64,000 nucleotides of DNA from Psychroflexus sediminis. Its GTDB lineage: Bacteria > Bacteroidota > Bacteroidia > Flavobacteriales > Flavobacteriaceae. The stretch lies in contig NZ_FNCW01000005.1 of assembly GCF_900099815.1 (NCBI RefSeq), positions 62,001-126,000 on the forward strand. Reading direction: 5' to 3'. This document shows positions 1 through 64,000 of the stretch, in pieces (the first letter of the stretch is position 1; each line of letters starts with the position of its first letter). The notes beneath the pieces are model-generated. The model searched no databases. It worked only from the letters and a program-made list of their open reading frames with translations, and was not told the origin of the DNA. The translations under genes were made by a program, and so were the position numbers.

Positions 1-102
1 GTCAATTTATTTTAAAATATTCTTAAATAGAAGGTGGTAGCCTCTGTGTTTATTAGCTTGGAGCAAGTTGTAAATTATTACAAACTTTTAAAAACTAATA
101 AA

Positions 103-1266
103 ATGGCAATGATTACAAAAAACGAAGTTTTAAACTTAGCAAGCGAGCATACATCTCCTTGTGTATCTATATTCATTCCTACTCATCGTGCAGGAAAAGA
201 GACCCTAGAAGGGCATGACGAAATTAAACTTAAAACGCAGCTTAAAAAGGTTAAAGCAAAACTTGAAAAACTGGGTTTAAGTGATAAGGAAATTGAAGAA
301 TTCGTTGAGCCTGTAAACAAGCTTGTGGACGACAGTGATTTTTGGAGACATCAGTCGGACGGTCTGGCTCTTTTTATTTCAAAAAACACATTCAAAAACT
401 ATACAGTACCTGTTCATTTTGAAGAATTCAATTACGTATCCGACGAATTCTATTTAAAGCCCTTAATGCCTTTATTCAATGGTAACGGCTTGTTTTATCT
501 TCTCACTGTGAAAAAAGATGAAGTTAAATTTTACGAAGGTACACGACACACGATGACAGAAGTTATCACTCCCGATGAAGTTCCTTCAAGACTGGAAGAC
601 GTCGTGGGCTATGATTATGAACAAAAAAATCTTCAGTTCAGATCCGGACAACAGGGAGATAACAAGGCAGGTATGTATCATGGTGCAGGTGAAGGGAATG
701 CAGAAGCCTTGAATGAGATGAAGCGTTACTTTAGAGCTGTAAATGACGGCATTATGGAGATGTTACATGATGATCAAAATCCGCCATTGGTCGTTTGTTG
801 CCAGGATTTCCAATTTCCTATTTATAAAGAGGTAAACTCCTACAATAATCTGTATGAGGAACATGTCTCAGGAAATCCTGAAGATAAAGATATTCATCAG
901 CTACATGAAGAAGCATGGGACTTATTACAACCTTACTTTAATAAAACCCGTGAAGAAAAATTGAATCTCTATAATGAGTATATCGGTACAGGAAAAGCGT
1001 CTGCAGACGTCAATATGATCATTAAAGCAGCGATAGAAGGTAGAATTGACAGCCTTTTTGTACAAAACGGAGCTGAAATATTTGGCGAATACGATAGCAG
1101 TACGCAGAAAGCTAATGTTCAAAACGAACTTACAGATTCCAATGTTTCATTATTGAACCTCATCGCCATAAAAGTGTTTGAGAAAGGCGGAAGTATTTAT
1201 ATTCTCGAAAAAGAAGAGATGCCGGATGAAAATCATAAAACAGTAAATGCTGTCTATAGATATTAA
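103..1266 (+). CDS. baeRF-like (archaeo-eukaryotic release factor-like) protein
   Basis: This 387-residue protein resembles the bacterial homologues of archaeo-eukaryotic peptide-release factor domains (baeRF group), which have been proposed to act on ribosomes or tRNA under stress. The N-terminal part carries the PCVSIFIPTHRAG segment typical of such proteins, and a central RHxxTEVI stretch follows the LLTVKKDEVKFYEG strand. No signal peptide or membrane segment is visible, so it should be cytoplasmic. I place the start at the ATG at 103, or two codons later at 109. The frame is open from a GTG at 34, but those residues do not resemble the family. It is monocistronic and is followed by a strong hairpin terminator. 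The family call comes from recall of sequence patterns. The molecular function is unproven. Confidence 0.55.
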   Translation: MAMITKNEVLNLASEHTSPCVSIFIPTHRAGKETLEGHDEIKLKTQLKKVKAKLEKLGLSDKEIEEFVEPVNKLVDDSDFWRHQSDGLALFISKNTFKNYTVPVHFEEFNYVSDEFYLKPLMPLFNGNGLFYLLTVKKDEVKFYEGTRHTMTEVITPDEVPSRLEDVVGYDYEQKNLQFRSGQQGDNKAGMYHGAGEGNAEALNEMKRYFRAVNDGIMEMLHDDQNPPLVVCCQDFQFPIYKEVNSYNNLYEEHVSGNPEDKDIHQLHEEAWDLLQPYFNKTREEKLNLYNEYIGTGKASADVNMIIKAAIEGRIDSLFVQNGAEIFGEYDSSTQKANVQNELTDSNVSLLNLIAIKVFEKGGSIYILEKEEMPDENHKTVNAVYRY

Positions 1267-1289
1267 TTCATCTTTTTTATAAAATAGCT

Positions 1290-1340
1290 AAAATGACAGG
1301 AAACGATGCTGGTTTAAAACCACTATTTCCTGTCATTTTT
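1290..1340 (+). terminator. Rho-independent terminator after the baeRF-like gene
   Basis: A 14-bp perfect stem (AAAATGACAGGAAA at 1290-1303 pairing with TTTCCTGTCATTTT from 1326) is followed by a T run. It sits 24 bases after the stop codon and separates this gene from the permease gene at 1376. Confidence 0.85.
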
Positions 1341-1375
1341 GATTTAAAACCTATCTTAGTTCAAACTCTAAAAAA

Positions 1376-2500
1376 ATGGCCAGAAGTAAATTGCAAAAAA
1401 TAAATTCGGTTTTATTATTCTCCTTCTTAGTGATTATTGGATTATACTATGGTGCCGCTTTTTTGATCCCCCTTACGTTCGGTGTATTTTTCACAACCTT
1501 AATGATACCCATTTGTAACTTTCTGGAGAACAAACTAAACCTGGGAAGAATTATCGCATCATTCCTTAGCACATTCATCCTGTTTATTCTCATTGGCGGG
1601 CTTTTCTTCTTGTTATTCAGTCAACTCAACTTATTTATAAATGACCTGTTGGAACGGAAGGGAGATGTATTTGGATTTGTAGATACAGTTCGACAGCAAA
1701 TTGTAGATTCTACAGGATTTACCCTGAAGCAGCAAAATGAAATGTTCAACGAACGCCTGTATGGTATGCTCAAACAGGCTCAAACTCATCTATCCAATGT
1801 TTTTAGCGAATTCATAAATATTCTCGTTAGCTTTTTACTTACGCTGATTTATGTTTTTTTATTTCTGATCAACCGAAAGAAATTTCACAGCTTTCTCATG
1901 AAGTATGTTTCTGAAGAGAAAAAACAAAACACCAAGCAAATTCTAGATAAAGCCAAAAATGTGGCAAATCGCTATTTGTGGGGAAGAATTCAGGTGATGT
2001 TCGTCTTGGGGATAATGTACGCTATTACCTTCTTGGCTTATGATCTTGAGTACACTGCTCTCCTGCTTATTTTCGGAGTTTTGATAACCATTATACCATA
2101 TATCGGTCCTTTTTTAAGCGGACTCTTACCCATACTCTTTATGCTGGTGATGAGTCAAAATTCTACTGAAATACTATCCTTCACCATTCTGATTATTATT
2201 ATTCAACTCATAGAAAGTTATGTGTTAGAGCCATTACTCATTGGGTCTGAAGTCAAACAAAGTCCATTATTTATCATTATAGCCATCGTTTTAGGGGGTG
2301 CGATATGGGGCTTTGCAGGGCTGGTCTTATTTGTCCCCTTGTTTGGAGTCATGAAAATAATTTTTGATCACACTCCGGAACTTAAACCGGCTGGCTTCCT
2401 TATAGGTTACGAAGAAAGTGGCGCTAAACTGGAATTTTTATCGCACTGGAAAAATAAAATTATGGGGAGAGGGAAAAGAAACGAAGGTCGTGAGTCGTGA
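1376..2500 (+). CDS. AI-2E family transporter (PerM/YdiK-like permease)
   Basis: The 374-residue polytopic membrane protein has the AI-2E-family layout. Two N-terminal helices pair with a third near residues 55-80. A soluble, partly coiled stretch of about residues 85-150 follows, and then a C-terminal helix bundle with IIPYIGPFLSGLLPILF and the ESYVLEPLLIG segment. Members are inner-membrane exporters or antiporters of varied, mostly untested substrates, and the autoinducer-2 role applies only to some. The stop codon TGA lies inside the second copy of a 7-bp tandem repeat, so the last residues (GRES) are encoded by repeat sequence. Added or lost downstream copies would not change the protein. 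Length is normal for the family. Confidence 0.85.
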   Translation: MARSKLQKINSVLLFSFLVIIGLYYGAAFLIPLTFGVFFTTLMIPICNFLENKLNLGRIIASFLSTFILFILIGGLFFLLFSQLNLFINDLLERKGDVFGFVDTVRQQIVDSTGFTLKQQNEMFNERLYGMLKQAQTHLSNVFSEFINILVSFLLTLIYVFLFLINRKKFHSFLMKYVSEEKKQNTKQILDKAKNVANRYLWGRIQVMFVLGIMYAITFLAYDLEYTALLLIFGVLITIIPYIGPFLSGLLPILFMLVMSQNSTEILSFTILIIIIQLIESYVLEPLLIGSEVKQSPLFIIIAIVLGGAIWGFAGLVLFVPLFGVMKIIFDHTPELKPAGFLIGYEESGAKLEFLSHWKNKIMGRGKRNEGRES

Positions 2501-2551
2501 GTCGTGAGTCGTGAGTCGTGAGTCGTGAGTCGTGAGTCGTGAGTCGTGAGT
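2487..2551. repeat. Heptanucleotide tandem repeat, (GTCGTGA)x9
   Basis: Nine perfect head-to-tail copies of GTCGTGA run from 2487 to 2549, followed by a partial GT. The array overlaps the 3' end of the permease gene and ends 27 bases before a TAnnTTTG motif that could be the promoter of the macrodomain gene. Perfect short repeats of this kind change copy number by slippage. Confidence 0.95.
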
Positions 2552-2578
2552 AAAAAAAATAGTTATAACTTCATTTGC

Positions 2579-2586
2579 TACATTTG
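2579..2586 (+). promoter_or_regulatory. Putative -7 element (TACATTTG) for the macrodomain gene
   Basis: TACATTTG matches the Bacteroidetes -7 consensus TAnnTTTG and lies 65 bases before the macrodomain start. No TTG is seen at the usual upstream spacing, where the sequence is AT-rich and just past the heptamer array. This is a tentative call. Confidence 0.35.
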
Positions 2587-2651
2587 AGTCTGATTTTTTT
2601 GATTCTGTCCTTCCAATACCTAAAAGACCGCTGAAAATAAAAAAAGAACAC

Positions 2652-3179
2652 ATGAAAAAAACACGATCAGGGATTACAATTGAATGCATTGAAGGAGATA
2701 TTGCTGCACAGAACGATATTTCAGCGGTGGTAAATGCTGCGAATGCTCAGCTTAAAACAGGGGGCGGAGTGGCTGGAGCCATCCACCATGCTGCAGGTTC
2801 AGGTCTCGAGAAAGAATGCCGGTCTTTAGCTCCTATCGAGCCTGGAGAAGCTGTAATTACAGGCGGGCATAATCTGCCAAATCAATATGTTATTCACTGT
2901 CTGGGTCCTGTTTTTGGAAGAGATAAACCTGAAGACCAGCTTTTGGCAAATTGCTATAAAAATGCCTTAAATATTTCAGAAGAAAAAGGGATAGAATCTA
3001 TTGCCTTCCCAGCCATATCCACAGGTGCTTTTAGTTATCCAACCCAAAAAGCCGCTGAAGTAGCTATTGGAACTATCAGAGATATGCTTCCGAAATTAAA
3101 GGCTGTCAAAACAATTAGATTTGTACTCTATGATAAAAAAGATCTGGAAATTCATGAAAACATTTTATCTGAGCTTTAG
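2652..3179 (+). CDS. Macrodomain protein, probable O-acetyl-ADP-ribose deacetylase (YmdB/MacroD type)
   Basis: A single macrodomain of 175 residues fills the protein. It shows the MacroD-type ADP-ribose pocket: D16 in EGDIAAQ, the VVNAAN motif at 26-31, the glycine-rich loop GGGVAGAIHHAAG at 37-49, and AFPAISTGAFSYP at about 118-130. Proteins with these features hydrolyse O-acetyl-ADP-ribose or remove mono-ADP-ribose from acidic residues. The N31 and GGGVAGAIH elements of active enzymes are kept. It is cytoplasmic. The gene stands alone downstream of a tandem repeat. No sirtuin or ADP-ribosyltransferase gene is nearby to name a partner. Confidence 0.9.
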   Translation: MKKTRSGITIECIEGDIAAQNDISAVVNAANAQLKTGGGVAGAIHHAAGSGLEKECRSLAPIEPGEAVITGGHNLPNQYVIHCLGPVFGRDKPEDQLLANCYKNALNISEEKGIESIAFPAISTGAFSYPTQKAAEVAIGTIRDMLPKLKAVKTIRFVLYDKKDLEIHENILSEL

Positions 3180-3347
3180 GCTTATCGAATTGTAAAACTT
3201 GATTTTTTTAACTATCTGTTTAATTTTATTTGGAAAAAAATTATTGAAATTGAGTGACATATCTAGCCTTTAGCTTAAAAAGAATGCTGAAAAAAGGAAT
3301 CGTATTATGACCTATTTTGAAATAAGAAAAGACTTTTATCTTAACTC

Positions 3348-4367
3348 ATGAGCTTAACCCTATCTATTATAATCTTCGGTGTAGCGACATTGGTTATCGT
3401 TGTTGCCGGAACTGCACTGACAAGATATGCAGATCAGCTCGCAGATAAAACAGGCCTGGGAGAAGCCTTGGTAGGAGCCGTCTTTTTGGGTGGGGTTACT
3501 TCTATTGCCGGTATTATCACCTCGGTCTCAGCGGCTTACAACAATCATCCTGAACTGGCCATCAGCAACGCGATAGGAGGTATTGCAGCACAAACTCTTT
3601 TTCTTTCCATTGCAGATATTACCTATAGAAAGGTTAATCTGGAACATGCCTCTGCATCGTTAACAAATTTGATGCAAGGCGTTTTGCTTATCGGTTTACT
3701 GACACTCGTCTTACTAGGTGTCGCGAGTCCAAATTATACTCTATTCAACATTCACCCTATATCCATAACTATTATAATCGCCTATTTGCTTGGAACTCGA
3801 ATGATTTCCATGGCAAAAGAAAAACCGATGTGGAATCCTAAAATCACGCTCTCTACAGTTGAAGATACTCCGGACCAAGAAAATATCAAGAAAACAAAAA
3901 TGAGTCATCTTATCATCAAATTTGTTTTGCTGTCGATACTTGTTGGATTTTCGGGATATGCGATTGGTATATCCGGAATCAACATTTCGGATGCCACTGC
4001 ATTGAGCGAAGGCTTCGTCGGTTCAATATTTACCGCGGTAGCTACTTCACTTCCAGAACTCATCGTTACTTTGGCCGCTGTAAGGCAGAAAGCCCTTGCC
4101 CTTGCCGTTGGCAATATCATAGGAGGTAATTCTTTTGATGTGCTTTTCGTTGCTTTTTCAGACATAGCCTATCAGGACGGAAGCATTCTGCATAATATCA
4201 CAACCTATCAATCCTTTCTAGTGCCTATGACCATGCTTATGGCAAGTATCTTAATCATGGGTTTGCTTCTCAGGCAGCGCAAAGGCATAGGAAATATAGG
4301 CTGGGAAAGTGCCCTGATCATTTTAATTTTTATGCTGGGAAATGTGATCTTATATGCTTTTTTTTAA
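3348..4367 (+). CDS. CaCA-type (sodium/calcium exchanger-like) membrane antiporter
   Basis: This 339-residue protein has about ten membrane segments and the two-fold alpha-repeat plan of the Ca2+:cation antiporter family. The second repeat (about residues 227-272) is canonical, with TSLPEL at 233-238 and GNIIGGNSFD at 255-264. The first repeat (about 48-90) has TSIAGIIT where the acidic TSLPEL-type motif should be, although ISNAIGG is kept. One of the two acidic ion ligands is therefore missing, and calcium may not be the substrate. A soluble loop of about residues 155-187 separates the halves. The gene appears monocistronic. Confidence 0.8.
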   Translation: MSLTLSIIIFGVATLVIVVAGTALTRYADQLADKTGLGEALVGAVFLGGVTSIAGIITSVSAAYNNHPELAISNAIGGIAAQTLFLSIADITYRKVNLEHASASLTNLMQGVLLIGLLTLVLLGVASPNYTLFNIHPISITIIIAYLLGTRMISMAKEKPMWNPKITLSTVEDTPDQENIKKTKMSHLIIKFVLLSILVGFSGYAIGISGINISDATALSEGFVGSIFTAVATSLPELIVTLAAVRQKALALAVGNIIGGNSFDVLFVAFSDIAYQDGSILHNITTYQSFLVPMTMLMASILIMGLLLRQRKGIGNIGWESALIILIFMLGNVILYAFF

Positions 4368-4596
4368 AGATTCCCCGTCGAAGCCAAAAAGTTTTCCCTA
4401 GTCTTCGGGTTCTGAAAGGCGGTCACAAGTTTTAAAATCAGAGTACCACCCTGCCCTATCTCATAAATAAAACCTAAACTGAGCCTGCAGGCGGTTATGT
4501 CTTAGTTTATTTTTATTTTTAGAAGTGTTCACTGTTTAGTTGAATAAATACATCTATTTTTTAAACAATTAATTACAACCCAGAATAAGATTCGAA

Positions 4597-6444
4597 ATGC
4601 TAAATATATCTGAATTATCAAAAAAATCGATAGAACTGATTTTAAAAACACTTGATGAAGATGGAAAAATAGGTGCGAGTTTACCGGGCGGAGGCTTACT
4701 TCATATTGAAGAAAATCTGCCTTATTTGATGGTTTACAGGGAAAGGGAAGAAGATGCAGGCACTGAAAAATTAGTTTTAAGTGAAGCGTCTTACCTGTTG
4801 GTTGGTCAGCAGAACTTTGAAGATTATCAAAAGTTGATCCACGCCCTTATTGAAAGGCTTTGCACCAAATTCAAGTCTTACTTGGTTTTTGAAATCTATG
4901 CTGGAGAACCTAACAATTGCTTTACCATAAAAGCTCCAGTTACAAAGATAGGCAGCACAGTCCAGGTCCTGGAAGAAGAGCTGAATGAGTTAAACAAAAA
5001 ATTTACAGCCCTTGATTTAAAAATTGAAGTTCAGGACACTCCACACCGGCAAAAGGAGGGTGATCCCGAACTTATGAGCGTTGAGGATGCAAAACGATTA
5101 GGAGCCGTCGTCTTAGGACTGGAAGTTCCACCGGTCTACCGCAGTGAAACCGGTGATGTTTATCCTGTGTTTTTAAGGCAGTTTAAAGACTATCTCCTGG
5201 ATTCTATTCATAAATCCATATTTGATTTTGTACGGATTCACACCTCCTGTAGAATGGAGAGTTATTTGTCTATGGGCAGAGAGCACTTAAAGGATAAGGT
5301 ATTTGAGATCGATAAGGCCTTAGCAAAAATAGAACGCTCTTATCAATTTTTATGGCTGGTCTCCCCTGCTAATATTCATAGTATCAAAACCAGCTTTTTT
5401 GAAAGTCATTATGAGAAGGTTCTGGATTATCATTATCGTATACTTCCTATAGATCCTGATGTTTTGAAAAGAGAACTGTATAACCTTAAGATTGAAGACA
5501 TCGATGACCCTGCCATGTCCCATATTTTTCGAGAAAAACGTGAGGAATTGGATCATCAAATTACCATGCTGAATGAACGTGGAACTTCCAATTTTTTCTA
5601 TAACAGTATTAGACTATATAAGGGAATAAGCCGAAAATTAAATAACGAGGCCAAATCAATACTCACTGAAGTTGATGAGGAAGAGGAAAATGAAAATGAA
5701 GACTTTATAGATGCCAAAGGCTTTGCCAGTCTGGCACGCAGAGAATTCGACTATTTTTCGAAACAACATAAAGATTTTAAAAGTAAGATTCACATTCGTA
5801 AGGATGTAAACATTATGATGGTAAATAAGGGTGAGCTTTATATACCTGCGGATTACCGAATGAACAAAATTGAAGCCAGGGCACTGATTCAGCATGAGGT
5901 AGGTACGCATATACTCACGTATTACAACGGTATATGCCAACCCCTGGATTTACTGAGTAGCGGTCTGGCAGATTATGACCCGCTTCAAGAAGGCCTGGCT
6001 GTCATGTCTGAATATCTGGTAGGCGGATTGACAGCCAATAGGTTAAGAACCCTTGCGGGACGAGTTATTGCAGGTTCCGCCCGACTGGAGGGAGGCAGAT
6101 TTCAAGAGATATTCAAACTCCTAAAACTAGAGTACGGTTTTTCTGCTGAAAGGGCCTTCAATATTACTTCCAGAATTATGCAGGGTGGTGGCTTTTTAAA
6201 AGACATTATTTATTTAAAAGGTCTGGTGCAGCTTCGTGAACACCTTCAGAAAGGTGGAGAATACGAACCCTTATTGGGAGGAAAATTTGCCTTAAAGCAC
6301 ACTAAGATTATAGAAGAATTAACCGAGAGAAATATACTAAAACCTGCTGCACTTCGGCCAAGTTATTTATTGACCGAAGACGTAAATGAAAAATTAAGTT
6401 TAATCAGAGATGGGCTTCCCATTTCAAAAATGATAACAAAATGA
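4597..6444 (+). CDS. DUF1704 / QEGLA-motif metallopeptidase-like protein
   Basis: The 615-residue protein belongs to the DUF1704 family, often annotated as flavohemoglobin expression-modulating QEGLA motif protein. The putative metal site HEVGTH is at 433-438 and QEGLA at 464-468. The glutamate of QEGLA fits a third zinc ligand, as in gluzincin peptidases. Human relatives (MATCAP) are zinc carboxypeptidases that remove the last residue of tubulin, so a peptidase acting on a C-terminal amino acid is plausible here. There is no signal peptide. The gene overlaps the next one by four bases (ATGA), which ties it to an ATP-grasp ligase. The family is certain; the substrate is unknown. Confidence 0.85.
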   Translation: MLNISELSKKSIELILKTLDEDGKIGASLPGGGLLHIEENLPYLMVYREREEDAGTEKLVLSEASYLLVGQQNFEDYQKLIHALIERLCTKFKSYLVFEIYAGEPNNCFTIKAPVTKIGSTVQVLEEELNELNKKFTALDLKIEVQDTPHRQKEGDPELMSVEDAKRLGAVVLGLEVPPVYRSETGDVYPVFLRQFKDYLLDSIHKSIFDFVRIHTSCRMESYLSMGREHLKDKVFEIDKALAKIERSYQFLWLVSPANIHSIKTSFFESHYEKVLDYHYRILPIDPDVLKRELYNLKIEDIDDPAMSHIFREKREELDHQITMLNERGTSNFFYNSIRLYKGISRKLNNEAKSILTEVDEEEENENEDFIDAKGFASLARREFDYFSKQHKDFKSKIHIRKDVNIMMVNKGELYIPADYRMNKIEARALIQHEVGTHILTYYNGICQPLDLLSSGLADYDPLQEGLAVMSEYLVGGLTANRLRTLAGRVIAGSARLEGGRFQEIFKLLKLEYGFSAERAFNITSRIMQGGGFLKDIIYLKGLVQLREHLQKGGEYEPLLGGKFALKHTKIIEELTERNILKPAALRPSYLLTEDVNEKLSLIRDGLPISKMITK

Positions 6445-7490
6445 AAATTTGCTTTGTATTAAACGACATTGAAAATGAGAGGTATGGAACCTCTATCATG
6501 ATCATGAAGACCGCGCATGATCGCGGGCATGACGTTTATGCCATGAGCGTTGGTGATTTCAACTTTCACCATGGCGGACCTATTAGCATTAACAGTACTC
6601 AAGTTCCTAAAGATGCAAAAATCGATACTGCTCAGGACTATTTGAAGGCTTTAAAAAGTTCGAAAGCCCTCCAGAAAAATATAACTTCACGGGACTTGGA
6701 TGTATTATTCATCAGAAACAATCCCACCGAGGAAGGATCAGGTCGGGAATGGGCCGAACATGCCGGCATTGCTTTTGGAAAACTTGTACAGCAGCAGGGG
6801 GTTTTGGTGTTAAACGATGCGTATGCCCTATCTCAGGCCTTTATAGACAAGCTTTATTTTGAAGAACTTCCTCAGGAAATAAAACCAAATTCCATCATTA
6901 CCCGAAATAAGGAAGATATTCTAAAATTCTGGGAAGAAAATGATAAGAAAATGGTTTTAAAACCCCTGGAAGGTTCGGGTGGACAAAACGTATTTCTTGT
7001 GGATGAAAACCAAAAAAACCTGAATCAAATCATTGAAACCATCAGCCAGCATGGGTATATCATTGCTCAGGAGTTCTTGCCCGATGTCAAGAATGGTGAT
7101 GTGCGTATCCTGCTTATGAACGGTCGCGTTATGGTAAAAGATGATAAACAGGCCATCATAAGGCGTGTGAGTGGTGAAGGTGAATTCAGAAGTAATTTTG
7201 CGCTTGGGGCTTCTGCAGATCACAGTGACCTGACCCCGGAAATGGAACGCATAGTAGAACTAACCGCTCCCAAGCTTATAAGCGACGGCCTCTTCTTTGT
7301 AGGTTTAGATGTGGTAGATGACAAACTGATAGAAATCAACGTATTGAGCCCCGGTGGAATGGAGCATTTCGACGAAGTAGGCCTTCCCGAGTTTACCCCT
7401 ATTATTGTGAAAGCTATTGAACGTAAAGTGGAATATAAAAAGCTTTACGGTCATCAGTTAACAAACCGGGAACTTGCCTGCATGGAGTAA
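6441..7490 (+). CDS. ATP-grasp ligase, glutathione synthetase/RimK-like
   Basis: The 349-residue protein has the GshB/RimK layout: a pre-ATP-grasp domain (about 1-125), then the ATP-grasp fold with KPLEGSGGQNVF at 174-185, GDVRILLMNG at 219-228, RRVSGEGEFRSNFALGA at 241-257, and the metal-binding end GLDVVDDKLIEIN with E298 and N300. Such enzymes join a carboxylate to an amine through an acyl phosphate. Databases usually call it glutathione synthase, but no gshA is nearby, and the window carries a YpdA gene that points to bacillithiol as the thiol. Translational coupling to the DUF1704 peptidase suggests another amide product. The fold is certain; the reaction is not. Confidence 0.8.
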   Translation: MKICFVLNDIENERYGTSIMIMKTAHDRGHDVYAMSVGDFNFHHGGPISINSTQVPKDAKIDTAQDYLKALKSSKALQKNITSRDLDVLFIRNNPTEEGSGREWAEHAGIAFGKLVQQQGVLVLNDAYALSQAFIDKLYFEELPQEIKPNSIITRNKEDILKFWEENDKKMVLKPLEGSGGQNVFLVDENQKNLNQIIETISQHGYIIAQEFLPDVKNGDVRILLMNGRVMVKDDKQAIIRRVSGEGEFRSNFALGASADHSDLTPEMERIVELTAPKLISDGLFFVGLDVVDDKLIEINVLSPGGMEHFDEVGLPEFTPIIVKAIERKVEYKKLYGHQLTNRELACME

Positions 7491-7604
7491 AACGCTTACA
7501 GGACAGGCTACACTGCCAAATCTAATTTAGGACTTATCGAGTTTTTTCGAGCCCTGAGTTTGAAATCAATTACTTAGGATTAAAAAATTTAAATAACTTA
7601 AAAA

Positions 7605-8519
7605 ATGAGTCAACAAGACGATCAACATATTCCAAGAATTATAGGAGAGTATAGCAGCGATAAAAAAGGCCCATTGCTTTTTGTTACCGCAGGAATACAC
7701 GGCAACGAACCCAGCGGTGTAAAAGCTTTGGAAGAGGTTTTTAAACAACTAAAGAAAACCAAACCCGAAATCGAAGGAAAACTGGTTGGTGTTTCTGGAA
7801 ACCATAAAGCGCTCAATCAAAACAAACGTTACATCGATGAAGATCTCAACAGGGTGTGGACTAAAGAGAATATTGAACAGAAAAAAGCAGAAACCCATGA
7901 ACAAAAAGAAATGTGGGAAATTATTGGTATTCTAAATCAATATCCGGAAGAGGAATATACCAAACGCTACTTTCTGGATTGCCATACCACTTCCTCTCCA
8001 AGTTTGCCTTATATTTCTGTCCAGGTCGTCAATGATAATGATGAATGGGCGCATAAATTTCCTACTTATATCATTCGCGGATTCAGCGATATCATCACCG
8101 GCGATATAGATCATTACCTCAGTCGAATTGGAATCACGGGCTTTGTATTCGAAGCCGGACAACACGAAGATGAAACCTCTGTGGAAAATCACGAAGGTGT
8201 CATTTGGCTGGCCTTAAAAGAAGCCTGCCAGCTCGATCTTTCAAAAATTAAAACCTATCCGGAATGCGTCAATCGATTTGCTGAAAAAAATGCGCCCGAG
8301 CAAAAAACCTTTGAACTGATTCACAGACACGGTCTTGAAGATTCGGACATTTTTGAAATGGAACCCGGGTATGAAAATTTTCAAAAGATTGAAAAAGGAG
8401 AACTTCTGGCTAAACAAAACGGGAATGAAGTTAGAAGTGAGTGGGATGCCAGAATTTTTATGCCGCTTTATCAGTCTCAGGGAAATGACGGTTTTTTTGT
8501 GATTGAAGAAGTAGAATAG
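7605..8519 (+). CDS. Succinylglutamate desuccinylase/aspartoacylase-like zinc hydrolase (M14 family)
   Basis: The 304-residue protein matches the AstE/AspA branch of M14 metallocarboxypeptidases. The zinc ligands H32 and E35 lie in GIHGNEPSG, the third is H127 in LDCHTT, and the likely catalytic glutamate is E183 in VFEAGQH. RYIDEDLNRVW at 75-85 is the usual substrate-side motif. Members cleave an amide bond next to a free carboxylate, such as N-acyl amino acids. No signal peptide is seen. It lies 114 bases after the ATP-grasp gene on the same strand, so it may share its transcript. No arginine-succinyltransferase genes are nearby, so arginine catabolism is unlikely. The acyl-amino acid substrate is unknown. 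Confidence 0.8.
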   Translation: MSQQDDQHIPRIIGEYSSDKKGPLLFVTAGIHGNEPSGVKALEEVFKQLKKTKPEIEGKLVGVSGNHKALNQNKRYIDEDLNRVWTKENIEQKKAETHEQKEMWEIIGILNQYPEEEYTKRYFLDCHTTSSPSLPYISVQVVNDNDEWAHKFPTYIIRGFSDIITGDIDHYLSRIGITGFVFEAGQHEDETSVENHEGVIWLALKEACQLDLSKIKTYPECVNRFAEKNAPEQKTFELIHRHGLEDSDIFEMEPGYENFQKIEKGELLAKQNGNEVRSEWDARIFMPLYQSQGNDGFFVIEEVE

Positions 8520-8736
8520 AGTAATCGTTGACTTTTGTTCGTTCACAGTTTCGCCGGAATCGTCTAATGGCATAATAGGGTTATAGTGTAATGGAATTGT
8601 AAAAAAAAAATTATTTATAATTGAAGAAAAGTTCTTTACCTTTTTTTCTTGGTACTTCTGATATCTATACAAAGGAATATTTCCTGCGAAACAAAAAAGG
8701 CCTTCCCGACGCTTTGAAATCGGATAGACATTGCGC

Positions 8737-8780
8737 TGTCATTCTGAAAGAGCTTTTTCAGCACCTGAAGAATCTTTACA
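8737..8780. repeat. Dispersed-repeat-like element (GTCATTCTGAA ... GAAGAATCT)
   Basis: The halves GTCATTCTGAA and GAAGAATCT flank a short palindrome (CTGAAA ... TTTCAG). The pattern resembles intergenic elements that recur in many Flavobacteriaceae genomes. Only one copy is in this window, so the repeat status is from memory, not shown here. Confidence 0.4.
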
Positions 8781-8861
8781 CATAAAAAACAAAGAATACT
8801 CGTCGTAGCGAAAAGGCCTCTCAGTCGGAAGGATAGAATACTCAAGAATTAATTCACAAAC

Positions 8862-8899
8862 AAAAAAAGCGGTAAAATTTTAAATCTTACCGCTTTTTT
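8862..8899 (-). terminator. Terminator of the dodecin gene (bidirectional hairpin)
   Basis: AAAAAAAGCGGTAA at 8862-8875 pairs with TTACCGCTTTTTT at 8887-8899. The hairpin lies 17 bases past the dodecin stop and has A/T runs on both sides, so it can also stop transcription arriving from the left. Confidence 0.85.
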
Positions 8900-8915
8900 A
8901 TTCAATAAAATGAAT

Positions 8916-9119
8916 CTAGCTTTCAATTTCAAAAGAAACTTTTGCATTTACTGCATAAGAAACGATTTGATTGTTAGTCACGTTGGCATTCATTTCCTTA
9001 ATATAAACCGATTTTATATTCTTTATGGTTTTTGAAGCTTCAGTCACTGCGTTTTGTGCAGCGTCATCAAAACTTTTATCTGAAGAGGCTAATACTTCTA
9101 TAACTTTTACAATGCTCAT
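8916..9119 (-). CDS. Dodecin family flavin-binding protein
   Basis: The 67-residue protein has the dodecin pattern: VIEVLASSDKSFDDAAQNAV at the start, a single helix, then the strands KSVYIKEMNANV and YAVNAKVSFEIES. Dodecins form hollow dodecamers that store and shield riboflavin or FMN in the cytoplasm. In flavin-binding bacterial dodecins a tryptophan stacks on the flavin at the position where this protein has a tyrosine (VYIKEM), which may alter ligand choice. The gene is monocistronic, with its own terminator. Confidence 0.85.
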   Translation of the reverse strand: MSIVKVIEVLASSDKSFDDAAQNAVTEASKTIKNIKSVYIKEMNANVTNNQIVSYAVNAKVSFEIES

Positions 9120-9350
9120 AATGTTTGTTTTTTATTGGTTCTCTACTAAAATAATAAAAAGAAGAAGAAAACGAATTGTATTTAACGAACTTTAACAAAA
9201 AGCTAAAAAAATATCTTAAAATACGCTGTTTTAGGTTGTTAGTTTCCATTTTTAGTTACTAGTGAAATTGAAAAAGAATTGATTTAAGAACGGCTCTTTG
9301 TTTGGTTCCCTCAGATTAAAAGCGTTCAGGTATCCTATTGAGCTATTCAA

Positions 9351-9638
9351 TTAACTTCCCGCGAATGGAGACCCAAATATGCCAACAGCCAGTTCTGCCC
9401 AGATCAAAAGAAAGAGTATAAAGAGAATAGCTAAAATACCTATACGGTATTCAGTATTCCTTACCTGCCTAAGGACAAACTCGGCAAGAATGCCCGCGCT
9501 CAGCAAAACTGCTCCCATGACTAAAAAATCAAATGCTTCCCAGTTCACCTGGTTTGTAAATCGCATGGCTATAAAAGGAATAAGAAGGATGAACCCTATT
9601 ATAAGCAGGATAATAAAAAACCGTTTGTTTATTTTCAT
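9351..9638 (-). CDS. Small three-helix membrane protein
   Basis: The 95-residue protein has three hydrophobic segments (about residues 6-26, 37-58 and 69-90) and no family that I recognise with certainty. It is the last gene of a four-gene minus-strand group after a winged-helix regulator and another small membrane protein. Such groups of small membrane proteins with a PadR/ArsR-like regulator are common in Bacteroidota and their function is unknown. Confidence 0.65.
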   Translation of the reverse strand: MKINKRFFIILLIIGFILLIPFIAMRFTNQVNWEAFDFLVMGAVLLSAGILAEFVLRQVRNTEYRIGILAILFILFLLIWAELAVGIFGSPFAGS

Positions 9639-9696
9639 CTTGATTACTGTTTTAAATGAATAAGTGTATGAAATCTGTTAATAATCTAAAAGTGGC

Positions 9697-10029
9697 TTAA
9701 TCCCAAAGCGTACCGTCCAGTCCTAAAACGAAACCCAGCCATAGCGCTATCACAAAACCTATCAGGCCCAGGATATGCGCTATCGGTTTAGGGATTCGAA
9801 TCTGAGGCAGCAATCGGCTTATAAAGTGATAAAACATTCCACCAAAGGCCCCAAATAAAGGCGTGATGATGACTGGCCGAACCCTCCAGTACTCTGGCCA
9901 TCCGGCCTGAGTTTCTGCCCCTGTAATGAAGGCCAGGATAAGCAGTAATGCCATTCCAGCACCCAGCATTGCTTTATATAAAAGCGGTCTGCTGAAAAGA
10001 CTTCTGTCTAAATTTTGATTTTGTCTCAT
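9697..10029 (-). CDS. Small membrane protein of unknown function
   Basis: This 110-residue protein has hydrophobic stretches at about 20-38, 53-70 and 83-104, with a basic segment (RLLPQIRIPKP) between the last two. No catalytic motif is visible. It lies 92 bases downstream of the winged-helix regulator and 58 bases upstream of another small membrane protein, on the same strand. I infer one operon. Confidence 0.65.
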   Translation of the reverse strand: MRQNQNLDRSLFSRPLLYKAMLGAGMALLLILAFITGAETQAGWPEYWRVRPVIITPLFGAFGGMFYHFISRLLPQIRIPKPIAHILGLIGFVIALWLGFVLGLDGTLWD

Positions 10030-10121
10030 AAGTTTTGATTTAAGGTTGATTCTTTATTTATAATGTCATTAAATTTTTAGGTTTCACTTTGTAATCCGGA
10101 TTGCACGGATAAAATAAGCGT

Positions 10122-10421
10122 CTATTGCTGCGATTTAATCAGGTGTTCAAGAGCATTGATATGGATTTCAAAAGCTTTCTTTCCCGAGGTAGTCATGCTG
10201 TATTTTGTATTGGGTTTACGTTTCACAAATGCTTTTCTAACTTCTATAAACCCAAATTTTTCTAAAGCCTTGAGATGACTGGCAAGGTTGCCGTCTGTGA
10301 CTTCCAGATAATCTTTAAGCGCGTTAAAGTCCAGGGTGTCGTTTACCGCCAGTGCAGCCATGATTCCCAGACGAACCCTGCTTTCAAAGGCTTTATGTAA
10401 ATCGTTTATAAATGTTTTCAT
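10122..10421 (-). CDS. Winged-helix transcriptional regulator (HTH_34/ArsR-like)
   Basis: The 99-residue protein is a single winged helix-turn-helix domain. The recognition region is ALKDYLEVTDGNLASHLKAL, followed by the wing EVRKAFVKRKPNTKYSMT and a C-terminal helix for dimerisation. The group regulates membrane or transport operons, often its own. It overlaps the upstream membrane protein gene by four bases (ATGA), so the two are translationally coupled, and the membrane protein may be its target or sensor. There are no cysteine or histidine clusters of the metal-sensing ArsR type. Confidence 0.8.
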   Translation of the reverse strand: MKTFINDLHKAFESRVRLGIMAALAVNDTLDFNALKDYLEVTDGNLASHLKALEKFGFIEVRKAFVKRKPNTKYSMTTSGKKAFEIHINALEHLIKSQQ

Positions 10422-11008
10422 CGCTCATACTTCCAATGCATATAAATACCGTAAACAATATGCATAAATCCAAATCCAATAGCCCAGAATAAAAGTCCGT
10501 AATCTGTATAATAGGCTGCTATCAATCCCAGTAAAATCTCAATAATTCCAAAAAACTTGACTTCTTCAAAAGTAAACTTCCCTGCATTGACGAGTGCTAA
10601 TCCATAAAAAATGAGCATAGCTGGCGCTATCAATTCAATGCTATCCTTTAAAAAAAGAATAAGGATGAAAATTCCACCAGAAACCAGCGGAATCGCTAAA
10701 TTCATCAACAGTCGTTTAGCTACCGGATTCCACAGGCGCTCCCCGTTTTTAGCTGATTTTTTCTGGGATAGAACAACTGCAGTGGATAAGGCCAGCACCA
10801 GGACCAGAGCTCCTAAACTAAAAATACTCAAAACATTCGCCTCTGTGTCTGAACCATAAATCCAGCTACAGGCCAAATAGGCCCCTGCTAAAGCATACAC
10901 TCCGGCCAGTATACCGGAAAAACCCGTAAGCGATAAAAACTTGGAGGAGCGTTCCATCAGAGAACGAATCTCTGTCAGGTCTCTGAGATAATCTTTTTCT
11001 GTATTCAT
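10418..11008 (-). CDS. Membrane protein with six predicted helices, coupled to the winged-helix regulator
   Basis: The 196-residue protein starts MNTEKDYLRDLTEIRSLMER, an amphipathic cytoplasmic helix, and then has about six membrane segments ending in HWKYER. The frame is open seven codons further up, but that ATG lies within the -7 promoter element, so the start at 11008 is preferred. The gene leads a four-gene operon and overlaps the regulator gene. I do not recognise a functional family, though proteins of this layout next to HTH_34 regulators are common in Flavobacteriia. Confidence 0.75.
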   Translation of the reverse strand: MNTEKDYLRDLTEIRSLMERSSKFLSLTGFSGILAGVYALAGAYLACSWIYGSDTEANVLSIFSLGALVLVLALSTAVVLSQKKSAKNGERLWNPVAKRLLMNLAIPLVSGGIFILILFLKDSIELIAPAMLIFYGLALVNAGKFTFEEVKFFGIIEILLGLIAAYYTDYGLLFWAIGFGFMHIVYGIYMHWKYER

Positions 11009-11026
11009 AGAAAGTACTTTGAAATA

Positions 11027-11058
11027 CAAAGTTAAATTTAATCTGATATAATTATCAA
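11027..11058 (-). promoter_or_regulatory. Promoter of the membrane protein/regulator operon
   Basis: On the minus strand TTG (11056-11058) is followed after 21 bases by TAACTTTG (11027-11034), a match to the Bacteroidetes housekeeping promoter with a spacer one base longer than usual. It lies 18 bases before the ATG at 11008 and rules out the upstream ATG at 11029. Confidence 0.6.
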
Positions 11059-11268
11059 TCTTTTATTAAAAAATTATATGAACAGACTTGTGAGCTATGA
11101 TAATCAAGCCTTGTTTAAAAAGAATAGCTCAGGAATCAGATTCTTTTTTTTAAATTACTGTCCATTTTATATCTAAATGAGATAAATAAAAAGCTGCTTA
11201 ATCGATTTTCTCCTCCTGGTCAGTTTGCAAACAATTCTGAAATGCCCAATAAGAATTCTAAATATTTT

Positions 11269-11276
11269 TACATTTG
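11269..11276 (+). promoter_or_regulatory. Putative -7 element (TACATTTG) for the APC permease
   Basis: TACATTTG fits TAnnTTTG and lies 77 bases before the preferred permease ATG at 11353. No TTG is found at the expected spacing. If used, transcripts would start after 11242, which supports the later translation start. Confidence 0.35.
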
Positions 11277-11352
11277 TCTAGGGTGCTTGCGAGTTGGAAT
11301 CTTTTCAAGAATAAAGAGTAACATCGCTTTTCATTTTAAAATCAAATTTTTA

Positions 11353-12651
11353 ATGTCATCAAAAGAAAATAACAATAAAAAAACAATGGGGCTTTGGAGT
11401 GCAACTTCCATTGGAGTTGGCGCAATGATTGGAGCCGGAATTTTTGCTCTGATTGGAATTGCCGTTCAAATCGCTGGACAGCTGGCCTACGTTTCATTTA
11501 TCATTGCAGGCATTATAGCTGCATTTACATCTTATTCTGTATCGAAACTCGCTGTAAAATTTCCCAGTAAAGGAGGCCGGGTCGAATACCTGAATAGAGC
11601 CTTCGGCAAAGGTATCTTTGCCGGTGGTCTTAACATTACCATCTGGCTGGGTTATACCATTGTCACGGCGCTTTATGCCAAAGCTTTTAGCGAATATGCT
11701 GCTGCTCTCCTGGGCATGCAGGGCCATTCGCTTTTTTTAAGCCTCATGAGTATTGCCATAGTAGCTCTTTTCATTTTTATAAATTTTGCAGGCAGCGCTT
11801 TGGTAGGCAAATCAGAATTAGTGACTGTCATTGCAAAAATAGGAATCTTACTTCTGTTTTGTATTCTTGGTTTCACCACCGTTCAGTCCAGTGAACTCTC
11901 CGTATCAAAGTCATTCGACTTTGCTGATGTCATGTTTGCCAGTGGTGTCATCTTCATGTCTTATGAAGGCTTTGGTCTTGTCGCAAATACAGCAGAGGAT
12001 GTTCGTAAGCCTTCCAAAAACCTTCCTAAAGCTTTATTCTTAAGTATTTGTATTGTCATGCTTGTGTATATTTTAACCTCTGTGGTGGTGATAGGCAACC
12101 TGTCTATTCCTGAAATCTTAAAAGCCAAAGAGTATGTACTTGCAGAAGCTGCCAGGCCACTTTTAGGTGAAATAGGTTTTGATATTATGGCAATAGCTGC
12201 CTTATTTTCAACAGCTTCAGCCATAAATGCAACTATTTACGGTCCTGTGAATATGGTGCACGAAACCGCTAAAGCCAACCAACTGCCATCTTTTTTAGTC
12301 AAAAAAATTTTTAATCATAAGTCTGGTATAGCCTTGCTGGTTACCGGAGGACTGGTCATTCTGATTACGATAACACTGGATCTGGAGGCCATTGCTGAAG
12401 TGGGAAGTTTGGTCTTTCTGATGATTTACACCCTGGTGAACATTGCTAATTTTAAATTACGCCGTAAAACCAAAAGTAAAGCCTGGCTTGTGGTGCTTGG
12501 TATAGCCGGGACCAGCTTTGCCTTTGCTGCGCTTTTTTATCATGAACTACAGAAACAAAGTTTATCTCTATATGTATTTTTTGGTTTAGTACTCCTCTGT
12601 TTTATATATGAATGGATCTTTCAGAGAAAGAACCTGAAAAACCAAGATTAA
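11353..12651 (+). CDS. APC-superfamily amino acid/amine permease
   Basis: The 432-residue protein has the APC signature GVGAMIGAGIFALIG in its first helix and about twelve membrane segments. The conserved FIMSYEGFGLVANTAED stretch lies in the helix 6 region. It probably moves amino acids or polyamines across the inner membrane by proton or solute antiport. The ATG at 11353 gives a short basic N-terminus typical of the family, while the longer open frame from 11242 adds 37 unrelated residues. The gene is followed after 44 bases by a second, larger APC gene on the same strand, probably in one transcript. The substrate cannot be read from sequence. Confidence 0.85.
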   Translation: MSSKENNNKKTMGLWSATSIGVGAMIGAGIFALIGIAVQIAGQLAYVSFIIAGIIAAFTSYSVSKLAVKFPSKGGRVEYLNRAFGKGIFAGGLNITIWLGYTIVTALYAKAFSEYAAALLGMQGHSLFLSLMSIAIVALFIFINFAGSALVGKSELVTVIAKIGILLLFCILGFTTVQSSELSVSKSFDFADVMFASGVIFMSYEGFGLVANTAEDVRKPSKNLPKALFLSICIVMLVYILTSVVVIGNLSIPEILKAKEYVLAEAARPLLGEIGFDIMAIAALFSTASAINATIYGPVNMVHETAKANQLPSFLVKKIFNHKSGIALLVTGGLVILITITLDLEAIAEVGSLVFLMIYTLVNIANFKLRRKTKSKAWLVVLGIAGTSFAFAALFYHELQKQSLSLYVFFGLVLLCFIYEWIFQRKNLKNQD

Positions 12652-12695
12652 ATTATATTTTTCTAGTAAAAAACAAATCGATTTAAAAACAACGT

Positions 12696-14873
12696 TTGAG
12701 CAAAACTACTAAAAATCAGTCCTCTCTATCCAGAACGCTTTCCCTGCGCGTAGCGATCAGCATTGGTGTTGGCATTATGGTGGGAGCCGGGATTTTTGTT
12801 TTCCCTGGCATCGCTTCGGGGCAGGCCGGACCAGCCGCCATGTTATCTTTTCTTCTTGCCGGCAGTATTGCGTTTATCGTAGCTTTATGTACTGCCGAAC
12901 TGGCTACGGCCATGCCTGAAAGCGGCGGCGGATATTATTTTGTTTCCAGAACCTTTGGTCCATTCTGGGGAATGCTCATTGGTATTGGACAGTGGTTAGG
13001 CCTCGTATTTGCCAGCGCCTTTTACCTGTATGGATTTGGGAGTTACCTGTTGGATTTACTCAAAGAAATCGGTTACCAACCCGGAGATCCTATCATTCTT
13101 ATCGGTTTAGCCACTGCTCTACTTCTTACGTTTATCAATATTATGGGAACCAAAAGCGCCGGAAGATTACAAAACAACGTGGTTTTGATACTCACTGGAA
13201 TTTTGACCCTATTATTTATTTACGGTGTGCTCCAGGCCTTCGGAATTATAGGTGAAACTAGTTTACCAGCACCTTTTGCACCCATGGGTTACAGCCCCGT
13301 CTTTGGGGTTTCGGCACTTATATTTACCTCTTACCTGGGTTTCGTTCAAATCGCAACGGTGGGAGGAGAAATCATCAATCCTCAGCGCAATTTGCCTCGT
13401 GCTTTGGTCGCTAGTGTGCTTATCGTTCTCTGCCTTTACCTTTTAGCACTGTTTGTCACGAATTCTGTGCTTCCTGTAAATCAGCTTAAGGAGCTTGGAG
13501 AAACTGCAATTGTGGAAGTCGCCAGAAGTCTCATAGGAGATATCGGTGCTTTGATTGTGCTCTTCGCAGGCTTACTGGCTACCTTTTCCAGTGCGAATGC
13601 CTCCATCCTCAGCTCTTCCAGAACCATTTTCGCATTGAGTAAAGATCGGCTTGTGCCAGAATGGGTGTCCGACATACATGAACGTTTTGGCACACCGCAT
13701 CGCGCTTTATTTTTGGTAGGTTTGCCTATTGTTGGAATTCTATTTATAGGAAAACTTGAAGTTCTTGCAGAAGTGGCCTCCTTACTCCACCTGGTGATTT
13801 ACGGACTTATTTGTGCCTGTGTTTTAAAATTGCGTAAAAAACGACCTGTTTGGTATGTCCCGGGATTCAAAACGCCAGGTTATCCTGTTATACCCGCTGT
13901 GGGAATGCTGGCTGGATTTGGACTTATATTTTTTATGAAACCTTTATCACTGATGCTGGGCGGAAGTGTTCTTCTGGTGAGTGCCCTGTATTATCTGGCT
14001 TACGCTAAGGGAAAAACGCTTACCGACCCCTCCCCGCCTCATATTGAACCCCAACTGCGGCAGCCACGGATTTTACTGCCCATTGCCCTGCCTTTGGAGA
14101 AGCCTATTCCGTTAGCCATTTTGCGGAATTTTACAGACCTTGAAGTTTTGCTGCTGGGTTATAAAGAGCTGAAGGAACAAACCAGTCCGGAACAATTTGA
14201 AGAAGAGGACGATGGAGAATCTCAAAAGGAGCTGGATAAAGTTAAAAAAGAACTGGAAGATGAGTCCTTTGACGTCATAACCGAATTGGTATTCACTCGC
14301 GATGTGTCTCAGGCCATCGACAACGTGATCTTAGAATATGACTGTCAGGCCCTGCTCGTGGTAAAACCCATCGAAGAACTCAGCCGGCTGCTGATTCCTG
14401 TCTATGATATCAATCAACTCAGTAAACGATACGCAACGGTCATCTATGAACTGACCAAAGCCAGCAACCTGCCTGCCAGCCTGATGTTTATTGAAAGCGA
14501 TGAAAGTTCTGAAGACTCTGAAAACGAAAACACCAAAGATACCTCTGCGATGAAAAGTAAAGCCATTAAAAGGCTAAAACAGGCCGGAGTTCAAAGAAAC
14601 AAGATTGAGACAAGTGCTTTAAAGGTAAGTAGTATATCTGAAGCCGTAGAGGAAAAAAGTGAGTCCGACGATCTTGTGATCCTGGTAGAGGCTAATGCCA
14701 AAGAACGGGAAAACTTCATCAATAGAATACGGGAAAAAATCAGTAATAAAATTGAATGCCCGCTATTGGTGGTTCTCGAAGAACGCGAGCGGGAAGAAGA
14801 TACCGAGCGTGAAGACAGCCCCGCAGAAGATGTAGAAGACGTTGAAGAAGACAAGGAAAATAATGCGTCGTAA
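12696..14873 (+). CDS. APC permease fused to C-terminal universal-stress (UspA-like) domains
   Basis: The 725-residue protein has an APC transporter of about 435 residues (first helix VGIMVGAGIFVFPG), followed by a cytoplasmic region of about 275 residues. That region looks like two diverged UspA-like modules, with strands such as RILLPIALPL, CQALLVVKP and DDLVILVEA. A highly acidic linker and an acidic tail (EDTEREDSPAEDVEDVEED) are present. Fusions of cationic amino acid transporters with Usp domains are known in bacteria and archaea, where nucleotide binding may gate transport. The start is a TTG: conservation begins right after it, and no ATG is available upstream of the first helix. Confidence 0.85.
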   Translation: MSKTTKNQSSLSRTLSLRVAISIGVGIMVGAGIFVFPGIASGQAGPAAMLSFLLAGSIAFIVALCTAELATAMPESGGGYYFVSRTFGPFWGMLIGIGQWLGLVFASAFYLYGFGSYLLDLLKEIGYQPGDPIILIGLATALLLTFINIMGTKSAGRLQNNVVLILTGILTLLFIYGVLQAFGIIGETSLPAPFAPMGYSPVFGVSALIFTSYLGFVQIATVGGEIINPQRNLPRALVASVLIVLCLYLLALFVTNSVLPVNQLKELGETAIVEVARSLIGDIGALIVLFAGLLATFSSANASILSSSRTIFALSKDRLVPEWVSDIHERFGTPHRALFLVGLPIVGILFIGKLEVLAEVASLLHLVIYGLICACVLKLRKKRPVWYVPGFKTPGYPVIPAVGMLAGFGLIFFMKPLSLMLGGSVLLVSALYYLAYAKGKTLTDPSPPHIEPQLRQPRILLPIALPLEKPIPLAILRNFTDLEVLLLGYKELKEQTSPEQFEEEDDGESQKELDKVKKELEDESFDVITELVFTRDVSQAIDNVILEYDCQALLVVKPIEELSRLLIPVYDINQLSKRYATVIYELTKASNLPASLMFIESDESSEDSENENTKDTSAMKSKAIKRLKQAGVQRNKIETSALKVSSISEAVEEKSESDDLVILVEANAKERENFINRIREKISNKIECPLLVVLEEREREEDTEREDSPAEDVEDVEEDKENNAS

Positions 14874-14962
14874 GCCCCTTTCCGAAAAATAGCCTAAGCT
14901 TTAAATTATCAAGTTCTTTTCCAAAAATTAAGTCCTTTACACATAAAGTGCACCTAAAATTC

Positions 14963-14970
14963 TATATTTG
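14963..14970 (+). promoter_or_regulatory. Putative -7 element (TATATTTG) for the small membrane protein
   Basis: TATATTTG is a perfect TAnnTTTG match 18 bases before the ATG at 14989. No clear TTG lies at the upstream spacing. Confidence 0.4.
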
Positions 14971-14988
14971 ATCTAAACTCAACATATT

Positions 14989-15162
14989 ATGAAAAAGCTT
15001 CACATTATCTTGTTTTGGTTAAGTGGATTATTTTTAGGGCTTATGATTTGCGCCTATTTTACATGTCCTCTCTGGAAAATAGCCGTTCCAACCATGTTAT
15101 TTCTATCTATAGCGACAGGAGTGACTGGTTACAACAGACTGAAAGAACAAAAAAAACCTTGA
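14989..15162 (+). CDS. 57-residue two-helix membrane protein
   Basis: A short frame starts with ATG and encodes MKKLHIILFWLSGLFLG..., 57 residues in all. It has two hydrophobic helices (about 4-24 and 29-47) separated by CPLWK, and a basic end (RLKEQKKP). The positively charged ends and the preceding TATATTTG element make it look like a true gene despite its size. The family is unknown to me. Confidence 0.6.
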   Translation: MKKLHIILFWLSGLFLGLMICAYFTCPLWKIAVPTMLFLSIATGVTGYNRLKEQKKP

Positions 15163-15269
15163 GATTTGCTTAAAAAATACTATAGCAACGAATTTTAGCA
15201 TTTACGCCTCCTAATATCATCCCGATCAATCTTAATAAAAAAATATGCTCCCAAAACTAAGCAGAAGAA

Positions 15270-16127
15270 ATGAAGTCGATTTTAGAAATTTATGACCTAA
15301 GCACCCATCAAAGAGAAGTGATCTATGAAGAGGCCGGGCATTTCGAAGCACCAAACTGGAGTAGTAAAGATGAGTATCTACTATTGAATGCTAATGGTCA
15401 ACTCTTTAAATGGGACTTCAAAACCAAAAAGAAAGCAGAGGTGGATACTGGCTTTGCTAAAAACCTAAACAACGATCACGGAATTTCACCTGATGGGAAA
15501 CAAATCGTGATGAGTTCTGCTGATGCAATATCTGCTACAGATAAAGAGCAATGGCTCACCTCTAAGATTTACTTACTTCCGTCTTCAGGAGGAGTACCCG
15601 AACTCATAACCCCCCGGGAACCTTCATTCTGGCACGGCTGGTCGCCAGATGGGAAAACGCTGGCCTACACCGCCAAACGGGAAGCGGGTTTTGATATTTA
15701 CAGCATCGACCTCCGGGGAGGGAAAGAAACCAGGTTAACTGACGGCAAATGGCTGGATGATGGCCCCGATTATTCTCACGATGGCAGCTACATTTACTAC
15801 AACTCCATGCAATCCGGAAGTATGGAAATCTGGAGGATGAAAACAGATGGCAGTCAAAAGACCCAACTGACCAAAGATTCATATTCCAATTGGTTTCCAC
15901 ATCCTTCCCCGGCGGGAGATTCTTTTGCGTTTTTATCCTACCTGGAAGACCAGGGCGAGGCCCATCAGCCAATGAAAAGCGTAGCCTTAAGGCTCTATGA
16001 TTTGCAAACAAAAACCATCAAAACCTTATGCGAATTCACTGGCGGACAAGGAAGCATCAATGTGCCTTCCTGGTCGCCGGACGGCAGACGATTTGCCTTT
16101 GTGTCTTACGAAAAGACTGAAACTTAA
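15270..16127 (+). CDS. TolB-like beta-propeller protein (PD40 repeats)
   Basis: The 285-residue protein is made of WD40-like PD40 repeats: WSSKDEYLLLNANG, GWSPDGKTLAYTAKREAG, DYSHDGSYIYYNS, HPSPAGDSFAFLSY and SWSPDGRRFAFVSYE. About six blades are present. The family includes the TolB propeller and the N-terminal domain of dipeptidyl peptidases. No signal peptide is seen at the ATG at 15270, so it may be cytoplasmic, unlike TolB itself. No tol/pal genes are nearby. It may bind a protein or peptide ligand; the function is otherwise unknown. Confidence 0.75.
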   Translation: MKSILEIYDLSTHQREVIYEEAGHFEAPNWSSKDEYLLLNANGQLFKWDFKTKKKAEVDTGFAKNLNNDHGISPDGKQIVMSSADAISATDKEQWLTSKIYLLPSSGGVPELITPREPSFWHGWSPDGKTLAYTAKREAGFDIYSIDLRGGKETRLTDGKWLDDGPDYSHDGSYIYYNSMQSGSMEIWRMKTDGSQKTQLTKDSYSNWFPHPSPAGDSFAFLSYLEDQGEAHQPMKSVALRLYDLQTKTIKTLCEFTGGQGSINVPSWSPDGRRFAFVSYEKTET

Positions 16128-16283
16128 ATGCTTCATCATCCGTTGCACCTAATGAACTTGAAGTCACACCGCCAGGTTTCATGCGCAATTAACTTAATTT
16201 TCCATTTATAATTCAGGAAATCAGATAAAAGCGTATTTTTATAGGGTTTATGAGCCTTACCAACCCTCAAAAAAAGTTCTTCA

Positions 16284-16880
16284 ATGACAAAGCAGACAGC
16301 TATAAAAACGAATTGTGATGTTCCATCACTTTGGCAAGATCATAAAAACGAGTTGCGAAACTTTATTCTGAAACGAGTCAAAGACCAGGACCTGACAGAT
16401 GATATTTTGCAAGACGTTTTGATTAAGGTTTATAATTTCTGCATTTCAAATTCAGGGGTAAGAAATATAAGAAGCTGGCTCTTTCAAATTGCGCAAAACA
16501 CGATTACCGACCATTACCGTAAACAGAAAAAATTTACCGAATTAGACCACCTGGATGGCTTCGAGAACGAAGATGAAAATGCAGCTTTTGCCGAAGCGAC
16601 AACTTTTATTTTACCTATGCTCAGTTTTTTACCGGAAGAATATGCCATTCCGTTAAAGCTTGCAGACCTTGATCATATGAAACAGGCCGATATCGCAAAA
16701 AAACTTAATCTTGGCTTATCAGCAACTAAATCGCGCATTCAACGCGCAAGAAAATTGCTTAAAGCTGAATTTGTGAACTGCTGTCATTTTGAAACAGATA
16801 AACAGGGAAGCCTGATTTCCTTTCAGGTCAAAGAAAATTGCGAGCCCTTACAAAAGATTATTAAAAAAACTGAAGTCTAA
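16284..16880 (+). CDS. sigZ: RNA polymerase sigma factor, SigZ-like (sigma-70 ECF group)
   Basis: The 198-residue protein has ECF sigma region 2 (LTDDILQDVLIKVYNFC and SWLFQIAQNTITDHYRKQKK) and region 4 (MKQADIAKKLNLGLSATKSRIQRARKLLKAEF). The cysteine-bearing end (VNCCHFETDKQGSLISFQVKENC) matches the tail of SigZ-type factors. No anti-sigma gene is next to it, so control may be by expression or through the C-terminal cysteines. It is followed after 69 bases by an ArsI/CadI-type gene on the same strand, which suggests they respond to the same metal, metalloid or thiol stress. Confidence 0.75.
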   Translation: MTKQTAIKTNCDVPSLWQDHKNELRNFILKRVKDQDLTDDILQDVLIKVYNFCISNSGVRNIRSWLFQIAQNTITDHYRKQKKFTELDHLDGFENEDENAAFAEATTFILPMLSFLPEEYAIPLKLADLDHMKQADIAKKLNLGLSATKSRIQRARKLLKAEFVNCCHFETDKQGSLISFQVKENCEPLQKIIKKTEV

Positions 16881-16949
16881 GCTGCGTCTTTTTTAAACCC
16901 TTTGCGTCTTGATTGTGTAGTTAAAAATTAACACTTAAAATCAAGAAAA

Positions 16950-17426
16950 ATGAAACGATTTCACATTCACGTCAGAGTAAAAAGTATTGACGAAAGCACT
17001 GAGTTTTACACTGCTCTTTTCAGTCAGCAACCCACAGTGGTAAAAGCTGATTATGCCAAATGGATGCTCGAAGACCCGCGAATAAATTTTGCCATTTCAA
17101 CAGGACATACTGAACATGGTATTGAACACTTAGGCTTACAGTTAGAGACTGAGGCAGAATTACAGCAGGTGTATGAAAACATGCAAAAAGCAAAAGGGAC
17201 GGTAAGAGAGGAAGGAGAATGCACCTGCTGTTATTCTAAATCCCAAAAAAGCTGGATAACAGATCCTCAGGGTGTGGACTGGGAAGCCTTTTACACCCAT
17301 GGGACCGCCACGGTATACGGTGAGGGCATCAATGCAAAACCTGCGCCTGAAGTCATGGAGCAATGGACCGGAAACGATGGTAAAAGTGCTGACCTAAAAA
17401 CGACTAAGCCATTAGAAAAGAACTAG
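16950..17426 (+). CDS. ArsI/CadI family metalloenzyme (VOC fold, organoarsenical C-As lyase-like)
   Basis: The 158-residue vicinal-oxygen-chelate protein has two beta-alpha-beta-beta-beta modules. The likely Fe(II) triad is H5 (with H7 close by), H60 and E112, and the arsenic- or metal-binding cysteines are C91, C93 and C94 in ECTCCYSKSQKSW. ArsI cleaves the carbon-arsenic bond of trivalent organoarsenicals, and CadI was found as a cadmium-induced relative. Relatives normally sit in ars operons with arsR/arsC. Here the only partner is the SigZ-like gene upstream. Either substrate remains possible. Confidence 0.8.
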   Translation: MKRFHIHVRVKSIDESTEFYTALFSQQPTVVKADYAKWMLEDPRINFAISTGHTEHGIEHLGLQLETEAELQQVYENMQKAKGTVREEGECTCCYSKSQKSWITDPQGVDWEAFYTHGTATVYGEGINAKPAPEVMEQWTGNDGKSADLKTTKPLEKN

Positions 17427-17660
17427 GAGAGTAAAAACTGCACTGCTTAAACCAAGGAAAAAAGCAAATAAAAATGTGTTAAACCCAGGCTGTCATTTTC
17501 GAAACTAAGACACTAAGTTGTGGAAGATGAGAAAAAAGATAGTTGTGGCATTATGATTTTCAAACAGAAAAATGCTAAATTTAAAGTTCGGTTTTCATTA
17601 GACGTCCAGTGATAAATATTCAACCTGTTTTTAATTAATATTAATTTCAACGCATTCCAC

Positions 17661-17994
17661 ATGTATAACAACTCAAAAATTATAAGAACCTGGAAAGGCT
17701 GGACGACTTTAGAAAATGCGCCTGTGTATGAAGCACTTTTGGTGAATAAAGTGTTTCCGACGATAAAAAAGAATGGAATCGACGGACTCGAGAAAGTGAG
17801 CATTGCCACTAAAACCAAACCCGATGAAGTCGAATTCTTTCTAAGACTTCAATTCGATACTATGGATTCTGTCAGGGCCTTTTGCAGGGGAAGATTTTGA
17901 GCAGGCCTATATCCCGGAACATGCAAAACGCGTTTTAAAGCGCTATGAGGCAACCGCTGAGCATTTTGAGTTGAAAAATGAATTAATTTTGTAA
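17661..17994 (+). pseudogene. Frameshifted antibiotic-biosynthesis-monooxygenase-like protein
   Basis: The frame from 17661 runs well for about 74 codons and then ends early. The coding sense continues one frame over, through GEDFEQAYIPEHAKRVLKRY to a stop at 17994. The break is at a T4 run (17880-17883): reading it as T3 gives an uninterrupted protein of about 110 residues with the small ferredoxin-like fold of ABM-type proteins (IIRTWKGWT, FLRLQFDTMDSVRAFAGEDFE). It could be a real one-base insertion or a sequencing error. Confidence 0.75.
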
Positions 17995-18045
17995 ACTTTA
18001 AAAAATAATATAATTTTAAATTATTAACCTCATCTTTAAATTATT

Positions 18046-18198
18046 ATGAAAACCATATCAAAAAGAGACCTAAAGATCTTTATTCTTGGATTCTTAAGTT
18101 TCTTAGTCATAAATATAATTTACGACTGGGAAGGTCATAAGGAATCGGCCATACGAGGATGGAATGATGCTAAAATGGGTAAGCCATTTCATCCTTAA
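18046..18198 (+). CDS. 50-residue single-helix membrane protein
   Basis: A short ATG frame encodes a 50-residue protein with a basic N-terminus (MKTISKRDLK), one membrane helix (IFILGFLSFLVINIIY) and a polar tail with DWEGHKESAIRGWNDAKMG. Small proteins with one helix and a similar W/G/D-rich tail occur widely in Flavobacteriia and have no known function. It lies between two damaged genes but is itself intact. Confidence 0.6.
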   Translation: MKTISKRDLKIFILGFLSFLVINIIYDWEGHKESAIRGWNDAKMGKPFHP

Positions 18199-18216
18199 TG
18201 TAACACTTATCGAAAA

Positions 18217-18630
18217 ATGAAAATCGAATTCATCAAAAGAAGACTTTATGCACACCTCATCATTGGTGGTTTATGGTTTGTTCTTGGTGTTACTGGTTTT
18301 ATTATTGGGGAAAATATTTACTGGTTTGGATACGGGTATTTAAGGATAGGAATTTTATATCTAGGTCATTTTTTATATGATCAAAAACATCAATATCTCA
18401 TCATTTAAAACGGAAGGATTACAAAAAACATACTTTACGGTATTAAGAATAAAATGGATGTACGTGAAATTCAGGAGATCAAAAAAGTTGGAGAAGATTA
18501 TATTCTTTAATCAGACACCAAGACCTTGAAAATTAATATCGATGTCATTGATAATACTTCGCTTTTAAAGTTAATGGAAGTTTTGAAAGAAATCGATTTA
18601 CCTTCAGAGAAATCATTTTTAGCCAACTAA
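18217..18630 (+). pseudogene. Degenerate first copy of a tandemly duplicated membrane protein gene
   Basis: The frame is the same length and pattern as the intact gene that follows (two membrane helices, then a soluble part ending DNTSLLKLMEVLKEIDLP). It is broken by in-frame TAA codons at 18406-18408 and 18508-18510. The intact copy has E (ENG) and K (ILKSET) at those places, so each stop is one substitution from GAA or AAA. A 63-residue product with the two helices could still be made. The spacing to the second copy is three bases. Confidence 0.8.
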
Positions 18631-18633
18631 AAA

Positions 18634-19062
18634 ATGAGAATAAAATATTTTAAAAAAAGACTTTACCTACAGCTTATTTTGGGCCTGCTATTTATTTCGT
18701 GTTGTATTTATTCAATTTTGTATAGCGATGATATTAGCATTTGGATTGGATACACTTATCTCGTAGTTGGTATTTTTCATATCGCTGATTTTTTCAAAAA
18801 TAACAGTCGATATATTATAATTGAGAATGGTAGCATTGAAGAAAAAAAGCTATTCGGAGCTAATACTAAAATGGGTTTTGATGAAATTCAAACTATTGAA
18901 AAGCTTGATGGAAATTATATTTTGAAATCGGAGACTAAAAAACTAGTGATTAAAACTGACTTGATTGACAATACATCGCTTCTTAAATTAATGGAGATTT
19001 TGAAAAACATCGATTTACCTCCCGAAAAAAACTATTTCATCAGGTTTAAAACCCAAAATTAA
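18634..19062 (+). CDS. Two-helix membrane protein with a small cytoplasmic domain (intact tandem copy)
   Basis: The 142-residue protein has a basic start (MRIKYFKKRLY), two membrane helices (about 11-30 and 34-52) and a soluble part of about 85 residues that looks like a PH-like or DUF-type beta-rich domain (YIIIENGSIEEKKLFGANTK). It is the working copy of a tandem duplication whose first copy has decayed. Its stop codon overlaps the stop of the convergent LigT-like gene. The family is not identified. Confidence 0.7.
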   Translation: MRIKYFKKRLYLQLILGLLFISCCIYSILYSDDISIWIGYTYLVVGIFHIADFFKNNSRYIIIENGSIEEKKLFGANTKMGFDEIQTIEKLDGNYILKSETKKLVIKTDLIDNTSLLKLMEILKNIDLPPEKNYFIRFKTQN

Positions 19063-19604
19063 TCCACAGCCTTCATTTCAAACTCTTTCAGAATATCCCA
19101 GGTTTTCCCGTTGTGTTTCAGTAAAAACAGACGGTCTGCCACAAATATCTCTTCAAAACTCCGACGGCTAAATTCTGCCCAGGCCTCATTAAATTTATCT
19201 TTGCTGAGATCCCGATAAGCAATGGTGATATGAGGGTTCATTTCTTTCTTCTCGCCTTCAGGTTTTTCTTCTATTAAATCTCTGGTCACTTCAAGAAGTT
19301 GCTCATGAAGCTTAACTATGGGTTGCGGGTGCAAAACATCGATGTAAATCACGCTAGCACGGAATGATCCAAAGCCGGAAAGCACGACCCGAAATGCAGT
19401 TTGCTGTTTGGTGAACTTCTCCAGGGTGGTAATGAATTCCGATTCCTTCTCATCCTCTACATTAAAGGGAATCTGAAGCGTTATGTGTGGCGGAAGGCGC
19501 AAGGCATGACTGGAGTCAAAACGCTCGGCCATTTCTTTTTTCAAAGCAGTGATCCCTGCTTTCAGTTCATCCTGTGGGATTAGGGCTATAAAATACATAC
19601 TCAT
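19059..19604 (-). CDS. 2'-5' RNA ligase family protein (LigT/2H phosphoesterase)
   Basis: The 181-residue protein has both HxT motifs that define 2H phosphoesterases: H40-I-T42 in LPPHITLQIPF and H125-I-T127 in MNPHITIAYRD. Enzymes of this superfamily open 2',3'-cyclic phosphates or ligate 2'-5' RNA ends. Members of this bacterial group mostly have unknown cellular substrates. It is cytoplasmic and about the normal length. The gene is convergent with the tandem membrane protein gene, and the two stop codons share bases 19060-19061. Confidence 0.85.
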   Translation of the reverse strand: MSMYFIALIPQDELKAGITALKKEMAERFDSSHALRLPPHITLQIPFNVEDEKESEFITTLEKFTKQQTAFRVVLSGFGSFRASVIYIDVLHPQPIVKLHEQLLEVTRDLIEEKPEGEKKEMNPHITIAYRDLSKDKFNEAWAEFSRRSFEEIFVADRLFLLKHNGKTWDILKEFEMKAVD

Positions 19605-19713
19605 AAAGTCAGTTTTTTAAGGTATCTGATTACTGTAAACTACAAATTTTAGACAGTTTGTATAGTTAGGATTATATTAAAAATGAATACCTTATCCTTT
19701 GAAGTTGATTCGC

Positions 19714-19866
19714 ATGAAAAAATACAGCCTCTTTTTTTTAGTTTTGATGGTTTCGTTGATTTCCTGTACCTCAACATCCGGTCAGGATTTGGGAGATGTA
19801 CGCTTTATCGTACTGGCGTTCCTGTTGCTGATCGTCGTCATCAGTGCTGTCGCTTCCAGAAACTAA
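19714..19866 (+). CDS. Small lipoprotein with a C-terminal membrane helix, 50 residues
   Basis: A short frame begins MKKYSLFFLVLMVSLISC, a lipoprotein signal peptide with a lipobox (LISC, Cys at residue 18). A short polar stretch follows (TSTSGQDLGDVR), then a second hydrophobic helix (FIVLAFLLLIVVISAVA) and RN. Tiny lipoproteins of this kind are common in Bacteroidota and easily missed. A longer overlapping frame from 19683 in another phase has no such features. The function is unknown. Confidence 0.65.
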   Translation: MKKYSLFFLVLMVSLISCTSTSGQDLGDVRFIVLAFLLLIVVISAVASRN

Positions 19867-19903
19867 AATCAAAACCCCTGTTTTCGAAATGGGATCAATA
19901 AAA

Positions 19904-19928
19904 AAAACCACTCTAAAAGAGTGGTTTT
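19904..19928 (-). terminator. Terminator of the DUF4382 lipoprotein gene (bidirectional)
   Basis: A 10-bp perfect stem (AAAACCACTC / GAGTGGTTTT) with a five-base loop lies 28 bases after the minus-strand stop at 19956 and is followed by a T run on that strand. It also ends transcription from the small plus-strand lipoprotein gene. Confidence 0.85.
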
Positions 19929-19955
19929 AATACGATATGGTTATACCTATACTTC

Positions 19956-20726
19956 TTAAAGTACAATTACTTCAAGGACAGTTGTTTCACCAATCACGAC
20001 CGTTACGTCGTTTACAGTTGCAGTAAGACCGCTTTCAGACTCTACTTCTAAGGTATACGTTCCTTCAGGAACTCCGTAAAGTAAAAACTCACCAGTCTCA
20101 TCTGTATACGCACTGATTTCTTCTCCTGAAGCATCATTGGTTGCCGTCACTTTTGTTTCAGTATCAAAAGGTTCAACAGAACCAGCTATGGCGCCGCTTT
20201 CTGCACTTGTCGTGATACGAATAACAGGCTTTAGCAAGTAACCTCCGTTACCTTGTGCAACAACAGACTCATCGACTTTAAAGTCCATGATAAAATCATA
20301 AAGCACACCAGGCTGCAGGTCATAATTCACGTTTAGTTTTAAACCGGACTGTTGAGCGCTAGGAGTTTGAAGTGCTATGACTTCACCACCGTCAAGAACA
20401 ACACTGTTCTCTGTACCTAAAACAAGACGAACCTGACTTAAATCTCCAGAGGGAATATCTTCATTTACAAGGCTAACAAAATTTCCTCCCGTAAGGGTAA
20501 GCAAATCATATACTCCTGCATTGGTCTCCAGCATGACAATTTCACCGTCGATAATAGCTTCAACGCCCACGACATCTATGAATACATTTTCATAGTCTCC
20601 TGGAGCATCAACTAAACGAACAGACATAGCCGAAGTACCTTCTGCTGTACTATCGTCAGAATCGCAACTGATCAAGGCCGCTGATACTACAAATACGCTT
20701 AAAATAAGTTTAAATAAATTTTTCAT
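19956..20726 (-). CDS. DUF4382 lipoprotein with a carboxypeptidase-regulatory-like domain
   Basis: The 256-residue product starts MKNLFKLILSVFVVSAALISC, a lipoprotein signal with a Cys at residue 21 and then acidic residues (DSDDSTAEG). A DUF4382 domain follows (about 30-170: SVRLVDAPGDYENVFIDV, FIMDFKVDESVV). It ends in a beta-sandwich of the carboxypeptidase regulatory-like type (about 175-256: GAIAGSVEPFDTETKVT, GEFLLYGVPEGTYTLEV). The protein should sit on the outer or inner membrane. Both domains are common in Bacteroidota surface lipoproteins, probably with carbohydrate or protein ligands. The frame continues 30 codons upstream, but only this start gives a signal peptide. Confidence 0.8.
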   Translation of the reverse strand: MKNLFKLILSVFVVSAALISCDSDDSTAEGTSAMSVRLVDAPGDYENVFIDVVGVEAIIDGEIVMLETNAGVYDLLTLTGGNFVSLVNEDIPSGDLSQVRLVLGTENSVVLDGGEVIALQTPSAQQSGLKLNVNYDLQPGVLYDFIMDFKVDESVVAQGNGGYLLKPVIRITTSAESGAIAGSVEPFDTETKVTATNDASGEEISAYTDETGEFLLYGVPEGTYTLEVESESGLTATVNDVTVVIGETTVLEVIVL

Positions 20727-21092
20727 TTCTTTTTGATTTTTAAAATTTATAAGACAAATACTATCTTCTATCAATATAACAATGCAAAAGCGAATGACCC
20801 TAGCTTTAACATACACATTCTTTTAGATTTTTTACCAGAAATAAGCCTTTCCACTGTAATGACTTAATGCTCAGAACCTTATTAAGGTGCAGAAATGATC
20901 GGTGAAGTTTCCCGTATAAAGAATTTTGGAATATGATCGTAAACTCAATTTCTTTAAGTGGTTAGTCTTCCGGTTTCAACCAAAGCCTTTGCATTCACCA
21001 GACTTTCTGGATGAGCATTAAGCGGACACTTGGTCTGGGTTATGCTATAGTTTCAAATGCTTGACTTATCTTTAAGGTTTAAAATAGCATAT
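20727..21092. other. 366-base divergent intergenic region
   Basis: This lies between the divergent DUF4382 and DUF885 genes. I see no gene of useful length and no perfect TAnnTTTG promoter. Both promoters must be here or overlap weak matches. Confidence 0.5.
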
Positions 21093-22805
21093 ATGAAATT
21101 AGTTTTATGTTTTTTGATCTCATTTGCAATGAGCATTTCAGCAGTGAGTCAGACCCAACCTCAGGCCCTGGATTCCATCATCAAGACCTATCAGGCACAT
21201 AAAGGCTATGACAGAGAAGCCTATCCACTAGGTTTGTATACAGAAACCTATTACAAGCAGGAAGCTGAATTTGCAAAAAAAATACTGACTGATTTAGCTG
21301 AAATTAATACAAGTGAGCTTTCGGAAACCGAACAAATTTCCCTGGAACTTCTGAAATTCAAACTACAGGAAACCATAGATTTTTATACCTACAAAGCCTA
21401 TTTAAATCCGTTGCTTTCCGACTCTGGTTTTCACCTCAGCTTGTCTTATCAAGTCAGAGACCTCAACACCTACGAACAGGTGAGAGACTACCTCAATACA
21501 CTCAATGCCATTCCTACTTATACAGATCAGCATTTGAAATTACTTCGGAAAGGGCTAAAAGAAGGCATCTCACAACCCCGAATTATCTTTGAAGGTTATG
21601 CGTCAACTTACGATTCACAAATCGTTGATGAGGCTGAAGACAGTTATTTCTTCGAACCTTTTGAAAACCTGCCCTCTACTCTATCCAAAACTCAGAAAGA
21701 TTCTGTTATCGAAGCTGCCAAACTGGCTATTGAAACGAGGGTCATCCCCCAGTTTAAGCGCATTAAAACCTTTTTTGAAACCGAATATTTACCCAGGACC
21801 AAAACCGCTTTAGGGGTTTCAGAAGGTCCGCAGGGCCAGGCTTACTACCAAAATAGATTGGATTATTACACGACTTTGGATTTGACCGCCGAAGAAATTC
21901 ACAACATAGGTTTAGGGGAAGTAGACCGCATCAACACAGAGATGAAATCTATTGTTGAAGAAGTTAACTTCGACGGCAACTTTGGTGAATTTATTGCCTT
22001 CTTAAGAACCGATGAGCAGTTTTATGCTGAAACCGGAGAAGAACTTCTGAAAGAGGCACGCGATATTGCCAAACGTATTGATGCCAAACTTCCTGCCTAT
22101 TTCAGAACTTTACCAAGGAAGCCTTACGGCGTTGCTAAAGTTCCGGACGCCATTGCTCCCCAATACACCACTGGACGCTATATTGGCGCTTCCAATAACA
22201 CTCAGCCAGGTTACTATTGGGTGAATACGTATAACCTATCCAACCGGCCGCTTTACGTGTTGCCGTCCTTAACCGCTCATGAAGCTGTACCTGGGCATCA
22301 CCTGCAAAACGCACTGAATGCTGAACTTGGCGATAGTATTCCCCAATTCCGCAGAAATATGTATTTATCGGCCTACGGGGAAGGCTGGGGCCTGTATTCC
22401 GAATTTCTGGCAGATGAAATGGGCATTTACACCACGCCTTACGAGCGCTTTGGAAAACTAACGTATGAGCAGTGGCGAGCCTGTCGACTCGTTGTAGATA
22501 CCGGTATTCATGCTATGGGCTGGACACGAGAGCAGGCTGTAGAGTATTTTATAAAAAACACAGCGCTGTCCTTACATAACATCAACACAGAAGTGGACCG
22601 CTATATCTCCTGGCCTGGACAGGCCGTCTCTTATAAAATTGGTGAAATCAAAATAAGAGAATTGCGACGGAAAGCCGAAAAAACTCTTGGTCCTGAATTT
22701 AACATCAGAGACTTTCACAAAGTGATTCTCGAGCAGGGTGTGGTTACCTTACCCATACTGGAACGACGTATTGAAGCTTATATCAGTGAAGTCAAAAAAA
22801 ATTAA
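21093..22805 (+). CDS. DUF885 family exported protein (putative zinc peptidase)
   Basis: The 570-residue product has a signal peptide (MKLVLCFLISFAMSISAVSQ) and a DUF885 domain over most of its length. A gluzincin-like metal site is visible: HEAVPGHHLQ near residue 405 and, about 35 residues on, the conserved GEGWGLYSEFLADEMG. DUF885 members are periplasmic and structurally related to M32/M3-type metallopeptidases, and some are annotated as dipeptidyl carboxypeptidase-like. The ATG at 21093 is preferred over the open ATG at 21057 because it starts the signal peptide. The next gene, a TM2 protein, follows after 39 bases. Confidence 0.85.
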   Translation: MKLVLCFLISFAMSISAVSQTQPQALDSIIKTYQAHKGYDREAYPLGLYTETYYKQEAEFAKKILTDLAEINTSELSETEQISLELLKFKLQETIDFYTYKAYLNPLLSDSGFHLSLSYQVRDLNTYEQVRDYLNTLNAIPTYTDQHLKLLRKGLKEGISQPRIIFEGYASTYDSQIVDEAEDSYFFEPFENLPSTLSKTQKDSVIEAAKLAIETRVIPQFKRIKTFFETEYLPRTKTALGVSEGPQGQAYYQNRLDYYTTLDLTAEEIHNIGLGEVDRINTEMKSIVEEVNFDGNFGEFIAFLRTDEQFYAETGEELLKEARDIAKRIDAKLPAYFRTLPRKPYGVAKVPDAIAPQYTTGRYIGASNNTQPGYYWVNTYNLSNRPLYVLPSLTAHEAVPGHHLQNALNAELGDSIPQFRRNMYLSAYGEGWGLYSEFLADEMGIYTTPYERFGKLTYEQWRACRLVVDTGIHAMGWTREQAVEYFIKNTALSLHNINTEVDRYISWPGQAVSYKIGEIKIRELRRKAEKTLGPEFNIRDFHKVILEQGVVTLPILERRIEAYISEVKKN

Positions 22806-22844
22806 ACGGAATCCCTATATTTAATTTATTATTAAAATAAAATT

Positions 22845-23177
22845 ATGAAAGACAAGACTGCTGCTGCGCTTTTAGCCTTTTTTATAGGAGGTATCGGCAT
22901 CCACCGCTTTTACCTAAACCAGGTTAGCCTGGGGTTTTTGTACCTTTTATTCAGCTGGACTTTAATACCCTTTATTGTGTCTTTCATAGATTTTATCGTG
23001 TTTCTGGTGATGGATAAAAGGACGTTTGATTATAAGTACAACAAGGGCATTTTGTTACAACAACAGACTTATTTTAAAAACAGTTCAAGTGAAGAAATTG
23101 AAAAGCTGTATAATTTGAAGATGAAAGGAATCATTTCAGAGGAAGAATTCAACAGAAAGAAAAGAGAGCTGTTGTAA
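22845..23177 (+). CDS. TM2 domain protein with a SHOCT-like tail
   Basis: The 110-residue protein begins with a TM2 domain: FFIGGIGIHRFYLNQVSLGFLYLLFSW, a second helix at about 38-60 and a DxxxFLVMD end. A polar linker leads to a short SHOCT-like motif at the C-terminus (EIEKLYNLKMKGIISEEEFNRKKRELL), which is often found in oligomerising membrane proteins. The role is unknown. It probably shares a transcript with the DUF885 gene. Confidence 0.8.
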   Translation: MKDKTAAALLAFFIGGIGIHRFYLNQVSLGFLYLLFSWTLIPFIVSFIDFIVFLVMDKRTFDYKYNKGILLQQQTYFKNSSSEEIEKLYNLKMKGIISEEEFNRKKRELL

Positions 23178-23403
23178 AAAAACAGCCAGCGTGCCGTTGT
23201 ATCCTATATACCTTTGGAGCATGATTCAAAAGTGTGGCCTTCATATAGAGTACCTAAAGGCACTTGGTTTTGTGGCTCCTTTCAGGTTACCAAGATGTAG
23301 TCTCTAAAGAGACTAGTTCAAACTTAACTTTTGAAACCGTATTTTGAGGAATAGCCTGGAATTTTTATTGTCAATTTCAAAAATTCCAAAGTCGAACTGA
23401 CAA

Positions 23404-23451
23404 GGTTCTCGATACACCCCCGACGAAAAGCGTCGGTGCACTAGAACTGCC
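23404..23451. repeat. Dispersed-repeat-like palindromic element (GTTCTCGATAC ... CTAGAACTG)
   Basis: An outer imperfect inverted repeat (GGTTCT ... AGAACT) encloses a perfect inner stem, CCGACG (23420-23425) with CGTCGG (23431-23436). The arrangement GTTCTCGATAC-stem-CT(A/C)GAACTG is one I recall from intergenic spaces of many Flavobacteriaceae. A single copy is seen here. Confidence 0.45.
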
Positions 23452-23473
23452 ATGGTTTGCGAGCTTAGCACAC

Positions 23474-23503
23474 AAAAAAAGACCAGCAGTTTTGCTGGTC
23501 TTT
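23474..23503 (-). terminator. Terminator at the end of the dcw cluster (after ftsZ)
   Basis: AAAGACCAGCA at 23478-23488 pairs with TGCTGGTCTTT at 23493-23503, with a T run on the minus strand. It lies about 24 bases beyond the ftsZ stop and is the only clear terminator in the division cluster. Confidence 0.85.
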
Positions 23504-23526
23504 ACACTATGATTCAATGACTTGGT

Positions 23527-25407
23527 CTAGTCTACATTATCATGCAGAAAAGAATTATTGGATCTAAAATTAAGATTATCCTTATCGCCTTCCACACTGG
23601 TTCTCGACAAAGAATTTCCTTCAATGCGATTATGATCTAATTCTATTCCTGCACGTTTGTAAGCGGGCTGCTTTTCGATCTCGTCGATATTGTTTGTATT
23701 TCTAAATTTATAGTTGAATTGTTTCATTTTAGCTTTTCGTTCTGCAGCTCTCTTAGCAAGTTCAGCCAAAGGTGTATTCATAGGATCCACGTCTTCACTG
23801 CTTTCCGTTTTAGAGGCAGGGGCTTCTACGGTGCGCCTAGTGAACTGAACTTCTTTAGGCTCCTCTACCGAAGGTTTTGGTTTTGGCGTTGGGGATGAAG
23901 CTGAGTTTTTGGATTCCTCTTCTTCCATAAACTCAGATAAATCATATTTTTTAATATCAGCATCGGAATTAGTCTTGAAAGAACTGACTTCTTCAGGTTC
24001 ATTAACTACAATATCTCTTGGAGATTCTGAGGTATAGGATTGCGGTTCATCTGCTTCCTCTTCATCGTTTTGAGAAAAATCAAAACTCAGCATGCCAGGT
24101 GAATCTTCTGTTTCTTTGATGGGGCGCTCTTCTATAATTTCGAAATCATCTTCATGTGCATTGACGATTTCAAAATCCACATCCAAGTGATTTACATTAA
24201 CCTCCTCGGATTCAGTATCCTCGGATTTGAACTCGTCTTCAAAATTCAATTCATGCATCACCTTGGGTTTTTCTTTTTGCTCGGAAGGCTTAGGTCTGGA
24301 CTGTGGAATATCTATATTGGATTGCTTCTTGAATCTGCCCGTGGACAAATTTTGCTCTATCTTCTGTTCATCCTCCAGGGTATGAATAATTTTTTTGGTT
24401 TCCGTGTTGACAATTTCATCTTGCTGCTCTGTATCAAAACCTGTAGCTATAACGGTTACTGAAATGGAATCTTCCAGGCTTTCATCATCACCAACACCCA
24501 TGATGATATTGGCACTGTTCCCGGCTTCAGCCTGAATATGATCATTGATTTCACCGATTTCATCTAAAGTGATTTCATCGGTTCCAGACACGATCAATAG
24601 CAATACATTTTTGGCGCCTTTAATTTTGTTATCATTCAATAACGGAGAATCCAGGGCCTTTTCAATAGCAATTTGAGATCTGTTGGTGCCAGAAGCTACA
24701 GCAGAACCCATGATAGCTGTTCCACTATTGCTCAGCACGGTTTTAGCATCACGTAAATCTATGTTTTGAGTGTAGTGATGTGTTATGACTTCAGCAATAC
24801 CTCGAGAAGCAGTGGCTAATACTTCGTCTGCTTTAGAAAACCCTGACTTAAAGCCCAGATTACCATAGACTTCTCTTAATTTATTATTATTGATAACAAT
24901 GAGTGAGTCGACATTGCTACGCAGTTCTTCCACTCCCAACTGAGCTTGCTCATTTCTGGTGCGCCCTTCAAATTGAAATGGAATAGTGACGATACCAACC
25001 GTAAGTATGTCCATTTCTTTAGCGAGTCTGGCAATAACTGGGGCTGCACCCGTACCTGTACCACCGCCCATTCCTGCAGTGATAAATACCATTTTGGTAT
25101 TAGTACTCAGCAGGCTTTTGAGATCTTCGCGACTTTCTTCTGCAGCCTGTTTACCGATATCTGGATTCGCTCCAGCTCCAAGGCCTTCTGTAAGGTCAAC
25201 CCCCAACTGTATTCTAGTAGGTACCGGACTGTTTTCTAAAGCTTGTGAATCGGTATTGCAAACCACAAAGTCAACGCCTTTAATACCCTGGCTAAACATG
25301 TGATTAATCGCGTTAGATCCTCCTCCACCTACACCGATAACTTTAATGACATTGGATTGATTTTTAGGAAGATCAAATGAGATGTTTTCAAATTCTTTCT
25401 GACTCAT
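23527..25407 (-). CDS. ftsZ: Cell division protein FtsZ with a long C-terminal linker
   Basis: FtsZ polymerises into the Z ring at midcell. The N-terminal GTPase core is intact, with GGGGSNAINHM near 27-37 and the tubulin signature GGGTGTG at 114-120. The T7-loop side also appears intact. The protein has 626 residues, against roughly 350-400 in most bacteria. The excess is an acidic, proline- and serine-rich linker from about residue 335 onward. The C-terminal peptide is NSFLHDNVD in place of the DIPxFLR-type tail, as I recall from other Flavobacteriia, so partner contacts may differ. It is the last gene of the dcw cluster, 27 bases after ftsA. Confidence 0.97.
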   Translation of the reverse strand: MSQKEFENISFDLPKNQSNVIKVIGVGGGGSNAINHMFSQGIKGVDFVVCNTDSQALENSPVPTRIQLGVDLTEGLGAGANPDIGKQAAEESREDLKSLLSTNTKMVFITAGMGGGTGTGAAPVIARLAKEMDILTVGIVTIPFQFEGRTRNEQAQLGVEELRSNVDSLIVINNNKLREVYGNLGFKSGFSKADEVLATASRGIAEVITHHYTQNIDLRDAKTVLSNSGTAIMGSAVASGTNRSQIAIEKALDSPLLNDNKIKGAKNVLLLIVSGTDEITLDEIGEINDHIQAEAGNSANIIMGVGDDESLEDSISVTVIATGFDTEQQDEIVNTETKKIIHTLEDEQKIEQNLSTGRFKKQSNIDIPQSRPKPSEQKEKPKVMHELNFEDEFKSEDTESEEVNVNHLDVDFEIVNAHEDDFEIIEERPIKETEDSPGMLSFDFSQNDEEEADEPQSYTSESPRDIVVNEPEEVSSFKTNSDADIKKYDLSEFMEEEESKNSASSPTPKPKPSVEEPKEVQFTRRTVEAPASKTESSEDVDPMNTPLAELAKRAAERKAKMKQFNYKFRNTNNIDEIEKQPAYKRAGIELDHNRIEGNSLSRTSVEGDKDNLNFRSNNSFLHDNVD

Positions 25408-25434
25408 AATTATATATTTTGGTTGGTATGCTTC

Positions 25435-26829
25435 TTATTCTGCGTTATCTAAAAAATCTTTCAATTTATCAAACCATTTTTCGACTACATTTCTGCTAGG
25501 TCTTGCTGGCTGATTGGGTTGTTCTGGGATGGTTTGCCTATCCTCCCCTTCTCGAGAATCCTCTGTGATTCCGTCCTTATTATATTCTGATGCCTTTGCC
25601 CCTGGCTGCTCTGCATTTACTGGATTCTCCTCCTGATCTTCAGCTTCCAGCTCTGCTTTATCTAAAGCTTTACGCTCTAAGCCATCCATCACCAGGCCTA
25701 CAGCCGTGGCATAAAGTGGACTAGCTATTTCTTTATCGGTTTCTCCGGCAAGATATTCGTTGGGATAACCAATTCTGGTATCCATTCCTGTCACATATTC
25801 CACCAACTGTTTTAAATGCTTGAGCTGAGCTCCTCCTCCGGTGATCACAATACCAGCAATTAACTTTTTCTTTTGCTCATCGTGACCATAGTTTTTTATT
25901 TCAAGATAAACCTGGTCGATGATTTCAACAGCTCTGTAATGAATTACCTTGGATAAATTCTTGAGCGATATTTCTTTTGGATCTCTTCCCCGTAGCCCGG
26001 GAATAGACACAATTTCGTTTTCTTTATTTTCTCCAGGCCAGGCTGAACCAAATTTCACTTTCAGTAATTCTGCCTGTTTTTCGATGATAGAACAGCCTTC
26101 CTTTATGTCTTCTGTGATCACATTTCCTCCAAGTGGAATAACAGCAGTATGCCGTATAATTCCATCTTTGAAAATAGCCAAATCTGTTGTACCCCCGCCG
26201 ATGTCAATGAGAGCCACCCCAGCTTCTTTCTCCTCCTGACTCAAGACTGAATTTGCGGAGGCCAGGGGCTCTAATGTCATTCCATTGAGCTCCAGCCCAG
26301 AGTTTTTGACGCATCTGCCGATGTTTCTGATAGAAGAAATCTGTCCCACTACCACATGAAAATTGGCTTCCAAACGACCACCAGACATGCCTCTCGGTTC
26401 CATGATTTCAGACTGGCCATCTACCTTATACTCTTGAGGCAACACGTGGATAATCTCTTCTCCTGGGAGCATTACCAATTTGTGAACCTGGTTGCATAAA
26501 TTATCGATATCCTCATCTTCTATCACTTCCTCCACATCGTTTCTAGTGATATAATCACTGTGCTGAAGGCTTCTGATATGCTGCCCGGCAATTCCTACGG
26601 TTACCCCTTTTACGTCAATACCAGAATTTGCCTCTGCCTGCTGAATAGCCTGCTGAATGGATTGGATGGTTTGCGTAATATTATTCACAACTCCACGATG
26701 GACGCCTAAGCTTTTGGTTCTCCCAATGCCTAGAATCTCTACTTTCCCATATTCGTTTTTGCGCCCTATCATCGCTACAATCTTTGTAGTTCCGATGTCT
26801 AAGCCTACTGCAATATTATCTTCTTCCAT
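25435..26829 (-). CDS. ftsA: Cell division protein FtsA
   Basis: This actin-like ATPase tethers FtsZ to the membrane. The 464-residue protein shows the nucleotide motifs VGLDIGTTKIVAMIG near the start, ALIDIGGGTTDLAIF near 205-219 and GIVITGGGAQLKHL near 325. After an acidic linker of about 50 residues it ends in an amphipathic helix (VVEKWFDKLKDFLDNAE) that should insert into the membrane. It lies between ftsQ and ftsZ in the usual order. Confidence 0.97.
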   Translation of the reverse strand: MEEDNIAVGLDIGTTKIVAMIGRKNEYGKVEILGIGRTKSLGVHRGVVNNITQTIQSIQQAIQQAEANSGIDVKGVTVGIAGQHIRSLQHSDYITRNDVEEVIEDEDIDNLCNQVHKLVMLPGEEIIHVLPQEYKVDGQSEIMEPRGMSGGRLEANFHVVVGQISSIRNIGRCVKNSGLELNGMTLEPLASANSVLSQEEKEAGVALIDIGGGTTDLAIFKDGIIRHTAVIPLGGNVITEDIKEGCSIIEKQAELLKVKFGSAWPGENKENEIVSIPGLRGRDPKEISLKNLSKVIHYRAVEIIDQVYLEIKNYGHDEQKKKLIAGIVITGGGAQLKHLKQLVEYVTGMDTRIGYPNEYLAGETDKEIASPLYATAVGLVMDGLERKALDKAELEAEDQEENPVNAEQPGAKASEYNKDGITEDSREGEDRQTIPEQPNQPARPSRNVVEKWFDKLKDFLDNAE

Positions 26830-26841
26830 CTTTGTAGATTA

Positions 26842-27561
26842 TTACTTTGTTGTACATACCACTTGATTACCAAACTGCAAATCTATGCGTTTATACTTAT
26901 CTAATTTTTTGTATTCTAAAGCTTTTAAATAAAAAACTTTGTAGTTGGTCAACTTTCTGTCAAGATATGAAATTTGACCAAAACTGACCAAATAATCTCT
27001 ACCTCTTACCTCCAAAACGTAGTTATTTTCTCCATTTTTTCGGATTGCAATGATATGTTTTTTTAAAAAATCATCGGCCTCAATTTTCATCAAAAGCGGA
27101 TAAACTTCTTTGAGCTCATTTGGCTCTACTCCTGAGACCAAAGGTACTCTGGATGAGTAATTTGGAGACAAGGGCATAGGCAATCCATCCGCATCCATAT
27201 AATAAAAACCCCCATCCTTTATTCGTGCTATAGGTTCTCTTTGAATAATTTTGGCAGAAAGTGTGCCGTCTAGATCATAAAATGCCTCAGAGGACCTTAT
27301 CATTTCGTTTGCGTTGAGTGCCTTTTCAAAACTATCTAAACGAGTTTCATTCACTAAAGAATCCCCATTGGACTTCAAGACCTGCTGTAAAATTTTTTCA
27401 ACCTCAACTTCAGTAATGAATATTTTGGAAGCATCTAAAAGTTCAACTTCAAGTGAAGTTACAGGTTTCAAGGTTTGACGATGATTCGCAAACCCCACCA
27501 AGAAGAAAAGGATTCCTAAGATCAAAATCAAACGTATGTTATGTAATTTAAATAGTTTCAT
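26842..27561 (-). CDS. ftsQ: Cell division protein FtsQ/DivIB
   Basis: The 239-residue bitopic protein has one N-terminal membrane helix (about 10-26) and a periplasmic part. That part begins with a POTRA-like segment (LLDASKIFITEVEVEKILQQ) and continues into the FtsQ beta domain (IARIKDGGFYYMDADGLPMPL). FtsQ joins the FtsB/FtsL complex and gates septal synthesis. Sequence similarity to proteobacterial FtsQ is low, as usual in this phylum, and the call leans on layout and position. Its start overlaps the end of murC by 14 bases. Confidence 0.9.
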   Translation of the reverse strand: MKLFKLHNIRLILILGILFFLVGFANHRQTLKPVTSLEVELLDASKIFITEVEVEKILQQVLKSNGDSLVNETRLDSFEKALNANEMIRSSEAFYDLDGTLSAKIIQREPIARIKDGGFYYMDADGLPMPLSPNYSSRVPLVSGVEPNELKEVYPLLMKIEADDFLKKHIIAIRKNGENNYVLEVRGRDYLVSFGQISYLDRKLTNYKVFYLKALEYKKLDKYKRIDLQFGNQVVCTTK

Positions 27562-28900
27562 GTAAATACTTTGAAATTTTTATGGCTTCAACTCCTATAT
27601 CTCCTGCACCGAGCATTACAACGACTTCATTCTTAGCCCTTGCTATTCTTTCTTGAATCTCGCTTTTTGTGATCAGCTGTTTTGAGGAATGCTGTATCAG
27701 GTGCATCAGAAAGTCTGAAGTCACCCCTTCAATAGGTTCTTCTCTGGCTGGATAGATGTCCAAAAGATTCACCTCTTCAAACTGAGCCAAACTTTTGGCA
27801 AAATCCTCTGCAAAATCCTGAGTTCTTGAAAACAAATGCGGCTGGAAAATGACCACTGATTTTTTTTCTGGATGCATTTCAGAAATAGCCTGATATACCG
27901 CATCAATTTCTTGAGGGTGATGCGCATAATCGTCAATCACCACCAAATCATCTGATTTATAAATATAATTGAACCGTCTTTGAACACCTTCAAAACTGGC
28001 CAGAGCTTTCCCAAATTGGTTTGCCATTTCAGGTTTAAAATCAATAGCCAGTGCTAAAGCTGCTGCCGCATTGAACAAATTGTGATGCCCCGGCAAGGAA
28101 AACCGAAGGGCTTCCAAGTGATGTTCCCCACTGTGAAAATCGAATATATAAGTCCCTTCTTCAATCGAAACCGAGCCCACTCGAACATCAGCATCTTCGT
28201 TGATGGCTATAAATTGTGCCTCCACATCCAAACCAGATTTTGCATACAGATGGCCCTTTGGCACCAATCTCGAAAACTCCTGAAAGGTATCTATCAGCAT
28301 TTGTGAGGTCCCGTAAATATCCAAATGATCTGCATCCATAGAGTTAATCACAGCTGCAGTAGGGTGCAGTCGAAGGAAAGATCTGTCAAATTCATCGGCT
28401 TCTACCACCACGACCTCTTCTCCATCACCGATATAATTGGTGTTATAATTCTGAAGAATTCCACCACAAAAAGCTGTCAGTTGAACGCCGGAAGCTTTGA
28501 GTATATGAACCAAAATAGCGGAGGTTGTCGTTTTACCGTGCGTTCCTGCAACTGCAAGCGTAGGCAGATGTTTTGTAATATGTCCTAAAACCTCAGATCG
28601 TTTATGCATTTGAAAACCCTGAGTTTTGAAAAAGTCAAAGAATTTAGAGGTTTTCGAAATTGCTGGTGTGTAAATGACTAAAGTCTTCTCTTTTGATAAA
28701 TTCTGAATTTGATCATTCACAGCTTCAGAATAAACGACATCGATCCCTTCTTCTATTAAGGTTTTGGTCAAGGTCGATTCTGTTCTGTCATAACCAGAAA
28801 CCTTTAAGCCTTTTTGATTGAAATAACGTGCCAAAGCACTCATCCCGATACCACCGATACCGATCAAAAACACATATGTATAGTGGCTTGTCTCTTTCAT
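27548..28900 (-). CDS. murC: UDP-N-acetylmuramate--L-alanine ligase MurC
   Basis: MurC adds L-alanine to UDP-MurNAc in the cytoplasm, the first amino acid step of the peptidoglycan stem. The 450-residue protein has the N-terminal Rossmann loop GIGGIGMSALARY, the Mur-ligase ATP site AGTHGKTTTSAI near 115-126, EADEFDRSFL near 170, and the C-terminal VVIDDYAHHPQEI. It overlaps murG by four bases and ftsQ by 14, so it is translationally coupled on both sides. Confidence 0.97.
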   Translation of the reverse strand: MKETSHYTYVFLIGIGGIGMSALARYFNQKGLKVSGYDRTESTLTKTLIEEGIDVVYSEAVNDQIQNLSKEKTLVIYTPAISKTSKFFDFFKTQGFQMHKRSEVLGHITKHLPTLAVAGTHGKTTTSAILVHILKASGVQLTAFCGGILQNYNTNYIGDGEEVVVVEADEFDRSFLRLHPTAAVINSMDADHLDIYGTSQMLIDTFQEFSRLVPKGHLYAKSGLDVEAQFIAINEDADVRVGSVSIEEGTYIFDFHSGEHHLEALRFSLPGHHNLFNAAAALALAIDFKPEMANQFGKALASFEGVQRRFNYIYKSDDLVVIDDYAHHPQEIDAVYQAISEMHPEKKSVVIFQPHLFSRTQDFAEDFAKSLAQFEEVNLLDIYPAREEPIEGVTSDFLMHLIQHSSKQLITKSEIQERIARAKNEVVVMLGAGDIGVEAIKISKYLHETI

Positions 28901-29994
28901 CTTACTTCTTTTTCTACTCGTTCCACTTCATCTGCAATCGTTTTTGTAGCCATAGGTTTAGCTAAGGTCAAAATGTTTTTAGACAGCTTTTTTTGCAGTT
29001 CGATATCCTTGATTAAATTCTTGAAAACGGACTCAAATTTTTCATCCAGATCTTTCTCTCTTAGCATGATGGCCGCATCCTGATCTTCTATTGATTTTGC
29101 ATTTTTGGTTTGGTGATCTTCAGCAACATTAGGCGAAGGAATAAATACCACTGGTTTTCCAACCAAACTGAGTTCGCTTACCGCTCCTGCTCCTGCTCTT
29201 GACAGGATGACATCTGCCACAGCATAAGCCAGATCCATTTTAGAAATATATTTTAAAACCCTGACTGAATCAGTTTCCAAGGCGGCATATCTATCGTAAT
29301 ATAACTTACCACATTGCCATAAGACCTGAAGGTTTTCCGCTTCAAACAATGACAACTGACTTGCTATTAATTCATTGATGCGTTGAGAGCCTAGGCTACC
29401 CCCTACAATCAACAAGGTCTTTTTATTTGAATCCAATTGAAAATGCCTTAGACCGGCTTCTTTTTTACTTCGCACTTCAAGTAAATCTTTGCGTATGGGA
29501 TTTCCGGTGAGCACTACTTTTTCTTTCGGGAAAAATTGCTCCATACCTGCATAAGCCACGCAAATGGAATGCGCTTCTTTGGCCAGCCATTTATTGGTTA
29601 TGCCTGCATAGGCATTCTGCTCCTGAATAAGTGTTGGGATTTTTAGAATTGAAGCCATCTTTAAGAGAGGACCGCTTGCAAAACCACCTGTGCCTATGAC
29701 TATATCCGGCTTAAATTTTTTGATGAGCTTTCTTGCTTTTACCATAGAACTCATCAATTTGAAAGGGAACATTAAATTGGATAGACTTAGTTTACGCTGA
29801 ATTCCAGAAATCCAAAGGCCTTCAATCTTAAAACCAGCTTCGGGCACTTTGGTCATTTCCATTTTATCTTTAGCACCTACAAACAGAAATTCTGCTTCAG
29901 GATGCCTGTCTTTCAATTCTTCAGCAATAGCAATAGCCGGATAGATGTGTCCACCTGTCCCTCCTCCAGAAATCATGTACCGTTTCACACTCAT
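28897..29994 (-). CDS. murG: UDP-N-acetylglucosamine transferase MurG
   Basis: MurG transfers GlcNAc to lipid I to form lipid II on the inner face of the membrane. The 365-residue GT28 protein carries GGGTGGHIYPAIAIAEEL at 9-26, IGTGGFASGPLLKMA near 100, the central VGGSLGSQRIN, and the nucleotide-sugar site SRAGAGAVSELSLVGKPVVF near 265. It overlaps ftsW and murC by four bases each. Confidence 0.97.
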   Translation of the reverse strand: MSVKRYMISGGGTGGHIYPAIAIAEELKDRHPEAEFLFVGAKDKMEMTKVPEAGFKIEGLWISGIQRKLSLSNLMFPFKLMSSMVKARKLIKKFKPDIVIGTGGFASGPLLKMASILKIPTLIQEQNAYAGITNKWLAKEAHSICVAYAGMEQFFPKEKVVLTGNPIRKDLLEVRSKKEAGLRHFQLDSNKKTLLIVGGSLGSQRINELIASQLSLFEAENLQVLWQCGKLYYDRYAALETDSVRVLKYISKMDLAYAVADVILSRAGAGAVSELSLVGKPVVFIPSPNVAEDHQTKNAKSIEDQDAAIMLREKDLDEKFESVFKNLIKDIELQKKLSKNILTLAKPMATKTIADEVERVEKEVR

Positions 29995-31232
29995 ATAGTT
30001 TCGCTTAATACTTCCAAGGGATTCTCGATCGCTAAATTATCTTCTCTTTCTTTTTGCTTGGCTTCAGCAGTAGCTTTCACTTCATTATTGGCACTCACGC
30101 TTATAACAATGCCCAGAGACAGACAGGTCATCCAGATAGATGTTCCTCCACTTCCTACCAGCGGAAGAGTTTGACCGGTGACAGGTAAAAACTCAACAGC
30201 TACGGCTATGTTTACAAAAGCTTGAAAAATGATGGGTATCCCGGCTGCAATAACAAGCAAGCGACCATAAACCGTTTCTGATTTGGTCACAATAATAGCT
30301 ATTCTATACAGCATAAACAGATAAGCCAGTATCACTCCAATACCACCGATCATTCCCATTTCTTCTACGATTATCGCATAAATAAAATCGGAAGACGACT
30401 GCGGAAGAAAATTGCGTTGTACGCTTTTCCCAATGCCTTTCCCAGTAATTCCGCCGGTCGCAATTGCTATTTTAGCCTTCTCCACCTGATACTGATCTCG
30501 AGATTGCTCATCTTGAGTAAAAGTTTCTACTCTGCTAATCCATGTATCTACACGGTTGGGAAACAAACCCGGAAAGGCTTTTGCCGATAAGCCAAACAAA
30601 ACCAATCCTAGCAAACCAACGCCAACCACTGCTCCTATGTATTTAAAAGTGTAACCTCCTACAAAAGTGAGGAGCAGAACCATAAAAAAGATGATAGCGG
30701 CAGTCGATAAATTAGCTGGTAGAATAAGGCCTACTACCAGGAATACCGGTAACCAAAGCGGTATAATGGTTTCTTTAAATGTATAGCTGGTGTCCTTAAT
30801 TTTTGATAAATACCTCGCTACATAAATCAGTAAAACAACAGATGCTAAAGTTGAAGTCTGAAAAGAAAAATTGACCAGGGGCACTTGTATCCACCGACTC
30901 GCATTAGCGCCATTAATAGTGGTTCCCTGAAGCAGGGTCACAATTAAAAGCACAATCACAATGGGCAGTAAAATAATAGATAAACCTCTGAAATACCGAT
31001 ACGGAATCTTATGTGTCCCATAAAGTATACTAAACCCTAAAATTAAATGTATGAAATGCTTTACCAAATAGGCAAATGTACTTCCGCTTGCTCCATTCAG
31101 ATAGGCCAGATTACTTGAAGCACTATACACAGGAATAAAAGAAAAAATAGCCAAAAGCGCGGCCACAGACCACAGCATTTTGTCTCCTTTTATGCTTTCA
31201 AAAAATTCCTTAATTCCTGTACTCGTGGACAT
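29991..31232 (-). CDS. ftsW: Septal peptidoglycan polymerase FtsW (SEDS family)
   Basis: The 413-residue SEDS protein has about ten membrane helices and the periplasmic loop between late helices with TGGITGKGIGKSVQRNFLPQSSSDFIYA, matching the lipid II glycosyltransferase family. It ends with the conserved PLVGSGGTS near 360. It should work with the class B PBP encoded upstream in this cluster. It overlaps murG by four bases. Position between murD and murG marks it as FtsW, not RodA. Confidence 0.95.
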   Translation of the reverse strand: MSTSTGIKEFFESIKGDKMLWSVAALLAIFSFIPVYSASSNLAYLNGASGSTFAYLVKHFIHLILGFSILYGTHKIPYRYFRGLSIILLPIVIVLLIVTLLQGTTINGANASRWIQVPLVNFSFQTSTLASVVLLIYVARYLSKIKDTSYTFKETIIPLWLPVFLVVGLILPANLSTAAIIFFMVLLLTFVGGYTFKYIGAVVGVGLLGLVLFGLSAKAFPGLFPNRVDTWISRVETFTQDEQSRDQYQVEKAKIAIATGGITGKGIGKSVQRNFLPQSSSDFIYAIIVEEMGMIGGIGVILAYLFMLYRIAIIVTKSETVYGRLLVIAAGIPIIFQAFVNIAVAVEFLPVTGQTLPLVGSGGTSIWMTCLSLGIVISVSANNEVKATAEAKQKEREDNLAIENPLEVLSETI

Positions 31233-31236
31233 TTGT

Positions 31237-32580
31237 TTATTTTTTTAGGTGATTTACTGCATTTTTAAATTGTCTTCCCCTGTCTTCATAATTTTCAAAC
31301 AAATCAAAGCTTGCACATGCCGGTGACAAAAGCACAGTATCATTTTCTTCAGTCAACTCATAAGCTTTAGTTACAGCATCATTCATATTAGAGGTTTCTA
31401 CAATGGTGTCAACACAGTTACTGAAAGCTTCATAAATTTTTTGATTATCAATGCCTAAGCAGACAATAGCTTTCACTTTTTCATTGACTAATGAAAGTAA
31501 ATCTTCATAGACATTGCCTTTATCCACTCCACCTACAATCCATACCGTTGGAGAATTCATACTCCCTAAAGCATAAAACGTAGCATTTATATTGGTAGCT
31601 TTAGAATCATTGATAAACGTCACTTTATTGATCTTACCCAACTGCTCCAACCTGTGTTCCACACCGCGAAAGCTCTCCATGCTTTCCCGTATGGTTTGTT
31701 TTCTAATTTTTAGCAATCTTGCAGCTGTAGAGGCTGCCATTGCGTTTCTCGTGTTATGGTCGCCTTTTACGGCCAAATCTGTTACAGACATAGTGAATAA
31801 ATTATGGTTGAGTTTGATATTAATTTTGTTGTCTTCTATAAAAGCCGATAAATCATCGACCAGCGTATCCATTGTAAATGGAATCAGCTGAGCTTTTACA
31901 GGCTGTTGTTCGAGGCAATTGACAATCACCTCATCGTCTTTGTTATAAATTAAATAATCGTCTTCGGTTTGATTTTTGGTTATTCTGAATTTAGCCGCGA
32001 TATATTCTTGAAAGTTGTTATGATACCTGTCCAAATGATCTGGTGTGATGCTCGTAAGAATAGCGATATGTGGCTGGAAACTTTCTATGCCATCCAGCTG
32101 AAAACTACTGAGTTCCAGCACATAATTCTGAACCTTTTTCCTGGCCACTTGTTCGGCAAAACTAAAACCAACATTGCCGGCCATGGAAACCGATAAACCT
32201 GCGTTTTTCAATATGTGAAATACCATATTAGTAACCGTTGTCTTACCGTTGGAGCCGGTAATCCCTATCATATTTGCATCGGTAAACCAGGAAGCGAATT
32301 CGATTTCAGAAATGATCTTTATGCCCTTATTTTTTAAATTCTTAATGACAGGCAGGTCGTCAGATATTCCCGGGCTTTTCACAATAACATCTGCAGCTTC
32401 TAGCCTTGAAATGCTATGCCCCCCCTCTTCAAACTGAATATCTTCTGAATTTAATTTCTCCTTAAACTTGGGTTTTAGCTTAGAAAAATCTGATAAGAAG
32501 ACCTCGAAAGCTTTATCCTTTCCCAAAATAGCAGCTCCTACCCCGCTTTCTCCTCCCCCTAAAACAACTAGCTTTCCCAT
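31237..32580 (-). CDS. murD: UDP-N-acetylmuramoylalanine--D-glutamate ligase MurD
   Basis: MurD adds D-glutamate to UDP-MurNAc-L-Ala. The 447-residue protein has the N-terminal GGGESGVGAAIL, the ATP site GITGSNGKTTVTNM near 108-121, LTSITPDHLDRYHN near 180, and the C-terminal FINDSKATNINATFYAL and LLSPACASFDLFENYEDRG. It directly abuts mraY with no spacer. Confidence 0.97.
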   Translation of the reverse strand: MGKLVVLGGGESGVGAAILGKDKAFEVFLSDFSKLKPKFKEKLNSEDIQFEEGGHSISRLEAADVIVKSPGISDDLPVIKNLKNKGIKIISEIEFASWFTDANMIGITGSNGKTTVTNMVFHILKNAGLSVSMAGNVGFSFAEQVARKKVQNYVLELSSFQLDGIESFQPHIAILTSITPDHLDRYHNNFQEYIAAKFRITKNQTEDDYLIYNKDDEVIVNCLEQQPVKAQLIPFTMDTLVDDLSAFIEDNKINIKLNHNLFTMSVTDLAVKGDHNTRNAMAASTAARLLKIRKQTIRESMESFRGVEHRLEQLGKINKVTFINDSKATNINATFYALGSMNSPTVWIVGGVDKGNVYEDLLSLVNEKVKAIVCLGIDNQKIYEAFSNCVDTIVETSNMNDAVTKAYELTEENDTVLLSPACASFDLFENYEDRGRQFKNAVNHLKK

Positions 32581-33801
32581 TTATCTGATTTTAAGTGTTA
32601 CGATCGTTATAACGGCCAATAAAATTCCGATAATCCAGAATCTGACAACTATTTTGGATTCATGGAAACCAAGCTTTTGATAATGATGATGAAGCGGAGA
32701 CATTAAAAAGATACGTCTTCCCGTTCCCGATTTCTTTTTGGTGTATTTGAACCAACTGACCTGAAAAATCACAGATAAAATCTCGATAAAGAAAATACCA
32801 CAGAGAATAGGAATTAATAATTCTTTACGGGTAGCAATTGCGATAACAGCTATAATTCCTCCGATGGTCAGACTTCCTGTATCGCCCATAAATATTTGAG
32901 CAGGATAAGTGTTGTACCACAGGAATCCAACTAATGAACCAGCAAAGGCAGTAATAAAAATAGTCATCTCCCCCGAGCGAGGAATATTCATGACATTGAG
33001 GTAGTCTGAAAAAATGATATTACCAGATACCCAGGCAAATATACCAAGGGTAAGCACTATAATGGCAGAACTCCCTGCAGCGAGGCCATCGATGCCATCG
33101 GTAAGATTAGCTCCATTTGAAACAGCTGTGACAATAAAAATCACGATAGGAATAAAAATAAGCCAGGCATAAGACGCAGCTCCTTCACTAATCCAAGAAA
33201 TCGCTTTAGAATAGTCTAATTCATTATTTTTAAAAAACGGGATGGTTGTAATTAAAGATTTTTCTTCAGGAGAAGTATTTGTAATCACTTGTACATTATT
33301 CTTAGTAATTACTTCATTTTCAGATCTCACTGTTACATCTGGATGAAAATACATCACCGCTCCAACAAAAATTCCCAAACCTACTTGGCCAACGACCTTA
33401 AATTTACCTTTTAAGCCTTCCTTGTTCTTTTTGAATATTTTGATATAATCGTCTATAAACCCAATTGCCCCCATCCAAATGGTAGTCACAATAAGAAGGA
33501 TAATATAAATATTGTCGAGTTGGGAAAGAAGCAAAACGGGAATAAGGGTTGAAAAAATAATAATCAATCCTCCCATAGTTGGGGTGCCCGCTTTTTCTTT
33601 CTGACCTTCTAAGCCCAGTTCTCTTACGCTTTCCCCTATCTGTTTTCTCTGAAGAAACACTATAATGCGTTTACCAAAAATAGTAGAGATCAAAAGGGAT
33701 AAAATGATGGCTGAAGCTGCTCTAAAAGATATGTATTGAAACAAACGAGTCCCGGGGAGATCGTAATTGTTTTCTAAAAATTCGAATAAGTAATATAACA
33801 T
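32581..33801 (-). CDS. mraY: Phospho-N-acetylmuramoyl-pentapeptide transferase MraY
   Basis: MraY makes lipid I at the inner membrane from UDP-MurNAc-pentapeptide and undecaprenyl phosphate. The 406-residue, ten-helix protein has [13 protein letters not shown] near 70, the DD(Y) motif in [16 protein letters not shown] near 115, [12 protein letters not shown] near 230, [10 protein letters not shown] near 305, and [11 protein letters not shown] near 370. It carries a polar insertion of about 45 residues (about 155-200) that is absent from shorter enterobacterial homologues. Confidence 0.97.
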
Positions 33802-33804
33802 ATC

Positions 33805-35268
33805 TTATTTATTAAATTGAGCTAATAGGTCTTTCACAATTTTTAAATCGTCAAAATCTGATCTTACCCCATGAACTTCTTGATAAGTTTCATGTCCTTT
33901 TCCCGCAATCAAAATGATATCTCCTTTTTGAGCTAAACTACAAGCCGTCTTAATCGCCTGCTTCCTGGAAGTGATATGCAGTGTTTTAAATACATCTTGG
34001 GGTTCCACTCCTTTTTCTATATCCCTAATAATTTCTTCCGGGTCTTCAGTTCTAGGATTATCACTGGTGAATATGACTTTGCTGCTCAAGTTTCCGGCAA
34101 TTTTACCCATAAGTGGGCGCTTGGTTTTATCACGATCTCCTCCGCAGCCCACTACCGTAATCAGTTCCTCATTTCGTGTTCTGATCTCGTTGGTAGTTTG
34201 CAACACATTCTTCAAAGCATCGGGAGTGTGAGCATAATCAACAATCACGTGGATTCCTGTTTCTGAAATATGATGCTGATACCTTCCTTCAACGGGCTTC
34301 AACTGACTTAGAATCTTTAGATTTTCAAGTTTCTCGACACCAAGCAAATCTGCAGTAGCATAGACTGCCAGCAAATTATAAGCATTGAAATCTCCGATAA
34401 ATCTTGACCAGACTTCATTTCCATTGATATTTAACTTGAGACCAGAGAAGCTTTCTTCCAGTATTTTTACTTTATAATCTGTCAGGTTTTTAACCCCGTA
34501 ACCATAGGTTTTAGACTTTGTATTCTGAAGCATATACCTGCCATTCTTATCATCAATATTGGTGATCGCAAAGGCATCCTTAGATAATTGATCGAAAAAA
34601 CGCTTCTTAACGTCTCTATATTCAGCAAATGAATTGTGATAGTCCAGGTGATCCTGAGAAAGATTGGTAAAAATACCAGCCTTAAAATCCAGTCCCAAGG
34701 TTCTGTGCTGAGCTATACCGTGAGAACTCACTTCCATAAAACAGAACTCAACCCCAACCTCATTCATCATTTTCAGATAGGCGTTAATCGTCAGAGAATC
34801 CGGAGTGGTCAATTTGGTCGAAAACTCTTTTTCATCAACTTTGATGGTTACCGTAGAAATCAGTCCCACTTTATAGCCTAAGGCTTTAAAAAGTTGATAT
34901 AAAAGAGAACTCACCGTAGTTTTTCCGTTGGTTCCCGTCACTCCAACCAGCTTCAGGTTAGACGAAGGCCTATCGTAGTAATTAGACGCCATTATCGCTA
35001 AAGCTTCTCTGGTATCTTTCACCTGAACATAAGTGATTCCAGGAGCTAATTCAGAAGGAAATTTTTCACAAACAATCACTTCAGCCCCCTGTGAAATAGC
35101 GGCATCTATATATAAATGACCATCAGCTGCAGTGCCTCGAATAGCAACAAATGCATCTTGCCGGGATACTAAACGACTGTCGAAGTGAATGCTTTTCAGG
35201 TCGACAGCTGTAGAGCCTTTTACAGATTCAATCGGAACTTTATATAATATGTCTTTTAATACTTTCAA
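33805..35268 (-). CDS. murE: UDP-N-acetylmuramoyl-tripeptide synthetase MurE
   Basis: MurE adds the third residue of the peptidoglycan stem. The 487-residue protein has VTGTNGKTTVSSLLYQ near 109-124, the HTPDALKN segment near 345, and DNPRTEDPEEI near 405. The DNPR motif is the mark of meso-diaminopimelate-specific MurE, so the organism should have a meso-DAP cell wall. It overlaps ftsI by four bases and is three bases from mraY. No murF follows, unlike in many Gram-negative clusters. Confidence 0.97.
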   Translation of the reverse strand: MKVLKDILYKVPIESVKGSTAVDLKSIHFDSRLVSRQDAFVAIRGTAADGHLYIDAAISQGAEVIVCEKFPSELAPGITYVQVKDTREALAIMASNYYDRPSSNLKLVGVTGTNGKTTVSSLLYQLFKALGYKVGLISTVTIKVDEKEFSTKLTTPDSLTINAYLKMMNEVGVEFCFMEVSSHGIAQHRTLGLDFKAGIFTNLSQDHLDYHNSFAEYRDVKKRFFDQLSKDAFAITNIDDKNGRYMLQNTKSKTYGYGVKNLTDYKVKILEESFSGLKLNINGNEVWSRFIGDFNAYNLLAVYATADLLGVEKLENLKILSQLKPVEGRYQHHISETGIHVIVDYAHTPDALKNVLQTTNEIRTRNEELITVVGCGGDRDKTKRPLMGKIAGNLSSKVIFTSDNPRTEDPEEIIRDIEKGVEPQDVFKTLHITSRKQAIKTACSLAQKGDIILIAGKGHETYQEVHGVRSDFDDLKIVKDLLAQFNK

Positions 35269-37229
35269 CTTGAAATTAAATTTACGCGTTGGTTATTTGA
35301 AATTTTTGTGCCGCTTTTTATCGACTGTTTTATAACTGTACCGTCGCCAATAAGATTCACTTTAAGCCCCAGATTCTCTAAAATCGAAACCGCATCCATG
35401 GCGGGGTAGCCCTTTAAGTCTGGCATGACTGTTTTATATTTCTGAGAAATCTTGAAGTAGTTATCATACTTTTTTTGTACCACATTGGCTTGCATAGATT
35501 CTCTGGAAATTTGATCTTTTATAGGCGTGTCGATATAAATTTTCTGGGCGATTTTTGCGAATACCGGAGCGGCAACTGTACTCCCGTAATAACCAATTTT
35601 AGGATTGGGTTTATGAATGACCACAATACAAGAGTATTTTGGCTCGTCTGCAGGAAAATAGCCCACAAAAGAGGAGATGTAGCGTCCAGCTTCAATCCAG
35701 TATTCGGTTTGACAGGTGCCCGTTTTTCCGGCCATTGAAAAATTAGGATTGCTGATATTACTGCCTGTTCCATCACTTACCACCCTTTCCATCAAATCTT
35801 GAAGTTTCAAAGCAGTTTCTTTGGAACAAATACTTCCCTCAACAAGGGGTTCTGTATAAGATTCGATTAGAGAGTGTTTATCCCTTACTTGTTTTATAAA
35901 TTTCGGCTTTACCTTTAAACCATCATTGGCAATAGCATTATAAAAGGTCAAGGTTTGCAGTGACGTTAATGAAACCCCATACCCAAAAGACATCCACGCT
36001 AAAGTTGTACCGTACCAGTTGGAATCATCAGGATGAGGTATTCTAGGACGACCCTCACCTTTGATTTTCAAACCTATTTTTTCATTAAGGCCCATATTAT
36101 AAAGCCGATTCACAAATTGTTCAGGCTTGTCTTTATAATTCTCATAAATCATTTTGGCAAAGGCTGTGTTAGAAGACACTTCAAAAGCTTCTGCAGCGGA
36201 AATTTTGCCATAGCCTCCACGCTTTGAATCATATACTTTCCTGTCAAAAAACTGAACGATTCCCTTTTCTGTATCGAATACGGTACTCGTATCGATAACC
36301 TTATCTTCTAAAGCCGCAGCAATGCTCATTAATTTGAAAGTGGACCCAGGCTCATGTGGTTCATAAACCGCATAATTGAGTTTTTCGTAATATTTATTTG
36401 AATTCTCAATCCGGCCAAGATTGGAAATCGCCTTGATTTCACCGGTTTTCGTTTCCATGACCACAACGCTTCCATGATCTGCCTCAAAATGCTCTAACTG
36501 CTTTAAAAGCGCGTGGTGTGCCACATCCTGTATATTCACATCGATGGTAGAAATGACATCATACCCGTCTTCTGGCTCTACTTCATTCACATCACTGATA
36601 GGTTTCCACTGTCCTTTAGCTATCTTTTGCTTTAATCTATGTCCTTGTTTTCCCCTCAAATATTCATCAAAAGCACCCTCCAGACCTACATTACCATATC
36701 CAACTGTGCGTTCTCCTATTTTTCCTAAGGGATGTTCGCGTACGGTAAACTGTTCGGCGATAAACCCTCCTTTGTAAGGACCAAGATTGAAAAGCGGAAA
36801 TTCTCTGATAGCGACATAATCTGAGTAATCCAATTGCTTAGCGATAAGCAAATACCTGTTTTTTACTTCTCTGGCACGCTTTAATCGCTGAAGATGATAA
36901 CTTTTAGAATTTCCAAGAAGAGCAGACAATTCAGAAGCTAAATCTGAAGCATGATTCTGAAAATGACGTTCAGAAACCGTTACAGCATCAAATCTTATAT
37001 CGTATTTCGGAACTGAGGTCGCCAATAAATTCATATTTGTATCATAGAGATTCCCCCGGTTAGGCTCTATGTCAAAATTTCTGTACACCGTTTCCTGAGC
37101 TAAATCTTTATACTCCTGACCTTCCATGATTTGGATTTCGAAAAGTTTGTAAGACATCGTCAAAAACAAAACCACCATAACGGCAGCTAAAATGTAAAAC
37201 CGTCTTAAAATGTTTTTATCTGTTGTCAT
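35265..37229 (-). CDS. ftsI: Class B penicillin-binding protein FtsI/PBP3 (septal transpeptidase)
   Basis: The 654-residue protein has an N-terminal membrane anchor (about 8-28), a PBP dimerisation domain, and a transpeptidase domain with the catalytic triad motifs S-T-F-K (in EPGSTFKLMSIA), S-S-N (EVSSNTAFAKM) and K-T-G (MAGKTGTCQTEY). A single PASTA-like domain closes the protein (about 590-654: MPDLKGYPAMDAVSILENLG). It cross-links septal peptidoglycan with FtsW. It starts one base after ftsL. Confidence 0.95.
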   Translation of the reverse strand: MTTDKNILRRFYILAAVMVVLFLTMSYKLFEIQIMEGQEYKDLAQETVYRNFDIEPNRGNLYDTNMNLLATSVPKYDIRFDAVTVSERHFQNHASDLASELSALLGNSKSYHLQRLKRAREVKNRYLLIAKQLDYSDYVAIREFPLFNLGPYKGGFIAEQFTVREHPLGKIGERTVGYGNVGLEGAFDEYLRGKQGHRLKQKIAKGQWKPISDVNEVEPEDGYDVISTIDVNIQDVAHHALLKQLEHFEADHGSVVVMETKTGEIKAISNLGRIENSNKYYEKLNYAVYEPHEPGSTFKLMSIAAALEDKVIDTSTVFDTEKGIVQFFDRKVYDSKRGGYGKISAAEAFEVSSNTAFAKMIYENYKDKPEQFVNRLYNMGLNEKIGLKIKGEGRPRIPHPDDSNWYGTTLAWMSFGYGVSLTSLQTLTFYNAIANDGLKVKPKFIKQVRDKHSLIESYTEPLVEGSICSKETALKLQDLMERVVSDGTGSNISNPNFSMAGKTGTCQTEYWIEAGRYISSFVGYFPADEPKYSCIVVIHKPNPKIGYYGSTVAAPVFAKIAQKIYIDTPIKDQISRESMQANVVQKKYDNYFKISQKYKTVMPDLKGYPAMDAVSILENLGLKVNLIGDGTVIKQSIKSGTKISNNQRVNLISS

Positions 37230-37230
37230 T

Positions 37231-37545
37231 TTATTTGGATTTTACAGTGATTTTATAAGGTGGCTTATCAGATAAACCGATGGAGCGTTCTTTCATTTTC
37301 TCAGCAACATAAGACTCCATTTTTTGCTGCATCACGGTTTTTCGCGTATCTACAAATTCACTTCTGAGTTCTCTGAGCTTTTGATTGAGCTCGGCAACCC
37401 GGTATACCTTTCGCTCAGCGCTATGTGAACTCGCTATCATGATGATGGCCAGCACTGCGCAAAACACAATAAATGCCCAGTTGGTAAAAGCACCTTCACT
37501 AACCAAAAATTTACCTTTTAATATTTTCGCTAAACCATTTGACAT
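37231..37545 (-). CDS. ftsL: FtsL-like divisome protein
   Basis: The 104-residue bitopic protein has one membrane helix (about 22-40: WAFIVFCAVLAIIMIAS), preceded by a short cytoplasmic part and followed by a coiled coil (VAELNQKLRELRSEFVDTRK). It has no conserved catalytic residues. Its position between rsmH and ftsI and its topology match FtsL, which recruits FtsW and FtsI through its coiled coil with FtsB. Identity rests mainly on position. Confidence 0.88.
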   Translation of the reverse strand: MSNGLAKILKGKFLVSEGAFTNWAFIVFCAVLAIIMIASSHSAERKVYRVAELNQKLRELRSEFVDTRKTVMQQKMESYVAEKMKERSIGLSDKPPYKITVKSK

Positions 37546-37547
37546 GA

Positions 37548-38459
37548 TTACAACTTTTCTCCAATTCGTAATTTTGCACTTCTCGATCTATTGTTTTGCC
37601 TCATTTCAGTTTGAGTTGGTGTAATCAACTTTCCAACTTTTCTGAAGGGAACCAGCATGTTGCCATAAAAATCTTTTTCTGGAGCCCCAGAAAATTTCCC
37701 ATCTCTTATGAATCGCTTCACTAATCTGTCTTCCAGGGAATGGTATGAGATTAGACTCAGCCTTCCACCCTTTTTAATCAAGTCTGGAGTTTGGAGTAGA
37801 AACTCTTTAAGAACTTCCATTTCCTGATTGACTTCAATACGTATAGCCTGATACACCTGAGCCAAAAATTTATTGACTTTTGTCGGCGGGAAAAAAGGAA
37901 TAAGCAATGCATTCAACTCTGAAGTCGATTGTATTGGTTTTATAGCTCTTTCTGAAGCTATAGCTTTCGCCAGCTTTCTAGACATCTTTATTTCCCCGTA
38001 TTGCCACAGGACTTGCGATAATTGTTCTTCTGAATAAGTATTTATCATTTCTGAAGCACTGATCCCGGTTTGCTGATCCATTCGCATATCCAGTTCAGCA
38101 TCAAATCGAATAGAAAAACCTCGCTCAGCTTCATCAAATTGATGAGAAGAAACCCCGAAATCCCCAAGAATAGCATCTACCTGCTTTATGCCTTCCAGCT
38201 TTAAAAAACGTTTTATAAATCTGAAATTAGCTTGAATAAGCCTAAATCGCGAATCGTCTATGCTGTTTTCTTGAGCATCCTGATCCTGATCAAACGCGTA
38301 AAGTTTACCATACTCGCCAAGTCGGGATAAAATTTCTCTGGAATGCCCGCCGCCGCCGAAGGTCACATCCACATAAACACCATCTGGCTTTATGGACATG
38401 CCATCAATGCTTTCTTTCAGCAGAACAGGAATATGATAGGCTTCACTCATTAGTTTCAA
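37548..38459 (-). CDS. rsmH: 16S rRNA (cytosine1402-N4)-methyltransferase RsmH
   Basis: RsmH methylates N4 of C1402 in the ribosomal P site using S-adenosylmethionine. The 303-residue protein carries YHIPVLLKESIDGM at the start, VDVTFGGGGHSREIL near 30, the DFGVSSHQFDEAERGFSIRFDAELDMRM block near 97-124, and LSLISYHSLEDRLVKRF near 235. It overlaps the 3' end of mraZ by 17 bases, the normal partner arrangement. Confidence 0.97.
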   Translation of the reverse strand: MKLMSEAYHIPVLLKESIDGMSIKPDGVYVDVTFGGGGHSREILSRLGEYGKLYAFDQDQDAQENSIDDSRFRLIQANFRFIKRFLKLEGIKQVDAILGDFGVSSHQFDEAERGFSIRFDAELDMRMDQQTGISASEMINTYSEEQLSQVLWQYGEIKMSRKLAKAIASERAIKPIQSTSELNALLIPFFPPTKVNKFLAQVYQAIRIEVNQEMEVLKEFLLQTPDLIKKGGRLSLISYHSLEDRLVKRFIRDGKFSGAPEKDFYGNMLVPFRKVGKLITPTQTEMRQNNRSRSAKLRIGEKL

Positions 38460-38898
38460 ATCCCATTACGTCTTCAGCTAAATCTGCGAAGTCTTCAGAA
38501 TCGCTAATGACTGATTCATATTTTTCTTTATTCCAAATCTCTACAATGTTAATTGCAGATGAAACCACAATTTCTTTTTCGATGGAAGCAAAACCGATAA
38601 GGTCTTTCGGGATCAACAATCTTCCATTGGAATCAACTTCGATTATCTTAACACCAGCAGAAAATTTCCTTATAAAATCGTTGTTCTTCTTATTAAAACG
38701 ATTCAAGGCATTCATCTTGTCCATCAGCAGATTCCACTGACTCATGGGGTATAATTCTAGACAAGGCTGAAACACAGATCGTTTCAAAACGAAACCCTCT
38801 TCAATGATAGGAAGCATTTGCTTTTTTAAACCAGACGGTAGCATAAGTCGACCTTTTGTGTCAACTTTGCATTCGTAAGATCCTATAAGGGTGTTCAT
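38443..38898 (-). CDS. mraZ: Transcriptional regulator MraZ
   Basis: MraZ is the AbrB-like DNA-binding protein that opens the dcw cluster and in other bacteria represses its own promoter. The 151-residue product has the two MraZ repeats: IGSYECKVDTKGRLMLPSGLK near the start, and IIEVDSNGRLLIPKDLIGFA near 85. The open frame continues 18 codons upstream, but that part overlaps the -7 element and the operator repeats, so the ATG at 38896-38898 is the start. It heads a run of thirteen tightly packed genes. Confidence 0.95.
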   Translation of the reverse strand: MNTLIGSYECKVDTKGRLMLPSGLKKQMLPIIEEGFVLKRSVFQPCLELYPMSQWNLLMDKMNALNRFNKKNNDFIRKFSAGVKIIEVDSNGRLLIPKDLIGFASIEKEIVVSSAINIVEIWNKEKYESVISDSEDFADLAEDVMGFETNE

Positions 38899-38918
38899 GG
38901 ATAATTTGATTTCAATTC

Positions 38919-38926
38919 CAAATATA
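38919..38926 (-). promoter_or_regulatory. -7 element of the mraZ/dcw promoter (TATATTTG)
   Basis: On the minus strand TATATTTG is a perfect TAnnTTTG match 20 bases before the mraZ ATG. The place for the TTG element is occupied by the GTGGTA operator boxes, with no TTG there. Confidence 0.65.
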
Positions 38927-38936
38927 TCGAATTTTT

Positions 38937-38962
38937 TACCACATTTTACCACTTTCTACCAC
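38937..38962 (-). promoter_or_regulatory. Probable MraZ operator: three GTGGTA boxes with 10-bp period
   Basis: Read on the minus strand, GTGGTA occurs three times at exact 10-base steps (plus-strand TACCAC at 38937-38942, 38947-38952 and 38957-38962), each followed by an A-rich tetramer. This matches the known MraZ operator design of direct G-rich repeats on one DNA face (TGGGN or AAAGTGK repeats in other bacteria). The boxes overlap the -33 region, which fits repression of the dcw cluster by its first gene product. Confidence 0.8.
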
Positions 38963-39212
38963 ATTGTGGATAACTTTTTTAATTAGCAGTCTTTAAGACT
39001 TGTTGAAAGCAGTAAGTATCATAGGTTTCAGGTTTTTCTCAAAACACCAAAACGCTGTGGATAAAGTCAATAATCCTTAATTTTTGAGCAGGAAGTCAAT
39101 AGTTAAATCAGTTTTTTACCTCTAAATCAACCCTAAGAGTCTTATTTACAATCGATTAAATTTTGAAAAGACAAGTCCCCTAATCTATAAGGTTTTCTTA
39201 TTCAAATATCTT

Positions 39213-39220
39213 TATATTTG
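39213..39220 (+). promoter_or_regulatory. Putative -7 element (TATATTTG) for the alpha/beta hydrolase-engB pair
   Basis: TATATTTG is a perfect -7 match 24 bases before the ATG at 39244. No TTG is present at the expected spacing, where the sequence is GGTTTTCTT. Confidence 0.5.
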
Positions 39221-39243
39221 AATTTTGAAATTCTGAAAACCTG

Positions 39244-40008
39244 ATGGAAGAACATATAACGCAAGAAGGCAAGTTTAAATACTTTGAGAAAGGTGAAGGC
39301 ACCCCCATTGTTATTTTACACGGACTCATGGGTGGTTTGAGTAACTTCGATGGAGTTATGACTTATTTTCCAGAAAAAGGCTATAAAGTTGTAGTTCCTG
39401 AATTACCGCTTTATGACTTACCACTACTTAAAACCAACATAAAGAATATAACCAAATACATCAAGGAATTCATAGATTTTAAATCTTATGGGGAGGTGAT
39501 TTTAGTAGGAAATTCTCTGGGTGGTCACATAGGATTACTGACTACAAAACTTTATCCCGATATTGTAAAAGCACTTGTTATCACCGGAAGTTCTGGACTA
39601 TATGAAAGTGCTATGGGTGAAAGTTATCCAAAGCGTGGTGATTATGAGTATATAAAAAAGAAAGCCCAGGATGTGTTCTACGATCCAGAAGTTGCAACTC
39701 AGGAAATCATTGATGACGTTTACAGTGTAGTCAACGACAGAAGCAAGCTGATAAGAACCTTATCTATTGCGAAAAGCGCTATCCGTCATAATATGTCCAA
39801 AGATTTACCCACGATGCATACTCCAACCTGTATCATTTGGGGAAGACAGGATCAAGTCACCCCCCCCCAAGTCGCTAAAGATTTTGATAACCTTCTACCA
39901 GATTCTGAATTGTTTTGGATAGACAAATGCGGCCATGCTGCCATGATGGAGCATCCTGACGAGTTCAATGACATTTTATATGCCTGGCTTGAGAAAAGAA
40001 AATTCTAA
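39244..40008 (+). CDS. Alpha/beta fold hydrolase with an internal C9 tract
   Basis: The 254-residue protein has the alpha/beta-hydrolase features: the oxyanion strand VILHGLMGG near 24-31, the nucleophile S91 in GNSLGGH, and the histidine in [13 protein letters not shown] near 240. It resembles esterases and C-C hydrolases, and the substrate is not predictable. Codons for V-T-P-P-Q contain a run of nine C at 39860-39868, unusual in this AT-rich sequence. A one-base slip there would remove the catalytic histidine. The gene lies 11 bases before engB and probably shares its transcript. Confidence 0.85.
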
Positions 40009-40019
40009 GACTTGCGCTG

Positions 40020-40619
40020 ATGAAAATTAAAACTTCAACATTTGTAGTAAGTAATTCAGATGTGGCAAAATGTCCTGTTTCACATTTACCAGAGTATGCC
40101 TTTATCGGTCGAAGTAATGTTGGCAAATCTTCGTTAATCAATATGCTCACGGGTAGAAAAAATCTTGCTAAAGTTTCTGGAAAGCCAGGAAAAACAAGGC
40201 TTATCAATCACTTTCTTATCAACGACAACTGGCACCTTGTAGATTTGCCAGGTTACGGGTATGCTAAAGTAAGCAAGCAGGAGAAAAAAACATTCCAGAA
40301 ATATATCACGGCTTATTTTGAAAAGCGACAGCAACTTGTCAACACATTTATTCTGGTCGATTGCAGACATGAACCCCAGCCCATAGATCTTGAGTTTTTG
40401 GAATGGATGGGAACCAACGCCATACCATTTTCGATAGTCTTTACCAAAGCAGATAAGTTAAAGCCTGAAGCTTTAGACAGGAATATTGCTGCATATAAAG
40501 CGAAATTGATGGAAACCTGGGTAGAATTACCGCCTTATTTTATCACGTCATCTTCGAATAAAACCGGGCGAGATGAAATTCTAAATTATATCCAAAGCAT
40601 CAATGATACTTTGAAGTAA
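40020..40619 (+). CDS. engB: Ribosome biogenesis GTP-binding protein EngB/YsxC
   Basis: This essential GTPase helps late assembly of the large ribosomal subunit. The 199-residue protein has the P loop [14 protein letters not shown] near 31-44, the [11 protein letters not shown] switch I region, DLPGYGYAK near 75 and TKADK near 140. It is cytoplasmic and of normal length, 11 bases downstream of the alpha/beta hydrolase gene. Confidence 0.96.
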
Positions 40620-40682
40620 TCATACCCATTTTACCTCATCCAGAAATATCTAAAACGCCCTATTATTTTAATCTAGATGGTC

Positions 40683-41051
40683 TTACAATCGCGATTTAAT
40701 TTTCTCGATTAAGACCTCAACAGTTTCAATTTGACTGAGCTCTTGTTTTCCTATCAAAACACTTAGATCATAATTGTCTTGATAAAGAACAACAGGAAGA
40801 TCATGCAGTTTTTCAAATTTGGATTTGAATCTGCTCTGATATTCATCCTTATGTAAAAACGACATCTCTATATCGCTTTGTTTTTTGAAGGCTTTCCATT
40901 TTTTTTGTTCAGAAAAAAGGCCATAAGTGAGTTCACATAACTTGCATTCATAGGTTTTTGGACTTAAAATTTTATGAACACTATCTAGTAAAGAATGGCT
41001 AACACCTGAACTGGCATTATAAACAAAAATTAAAGCTTTATTTTTTTGCAT
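40683..41051 (-). CDS. Conserved hypothetical protein with a CxxC motif
   Basis: The 122-residue protein starts MQKNKALIFVYNASSG and has a CxLC motif (YECKLCELTYGLF) near residues 34-46. A LPVVLYQDNYDLSVLIG strand-loop follows near residue 90. I recall this pattern from a small bacterial family without a known function, sometimes labelled GTPase in databases, although no P loop is visible. The CxxC could bind metal or act in redox. The gene overlaps the 3' end of gldC by 14 bases, so it probably belongs to the gldB-gldC operon. An ATG four codons upstream is also possible. Confidence 0.7.
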   Translation of the reverse strand: MQKNKALIFVYNASSGVSHSLLDSVHKILSPKTYECKLCELTYGLFSEQKKWKAFKKQSDIEMSFLHKDEYQSRFKSKFEKLHDLPVVLYQDNYDLSVLIGKQELSQIETVEVLIEKIKSRL

Positions 41052-41391
41052 TGTTTTGAGCATCTTTTATGTCCAACTTTTCTGCAAAATAATCACAAAA
41101 GTCTTTCATGGTTTCCGTCATTTTTTGATCATCAGTGGCTCTTTGGAAGGTGTCTGTCATTCCTACAAAGATTTGATGAAAAAACTTTTTCATCTCATCC
41201 ACTGGCATTTCTTTGGTCCAAAGATCGATGCGTAAAGTTTCCTGGGCTTTATGATCCCAGATACTTAAAAAAGCAGCTTTCGCTTCTTCATTCTCTATAC
41301 CACCATCCTGGGCAGACCAGGTTAATTTTTCCGGAATTCTATTTTCGTCGGTGACAACGTTGATTTTGATTTCAGACTTTTTTTCAATCAT
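41038..41391 (-). CDS. gldC: Gliding motility protein GldC
   Basis: The 117-residue protein matches GldC of Flavobacterium: EIKINVVTDENRIPEKLTW, DLWTKEMPVDEMKKFFHQ and MKDFCDYFAEKLDIK are recognisable blocks. GldC is a small accessory protein of gliding in Flavobacteriia, and its exact role is unknown. It lies two bases after gldB and overlaps the next gene, so the three are one transcript. Confidence 0.9.
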   Translation of the reverse strand: MIEKKSEIKINVVTDENRIPEKLTWSAQDGGIENEEAKAAFLSIWDHKAQETLRIDLWTKEMPVDEMKKFFHQIFVGMTDTFQRATDDQKMTETMKDFCDYFAEKLDIKDAQNNAKK

Positions 41392-41393
41392 AA

Positions 41394-42359
41394 CTAAGGT
41401 TTATATTTTGATTTTTTAAAAATAACATCAGACTCTAGTTCTAGCAGCTCTTTTATGCTTGTATTAGGATATTTATCCATATAAGCTCGAACAATTTGCC
41501 ATCCTATATACTGGCCGATTCTGGGAGAAGACTCGTTATCCAATTCCAGATAAAATTTGGAATAAGGAGAAAGATTGATAAATCTGTCTTCCAGACGGAT
41601 ATCGGTTGAATAAATCAATTCGTTTTCTACAAAAAAAGACCAGATTTGAGTTTCATTCGCTTTAGCCCATTTTAATTGATCTTCAGAATAATAAATCTTA
41701 GCAGCATTGGATTCAAAAGGCATTAAAAAATCCTTCAAATAAAGTATTTTCCCATAATAAATCATGTCAGACAAAAATGTTCTTGACCGCTCCGGACTAA
41801 TTTTTTGTTTGGCAAAAACACTTGCAATATCAGATATTAAAAATTTTACATCCTGTTGAAATGCGATATATTCAGAAAGACCCTGATAAAATTTATGCTG
41901 ATTCCCCAAATAGTTGTCCAGGGATATCAACAAAGCATCTTCAGTCAAAACAAGCTTTTGCCTGTAGTTAACCTCTTCGGCTAAAGTATAAACCCGAGGT
42001 ATTTCATAGTTTGGAAAATAATGGGTGACATATTTAAAAAACCGTTCTATTTTTTTGGTTTCTTCATCAAAATCGGTAAATTTTTTTTGAACCTCAGTAT
42101 TGATTTCTTGTTGCAGATCACTTTGCATTTTGGCTATCCACAGACTATCCGGGACCTGGTCAGGGAAAAGCTCCCGGTATTTGGATTTTAAGGCGGGTAA
42201 TTCTTCAGGGGATGCTTCAGCGAATTGAAGATCGAAGCGCACTACCTCCAGATCAATGTCCAGAGCCTCTGCATCAGAATTCAATTTTGAATCCTTATCA
42301 CAGCTTAAAACCAAAAAAAAACTTAACAAAATCAAAAGAAACCTCATATTTCTAAGCAT
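41394..42359 (-). CDS. gldB: Gliding motility lipoprotein GldB
   Basis: GldB is an essential lipoprotein of the gliding/type IX secretion machinery of Flavobacteriia. The 321-residue product has a lipoprotein signal peptide (MRFLLILLSFFLVLSC, Cys at residue 20 of the frame). The mature part includes LEVVRFDLQFAEASPEELP and a C-terminal region ending SDVIFKKSKYKP. The protein could start at either of two nearby ATGs (residue 1 or 5). It leads gldC and is divergent from nadE, as in other Flavobacteriaceae. Confidence 0.93.
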   Translation of the reverse strand: MLRNMRFLLILLSFFLVLSCDKDSKLNSDAEALDIDLEVVRFDLQFAEASPEELPALKSKYRELFPDQVPDSLWIAKMQSDLQQEINTEVQKKFTDFDEETKKIERFFKYVTHYFPNYEIPRVYTLAEEVNYRQKLVLTEDALLISLDNYLGNQHKFYQGLSEYIAFQQDVKFLISDIASVFAKQKISPERSRTFLSDMIYYGKILYLKDFLMPFESNAAKIYYSEDQLKWAKANETQIWSFFVENELIYSTDIRLEDRFINLSPYSKFYLELDNESSPRIGQYIGWQIVRAYMDKYPNTSIKELLELESDVIFKKSKYKP

Positions 42360-42385
42360 AGGGTTTAGTAAATAAATAGATTATA

Positions 42386-42404
42386 TATATTTGATGCAAA
42401 TGTA
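42386..42404. promoter_or_regulatory. Back-to-back -7 elements of nadE and gldB
   Basis: TATATTTG at 42386-42393 points right toward nadE. TACATTTG on the minus strand at 42397-42404 points left toward gldB. Both match TAnnTTTG, and they lie three bases apart in the 71-base divergent spacer. Clear TTG elements are not seen. Confidence 0.45.
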
Positions 42405-42430
42405 AGTATTAAAGCCTAAAAAGAAGCCAG

Positions 42431-43213
42431 ATGAAAACCCGGAAAACTATCGATTATATAACGGAATGGTTGAAAGATTATTTAAAAAAAAGCAAACAGA
42501 ATGGTTTTGTGATCGGGGTTTCTGGAGGAGTAGATTCGGCTGTAACATCGGCACTTTGTGCAAACACTGGAAAGCCTACTTTATGCGTAGAGTTACCCAT
42601 TCATCAGGATAAATCTCAGGTATCCAGAGCCCGAAAACACATAGAGCATCTGGAAGGGCGATTTGCAAACGTGAGTTCTGTAAAAGTGGATTTATCCAAT
42701 ACCTTTGACACCTTCAAAGCTAGCTTACCAGAAATTGAAGACAAAGAGATACAGGATTTTGCTCTAGCCAATTCAAGAGCAAGATTGAGGATGACAAGCC
42801 TTTACTATTTTGCTGGCATTCATGGATATTTAGTTGCAGGCACCGGTAATAAAGTTGAGGATTTCGGAGTTGGTTTTTATACTAAATATGGTGATGGGGG
42901 TGTAGATTTAAGTCCTATAGCAGACTTGATGAAAAGCGAAGTCTTTGCGCTGGCTGAAAGCTTAAGTGTTATCGATGACATTCAAAACGCCGAACCCACG
43001 GATGGCTTGTTTGGCGACAGCAGAACAGATGAAGACCAGATTGGAGCGAGCTATGATGAGCTTGAATGGGCGATGAGGTTTGAAGGAGATAAATCTGAAA
43101 CATCAGACCGACAAGAAGAAGTTTTGAAAATTTATAAAAGATTAAATACTGCCAATCAACACAAAATGCAGCCTATCCCTGTTTGTGAAATTCCTGAAGA
43201 GTATAAAGATTAA
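42431..43213 (+). CDS. nadE: NAD(+) synthase (ammonia-type)
   Basis: NadE amidates nicotinic acid adenine dinucleotide to NAD in the cytoplasm. The 260-residue protein has the N-type ATP pyrophosphatase loop GVSGGVDSAVTSAL near 30-43, LVAGTGNKVEDFGVGFYTKYGDGGVDLSPIADL near 137-168, and a C-terminal PIPVCEIPEEYKD. It has no glutaminase domain, so ammonia or a separate amidotransferase must supply nitrogen. It is monocistronic and divergent from gldB. Confidence 0.95.
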   Translation: MKTRKTIDYITEWLKDYLKKSKQNGFVIGVSGGVDSAVTSALCANTGKPTLCVELPIHQDKSQVSRARKHIEHLEGRFANVSSVKVDLSNTFDTFKASLPEIEDKEIQDFALANSRARLRMTSLYYFAGIHGYLVAGTGNKVEDFGVGFYTKYGDGGVDLSPIADLMKSEVFALAESLSVIDDIQNAEPTDGLFGDSRTDEDQIGASYDELEWAMRFEGDKSETSDRQEEVLKIYKRLNTANQHKMQPIPVCEIPEEYKD

Positions 43214-43323
43214 TTACTACATCAGAGCGGGTAACACTGCTTATTCAATCCGTATTTATCAAGTCTTTTAATGTCAACCTTGGAATGAATCCAGGATAGA
43301 CTCACTTAAAGAAAGATTCCGGA

Positions 43324-45276
43324 TTACAGAACACGATTCAACTTGTTGGAAATCAAAACTTCCAGACCATTGTATTCCATAGTCTCACGCATAAGTTCAA
43401 TGTCGACGTCTTCTTTCTGATCTCTGATGACTTCACTTAAATCCTGTACTTTTTTCCGGATAAGATAACGTCTTAGATTTAAAATAGTTTCCATGACTTC
43501 TCTGGGATCTAAAACACTTTTGTCAATCACAAAAATCTCCTGACGCTTCCAGTCGTGCAGTTGATTTTTTTCATTCTCCATCAAAATAGAAGTCACTTCC
43601 TGGGCCAGCTCCGGCTTTAAATGATTGATAAAGGTATCGATTTTTAAAGCTCTTTCTTTTGCAAAAATCCCGATGATTTGATCGTAAAGCTCTTTAAAGA
43701 GGGCATTGGAAAACTCTACTTCATCCTCCTGCAATTCAATGAAAATCTTTTCAAAAACAACATATTCGCGCTTGACTTCAATATGCTTGTCTTCTTCAAA
43801 ATCAAAATCAAAATCTGTGAAAATTGCAGTCTGATCACCATACCTCAACAATAACTGAATGATACTTCTCTCTAAAACATATTGATGATCGACTTTTGCT
43901 ACCGGACTAGACTCAGGAGTTTCTTTAACGACTTGAAGTGATTTTTTCCTGATCCCTCGACTTGCCTCTTTTCTATCTTTGGACAGCATTTGAGCCAGGG
44001 TACTAAACAAAACATCCTCCGAAACATCCAGAAGGCTTGAGCAGGTTTGAATATAGATTTCTTGAGTGATCTGATCGGGAATCTTAGAAATCGAGTTTAC
44101 AATATCCCTGACTATTTCAGCTTTCTTTACCGGATCCTTTTCTGCATCTTCCAGTAAAAGTGATGCTTTAAATCTTATAAAATCCTTCGCATTTTCATCG
44201 AGATAGGCCTGTAAATCCTCTAATGTATTGGCTTTTGCAAAACTATCGGGATCTTCACCTTCAGGAAAAAGACAAACTTTCACATTCATACCCTGCTCCA
44301 AAATCAAATCTATACCGCGGATAGAAGCTCTCAATCCGGCAGCATCTCCATCAAATAAAACAGTGATGTTATTGGTCAGCCGGCTAATCAATCGAATTTG
44401 TTCAGGGGTTAGAGCAGTTCCAGAAGAAGCCACCACGTTTTCAATCCCGGTTTGGTTAAACTGAATGACATCTGTATACCCTTCAACTAAATAACATTTA
44501 TCGGCTTTAGCTATAGTTTGCTTAGCCTGATATAAGCCATAAAGCACTTTACTTTTATGGTAAACCTCACTTTCGGGTGAATTGAGATATTTAGCCTGCT
44601 TTTTATCATTGGTCAAAATTCGCCCCCCAAAACCAAGCACACGACCAGACATAGAATGGATGGGAAACATCACTCGTCCTTTGAACCTGTCAAATCTCTT
44701 TTCACCTTTTACAATGCTAAGACCTGTCTTCTCTAGATATTCCAGCTTATATCCCTTCTCCAAAGCAGTATCGGTAAAAGCCTGCCATTCATTTGGAGAA
44801 TATCCCAGATCGAATTTTTCAATTGTTTCTGAAGTAAATCCCCGGTTTTTAAAATAGCTCAGACCAACCGACTTGCCTTCATCGGTATGAAGCATCTGCT
44901 TCACAAAGAAGGTCTTGGCAAATTCATTGACCAAATACATGCTTTCCCTTTCGCTGGCTTTTTCCTTTTCTTCTGAAGACTGTTCCGTTTCTTCAATTTC
45001 TATATTATAGCGTTTAGCCAAATGTTTGATGGCTTCGGGATAAGTAAAATGCTCGTGTTCCATCAGGAAGGCCACTACGTTACCGCCTTTTCCCGAACTG
45101 AAATCCTTCCAGATTTGCTTGACCGGAGAGACCATAAAGCTGGGGGTTCGCTCTTCGGTAAACGGACTTAAGCCTTTAAAATTACTCCCCGATTTTTTCA
45201 ATTGAACGTAATCGCCAATGACTTCCTCTACCCGAGAAATATCAAACACTTTATCAATGGTGGTTTTACTTATCAA
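43324..45276 (-). CDS. dnaG: DNA primase DnaG lacking the zinc-site cysteines
   Basis: DnaG makes RNA primers at the replication fork. The 650-residue protein has the primase N-terminal domain (about 1-100), the catalytic TOPRIM core with YLVEGYTDVIQF near 260-271 and VLFDGDAAGLRA near 308, and a C-terminal DnaB-binding region. The first domain should hold a Cys/His zinc ribbon (CPFH...CFGC in other bacteria), but here the same places read SPFT and DFSSG. All four ligands are replaced while the surrounding sequence is well kept (RTPSFMV, GGNVVAFLMEHE). The gene appears monocistronic. Confidence 0.95.
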   Translation of the reverse strand: MISKTTIDKVFDISRVEEVIGDYVQLKKSGSNFKGLSPFTEERTPSFMVSPVKQIWKDFSSGKGGNVVAFLMEHEHFTYPEAIKHLAKRYNIEIEETEQSSEEKEKASERESMYLVNEFAKTFFVKQMLHTDEGKSVGLSYFKNRGFTSETIEKFDLGYSPNEWQAFTDTALEKGYKLEYLEKTGLSIVKGEKRFDRFKGRVMFPIHSMSGRVLGFGGRILTNDKKQAKYLNSPESEVYHKSKVLYGLYQAKQTIAKADKCYLVEGYTDVIQFNQTGIENVVASSGTALTPEQIRLISRLTNNITVLFDGDAAGLRASIRGIDLILEQGMNVKVCLFPEGEDPDSFAKANTLEDLQAYLDENAKDFIRFKASLLLEDAEKDPVKKAEIVRDIVNSISKIPDQITQEIYIQTCSSLLDVSEDVLFSTLAQMLSKDRKEASRGIRKKSLQVVKETPESSPVAKVDHQYVLERSIIQLLLRYGDQTAIFTDFDFDFEEDKHIEVKREYVVFEKIFIELQEDEVEFSNALFKELYDQIIGIFAKERALKIDTFINHLKPELAQEVTSILMENEKNQLHDWKRQEIFVIDKSVLDPREVMETILNLRRYLIRKKVQDLSEVIRDQKEDVDIELMRETMEYNGLEVLISNKLNRVL

Positions 45277-45425
45277 CGGAAATCAATTTAGAAATAAGGA
45301 TAAAAATAAAATTATTTTATGAAGTCAATAGAATTTAATGAACAGCACTCTCTTTTTTTTTACGCAAATTATAATTTTAAAGCTTGGTGCTCCTGGGGTT
45401 TTATGTTTGAGAGCTTTGTTCGGGG

Positions 45426-46403
45426 TTATTTCTCCCGATCTATAACGTAATCTATCATCAGTTGTAAAGAAGATCTATAAGGGGATTCTGGATATTGCTG
45501 TAGAATTTCTGAAGCTTCTTCTTGAAATGCTTTCATTTTAGTTTGAGCATATTCTAAACCACCGGAAGATTTCACAAAGTCTATAACTTCATTGACGCGC
45601 TTCTTGTCCTTATTGTGATTCTTTACCGAATTGATAATCCAGTCTTTGTCTTTTTTTGAAACCTGATTTAAAGTGTATATAAGCGGAAGCGTCATTTTCT
45701 GTTCTTTGATATCGATTCCTGTTGGTTTACCGATTTTTTGCTCCCCGTAATCAAATAAATCATCTTTGATCTGAAATGCCATGCCGATAAGCTCTCCAAA
45801 TTTACGCATAGATTCCACGTGAGCGGACTCAGGTCTTACAGCAGCTGCTCCAAGGCTACAACAGGCAGCAATGAGCGTTGCCGTTTTTTGACGAATAATT
45901 TCGTAATAAATATCTTCGGTAATATCAAGACGACGAGCCTTTTCAATTTGAAGCAACTCACCTTCGCTCATTTCTCTTACAGCAACCGAAATAATTTTCA
46001 ACAGGTCAAAATCATCATTATCAATAGACAGCAACAAACCTTTAGACAATAAAAAATCCCCCACTAAGACGGCGATTTTGTTTTTCCACAGGGCATTGAT
46101 AGAAAAGAAACCGCGACGCTGATTGCTATCATCCACAATATCATCGTGAACCAAAGTGGCGGTATGAATCAATTCGATCACTGAAGCTCCCCTGTAAGTT
46201 CTGTCGTTTACTTCGCCATTGGAAACCATTTTGGCTACCAAAAACACAAACATCGGTCGCATTTGCTTGCCTTTCCTATTAACGATAAAATGGGTGATTT
46301 TATTGAGGAGGGCCACACGGGAAGACATGAAAAGCGAGAACTTTTTTTCAAAAAGTTCCATCTCATGAGCTATGGGTTCCTTTATTTGAGAGACTGTTTT
46401 CAA
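45426..46403 (-). CDS. Long-chain polyprenyl diphosphate synthase
   Basis: The 325-residue trans-prenyltransferase has both aspartate-rich motifs, DDIVDD (in LVHDDIVDDSNQRRG near 82-96) and DDLFD near 215, which bind Mg-diphosphate. It also has GKQMRPMFVFLVAKM near 45. Enzymes of this type extend farnesyl diphosphate with isopentenyl units, here most likely for the menaquinone side chain. Chain length cannot be read with confidence. It stands 41 bases from rlmN on the same strand. Confidence 0.9.
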   Translation of the reverse strand: MKTVSQIKEPIAHEMELFEKKFSLFMSSRVALLNKITHFIVNRKGKQMRPMFVFLVAKMVSNGEVNDRTYRGASVIELIHTATLVHDDIVDDSNQRRGFFSINALWKNKIAVLVGDFLLSKGLLLSIDNDDFDLLKIISVAVREMSEGELLQIEKARRLDITEDIYYEIIRQKTATLIAACCSLGAAAVRPESAHVESMRKFGELIGMAFQIKDDLFDYGEQKIGKPTGIDIKEQKMTLPLIYTLNQVSKKDKDWIINSVKNHNKDKKRVNEVIDFVKSSGGLEYAQTKMKAFQEEASEILQQYPESPYRSSLQLMIDYVIDREK

Positions 46404-46444
46404 GACTCACAAATATAAACCCAAAATTCAATCTAAAGCCTTAA

Positions 46445-47491
46445 TCAAACTTTAATTTTATTGGCCAACTGACCACAGGCAGCATCGATATCTTTCCCTC
46501 TAGAATGCCGCAGAGTAACGGTTATTCTGTTGGCCTCGAGTGCATTGACATATTTGGCCACAGCCGCATCACTGCCTTGCTGGAAATCACCATCATCTAT
46601 TGGATTGTATTCGATGATATTGACTTTGCAGGGAATAGCCTGACAAAATTCAACCAGTGCCCTGATGTCTTCTTCCCTGTCGTTGATACCTTTCCAAACG
46701 ATATATTCATAAGTAACAGATTTTCCGGTTTTCTCGTACCAGTAAATCAAAGACGCTTTCAAATCGGCTAAAGGAAATTTAGCGTTAAAAGGCATAATTT
46801 GAGTTCTCACCTCATCGATCGCCGAATGCAAGGACACGGCTAAATGAAATTTGACTTCGTCATCTGCCAGTTTTTTAATCATTTTGGGAACTCCAGAAGT
46901 CGATAAGGTAATTCGACGCGGCGACATGCCTAAACCTTCAGGTGAAGTAATTTTTTCAATAGACTTCAATACATTGTTATAATTCATCAAAGGCTCCCCC
47001 ATGCCCATATACACAATATTGGATAAGGGAATGCCATTGTAAAGTTTACTTTCTTTATCGATAGCCACGACCTGATCAAAAATTTCGTCGGCATTCAGGT
47101 TTCTGAGACGTTTGAGTTTGGCAGTTGCACAAAATTTGCAGTCCAGACTACATCCCACCTGAGAAGATACACAAGCTGTTGTTCTGGACATCGTCGGAAT
47201 TAAAACAGATTCCACCGTAAAACCATCATGAAGCTTGACTGCATTTTTGATGGTTCCGTCCTTACTCCTTTGCATCTGGTCCACTTCGATATGATTGATG
47301 ACAAAATTGTCTATCAACATTTGCCTGGTTTCCTTGGACAAATTGGTCATCTCTTCAAAATTGTAGGTGGCTTTATTCCACAACCAATCATAAACCTGAG
47401 ACCCTCTGAAGGATTTATCACCTTGAGAAACAAAGAATTCCTGCAATTCTTTTTTGCTTAAGGCACGTATATCTTGTTTTGAGTTTTTCAC
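46445..47491 (-). CDS. rlmN: 23S rRNA (adenine2503-C2)-methyltransferase RlmN
   Basis: RlmN is a radical-SAM enzyme that methylates C2 of A2503 in 23S rRNA and A37 of some tRNAs. The 348-residue protein has the iron-sulfur motif CSLDCKFCATAK near 113-124, SNIVYMGMGEPLMNYNN near 155, and ITLSTSGVPKMI near 195. The late cysteine for the methyl shuttle lies in DAACGQLANKI near 340. Length and order are typical. Confidence 0.96.
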   Translation of the reverse strand: MKNSKQDIRALSKKELQEFFVSQGDKSFRGSQVYDWLWNKATYNFEEMTNLSKETRQMLIDNFVINHIEVDQMQRSKDGTIKNAVKLHDGFTVESVLIPTMSRTTACVSSQVGCSLDCKFCATAKLKRLRNLNADEIFDQVVAIDKESKLYNGIPLSNIVYMGMGEPLMNYNNVLKSIEKITSPEGLGMSPRRITLSTSGVPKMIKKLADDEVKFHLAVSLHSAIDEVRTQIMPFNAKFPLADLKASLIYWYEKTGKSVTYEYIVWKGINDREEDIRALVEFCQAIPCKVNIIEYNPIDDGDFQQGSDAAVAKYVNALEANRITVTLRHSRGKDIDAACGQLANKIKV

Positions 47492-47536
47492 TTTGCAAAA
47501 TTAGATAAAAAAGAAGGGAATCTTCCAAAAAGTATA

Positions 47537-48400
47537 TTAATGATACTTCGAAAACAAATCTGAAGCTTTATTGTAAGCAGATTCAAAGCTTGTCATACGA
47601 ATAGAATTTTCAATAACCCTGGAATTGAAATAGGACAGCATTTTTTCGGTTTGCATATTTCCTGTCAGATCATCTTTTGCCATAGGACAGCCTCCAAATC
47701 CTTGAATCGCGCCATCGAATCTTCTACAGCCTGCCTGAGTAGCTGCATGAATTTTTTCATACCAGGCTTCCGGGGTTGTATGGAGATGAGCGCCAAACTC
47801 CATGTTTGGATATTTCGGAATAAGCGTTGAAAACAAATCTTCAATCACATCTGGCGTTGAACTCCCTACAGTATCTGATAATGAAAGAATCTCGACACCC
47901 AAATCAGCTAACTTCTCTGTCCACTCCCCAACGATATCAGTACTCCAGGGATCGCCGTAAGGATTTCCAAACCCCATAGACAGGTAAGCCACTACCGATT
48001 TGTTGGAAGCCTGAGCAATCTCTAAAATCGATTTTAAAACCTCGACCGATTCAGCAATAGTTTTGTGCGTATTTCGCATCTGGAAATTTTCAGAAATAGA
48101 AAATGGATAGCCTAAATAATCAATTTCAGGAAATTTTGAGGCATCTTCTGCTCCTCTGATATTAGCAACAATTGCCAGAAGCCGACTTTGAGTCTGAGAT
48201 AAATCCAGCATGGACAAAACTTCAGCTGTATCTTGCATTTGAGGAATCGCCTTAGGAGATACAAAACTTCCAAAGTCTATCGTATCAAAACCACATTTCA
48301 AAAGAGACTGAATATATTTTACCTTTTCATCGGTAGGGATAAACGCTTTGATGCCTTGCATAGCATCTCTAGGACATTCAATGAGTTTTACTGATTTCAT
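47537..48400 (-). CDS. Hydroxymethylglutaryl-CoA lyase
   Basis: HMG-CoA lyase splits HMG-CoA into acetoacetate and acetyl-CoA at the end of leucine breakdown. The 287-residue TIM-barrel protein starts KLIECPRDAMQG (the R-D pair is catalytic) and has IDFGSFVSPKAIPQM near 41-55, SLSDTVGSSTPD near 172, FGAHLHTTPE near 203, and the signature cysteine in GFGGCPMAKDDLTGN near 235-249. It is cytoplasmic. No other leucine pathway gene is adjacent. A related aldolase function is a less likely alternative. Confidence 0.9.
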   Translation of the reverse strand: MKSVKLIECPRDAMQGIKAFIPTDEKVKYIQSLLKCGFDTIDFGSFVSPKAIPQMQDTAEVLSMLDLSQTQSRLLAIVANIRGAEDASKFPEIDYLGYPFSISENFQMRNTHKTIAESVEVLKSILEIAQASNKSVVAYLSMGFGNPYGDPWSTDIVGEWTEKLADLGVEILSLSDTVGSSTPDVIEDLFSTLIPKYPNMEFGAHLHTTPEAWYEKIHAATQAGCRRFDGAIQGFGGCPMAKDDLTGNMQTEKMLSYFNSRVIENSIRMTSFESAYNKASDLFSKYH

Positions 48401-48456
48401 GAGGTCAAATATACAGTTTTAAGGTATTTGCAAAAGTTGAAGCCGCTATGTTTTTT

Positions 48457-48540
48457 TTAAAACGGCATTTCATCAGAAATCAAATGCATCATCACTTCGT
48501 CCTCGAAGAGAGACAGACTGAATTCAGACGGACAATCCAT
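48457..48540 (-). CDS. Possible 27-residue ORF between lysE-type and HMG-CoA lyase genes
   Basis: An ATG frame encodes MDCPSEFSLSLFEDEVMM and nine more residues, ending DEMPF. It is acidic and protein-like in composition. The same frame continues without a stop back to the TAA of the LysE-type gene, so it could be a lost C-terminal extension, a remnant or a tiny gene. No family is recognised. Confidence 0.25.
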   Translation of the reverse strand: MDCPSEFSLSLFEDEVMMHLISDEMPF

Positions 48541-48561
48541 AGGTCTTTCCCGCAGTAGTTC

Positions 48562-49179
48562 TTAAAGCAAGATTAGAATAGCAATCGCCACAAATGTGAA
48601 AATTTGAAACCATTTCAGAAATGAATAGGATTGTGACGTTTTGAACAAGATTTTGGAGAGCTGATCAGAAAGAAGAGCGACCAGACTAAAAATGATAAAA
48701 GCCTGAAGCATAAACACTCCGCCTAAAATATAAAATTGCATCATCACATCTTTTTCCGTATCCCACAAAAACCCAGGAAAAAAAGCCAAAAAGAAAATAG
48801 TGACTTTGGGATTGAGAATATTCATGATAAAGCCAGTTTTAAAATCTGAAAACGCTAACTTTTTGGATACCGCAGTTTTGTCCTGAGAAAAACTTTGAGG
48901 TGGGGACGAATACACTTTATAAGCCAGAAACAGTAAATACAAGGCTCCCGCAATTTTGATACTCCAAAAAAGAAGTTCAGAATTTTTGATAATCAGGGAC
49001 ACGCCAAAAGCGACAAGGGAGGTATGAATAATTATTCCTGAAACCAAACCCAAAGCGATAAGCATTCCTTTTTTGTAGCCTCCTACCAGACTTTGAGAAA
49101 GCACATAAATGATATCCGGTCCGGGGGAAAACGTTAATAAAATAGACGCAATTAGAAAAGGGATGAGTTGTTCAAACAT
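48562..49179 (-). CDS. LysE/RhtB family amino acid exporter
   Basis: The 205-residue inner-membrane protein has about six helices and the family signature LLTFSPGPDIIYVLSQSLVGGYKKG near 15-40, and GFIMNILNPKVTIFFLAFFPGFL near 115. Members export amino acids such as lysine, threonine or homoserine lactone; the substrate is open here. It lies five bases after pyrD on the same strand, so the two are probably co-transcribed. Confidence 0.88.
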   Translation of the reverse strand: MFEQLIPFLIASILLTFSPGPDIIYVLSQSLVGGYKKGMLIALGLVSGIIIHTSLVAFGVSLIIKNSELLFWSIKIAGALYLLFLAYKVYSSPPQSFSQDKTAVSKKLAFSDFKTGFIMNILNPKVTIFFLAFFPGFLWDTEKDVMMQFYILGGVFMLQAFIIFSLVALLSDQLSKILFKTSQSYSFLKWFQIFTFVAIAILILL

Positions 49180-49184
49180 AAGAT

Positions 49185-50207
49185 TTAGGATCTTTTATCC
49201 AAAATAGCTTGATTGATAGCTTTGACAAGCCCCGGGCCTTCATACACAAATCCTGTATAAAGCTGGACTAAACTTGCACCCGCCTCCAGTTTTTCTAAAG
49301 CATCTTCTGGAGTCATGATACCCCCCACACCAATGATAGGGAAAGCTTTGTTGCTTTTTTCGGATAAAAACCGGATCACTTCAGTAGAGGATTTTCTTAA
49401 AGGCTTACCGCTTAAGCCACCAACTTCTTCTTTATTTTCCGAGGTTAATCCTGTTCTGGAAATCGTCGTATTAGTTGCAATCACCCCCGCAATTTTGGTG
49501 CTTTCTACTATCTCGATAATATCTAAAAGTTGAGACTCTGTAAGATCTGGCGCTATTTTCAGTAAAATAGGTTTAGATTTTGACTTCTTCTGATTTTTGG
49601 TTTGTAAATGACTCAAAAGCTGAGTCAAAGGTTCTTTGTCTTGAAGCGCTCTCAAATTCGGTGTGTTTGGAGAACTTACATTGACTACAAAGTAATCTAC
49701 ATAATCGAATAAGGCTTCGAAATTATAGTTATAATCATGCAAAGCTTCTTCGTTTGGTGTGATTTTATTTTTTCCAATATTTCCTCCAATTAAGACATTG
49801 GTATTTTTTTTCAAACGTTTTACAGCCTCATCCACACCTTCATTATTGAAGCCCATTCTGTTGATGATAGCAGAATCTTCTTTCAGTCTAAACAGTCTTC
49901 TTTTAGGATTACCGGCCTGAGCTTTTGGGGTCACTGTACCTATTTCGATAAACCCAAATCCAAAGCTGGACAGTTCTTCGTAGAGCTCCGCATTTTTATC
50001 AAAGCCTGCGGCAAGCCCTACAGGATTCTTAAATTTCAGACCAAATACTTCTCTTTCCAAACGCTTATCTTCTAGCGTGAATTTCTTTTTAATCAGTTGA
50101 GAGATACCTGGAAATCGATGAGCAAATTTTAAGGAGTTAAAACTAAAATGATGTACAGCTTCCGGATCAAATTGAAATAAAAGGGGTCTTAAAATCTGTT
50201 TATACAT
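49185..50207 (-). CDS. pyrD: Dihydroorotate dehydrogenase (quinone), class 2
   Basis: PyrD oxidises dihydroorotate to orotate and passes electrons to the quinone pool, in pyrimidine synthesis. The 340-residue protein has the class 2 N-terminal membrane-associating helix (about 1-35: [20 protein letters not shown]), [14 protein letters not shown] near 60, the catalytic serine in [15 protein letters not shown] near 174-188, and [20 protein letters not shown] near 297. It has its own promoter and is divergent from pepT. Confidence 0.95.
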
Positions 50208-50226
50208 CTTTTTGTAAGTTTAACTG

Positions 50227-50255
50227 CAAAACTAAAGCAAATCTCACGAAGTCAA
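50227..50255 (-). promoter_or_regulatory. Promoter of pyrD
   Basis: On the minus strand TTG (50253-50255) is followed after 18 bases by TAGTTTTG (50227-50234), matching the Bacteroidetes promoter TTG-N18-TAnnTTTG. It ends 20 bases before the pyrD ATG. Confidence 0.7.
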
Positions 50256-50289
50256 ACGAAAACAAGCAGGTTTAATAGCTTCAAATTCA

Positions 50290-50297
50290 TATTTTTG
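50290..50297 (+). promoter_or_regulatory. Putative -7 element (TATTTTTG) for pepT
   Basis: TATTTTTG matches TAnnTTTG 20 bases before the pepT ATG in the divergent spacer. A TTG is not present at the expected distance. Confidence 0.4.
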
Positions 50298-50316
50298 AAC
50301 AAAATAAAACAAGACT

Positions 50317-51561
50317 ATGATCAATTCTCAAAAGCTTCTTGAAAGATTTCTGACTTATATCAAAATAGATTCTCAAAGCGACCCCGATAGCGACACCACA
50401 CCAAGCACAGAAAAACAATGGGACATTGCCAACCTGCTCAAAAATGAATTGAAAAACATAGGCTTGCAAGACGTTAGCATAGACCATAAGGCTTATATCA
50501 TGGCTACCCTTCCTTCCAATGTGGAGTATGAAGTAGACACCATTGGATTTATTTCTCATTTTGACACCTCTCCAGATTTTAAAGCTTCGGAAATTAAGCC
50601 TCAGATCCATGAGAATTATGACGGTGGAGATATTGTTTTGAATAAGGAAAAAAATATAATCTTGTCTTCAAGTTATTTTGAAGACCTCAAACGATATCAA
50701 GGACAAACGCTCATCACAACCGATGGAACGACTTTGCTAAGTGCAGATGATAAAGCCGGTGTGACCGAAATCATCACCGCCATGGAATATTTGGTGAACC
50801 ACCCGGAAATCAAACACGGAAAAATAAGGATTGGCTTTACACCTGATGAAGAAATCGGCCGGGGTGCACATCATTTTGATGTTGAAAAATTTGGAGCTAA
50901 GTACGCCTATACCATGGATGGAAGTGAGATTGGAGAACTGGAATATGAAAACTTCAACGCAGCTTCAATTACCTTAAAGTTTAAAGGGACTAGCGTTCAT
51001 CCAGGTTATGCCAAGGATAAAATGATCAATTCTATGTACATGGCTCAGAAATTTATAGATGTCTTACCCAAAGATGAAGTCCCTGAGCGAACTGAAGGTT
51101 ATGAAGGTTTTTTTCATTTATCCAAAATTTCAGGCAACATTGAACTCACGGAGCTCAAATACATTGTTAGGGATCACGACAGAGATAAATTTGAAGCTAG
51201 AAAACAGCTCATGCAAGACATTGTTGCCAAAATGAATAACAGCATTGATGGAGCAAACATCAGCATTGAACTGAAAGACCAATATTTCAACATGAAAGAA
51301 AAAGTGGAGCCTATCAAATATATCGTTGATATCGCCGAACAAGCCATGAAAGAAGTGGATATTACACCAATTCTCAAGCCTATAAGGGGAGGAACCGATG
51401 GTGCACAACTGAGCTATAAAGGCCTGCCTTGTCCCAATATTTTTGCGGGAGGGCATAATTTTCATGGAAAATATGAATATGTTCCTCTGGAAAGCATGGT
51501 AAAAGCCGCAGAAGTGATTATCAAAATCGCGGAACTCACAGCAAAAAGGACACAGACTTGA
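50317..51561 (+). CDS. pepT: Peptidase T (tripeptide aminopeptidase)
   Basis: PepT is a dizinc M20 aminopeptidase that releases the N-terminal residue of tripeptides in the cytoplasm. The 414-residue protein has the first zinc histidine in GFISHFDTSPD near 78-88, TTLLSADDKAGVTEI near 138-152, the general-base glutamates in TPDEEIGRG near 174-182, YTMDGSEIGELEYENFNAA near 193-211, and the last zinc histidine in AGGHNFHGKYEYVP near 380. The full length and all metal ligands are present. Confidence 0.95.
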   Translation: MINSQKLLERFLTYIKIDSQSDPDSDTTPSTEKQWDIANLLKNELKNIGLQDVSIDHKAYIMATLPSNVEYEVDTIGFISHFDTSPDFKASEIKPQIHENYDGGDIVLNKEKNIILSSSYFEDLKRYQGQTLITTDGTTLLSADDKAGVTEIITAMEYLVNHPEIKHGKIRIGFTPDEEIGRGAHHFDVEKFGAKYAYTMDGSEIGELEYENFNAASITLKFKGTSVHPGYAKDKMINSMYMAQKFIDVLPKDEVPERTEGYEGFFHLSKISGNIELTELKYIVRDHDRDKFEARKQLMQDIVAKMNNSIDGANISIELKDQYFNMKEKVEPIKYIVDIAEQAMKEVDITPILKPIRGGTDGAQLSYKGLPCPNIFAGGHNFHGKYEYVPLESMVKAAEVIIKIAELTAKRTQT

Positions 51562-51696
51562 TGATGTAAGAGCCTCGGGAGTCGCCGGCTAATTAAACTC
51601 ACTATTTTTTCAGACATTGAGATTTAAGGACATAAAATCACCAATGATTTAAAACCTTATTTCTTTTTAAGTATATTAGTTATCAAATTCTCATAG

Positions 51697-52734
51697 ATGA
51701 AATTCTTCAAATACCTCTTTTTCCTTATTGTACTCGTTTTTGTCGTAGGATCGCTTTATATCGCGACTATCAGTGTTCCCGGTGAAAAATCTATCAATTT
51801 TGAAACCCCACTTAAAGCGGAACTTTTCCAGATAAAAATCAAAGATTTATCCACCTACGAGGCCTGGTTCAGCTTCCCTGAGAAATCCACATCAGAACCT
51901 AGACTCAGCAATCCGGAAGATTTTGAAAACACTACGCTTTCGTGGCAAAATCAAACTTTTGAAGCTATTAATTTTCAAAACAAAAGACTCACTGAAGATT
52001 CTATAATTCAGCAACTCGTTCTGAAAACCTGGTTAAGTTCTTCTGAAATTGATATCAACTGGACCTTTGTATCTTCAGAAGAAAACTCAATTATTGCCGT
52101 TCAGTTAAATTCAGATGCCAGCTTTTTGCAAAAAACTGAATATCTTTTTAAGGGAGAATCGCATTTAGAAATCACTGAAAATGCCATAAAAGAAAGCCTG
52201 AAAACCCTTGAAGAATCCATACTTAAGGAAATATCAGTTTACGAAATTTCACCCATCGGCAAGGTTGATACAGGTGGTTTTTATTTGCTTCATGCCACTT
52301 CCGCTGCCAGACTTAACTTCGAAAGTATACTCCAAAAATCAAGACCCATCTTTGAAAGTGTTGAAAATTTCATGGAAGAACAACAATTTGATGAGTATAA
52401 GGGAAGAATTATACTATTTGAGAATTTCTTTGATGATGCCAGTAGTGTCATATTTTCTTCAGGAATCGGGACAGAAAATCCTGTTGCTATTCCAGATTAT
52501 TTTGAAATTTTATCCAAACCCATCCCAAGAAGCCTCTATTTCAAAACACAACTCAGAGGGGATTATATCAATCTGAAACAGCTTTTGTCCATAAGCGAAT
52601 CTGTCATTGAAAAAAGAGACCTTAGTGTCAATAGATTTCTTAAGCCGTTTTTAGAATTTGAAATCGATGACACTGATACTATAAATCCAGCAGAATTGGT
52701 CACTAATCTTTACATTCCTATACTTGTAGATTGA
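51697..52734 (+). CDS. Membrane-anchored protein with SRPBCC-like and GyrI-like domains
   Basis: The 345-residue protein has an N-terminal signal anchor (KYLFFLIVLVFVVGSLYIATI) and then a region of about 140 residues that resembles START/SRPBCC-type proteins. The C-terminal part of about 150 residues resembles the GyrI-like effector-binding domain, ending INPAELVTNLYIPIL. GyrI-like domains bind small hydrophobic molecules. The anchor places the soluble part outside the cytoplasm. Its stop overlaps the start of crcB by one base (TGATG), so the two are co-transcribed. Confidence 0.7.
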   Translation: MKFFKYLFFLIVLVFVVGSLYIATISVPGEKSINFETPLKAELFQIKIKDLSTYEAWFSFPEKSTSEPRLSNPEDFENTTLSWQNQTFEAINFQNKRLTEDSIIQQLVLKTWLSSSEIDINWTFVSSEENSIIAVQLNSDASFLQKTEYLFKGESHLEITENAIKESLKTLEESILKEISVYEISPIGKVDTGGFYLLHATSAARLNFESILQKSRPIFESVENFMEEQQFDEYKGRIILFENFFDDASSVIFSSGIGTENPVAIPDYFEILSKPIPRSLYFKTQLRGDYINLKQLLSISESVIEKRDLSVNRFLKPFLEFEIDDTDTINPAELVTNLYIPILVD

Positions 52735-53114
52735 TGAAATCAGCTTTACTTGTTTTTCTAGGAGGTGGCTTGGGCAGTCTGGTACGCTATTGGGTTTCTT
52801 TACTAATAAATCAGCAACTGGATTCTAAACTCAATCTATACGGCACCTTCACCGTCAATATGATAGGGAGCCTGCTCATTGGTTTACTCATGGGCTGGAT
52901 GCTGAAATCTGAAACTTCATACCCCAACCTTCAACTTTTAGTGGTCGTAGGCTTTTGCGGTGGATTCACAACCTTTTCCACCTTTTCAGCAGAAAACCTC
53001 GACCTGATCAAAAACAAGCTTTACGCAGAATTTCTTTGGTATGGGTTAGGCAGCCTGTTGTTAGGAATACTCGCTGTTTTTATAGGCATTTTAATCATGA
53101 GGATAAAAGACTAA
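52734..53114 (+). CDS. crcB: Fluoride ion channel CrcB/Fluc
   Basis: CrcB lowers cytoplasmic fluoride as a dual-topology dimer in the inner membrane. The 126-residue protein has four helices with GGGLGSLVRYWVSLLIN near the start, YGTFTVNMIGSLLIG near 38-52 (the conserved asparagine), and GFCGGFTTFSTFSAEN near 73-88 with the two phenylalanines that line the pore. The start is the ATG at 52734. No fluoride riboswitch fits in the one-base overlap with the upstream gene. Confidence 0.95.
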   Translation: MKSALLVFLGGGLGSLVRYWVSLLINQQLDSKLNLYGTFTVNMIGSLLIGLLMGWMLKSETSYPNLQLLVVVGFCGGFTTFSTFSAENLDLIKNKLYAEFLWYGLGSLLLGILAVFIGILIMRIKD

Positions 53115-53173
53115 TGCGTGCTTTAGTCTTGCACGAAATCATAAGCCTTCGCTCAGCTTTGTAAAGCAATTAG

Positions 53174-54100
53174 CTAATAGCCTTTATCCACATCCACTTC
53201 ATTCATCAAAGACTCACCATTCTGCATGCGTCTGTAATTTTCCAACAACTGATTTGCTACCGACTCTGGGTCTGTCATACTGGCTACATGCGGTGTGATT
53301 TGAATATGGGGATGATTCCAGAAGGGATGAGACTCAGGTAAGGGTTCCTCCTGGAAAACATCCAAACTCGCTCCTTGGAGGATACCTCGGTCTATGGCTG
53401 ATATCAAATCTGCTTCCACTACATGTTCTCCTCTTGCTACATTTACCAAATAAGCATTTGACTTAAGTTTCTTGAAGACTTCAAGGTTTAAAATGCCTTT
53501 GGTTTTGGAGGTCACCGGGAGTAAACACACCAAAATCTGTGTGTTTTTCAAAAACTCATCGCGCTCATCTGCCCCATAAACTTTAATGCCGTCTACAGTT
53601 TTGGAGGTGTTCGCATAACCCCTCACATCAAACCCGTTTGCTTTTAAAACATTTCCAGCTGCCTGTCCCAAAACCCCGTAACCCATGATACCGACACTGG
53701 TTTTCTCAGGGGTTTGATAGGACTTCATTTTCCATGTCTTGGACGCCTGATCCTGAAGATGAGTAAAAAGATTTCGAGAGACCGCCAGGCATTGCAGCAA
53801 TACAAAATGGCTCATGTCTTTGGTCAATTGATCATCAACAATTCTTGTGACTTTTACATGTTCCGGGAGATTTTCATCTTTTAAAATATGATTTACTCCG
53901 GCACCCATGGAGGCGATCACCTTTAAATTGGGATAAGTTTGATAAAGCCCCTCAGGATGTTTCCAGGAAATAGCAAATTCTATATCTTCAGGTCTGTCGA
54001 CATCAGGATAAATTTGGATATCGAGAGATTCATTTTTTTCCTTCAGTGTGGAAGCCCACTTTTCCGGAGCTCTAGCAGTACTAACTAATACTATTGACAT
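53174..54100 (-). CDS. D-2-hydroxyacid dehydrogenase (glyoxylate/hydroxypyruvate reductase A-like)
   Basis: The 308-residue enzyme has the NAD(P) loop GYGVLGQAAGNVL near 140-152 and the active-site segments NVARGEHVVEADL near 220-232 (the arginine) and HPHIQITPHVASMTDP near 270 (the histidine), plus the glutamate of FQEEPLPESHPFW. It lines up best with GhrA-type reductases, which act on glyoxylate and hydroxypyruvate. The call of NADPH preference is only by family. It is cytoplasmic and appears monocistronic. Confidence 0.85.
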   Translation of the reverse strand: MSIVLVSTARAPEKWASTLKEKNESLDIQIYPDVDRPEDIEFAISWKHPEGLYQTYPNLKVIASMGAGVNHILKDENLPEHVKVTRIVDDQLTKDMSHFVLLQCLAVSRNLFTHLQDQASKTWKMKSYQTPEKTSVGIMGYGVLGQAAGNVLKANGFDVRGYANTSKTVDGIKVYGADERDEFLKNTQILVCLLPVTSKTKGILNLEVFKKLKSNAYLVNVARGEHVVEADLISAIDRGILQGASLDVFQEEPLPESHPFWNHPHIQITPHVASMTDPESVANQLLENYRRMQNGESLMNEVDVDKGY

Positions 54101-54184
54101 AAACTTTAAATTTTAAATTGGCCTTATACCTCAACTATTTCAAAATGGGGCACACTTGCCTGAATTCTCTAATAACAAATCACC

Positions 54185-54415
54185 CTAAGAACCTCCCATC
54201 ATCTGTTTAATGAGATCTAGGAGAGATTCTTCTCTCCAATAAAACCTAAGAAAAACCAAGGATATGATGAAAATAAAAAAGCCTAATAAAACAAACAAAG
54301 TTCCTTTATAATATTTGTTGTGTAAGCCTTTATCTTTGATGTAAGAGTAAATCAGAATAGAGACAAAAGCCACTACAAAAAAAATGATAAAGGCAATGCG
54401 GCCTGGAGTAAACAT
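54185..54415 (-). CDS. 76-residue membrane protein
   Basis: The protein has two hydrophobic helices (about 6-25 and 40-60) and a C-terminal part with LLDLIKQMMGGS. No family is recognised. It is divergent from the MazG-like gene, and the minus strand has TATTTTTG at 54433-54440, a possible -7 element 18 bases before its ATG. Confidence 0.6.
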   Translation of the reverse strand: MFTPGRIAFIIFFVVAFVSILIYSYIKDKGLHNKYYKGTLFVLLGFFIFIISLVFLRFYWREESLLDLIKQMMGGS

Positions 54416-54452
54416 AAATGTTTTATTTTAGACAAAAATACTCCATATTCTC

Positions 54453-54842
54453 ATGAAAAAACCCCTAGACCAGGTAAAAAAATTCCATAAAGCTTTTGGC
54501 TTGGATGTTTCAGAATCTCAAAAAGCCGACTTGGGACTCGATAAGAATTTGTTGCGATATAAACTTATGAGAGAAGAAAACGAAGAATATTTAGATGCCG
54601 CTACTCAGGGAGATATGGTAGAAGTCGCCGATGCTTTGGGGGATATGCTTTATATTTTATGCGGCACCATTATTTCTCACGGCATGCAACACAAAATTGA
54701 AGAAGTCTTTGAGGAAATCCATAGCAGTAACATGAGCAAACTTGGAGATAATGGTCTGCCAATTTACAGGAAGGATGGAAAAGTTTTAAAGGGACCCAAT
54801 TATTTAAGACCAGAACTCAAAAGGATTATTGAAGGGGATTAG
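54453..54842 (+). CDS. MazG-like nucleotide pyrophosphohydrolase
   Basis: The 129-residue protein has the EExxE and following acidic motif of the all-alpha NTP pyrophosphatase fold: REENEEYLDAATQGD near 35-49 and VADALGDMLYILCGT near 52-71. Enzymes of this fold remove pyrophosphate from (d)NTPs, often odd ones. There is one MazG-type domain only, as in the short versions found in Bacteroidota. It is followed by a repeat-like spacer. Confidence 0.85.
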   Translation: MKKPLDQVKKFHKAFGLDVSESQKADLGLDKNLLRYKLMREENEEYLDAATQGDMVEVADALGDMLYILCGTIISHGMQHKIEEVFEEIHSSNMSKLGDNGLPIYRKDGKVLKGPNYLRPELKRIIEGD

Positions 54843-54849
54843 TTTGTTA

Positions 54850-54985
54850 GTCTATGAATTGGTGAGTTCCTGAGTCTGGGATTCACTGAGGTTAACTCTG
54901 TGTTCTCTGTGACTTTGTGGTGAGTAGTGGTGAGTCTTTGAGTTGATGAGTGCTGAGTTCCCCTTCTTTGGTGGGGCAGAGGCAT
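54850..54985. repeat. Intergenic mosaic with a dispersed-repeat-like core and GAGT-rich stretches
   Basis: The spacer between two convergent genes is full of TGAGT/GTGAGT words. It contains AACTCTGTGTTCTCTGTGAC running on into TTTGTGGT (54894-54921), a phrase I recall from intergenic repeats of Bacteroidota and other phyla. A CCCC...GGGG mini-stem follows near 54960-54976. No gene is visible. The GTGAGT words echo the heptamer array at 2487. Confidence 0.5.
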
Positions 54986-54990
54986 CTTTT

Positions 54991-55605
54991 TTAAAACAAT
55001 CCGTTAATTTCTCCATCAATTTTATTTAAGATAACACCAAAGTCTTCAGGCTTATCCACAAAATCTAATTCATCTACATCTATGACGAGCAATTTTCCTT
55101 TGTCATAAGTTTGTATCCAGGCTTCGTAACGTTCGTTGAGCTTGTTGAGATAATCTATGGAAATAGAATTTTCATAATCCCGCCCTCTTTTCTGAATTTG
55201 CTTCACTAAATTGGGCACACTGCTTCTGAGATAAATCAACAAATCCGGCGCTTCTGTTACGGATAACATGAGATCGAACAGGGACGAGTAATTTTCAAAA
55301 TCTCTATTGGACATCAATCCCATCGCATGCAAATTGGGAGCAAAGATATAAGCATCCTCGTAGATGGTCCTATCTTGGATAATATCGATTTTATTTTCGC
55401 GAATTTGAAGGATTTGTCTAAATCGGCTGTTTAAAAAATAGATCTGCAAATTGAAAGACCAGCGCTTCATGTCTTCATAAAAATCCTGTAAAAACGGATT
55501 TTCTATAACATCTTCATATTCTGCTTTCCAATTGTAGTGTTTGGCGATAAGTTTAGTCAGCGTAGTTTTTCCAGCTCCTATATTTCCAGCGATTGCAACG
55601 TGCAT
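54991..55605 (-). CDS. Deoxynucleoside kinase
   Basis: The 204-residue enzyme phosphorylates deoxynucleosides for salvage. It has the P loop GNIGAGKTTLTKLIAKHY near 7-24, EDVIENPFLQDFYED near 36-50 and DRTIYEDAYIF near 78-88, with the DR(T/S)-type motif and the lid RGRDYE near 140. Base specificity (dA, dG or dC) cannot be decided by eye. It lies four bases after an exported protein gene. Confidence 0.9.
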   Translation of the reverse strand: MHVAIAGNIGAGKTTLTKLIAKHYNWKAEYEDVIENPFLQDFYEDMKRWSFNLQIYFLNSRFRQILQIRENKIDIIQDRTIYEDAYIFAPNLHAMGLMSNRDFENYSSLFDLMLSVTEAPDLLIYLRSSVPNLVKQIQKRGRDYENSISIDYLNKLNERYEAWIQTYDKGKLLVIDVDELDFVDKPEDFGVILNKIDGEINGLF

Positions 55606-55609
55606 AAAA

Positions 55610-56398
55610 TCAGTTATTTACTATATTATATTGGTACGTATAAAGTACTTTATCGCTGTAAATATAGAGGTTTTCACCATTGAAATAAAATTGATTGAAG
55701 CTAATTTCAGGTTTTTTAAATCTGATTTTGAATTCTGGATTTTTATCGAATAACTCTAAATAATTTTCGGTCTGAACCATGACTTGATTTTTGAAAATAT
55801 TGAATGAGACCGCTTCTTCAAATTTAAATTCATCGATAAGACTACCATTGATATTAAATTTTAAAAAGCCTTCAGGATGTCTCAGCCAAGAGAAATTGTA
55901 ATTGCTTCTGAAGCCTATAATTTCTTTAGTGAGCGGTAGTGAAGAACTTCTTGTACCCAAGGATTCGTAATTGAAAAGTTCTAACTGCTGCACTTCGGCA
56001 TTGAAGATCCAAAACAGATTATCCTTTGAAATTCCTGCAAAATCGAGGGTTTTGAAATCGGGGATAAAATTGAAGTTCACACGCTCAATTTCATTGAGCC
56101 GGTTGTCCACAATCACAATGGTATTGGCATCTTTGTAAAACAGAAGAATTTTAAGTGGATTCAACAAATCTACACCTTCAAGTTCGCCGAGTTGTAAATC
56201 CTGAAATTGAAATCTCTTTTGTTTTTCAGTTTTGTAAAACACATTGTTTTTAGAAAAATAGAGGTGTTGATAGGTATCAACTCCCCAGAACTCATCGGCA
56301 TCTACTGCCAGTCTGTCCACTAGCTTTAATCCGGAGGGTTGTGCACATAAAGCCAAGGCGAATGCATTCAGAAAAAAAAACACAAAAAAACGATTCAT
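55610..56398 (-). CDS. Exported protein of unknown function (beta-propeller-like)
   Basis: The 262-residue product starts with a signal peptide (MNRFFVFFFLNAFALALCAQ) and then shows short repeated strands such as NNVFYKTEKQKRFQF, ILLFYKDANTIVIVD and LFWIFNAEVQQLELFNY. These suggest a small beta-propeller. The frame is open for 25 codons upstream of this ATG, but only this start yields a signal peptide. It is exported to the periplasm or surface. It probably shares a transcript with the kinase gene. The function is unknown. Confidence 0.75.
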   Translation of the reverse strand: MNRFFVFFFLNAFALALCAQPSGLKLVDRLAVDADEFWGVDTYQHLYFSKNNVFYKTEKQKRFQFQDLQLGELEGVDLLNPLKILLFYKDANTIVIVDNRLNEIERVNFNFIPDFKTLDFAGISKDNLFWIFNAEVQQLELFNYESLGTRSSSLPLTKEIIGFRSNYNFSWLRHPEGFLKFNINGSLIDEFKFEEAVSFNIFKNQVMVQTENYLELFDKNPEFKIRFKKPEISFNQFYFNGENLYIYSDKVLYTYQYNIVNN

Positions 56399-56441
56399 GG
56401 AAAATTGATGTTGTGAAATATAGCAAATAAAGATTAGTGAT

Positions 56442-56765
56442 TCAAATTCCAGACCACAAACAGTCGAGGCCATCAGTAATCATGTGGAAGATCAGACCAA
56501 TACAAAAGAGTTTGATCCATTTATTTCCGATGATAAACAAACTAAAAATGTAAATAATAATTGCAATTTCGGAATGAAAGGTATGAAACCCAATGCTACA
56601 GCGGTTAGGGTCAAAAATGGGAGTTGCCCACAAATGGTCAACATCAACCAGCATTGTAGACGCTAAGATCAAATAAGCTTTCCAAAAATGCCCGGGGCTA
56701 TAAATCCATGCGATCAGCAGAATGACGATAAAGTGATTGGAGTAATGAACTAAAGTTTGCCACAT
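56442..56765 (-). CDS. DUF6122-like four-helix membrane protein
   Basis: The 107-residue protein has four membrane segments and a set of conserved polar motifs: MLVDVDHLWATPIFDPNRCSI near 39-59, FHTFHSE near 61-67, and FHMITDGLDC near 94-103. The D/H pattern resembles the metal-dependent membrane hydrolase fold of the YdjM/LexA-binding group. I recall it as DUF6122 of Flavobacteriia. It heads the group with the exported protein and the kinase. Confidence 0.7.
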   Translation of the reverse strand: MWQTLVHYSNHFIVILLIAWIYSPGHFWKAYLILASTMLVDVDHLWATPIFDPNRCSIGFHTFHSEIAIIIYIFSLFIIGNKWIKLFCIGLIFHMITDGLDCLWSGI

Positions 56766-56860
56766 TTTTTTGTCCTAAGTATTCTTGCAAAATACAGTTA
56801 AACAGCTCTTAAACACAAGTCGTTTTAATGAATTATTATCCTTTTACCCAACTAAAATCT

Positions 56861-56868
56861 TATTTTTG
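56861..56868 (+). promoter_or_regulatory. Putative -7 element (TATTTTTG) for rpe
   Basis: TATTTTTG fits TAnnTTTG and lies 18 bases before the rpe ATG. The upstream place has TTTTAC and not TTG. Confidence 0.4.
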
Positions 56869-56885
56869 CAAAAAAAAACACTCTC

Positions 56886-57548
56886 ATGAGCAACAAACTT
56901 ATTGCCCCCTCTCTACTGGCAGCAGATTTTGCAAATCTGCAACGCGACATAGAGCTTATAAACGACAGCGAAGCAGATTGGTTCCACATCGATATTATGG
57001 ATGGTGTTTTTGTGCCAAACATTTCTTATGGAATGCCGGTTTTAAAAGCCATGACCAAGCATACCAAGAAATTTGTAGATGTTCACTTAATGATTGTAGA
57101 TCCGGATCGCTACATCAAGGAATTTGCAGATTTGGGAGCGAATATGCTTACGGTCCATTATGAAGCCTGTACACATCTGCATAGAAGTTTGCAATCTATC
57201 AAACAACACGGGATGCAGGCTGGAGTGGCCTTGAATCCTCACACCAGCGTTGAGCTGCTGAGAGATACGATCAATGATATTGATATGGTTTGCCTGATGA
57301 GCGTTAATCCAGGCTTTGGCGGTCAGCATTTTATCGAACGAAGCTTTGATAAAGTGAAGCAGCTTAAGGCTTTGATAAAAGAAGAAAATGCTTCTACCAA
57401 AATTGAAGTCGATGGCGGAGTCACCGATAAAAATGCAAAAAAACTGGTAGATATGGGTGCAGATGTTTTAGTTGCTGGCAGTTATATCTTTAAGGCTGAA
57501 AACCCGAAACAAACCATTTCAGATTTAAAAAAATTAATAAATAAATAA
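56886..57548 (+). CDS. rpe: Ribulose-phosphate 3-epimerase
   Basis: Rpe interconverts ribulose 5-phosphate and xylulose 5-phosphate in the pentose phosphate pathway. The 220-residue TIM-barrel protein has IAPSLLAADFANLQRD at the start, the metal-site segment WFHIDIMDGVFVPNISYG near 31-48, VHLMIVDPDRYI near 66-77, CLMSVNPGFGGQHF near 136-149 and KIEVDGGVTDKN near 170. It is followed two bases later by the ypdA gene. Confidence 0.96.
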   Translation: MSNKLIAPSLLAADFANLQRDIELINDSEADWFHIDIMDGVFVPNISYGMPVLKAMTKHTKKFVDVHLMIVDPDRYIKEFADLGANMLTVHYEACTHLHRSLQSIKQHGMQAGVALNPHTSVELLRDTINDIDMVCLMSVNPGFGGQHFIERSFDKVKQLKALIKEENASTKIEVDGGVTDKNAKKLVDMGADVLVAGSYIFKAENPKQTISDLKKLINK

Positions 57549-57550
57549 GT

Positions 57551-58510
57551 ATGCTATATGATGTTTTGATTATTGGAGGCGGTCCCATTGGGATTGCATG
57601 TGCATTGGAGGCGAAGAAGAAAAACCTTTCTTACATCATTATAGAAAAAGGAACTTTGGTCAATTCCATTTACAATTATCCAGATAAAATGACTTTCTTT
57701 TCCACTTCAGAAAAGCTAGAGCTGGATGATATTCCTTTTGTGAGTAATAGTCCAAAACCTAGCAAACAAGAAGCCTTAGAGTACTACAGAAGAATTGTGG
57801 AATCCAAGCAAATTCATATTCAATTATTTGAAAAAGTAGAGCGTGTAAAAAATGAAGATCATGTGTTTACAACCACTACTTCAAAATCTACGTACCAATC
57901 CAAAAATTTAGTACTGGCCACCGGATTTTATGACATCCCCAATTACTTGAATATTCCTGGAGAAGATCTAGACAAAGTCACACACTACTATAGGGATCCT
58001 CATTACTATGCCACACAAAAGGTGGTGGTGGTAGGCGCAAGCAATTCTTCTGTGGACGCTGCTTTGGAGACCTACAGAAAAGGAGCTGAAGTGACCATGA
58101 TTGTTCGTGGGGAACAAATTGGCGAGCGTGTCAAATACTGGGTAAGACCGGATGTTATCAACAGAATAGAGGAGGGAAGTATCAAAGCTTTTTTCAATTC
58201 TGAACTGACAGAAATTGGAGAAGATTACGTAAGGTTTAAAGACAAAAATGGAAAAATTCAGACCCTGGAAAATGATTTTGTATTAGCACTTACGGGGTAT
58301 AGACCCAATTTCGAGTTTTTAGAAAAAATGGGAATTGAATTGAGCGATGACCAGCTTTCCATTCCCAAGTACGATAAACAAACCATGAAAACCAATATCG
58401 AAGGCATTTATTTGGCAGGTGTCATCTGTGGCGGTATGGAAACTCATAAGTGGTTTATCGAAAACTCAAGAATACATGCCAAAATGATTATGGAGGATAT
58501 TAAATCTTAA
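57551..58510 (+). CDS. ypdA: YpdA family bacillithiol disulfide reductase
   Basis: The 319-residue FAD/NAD(P)H protein has IIGGGPIGIACALEAKKK near 6-23, LVLATGFYDIPNYLNIPGE near 119-137, and a second dinucleotide fold VVVVGASNSSVDAALETYRKG near 157-177. YpdA (Bdr) recycles bacillithiol disulfide with NADPH in Gram-positive bacteria, and it is also found in Bacteroidota. The thioredoxin reductase CxxC is absent, as in this family. Its presence suggests bacillithiol as the low-molecular-weight thiol. It is likely co-transcribed with rpe. Confidence 0.85.
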   Translation: MLYDVLIIGGGPIGIACALEAKKKNLSYIIIEKGTLVNSIYNYPDKMTFFSTSEKLELDDIPFVSNSPKPSKQEALEYYRRIVESKQIHIQLFEKVERVKNEDHVFTTTTSKSTYQSKNLVLATGFYDIPNYLNIPGEDLDKVTHYYRDPHYYATQKVVVVGASNSSVDAALETYRKGAEVTMIVRGEQIGERVKYWVRPDVINRIEEGSIKAFFNSELTEIGEDYVRFKDKNGKIQTLENDFVLALTGYRPNFEFLEKMGIELSDDQLSIPKYDKQTMKTNIEGIYLAGVICGGMETHKWFIENSRIHAKMIMEDIKS

Positions 58511-58558
58511 TTAAGTTTTGTGCAAAGTTCTGTTTTAAGAATTTAGCTATATTTAGGC

Positions 58559-59470
58559 ATGCCAAAGACCAAATTAAGCAAATATTATTCTCAGTTAAAT
58601 TCTTTTGTTCTTTCTGAAAGCCTCAAAGAGAAACTGGAAAAGGTAATCGTTATTACCGCTATCTTAAGTTTCCTGATACATCTGGCCATTATTGGTCTGA
58701 TTGACTTTGACCTTATAGATTTCGGGGGATATGACGGTAATCTGATCATTAGTCCCATTTCGGCCATCTACACACCCTTCTCGATTATTCTGATCTATGA
58801 AGTTTACCTGCTTGTATTTTATCTACCCAAGTCCATCACCATCTACATCGGCAAGCAATACGAAATCATTACCCTCATTTTGATTCGGAAAATATTCTAC
58901 GATTTATCCAATTTACAGTTTTCTTCAGACTGGTTTTCCATAGAGGCAGATATTCAGTTTACCATTGACCTCGTCTCTACGTTAATCCTGTTCTTTTTAA
59001 TATTTCAATTCTACAGATTGAATTCTAAAAATAAAGCTGAAAAGGAAAAAATCACTACCAAAACAAAATCACACATCCAGGTTAAAAAAGTATTTGCAAC
59101 TGTTTTGGTTCCGGCTATTGTAGTCCTGGCCTTGTTTTCCTTTGGGTCCTGGTTTTATGATACACTCACCGGTACCGATTACTCCTCTACCTCCATCAAG
59201 ACTGTAAACACTATATTTTTTGATGATTTTTTCACCGTATTAATCCTCATTGATGTGCTCTTACTTCTCTTTTCATTTTTACAAACCGAAGAATTCAGCA
59301 GAGTGATACGCAATTCAGGATTTGTAATTTCAACCATTCTCATCAAATTATCATTCTCTGCAGATAACATCATCAATACGATATTAATCATAGTAGCCGT
59401 AAGCTTTGGTGTTTTAATCCTTTACATTTACAATCAATATTTCAAACTGAATAAAACGCTCAAAGCTTAA
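58559..59470 (+). CDS. Membrane protein with about seven helices, unknown function
   Basis: The 303-residue protein has membrane segments at about 31-50, 72-91, 97-113, 135-154, 181-202, 219-240 and 270-292, with a lysine-rich cytoplasmic loop (KNKAEKEKITTKTKSH) near 158-173. I do not recognise a family, and no catalytic motif stands out. The plus-strand element TATATTTA at 58548 is one base off the promoter consensus. It lies between two flavoprotein genes on the same strand but may be transcribed alone. Confidence 0.7.
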   Translation: MPKTKLSKYYSQLNSFVLSESLKEKLEKVIVITAILSFLIHLAIIGLIDFDLIDFGGYDGNLIISPISAIYTPFSIILIYEVYLLVFYLPKSITIYIGKQYEIITLILIRKIFYDLSNLQFSSDWFSIEADIQFTIDLVSTLILFFLIFQFYRLNSKNKAEKEKITTKTKSHIQVKKVFATVLVPAIVVLALFSFGSWFYDTLTGTDYSSTSIKTVNTIFFDDFFTVLILIDVLLLLFSFLQTEEFSRVIRNSGFVISTILIKLSFSADNIINTILIIVAVSFGVLILYIYNQYFKLNKTLKA

Positions 59471-59519
59471 GCATTTGCCATTGTCGTTTAAAATTTTATA
59501 TTGGAGTAAACCTTGAAAA

Positions 59520-60584
59520 ATGTACGATTTTATAATTATTGGTGCTGCACAGGCTGGACTTTCCATGGCTTATGAACTTGAGCAGCTGGGAAAAAATTAT
59601 ATAGTCTTGGATAAAGAAAAGGAAATAGGCGCTTCCTGGCTCAAGCGCTGGGATTCGCTCAGGCTTTTTACCCCTTCAGAATTTAATAATTTGAAAGGCA
59701 TGGATTTTCCTAAACCCAAAGGGCATTATCCCAATAAATATGAAGTGGCCGATTATTTCAAAGCCTATGTGGAGAACTTTGAAATTCCCATAAGGTTCGA
59801 CACCCTGGTGATCGAAATTCAGGATAAAACCGATCATTTTGTCGTTAAACATGAGGAGGGATCTTTTGATTCCAGACAAGTCATTGTTGCTACAGGACCG
59901 TTCCATATCCCGTATACCCCTCCTTTTCATACCAAAATAGACTCTTCCATCTTTCAGATTCATAGTGATTATTACAAAAATCCGGGTCAGCTGCAGGATG
60001 GAAAAGCCATGGTCGTAGGGGCCGGAGATTCCGGGTATCAAATCCTGGATGAAATTTCCAATACCCGCAGGGATGTTTATTTCTCCGGAGATACCGAGGT
60101 GAAAACACTGCCTCAGGAATTCCTAGGTAAAACCTTATGGTGGTGGTTTACAAAAACCGGCTATTTAAGTTTTGGAAAAGATTCTTGGCTTGGCAAAAAA
60201 ATAAGCGAATCTAAACAACCTGTTATTGGGGTAGATGTGAAGGGCATTTTGAACAAAAAAAATGTGATTCCAGTCGGGAAAACCGTCGATGCCAAACAGG
60301 AATTGATTATCACCGAAGAAGCCAAATTGGATGATATTAAAAACATCATCTGGGCGACGGGCTACCGGCCTAAATTCGACTGGATTGAAGGTCTGGAGCT
60401 CGATAAGAACGGCTATCCTGTTCATGAGAGAGGTGTCAGTAACGTGGAAGGTCTTTACTTTATCGGTCTGCCATGGCTACATACTCGAGCTTCAGCTACG
60501 CTTGGCGGCATCAAAAAAGATGCAGATTATCTGGGTGGTTATATCAAACACAAAGCTTCAGACCGAGAATCCGTTTTGGTTTAA
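59520..60584 (+). CDS. Flavin-dependent oxidoreductase/monooxygenase (CzcO/FMO-like)
   Basis: The 354-residue FAD protein has IIGAAQAGLSMAYELEQLG near 5-23, GASWLKRWDSLRLFTPSEF near 37-55, VIVATGPFHIPYTPPF near 122-137, and a second nucleotide site AMVVGAGDSGYQILDEIS near 164-181. WATGYRPKFDWIEG near 278-291 is the family's closing motif. The group includes putative flavin monooxygenases such as CzcO, ArsO and YUCCA-like enzymes. The substrate is unknown. Its stop is followed directly by a terminator shared with sucC. Confidence 0.8.
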   Translation: MYDFIIIGAAQAGLSMAYELEQLGKNYIVLDKEKEIGASWLKRWDSLRLFTPSEFNNLKGMDFPKPKGHYPNKYEVADYFKAYVENFEIPIRFDTLVIEIQDKTDHFVVKHEEGSFDSRQVIVATGPFHIPYTPPFHTKIDSSIFQIHSDYYKNPGQLQDGKAMVVGAGDSGYQILDEISNTRRDVYFSGDTEVKTLPQEFLGKTLWWWFTKTGYLSFGKDSWLGKKISESKQPVIGVDVKGILNKKNVIPVGKTVDAKQELIITEEAKLDDIKNIIWATGYRPKFDWIEGLELDKNGYPVHERGVSNVEGLYFIGLPWLHTRASATLGGIKKDADYLGGYIKHKASDRESVLV

Positions 60585-60585
60585 C

Positions 60586-60613
60586 AAAAAACCCTCGATA
60601 AATCGAGGGTTTT
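60586..60613. terminator. Bidirectional terminator between the flavoprotein gene and sucC
   Basis: AAAAACCCTCGAT pairs with ATCGAGGGTTTT across a short AA loop, giving a strong stem one base after the flavoprotein stop and about 26 bases after the sucC stop on the other strand. Confidence 0.85.
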
Positions 60614-60638
60614 GGAATTGTATGAAATGGATGTTTTA

Positions 60639-61832
60639 TCAATCTAAAACTTCATGAACTTTATCTGCAGCTTCTTTAAACTGAACTGCTGTTTTCACGT
60701 TGATTCCAGCGTCGTTGATAAGTTCCACAGCTTTTTCAGCGTTGGTCCCCTGAAGTCTTACGATGATAGGCACTTTGATTTCATCACCCATATTTTTGTA
60801 AGCTTCAATAATTCCTTCAGCAACACGATCACATCTTACGATACCGCCAAAAATATTGATCAGAATCGCCTCCACTTTATCGTCTTTTAAAATCAGCTTA
60901 AAAGCTTTTTCAACGCGTTTGGCATCTGCAGTACCACCAACATCAAGGAAGTTGGCAGGCTCTCCACCGGCAAATTTGATCAAATCCATTGTCGCCATGG
61001 CAAGGCCGGCTCCGTTGACCATGCAGCCTACGTTCCCGTCAAGATTTACATAGCTCAAACCAGCTTCTCTGGCTTCTACTTCGGTAGCGTCTTCTTCACG
61101 CGTGTCCCGCATGCTTTGGTAATCTTTATGTCTGAATAAAGCTGAATCGTCTAAGGTAACTTTAGCATCAACAGCAATAATTTTGTCATCACTTGTTTTC
61201 AGGACAGGATTGATTTCAAACAATGAAGAATCTGATCCATCATAAGCTTCATAGAGTGAAGTCACGAACTTGGTCATCTCTTTAAAGGCTTTTCCTTCCA
61301 AACCAAAATTGAAGGCAATTTTTCGAGCCTGAAAAGGAAGAATTCCCGTAGCAGGATCGATTTCTTCTGTAAAAATTTTTTCTGGTGTTTTATCTGCAAC
61401 ACTTTCGATATCCATTCCCCCTTCCGGAGAATACATAATCATGTTACGTCCTGTAGCTCGGTTTAGCAATACAGACATATAATATTCTTCGGGCTCATTA
61501 TCACCCGGATAATAAACATCCTCTGTCACAAGCACCTGGTGTACTTCTTTACCTTCTTTACTTGTTTGAGGGGTTACCAAATGCATTCCTAAAATCTCAT
61601 CTGCAAGTTGCTCAACTTCTTTTAAGTTTTTGGCGAGTTTCACACCCCCACCTTTACCACGTCCACCGGCATGGACCTGGGCTTTAATCACGTGCCATCC
61701 CGTTCCAGTTTCTTCAGTAAGCTTTTTTGCAGCTTCAACAGCTTCTTTTGGAGTTTTTGCAACTATTCCTTTTTGGATAGCAACGCCAAAACTACTTAGT
61801 ATTTCTTTGCCTTGATATTCATGTAGATTCAT
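60639..61832 (-). CDS. sucC: Succinyl-CoA ligase [ADP-forming] subunit beta
   Basis: SucC forms, with SucD, the TCA-cycle enzyme that makes succinate and ATP (or GTP) from succinyl-CoA. The 397-residue ATP-grasp protein has MNLHEYQGKEILSSFGV at the start, KAQVHAGGRGKGGGVKLAK near 50-68, FEINPVLKTSDDKIIAVDAK near 205-224, and GNVGCMVNGAGLAMATMDLI near 265-284. FGGIVRCDRVAEGI near 330 carries the phosphohistidine-loop contacts. No sucD gene is adjacent. Confidence 0.96.
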   Translation of the reverse strand: MNLHEYQGKEILSSFGVAIQKGIVAKTPKEAVEAAKKLTEETGTGWHVIKAQVHAGGRGKGGGVKLAKNLKEVEQLADEILGMHLVTPQTSKEGKEVHQVLVTEDVYYPGDNEPEEYYMSVLLNRATGRNMIMYSPEGGMDIESVADKTPEKIFTEEIDPATGILPFQARKIAFNFGLEGKAFKEMTKFVTSLYEAYDGSDSSLFEINPVLKTSDDKIIAVDAKVTLDDSALFRHKDYQSMRDTREEDATEVEAREAGLSYVNLDGNVGCMVNGAGLAMATMDLIKFAGGEPANFLDVGGTADAKRVEKAFKLILKDDKVEAILINIFGGIVRCDRVAEGIIEAYKNMGDEIKVPIIVRLQGTNAEKAVELINDAGINVKTAVQFKEAADKVHEVLD

Positions 61833-61862
61833 AATCAGGTTTTATGATATAAATTTGGTTCA

Positions 61863-61892
61863 CAAAAGTAATAATTTAAAGTTTGGCTACAA
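61863..61892 (-). promoter_or_regulatory. Promoter of sucC
   Basis: On the minus strand TTG (61890-61892) is followed after exactly 19 bases by TACTTTTG (61863-61870), a full match to the Bacteroidetes housekeeping promoter. It lies about 30 bases before the sucC ATG. Confidence 0.75.
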
Positions 61893-61956
61893 TAATTTAA
61901 AAGGGTTTCTTAGCATCCTAAGCAAAAGCTTATTTCGTAATGATAATTAACATCAA

Positions 61957-62181
61957 ATGAATTCCGAACCTCATAAAAAAGCTTTACTTGAATTGGCGAA
62001 TGCCAAAATGCATTTTGGCAAATACAAAGGCTTTTATCTTTCAGACATTCCAGAATATTATTTGATATGGTATAGGCGTAAAGGCTTTCCAGATAATAAG
62101 CTGGGTCAACAGATGCAGGAAGTACTCGAACTGAAAGAAAATGGCCTGGAGTATCTCTTGAGAAAAATCAGGAAAAGCTAA
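61957..62181 (+). CDS. DUF3820 family protein
   Basis: The 74-residue protein has the DUF3820 core MHFGKYKGFYLSDIPEYYLIWY near 18-39 and KGFPDNKLGQQMQEVLELK near 42-60. The family is small, cytoplasmic and widespread. Some members are labelled quorum-sensing-regulated virulence factor and others occur next to or inside exonuclease-type proteins, so a nucleic-acid role is possible but untested. It lies 83 bases before pyrG. Confidence 0.8.
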   Translation: MNSEPHKKALLELANAKMHFGKYKGFYLSDIPEYYLIWYRRKGFPDNKLGQQMQEVLELKENGLEYLLRKIRKS

Positions 62182-62192
62182 AGGATTTTTGA

Positions 62193-63875
<1,683 letters not shown>

Positions 63876-63981
63876 TCAGATCAATTCCTTAAATAATCTG
63901 AGAATAAGTTTATATAAATAAATTAAATGTTGATTTTTGCACAGATTTTGAAAAAATCATTATTCACAATAGTTATAGTCA

Positions 63982-64000
63982 ATGGAAGATAAAAAGACGT
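63982..64000 (+). CDS. Start of a gene cut by the window edge, probably yidC
   Basis: Six codons (MEDKKT) begin at 63982 and run off the window. In Flavobacteriia pyrG is commonly followed by yidC, whose N-terminus typically reads ME(E/D)KK, so the membrane protein insertase is the likely product. Too little sequence is present to prove it. Confidence 0.45.

Follow-up and report, generated by a model that had tools for sequence, protein, structure and literature searches.

Three adjacent genes in Psychroflexus sediminis (assembly GCF_900099815.1, contig NZ_FNCW01000005.1) raise the question of what a metallopeptidase, an ATP-grasp ligase and an amidohydrolase might be doing together. The genes occupy positions 4597..8519 of the window, the 64,000-nt stretch of DNA that was analysed, and the names under which such parts are annotated are glutathione synthase, flavohemoglobin modulator and N-formylglutamate amidohydrolase. 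An earlier note on this DNA had described the layout and two peptidase motifs, and both were recovered at the same positions from the ORF listing. All three ORFs lie on the plus strand, the first two (P0001 and P0002) overlap by four bases (6441-6444), and 114 bases separate P0002 from P0003. The features are as follows, FGase denoting an N-formylglutamate-amidohydrolase-like enzyme.

4597..6444, + strand: P0001 (ORF, 615 aa), MATCAP-family metallopeptidase with an N-terminal FGase-type domain, apparently inactive
4684..5244, + strand: P0001 residues 30-216, apparent FGase-type domain (M14-like fold) without metal-site residues
5392..6405, + strand: P0001 residues 266-603, MATCAP catalytic domain (Pfam PF08014, E 7.6e-78)
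5893..5910, + strand: P0001 residues 433-438, HEVGTH, predicted zinc site (H433, E434 and H438 invariant in 12 rows and also in 56 rows)
5986..6000, + strand: P0001 residues 464-468, QEGLA motif (Q464, E465 and G466 invariant in 56 rows)
6441..7490, + strand: P0002 (349 aa), ATP-grasp amide ligase of the PRK12458 group, annotated as glutathione synthetase
7605..8519, + strand: P0003 (ORF, 304 aa), M14-fold amidohydrolase of the AstE/AspA kind

The three genes are one conserved and widespread module, or cassette, of an ATP-grasp ligase, an M14-fold metallo-amidohydrolase and a MATCAP metallopeptidase. Among 198 Bacteroidota genomes, the ligase (counted above 390 bits against NF009110) is found in 11, all of them among the 12 genomes with MATCAP and all with the two genes adjoining. 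In a second class (185 genomes, ligase counted above 350 bits) it is found in nine, again adjoining MATCAP in 9/9. Hypergeometric tests of this linkage, which treat genomes as independent though they are related, gave 3e-17 for the 198 Bacteroidota, 1e-14 without the window's own genus, and 2e-7 for the second class once its chosen centre was left out. Co-occurrence of ligase and MATCAP is thus far from rare (11/11 and 9/9 adjacent), which supports the proposal in the earlier note that the genes form a system. The 80 best-scoring of at least 557 loci, a sample skewed to Flavobacteriaceae in which the ligase is present by selection, include MATCAP in 77; the other three have the ligase at the end of a contig. 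These presence counts rest on a six-frame search, because a simple ORF caller missed the ligase of one locus (L101) and all cassette genes of another (L120). Where that caller detected the cassette genes, they share one strand in 90/90 loci; the median gap at cassette junctions (n=169) is 8 bases, and 161 gaps are of at most 150 bases. Two or three ligases are present in 6/88 loci. Ligase and MATCAP distances correlate (r 0.95 over 79 loci), a result that common ancestry by itself would also produce. Carriers of the module belong to the Flavobacteriia, the rhizobia, the planctomycetes and, in one case, the actinobacteria; in Sinorhizobium meliloti 1021, a standard laboratory strain, the cassette is located on pSymB.

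Flanking genes were surveyed in 92 loci, two of which are non-cassettes (L043 and L054), and cluster identities were judged by eye. No further conserved partner gene emerged from this survey, in which the largest non-cassette cluster is present in 20/92 loci, mostly close relatives. One cluster, which looks by eye like a transporter of amino acids or dicarboxylates, lies close to some cassettes (8/92). An adjacent RiPP precursor was rejected, as short ORFs within 900 bases are common to close relatives only; the 14 largest short-ORF clusters cover at most eight loci each, and by eye most of their members just echo larger genes, on the opposite strand or out of frame. A phage-borne cassette was also rejected, a single one of 50,697 phage records matching P0001, with MATCAP only. 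Elsewhere in the window's own genome, two further ATP-grasp ligases adjoin AspA or FGase, a point in favour of the reading preferred below; one such separate locus reads RimB-like/RimK/AspA.

P0001 belongs to the MATCAP family (PF08014) by its domain, by its fold and by its HExxxH and QEG motifs; the 56-row residue alignment consists of full-length rows and includes P0001 itself. The QEGLA equivalog TIGR02421 (cut-off 338.65) fails to tell cassette MATCAPs from others, because an S. meliloti cassette member passes it at 350.5 bits while both P0001 (302.1) and a protein from a cassette-less genome (G186, 269.2) fall below. In the second class, 20 of the 31 MATCAP genomes carry another, higher-scoring MATCAP class without the cassette ligase, which counts against the reading favoured below. 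No neighbour gene is common to the 13 stretches with short MATCAPs (L150-L162), in the last of which the simple caller did not show MATCAP.

In structural modelling, and with profile support too, residues 30-216 of P0001 look like an FGase-type domain that has lost its metal residues. The His and DxNR residues of the FGase metal site are not found in this N-terminal domain. In a 77-row alignment composed of remote relatives, the DxNR columns of the fused domain are gapped in 77/77 rows, and His is absent from the four commonest residues at three conserved His columns. The top Foldseek match of the P0001 domain is to the poly-gamma-glutamate hydrolase 3a9l (E 4.3e-3), and FGase is absent among the best 50 rows. 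Fusions of FGase to MATCAP occur at L046, L163 and L165. The last of these, in genome G310, has no ligase adjoining and counts against the favoured reading.

The third gene, P0003, contains the AstE_AspA_cat domain (PF24827, E 2.3e-18, 66.9 bits against a cut-off of 25) with M14-type metal residues that are invariant in 30 rows. It scores below the equivalog cut-offs of AstE and AspA proper (TIGR03242, 60 against 305.65; PRK02259, 61.5 against 180). Its best-scoring named structures are AstE and DoeB, both catabolic enzymes. In most other lineages sampled, an FGase stands where P0003 does. Across the 80 best loci, the amidohydrolase slot holds FGase in 30 and AspA in 45, hence one or the other in 75/80 and both in none; two loci (L125 and L130) have neither, a further count against the favoured reading. 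The earlier note had called for the three-gene order and the co-occurrence of its members to be followed across Bacteroidota. That order holds in part: the pairing of ligase and MATCAP is general, but the third gene may be FGase or AspA, and AspA in this place is confined to one clade. In the tree, AspA cassettes form a single clade (45 rows, support 100/100), which suggests that AspA replaced FGase once. The genus is represented there by L053 and L055, the window's own protein not being a row, and the labels come from the simple ORF caller, which marks 11 rows as having neither hydrolase, more than the six-frame search gives. Since FGase and AspA have a common fold, the swap may have altered the reaction. 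AspA and the cassette FGases retain the conserved His, Asp, Asn, Arg and Glu residues, which the fused P0001 domain lacks.

P0002 contains the GSH-S_ATP (PF02955, 4.9e-51) and GSH-S_N (PF02951, 1.1e-8) domains and is a member of the PRK12458 subfamily (NF009110, 421.5 bits, cut-off 408). A profile of A1 matches the structure 1gsa at E 9e-66, and the ligase profile is nearer GshB (225 bits) than RimK (81 bits). An ordinary glutathione synthase that happens to adjoin unrelated peptidases would fit the name of NF009110, glutathione synthetase, and the strong GCS2 match (222.9 bits) in one other cassette genome (G130); PRK12458 is also taken as a GshB marker in a passage of a review on lactic acid bacteria (PMC3462692). 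Ordinary glutathione synthesis was nevertheless rejected, and we consider it highly improbable. P0002 falls below the cut-offs of both glutathione synthase equivalogs (PRK05246, 203.9 against 272; TIGR01380, 188 against 299.05). GshA (PF04262) gave no match in 12/12 genomes searched, and GCS2 matches occur in four of these, three of them among the 11 with the cassette. A search for gshA elsewhere in the window's own genome, as the earlier note had proposed, found one GCS2 match only (90 bits, Pfam cut-off 21), in a separate ligase operon (L135: RLAN-RimK/GCS2/FGase). This protein scores far below the glutamate-cysteine ligase cut-off (gshA_cyano, 38.5 against 249.05) and reaches 58.9 against the YbdK subfamily (cut-off 176.4). 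Bacillithiol is indicated by the presence of bshA in the genome (560.7 bits, cut-off 273.7) and of YpdA in the window (57551-58510; 501 bits, cut-off 339.9), as the earlier note had said. The non-random adjacency of ligase and MATCAP also speaks against a chance neighbourhood. A link to flavohemoglobin was rejected as well, the own genome having no match above cut-off and its matches spanning the last 60% of the model only. The glutathione synthetase label is therefore a poor fit, given bacillithiol, the missing PF04262 GshA and the missed equivalog cut-offs, and the doubt that the earlier note cast on the usual labels was justified.

Kept adjacent across distant bacteria, these three enzymes, one seemingly made for forming amide bonds and two for cutting them, probably make and break one small peptide or tag. 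The reading that we favour, at a probability of roughly 45%, is a three-enzyme operon for the assembly and breakdown of a single small peptide-like compound. The GshB-like ligase would use ATP to activate an amino acid or short peptide at its terminal carboxylate, to which it would then join an amino acid; the activated molecule would probably be N-acylated, or gamma-linked via glutamate or aspartate. Likeness to GshB does not by itself tell which acids these are. FGase or AspA would hydrolyse the amide bond on the acidic side (acyl or isopeptide), AspA having assumed the role of the active FGase in the window's clade, and the MATCAP domain would take off the residue at the C-terminus. The apparently dead FGase-type domain could hold the product for the MATCAP site, a role that would suit those lineages in which MATCAP is fused to a residue-complete FGase. 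The loci with two or three ligases are consistent with the needs of stepwise synthesis.

The same loci would also suit a one-way biosynthesis, in which ligase action lengthens a precursor from which the two hydrolases then free the finished compound, so that they could process a precursor rather than recycle a product. The tight operon and fixed enzyme set agree with this, but it is rather unlikely, since short ORFs near the cassette are not common beyond close relatives and flanking clusters, judged by eye, reach 20/92 loci at most. The protein tag put forward in the earlier note is possible but less likely than the favoured small compound. The ligase would add an amino acid to a protein C-terminus, MATCAP would remove it, and AspA or FGase would trim the freed acyl amino acid, in parallel to tubulin tyrosination. 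With no flanking cluster in more than 20/92 loci there is no candidate target protein; the ligase profile leans to GshB over RimK, and such a cycle has no obvious need of an N-acyl amidohydrolase. More improbable is a role in catabolism, with an operon for scavenging peptides that are acylated or gamma-linked and a ligase that salvages a piece. Two of the three enzymes are seemingly hydrolytic, the AstE and DoeB matches point to catabolism and the transporter cluster lies near some cassettes; yet by eye no single transporter cluster is near most of them, and the ligase is retained in 11/12 Bacteroidota MATCAP genomes (and in 80/80 loci by selection).

If the small-compound reading is true, bacteria that lack a recognised GshA produce a new peptide metabolite or tag, and a testable role can be assigned to the relatives that a human tubulin peptidase has in bacteria. 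No product was found in the literature for this module, despite its spread over Flavobacteriia, rhizobia, planctomycetes and an actinobacterium, nor was the cassette described as a system among the literature matches listed, a set that takes in few subscription papers. In a published Photobacterium RNA-seq study, genes with neighbouring locus tags annotated 'GshB' and 'QEGLA' are up 38.4-fold and 27.5-fold at 1% vs 3% NaCl (PMC10308900). From the neighbouring tags alone, this 'GshB', discussed there as glutathione synthetase and among the strongest responders reported, is probably the ligase described here (PMC10308900).

Several known systems pair such enzymes. RimK is an ATP-grasp ligase whose linked peptidase RimB is reported to bind and regulate it (PMC12239564). 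The cassette likewise links an ATP-grasp ligase to a peptidase, although its ligase clade and peptidase family differ. The eukaryotic tubulin cycle combines a MATCAP domain related to that of P0001 with TTL, itself an ATP-grasp ligase; the cassette differs in its extra amidohydrolase, in the FGase-type domain fused to MATCAP and in that a tubulin-like target is not known. That it is a bacterial counterpart of this cycle, with MATCAP and the ligase adding and removing a C-terminal residue on one substrate and the dead FGase-type domain as a substrate reader, seems quite doubtful. The NAGGN osmolyte operon (asnO, ngg and an M42 peptidase), which makes an acylated dipeptide, also has ligase and peptidase in one operon, from families other than those of the cassette. 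The pairing of cyanophycin synthetase CphA with dipeptide hydrolase CphZ is not known to include a MATCAP, and P0002 is GshB-like, reaching 19.1 bits with cya_phycin_syn (cut-off 850). Amidoligase-peptidase modules were reportedly predicted from gene neighbourhoods by Iyer, Abhiman, Burroughs and Aravind in 2009 (Mol Biosyst 5:1636); they reportedly likewise link an ATP-grasp ligase to peptidases, and the cassette appears to fall in the same class of system.

The three genes lie on the same strand, and ORF calling combined with profile search gave the following boundaries.

4597-6444, plus strand: P0001, a metallopeptidase of the MATCAP family (PF08014), formerly DUF1704 (COG3930)
6441-7490, plus strand: P0002, a PRK12458-group ATP-grasp ligase
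7605-8519, plus strand: P0003, an AstE/AspA-type amidohydrolase (AspA)

The four-base overlap of P0001 and P0002, the 114-base gap before P0003 and the HEVGTH and QEGLA motifs of P0001 are as the earlier note described them.

That note proposed that the three genes form a system, and the linkage proved stronger than it had stated. Profiles of four families were run against the same 198 Bacteroidota genomes. Twelve of these contain MATCAP, as against none of 14 control genomes. At E 0.001 the ligase model matches 84 Bacteroidota and six control genomes; 11 Bacteroidota genomes score above 390 bits, ten of these above the curated cut-off, and the next scores 214.8 bits. All 11 fall within the 12 MATCAP genomes, with ligase and MATCAP less than 2.5 kb apart in each. 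G186, the remaining MATCAP genome, lacks such a ligase, and its MATCAP is short. The hypergeometric probability is 3e-17, or 1e-14 without the genus Psychroflexus, with genomes treated as independent, which they are not. AstE/AspA matches occur in 96 of the 198 genomes and adjoin MATCAP only in P. sediminis and a second genome of its genus (G053). N-formylglutamate-amidohydrolase-like enzymes (FGase; PF05013) match 28 genomes and adjoin MATCAP in the remaining nine of the 11, being fused to it in G045.

A second sample comprised 185 genomes from the class (Gammaproteobacteria in GTDB) of G199, a Nitrosomonas metagenome genome picked for having the cassette (ligase, FGase or AspA, and MATCAP as neighbouring genes). 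MATCAP is present in 31. Among ligase matches listed at E 1e-70 or better, those above 350 bits occur in nine genomes and adjoin MATCAP in all nine (hypergeometric probability 2e-7 without G199, genomes again treated as independent, which they are not); three more, at about 240 bits, lie in genomes without a MATCAP match. Of the other 22 MATCAP genomes, 20 have PF08014 above 360 bits, of a different class and in most cases shorter. G310 has an FGase-MATCAP fusion with no ligase within the 9 kb examined, and the MATCAP match of G232 is interrupted by stops. The note's observation is confirmed.

Using the ligase alignment as query against one genome per species, we found at least 557 relatives and kept the best 80, a set selected by ligase and biased to Flavobacteriaceae. 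The nearest named relative of P0002 among these is from Psychroflexus aurantiacus (97% identity in the best segment). Cassette hosts within these best 80 of at least 557 belong to the Bacteroidota, Balneolota, Pseudomonadota, Planctomycetota, Poribacteria, Calditrichota and Myxococcota, and include the actinobacterium Kytococcus. By six-frame profile search, the ligase accompanies MATCAP and AspA at 44 loci, MATCAP and FGase at 30, AspA at one (L075) and MATCAP only at three (L124, L125, L130), and stands alone at two (L122, L133); a contig end carries the ligase in L075, L122 and L133 and MATCAP in L124. FGase and AspA occur together at none of the 80 loci within the stretch examined. At all 90 loci where a simple ORF caller detected cassette genes, these share a strand. 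The 169 junctions have a median gap of 8 bases, and 161 are of 150 bases or less; 62 are overlaps, some owing to over-long starts. Two or three ligases per cassette are found at six of 88 loci (L047, L048, L070, L074, L119, L121). Clustering of flanking genes at 92 loci, examined for a further partner, gave no cluster present in more than 20. A transporter of about 441 aa, by eye a sodium/dicarboxylate symporter, flanks eight of the 92 (L044, L045, L047, L048, L050, L076, L114, L131).

A tree built from 87 MATCAP domains separates the 45 that come from AspA cassettes by a single branch (support 100/100), which recurs in 100% of 200 bootstrap trees. The tree program cautioned that long branches, including that of the AspA group, come together. 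Because the AspA cassettes all lie beyond one branch, a single exchange between FGase and AspA suffices, and FGase, being more widely spread, was probably the earlier member. Two Membranihabitans species (Saprospiraceae; L093, L094) nest in two separate positions within the Flavobacteriaceae, a pattern that suggests transfer of cassettes.

The usual annotation labels fit badly, as the earlier note had argued. P0002 exceeds the cut-off of subfamily model NF009110, named glutathione synthetase, but scores below the cut-offs of both glutathione synthase equivalogs; the P. sediminis genome carries bshA (560.7 bits) and YpdA (501 bits), with no flavohemoglobin over the model cut-off. The note had also raised a gshA elsewhere in the genome: the profile search gave no PF04262 match, and the only GCS2 match lies in a separate RLAN-RimK, GCS2 and FGase operon (L135, contig C29, 6532-9886, minus strand), whose FGase lies away from MATCAP. 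Since GCS2 occurs in four of the 12 MATCAP genomes searched, strongly in G130 and G186, glutathione is possible in some cassette hosts. P0001 falls 36.5 bits short of the TIGR02421 cut-off; the Sinorhizobium meliloti cassette member passes (350.5 bits), so this model cannot separate MATCAP classes.

Ligase matches also occur in plasmid records from 123 strains of rhizobia and their relatives. In S. meliloti RCAM1750 the trio is annotated as N-formylglutamate amidohydrolase, QEGLA protein and glutathione synthase, and profile search found the same three genes on pSymB of strain 1021. In Photobacterium damselae RNA-seq, A0J47_RS17020 ("GshB") was up 38.4-fold and A0J47_RS17025 (QEGLA) 27.5-fold at 1% relative to 3% NaCl (PMC10308900); these putative cassette genes are matched by name and by their neighbouring tags. 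A Vibrio vulnificus table places VV2_1203 (COG3930) beside the glutathione synthetase VV2_1204 (PMC3091676).

Other amidoligase operons and MATCAPs were seen in passing. L136 and L137 have ORFs similar in length and order to the L135 operon. A third amidoligase operon of P. sediminis (L054, contig C11, 6974-9244, minus strand) joins a RimB-like PF05618 protein, RimK and an AstE/AspA protein, and by eye many of the 198 genomes from Bacteroidota have RimK-like matches beside AstE/AspA matches. Thirteen stretches (L150-L162) hold a second class of bacterial MATCAP, mostly shorter, with no neighbour common to them; L156 and L157 have a RimK-like gene nearby. A Pseudomonas phage Y1 record marked UNVERIFIED contains a 502-aa open frame that matches MATCAP strongly, at 448.8 bits (L168, 3152-4657); the 8.5 kb examined around it hold neither a ligase nor an FGase.

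Judged by family, the ligase would use ATP to form an amide bond, hydrolysis of an amide at an acidic residue would fall to FGase or AspA, and MATCAP would remove a C-terminal residue. Because one maker and two breakers are fixed in one operon, the simplest reading is a cycle that makes and dismantles one compound. The earlier note envisaged that the ligase adds, and the two hydrolases trim or recycle, an amino acid or peptide tag, which is possible. We prefer a small peptide over a protein tag on three grounds: GshB is the closest family to the ligase, small acyl amino acids would suit the third enzyme, and additional ligases would fit a stepwise synthesis. All of this is inferred, apart from the gene linkage, the single FGase/AspA exchange and the lost metal site of what looks like an FGase-type domain in the N-terminal part of P0001. 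The cassette can be viewed as a variant of the amidoligase-peptidase kind of system.
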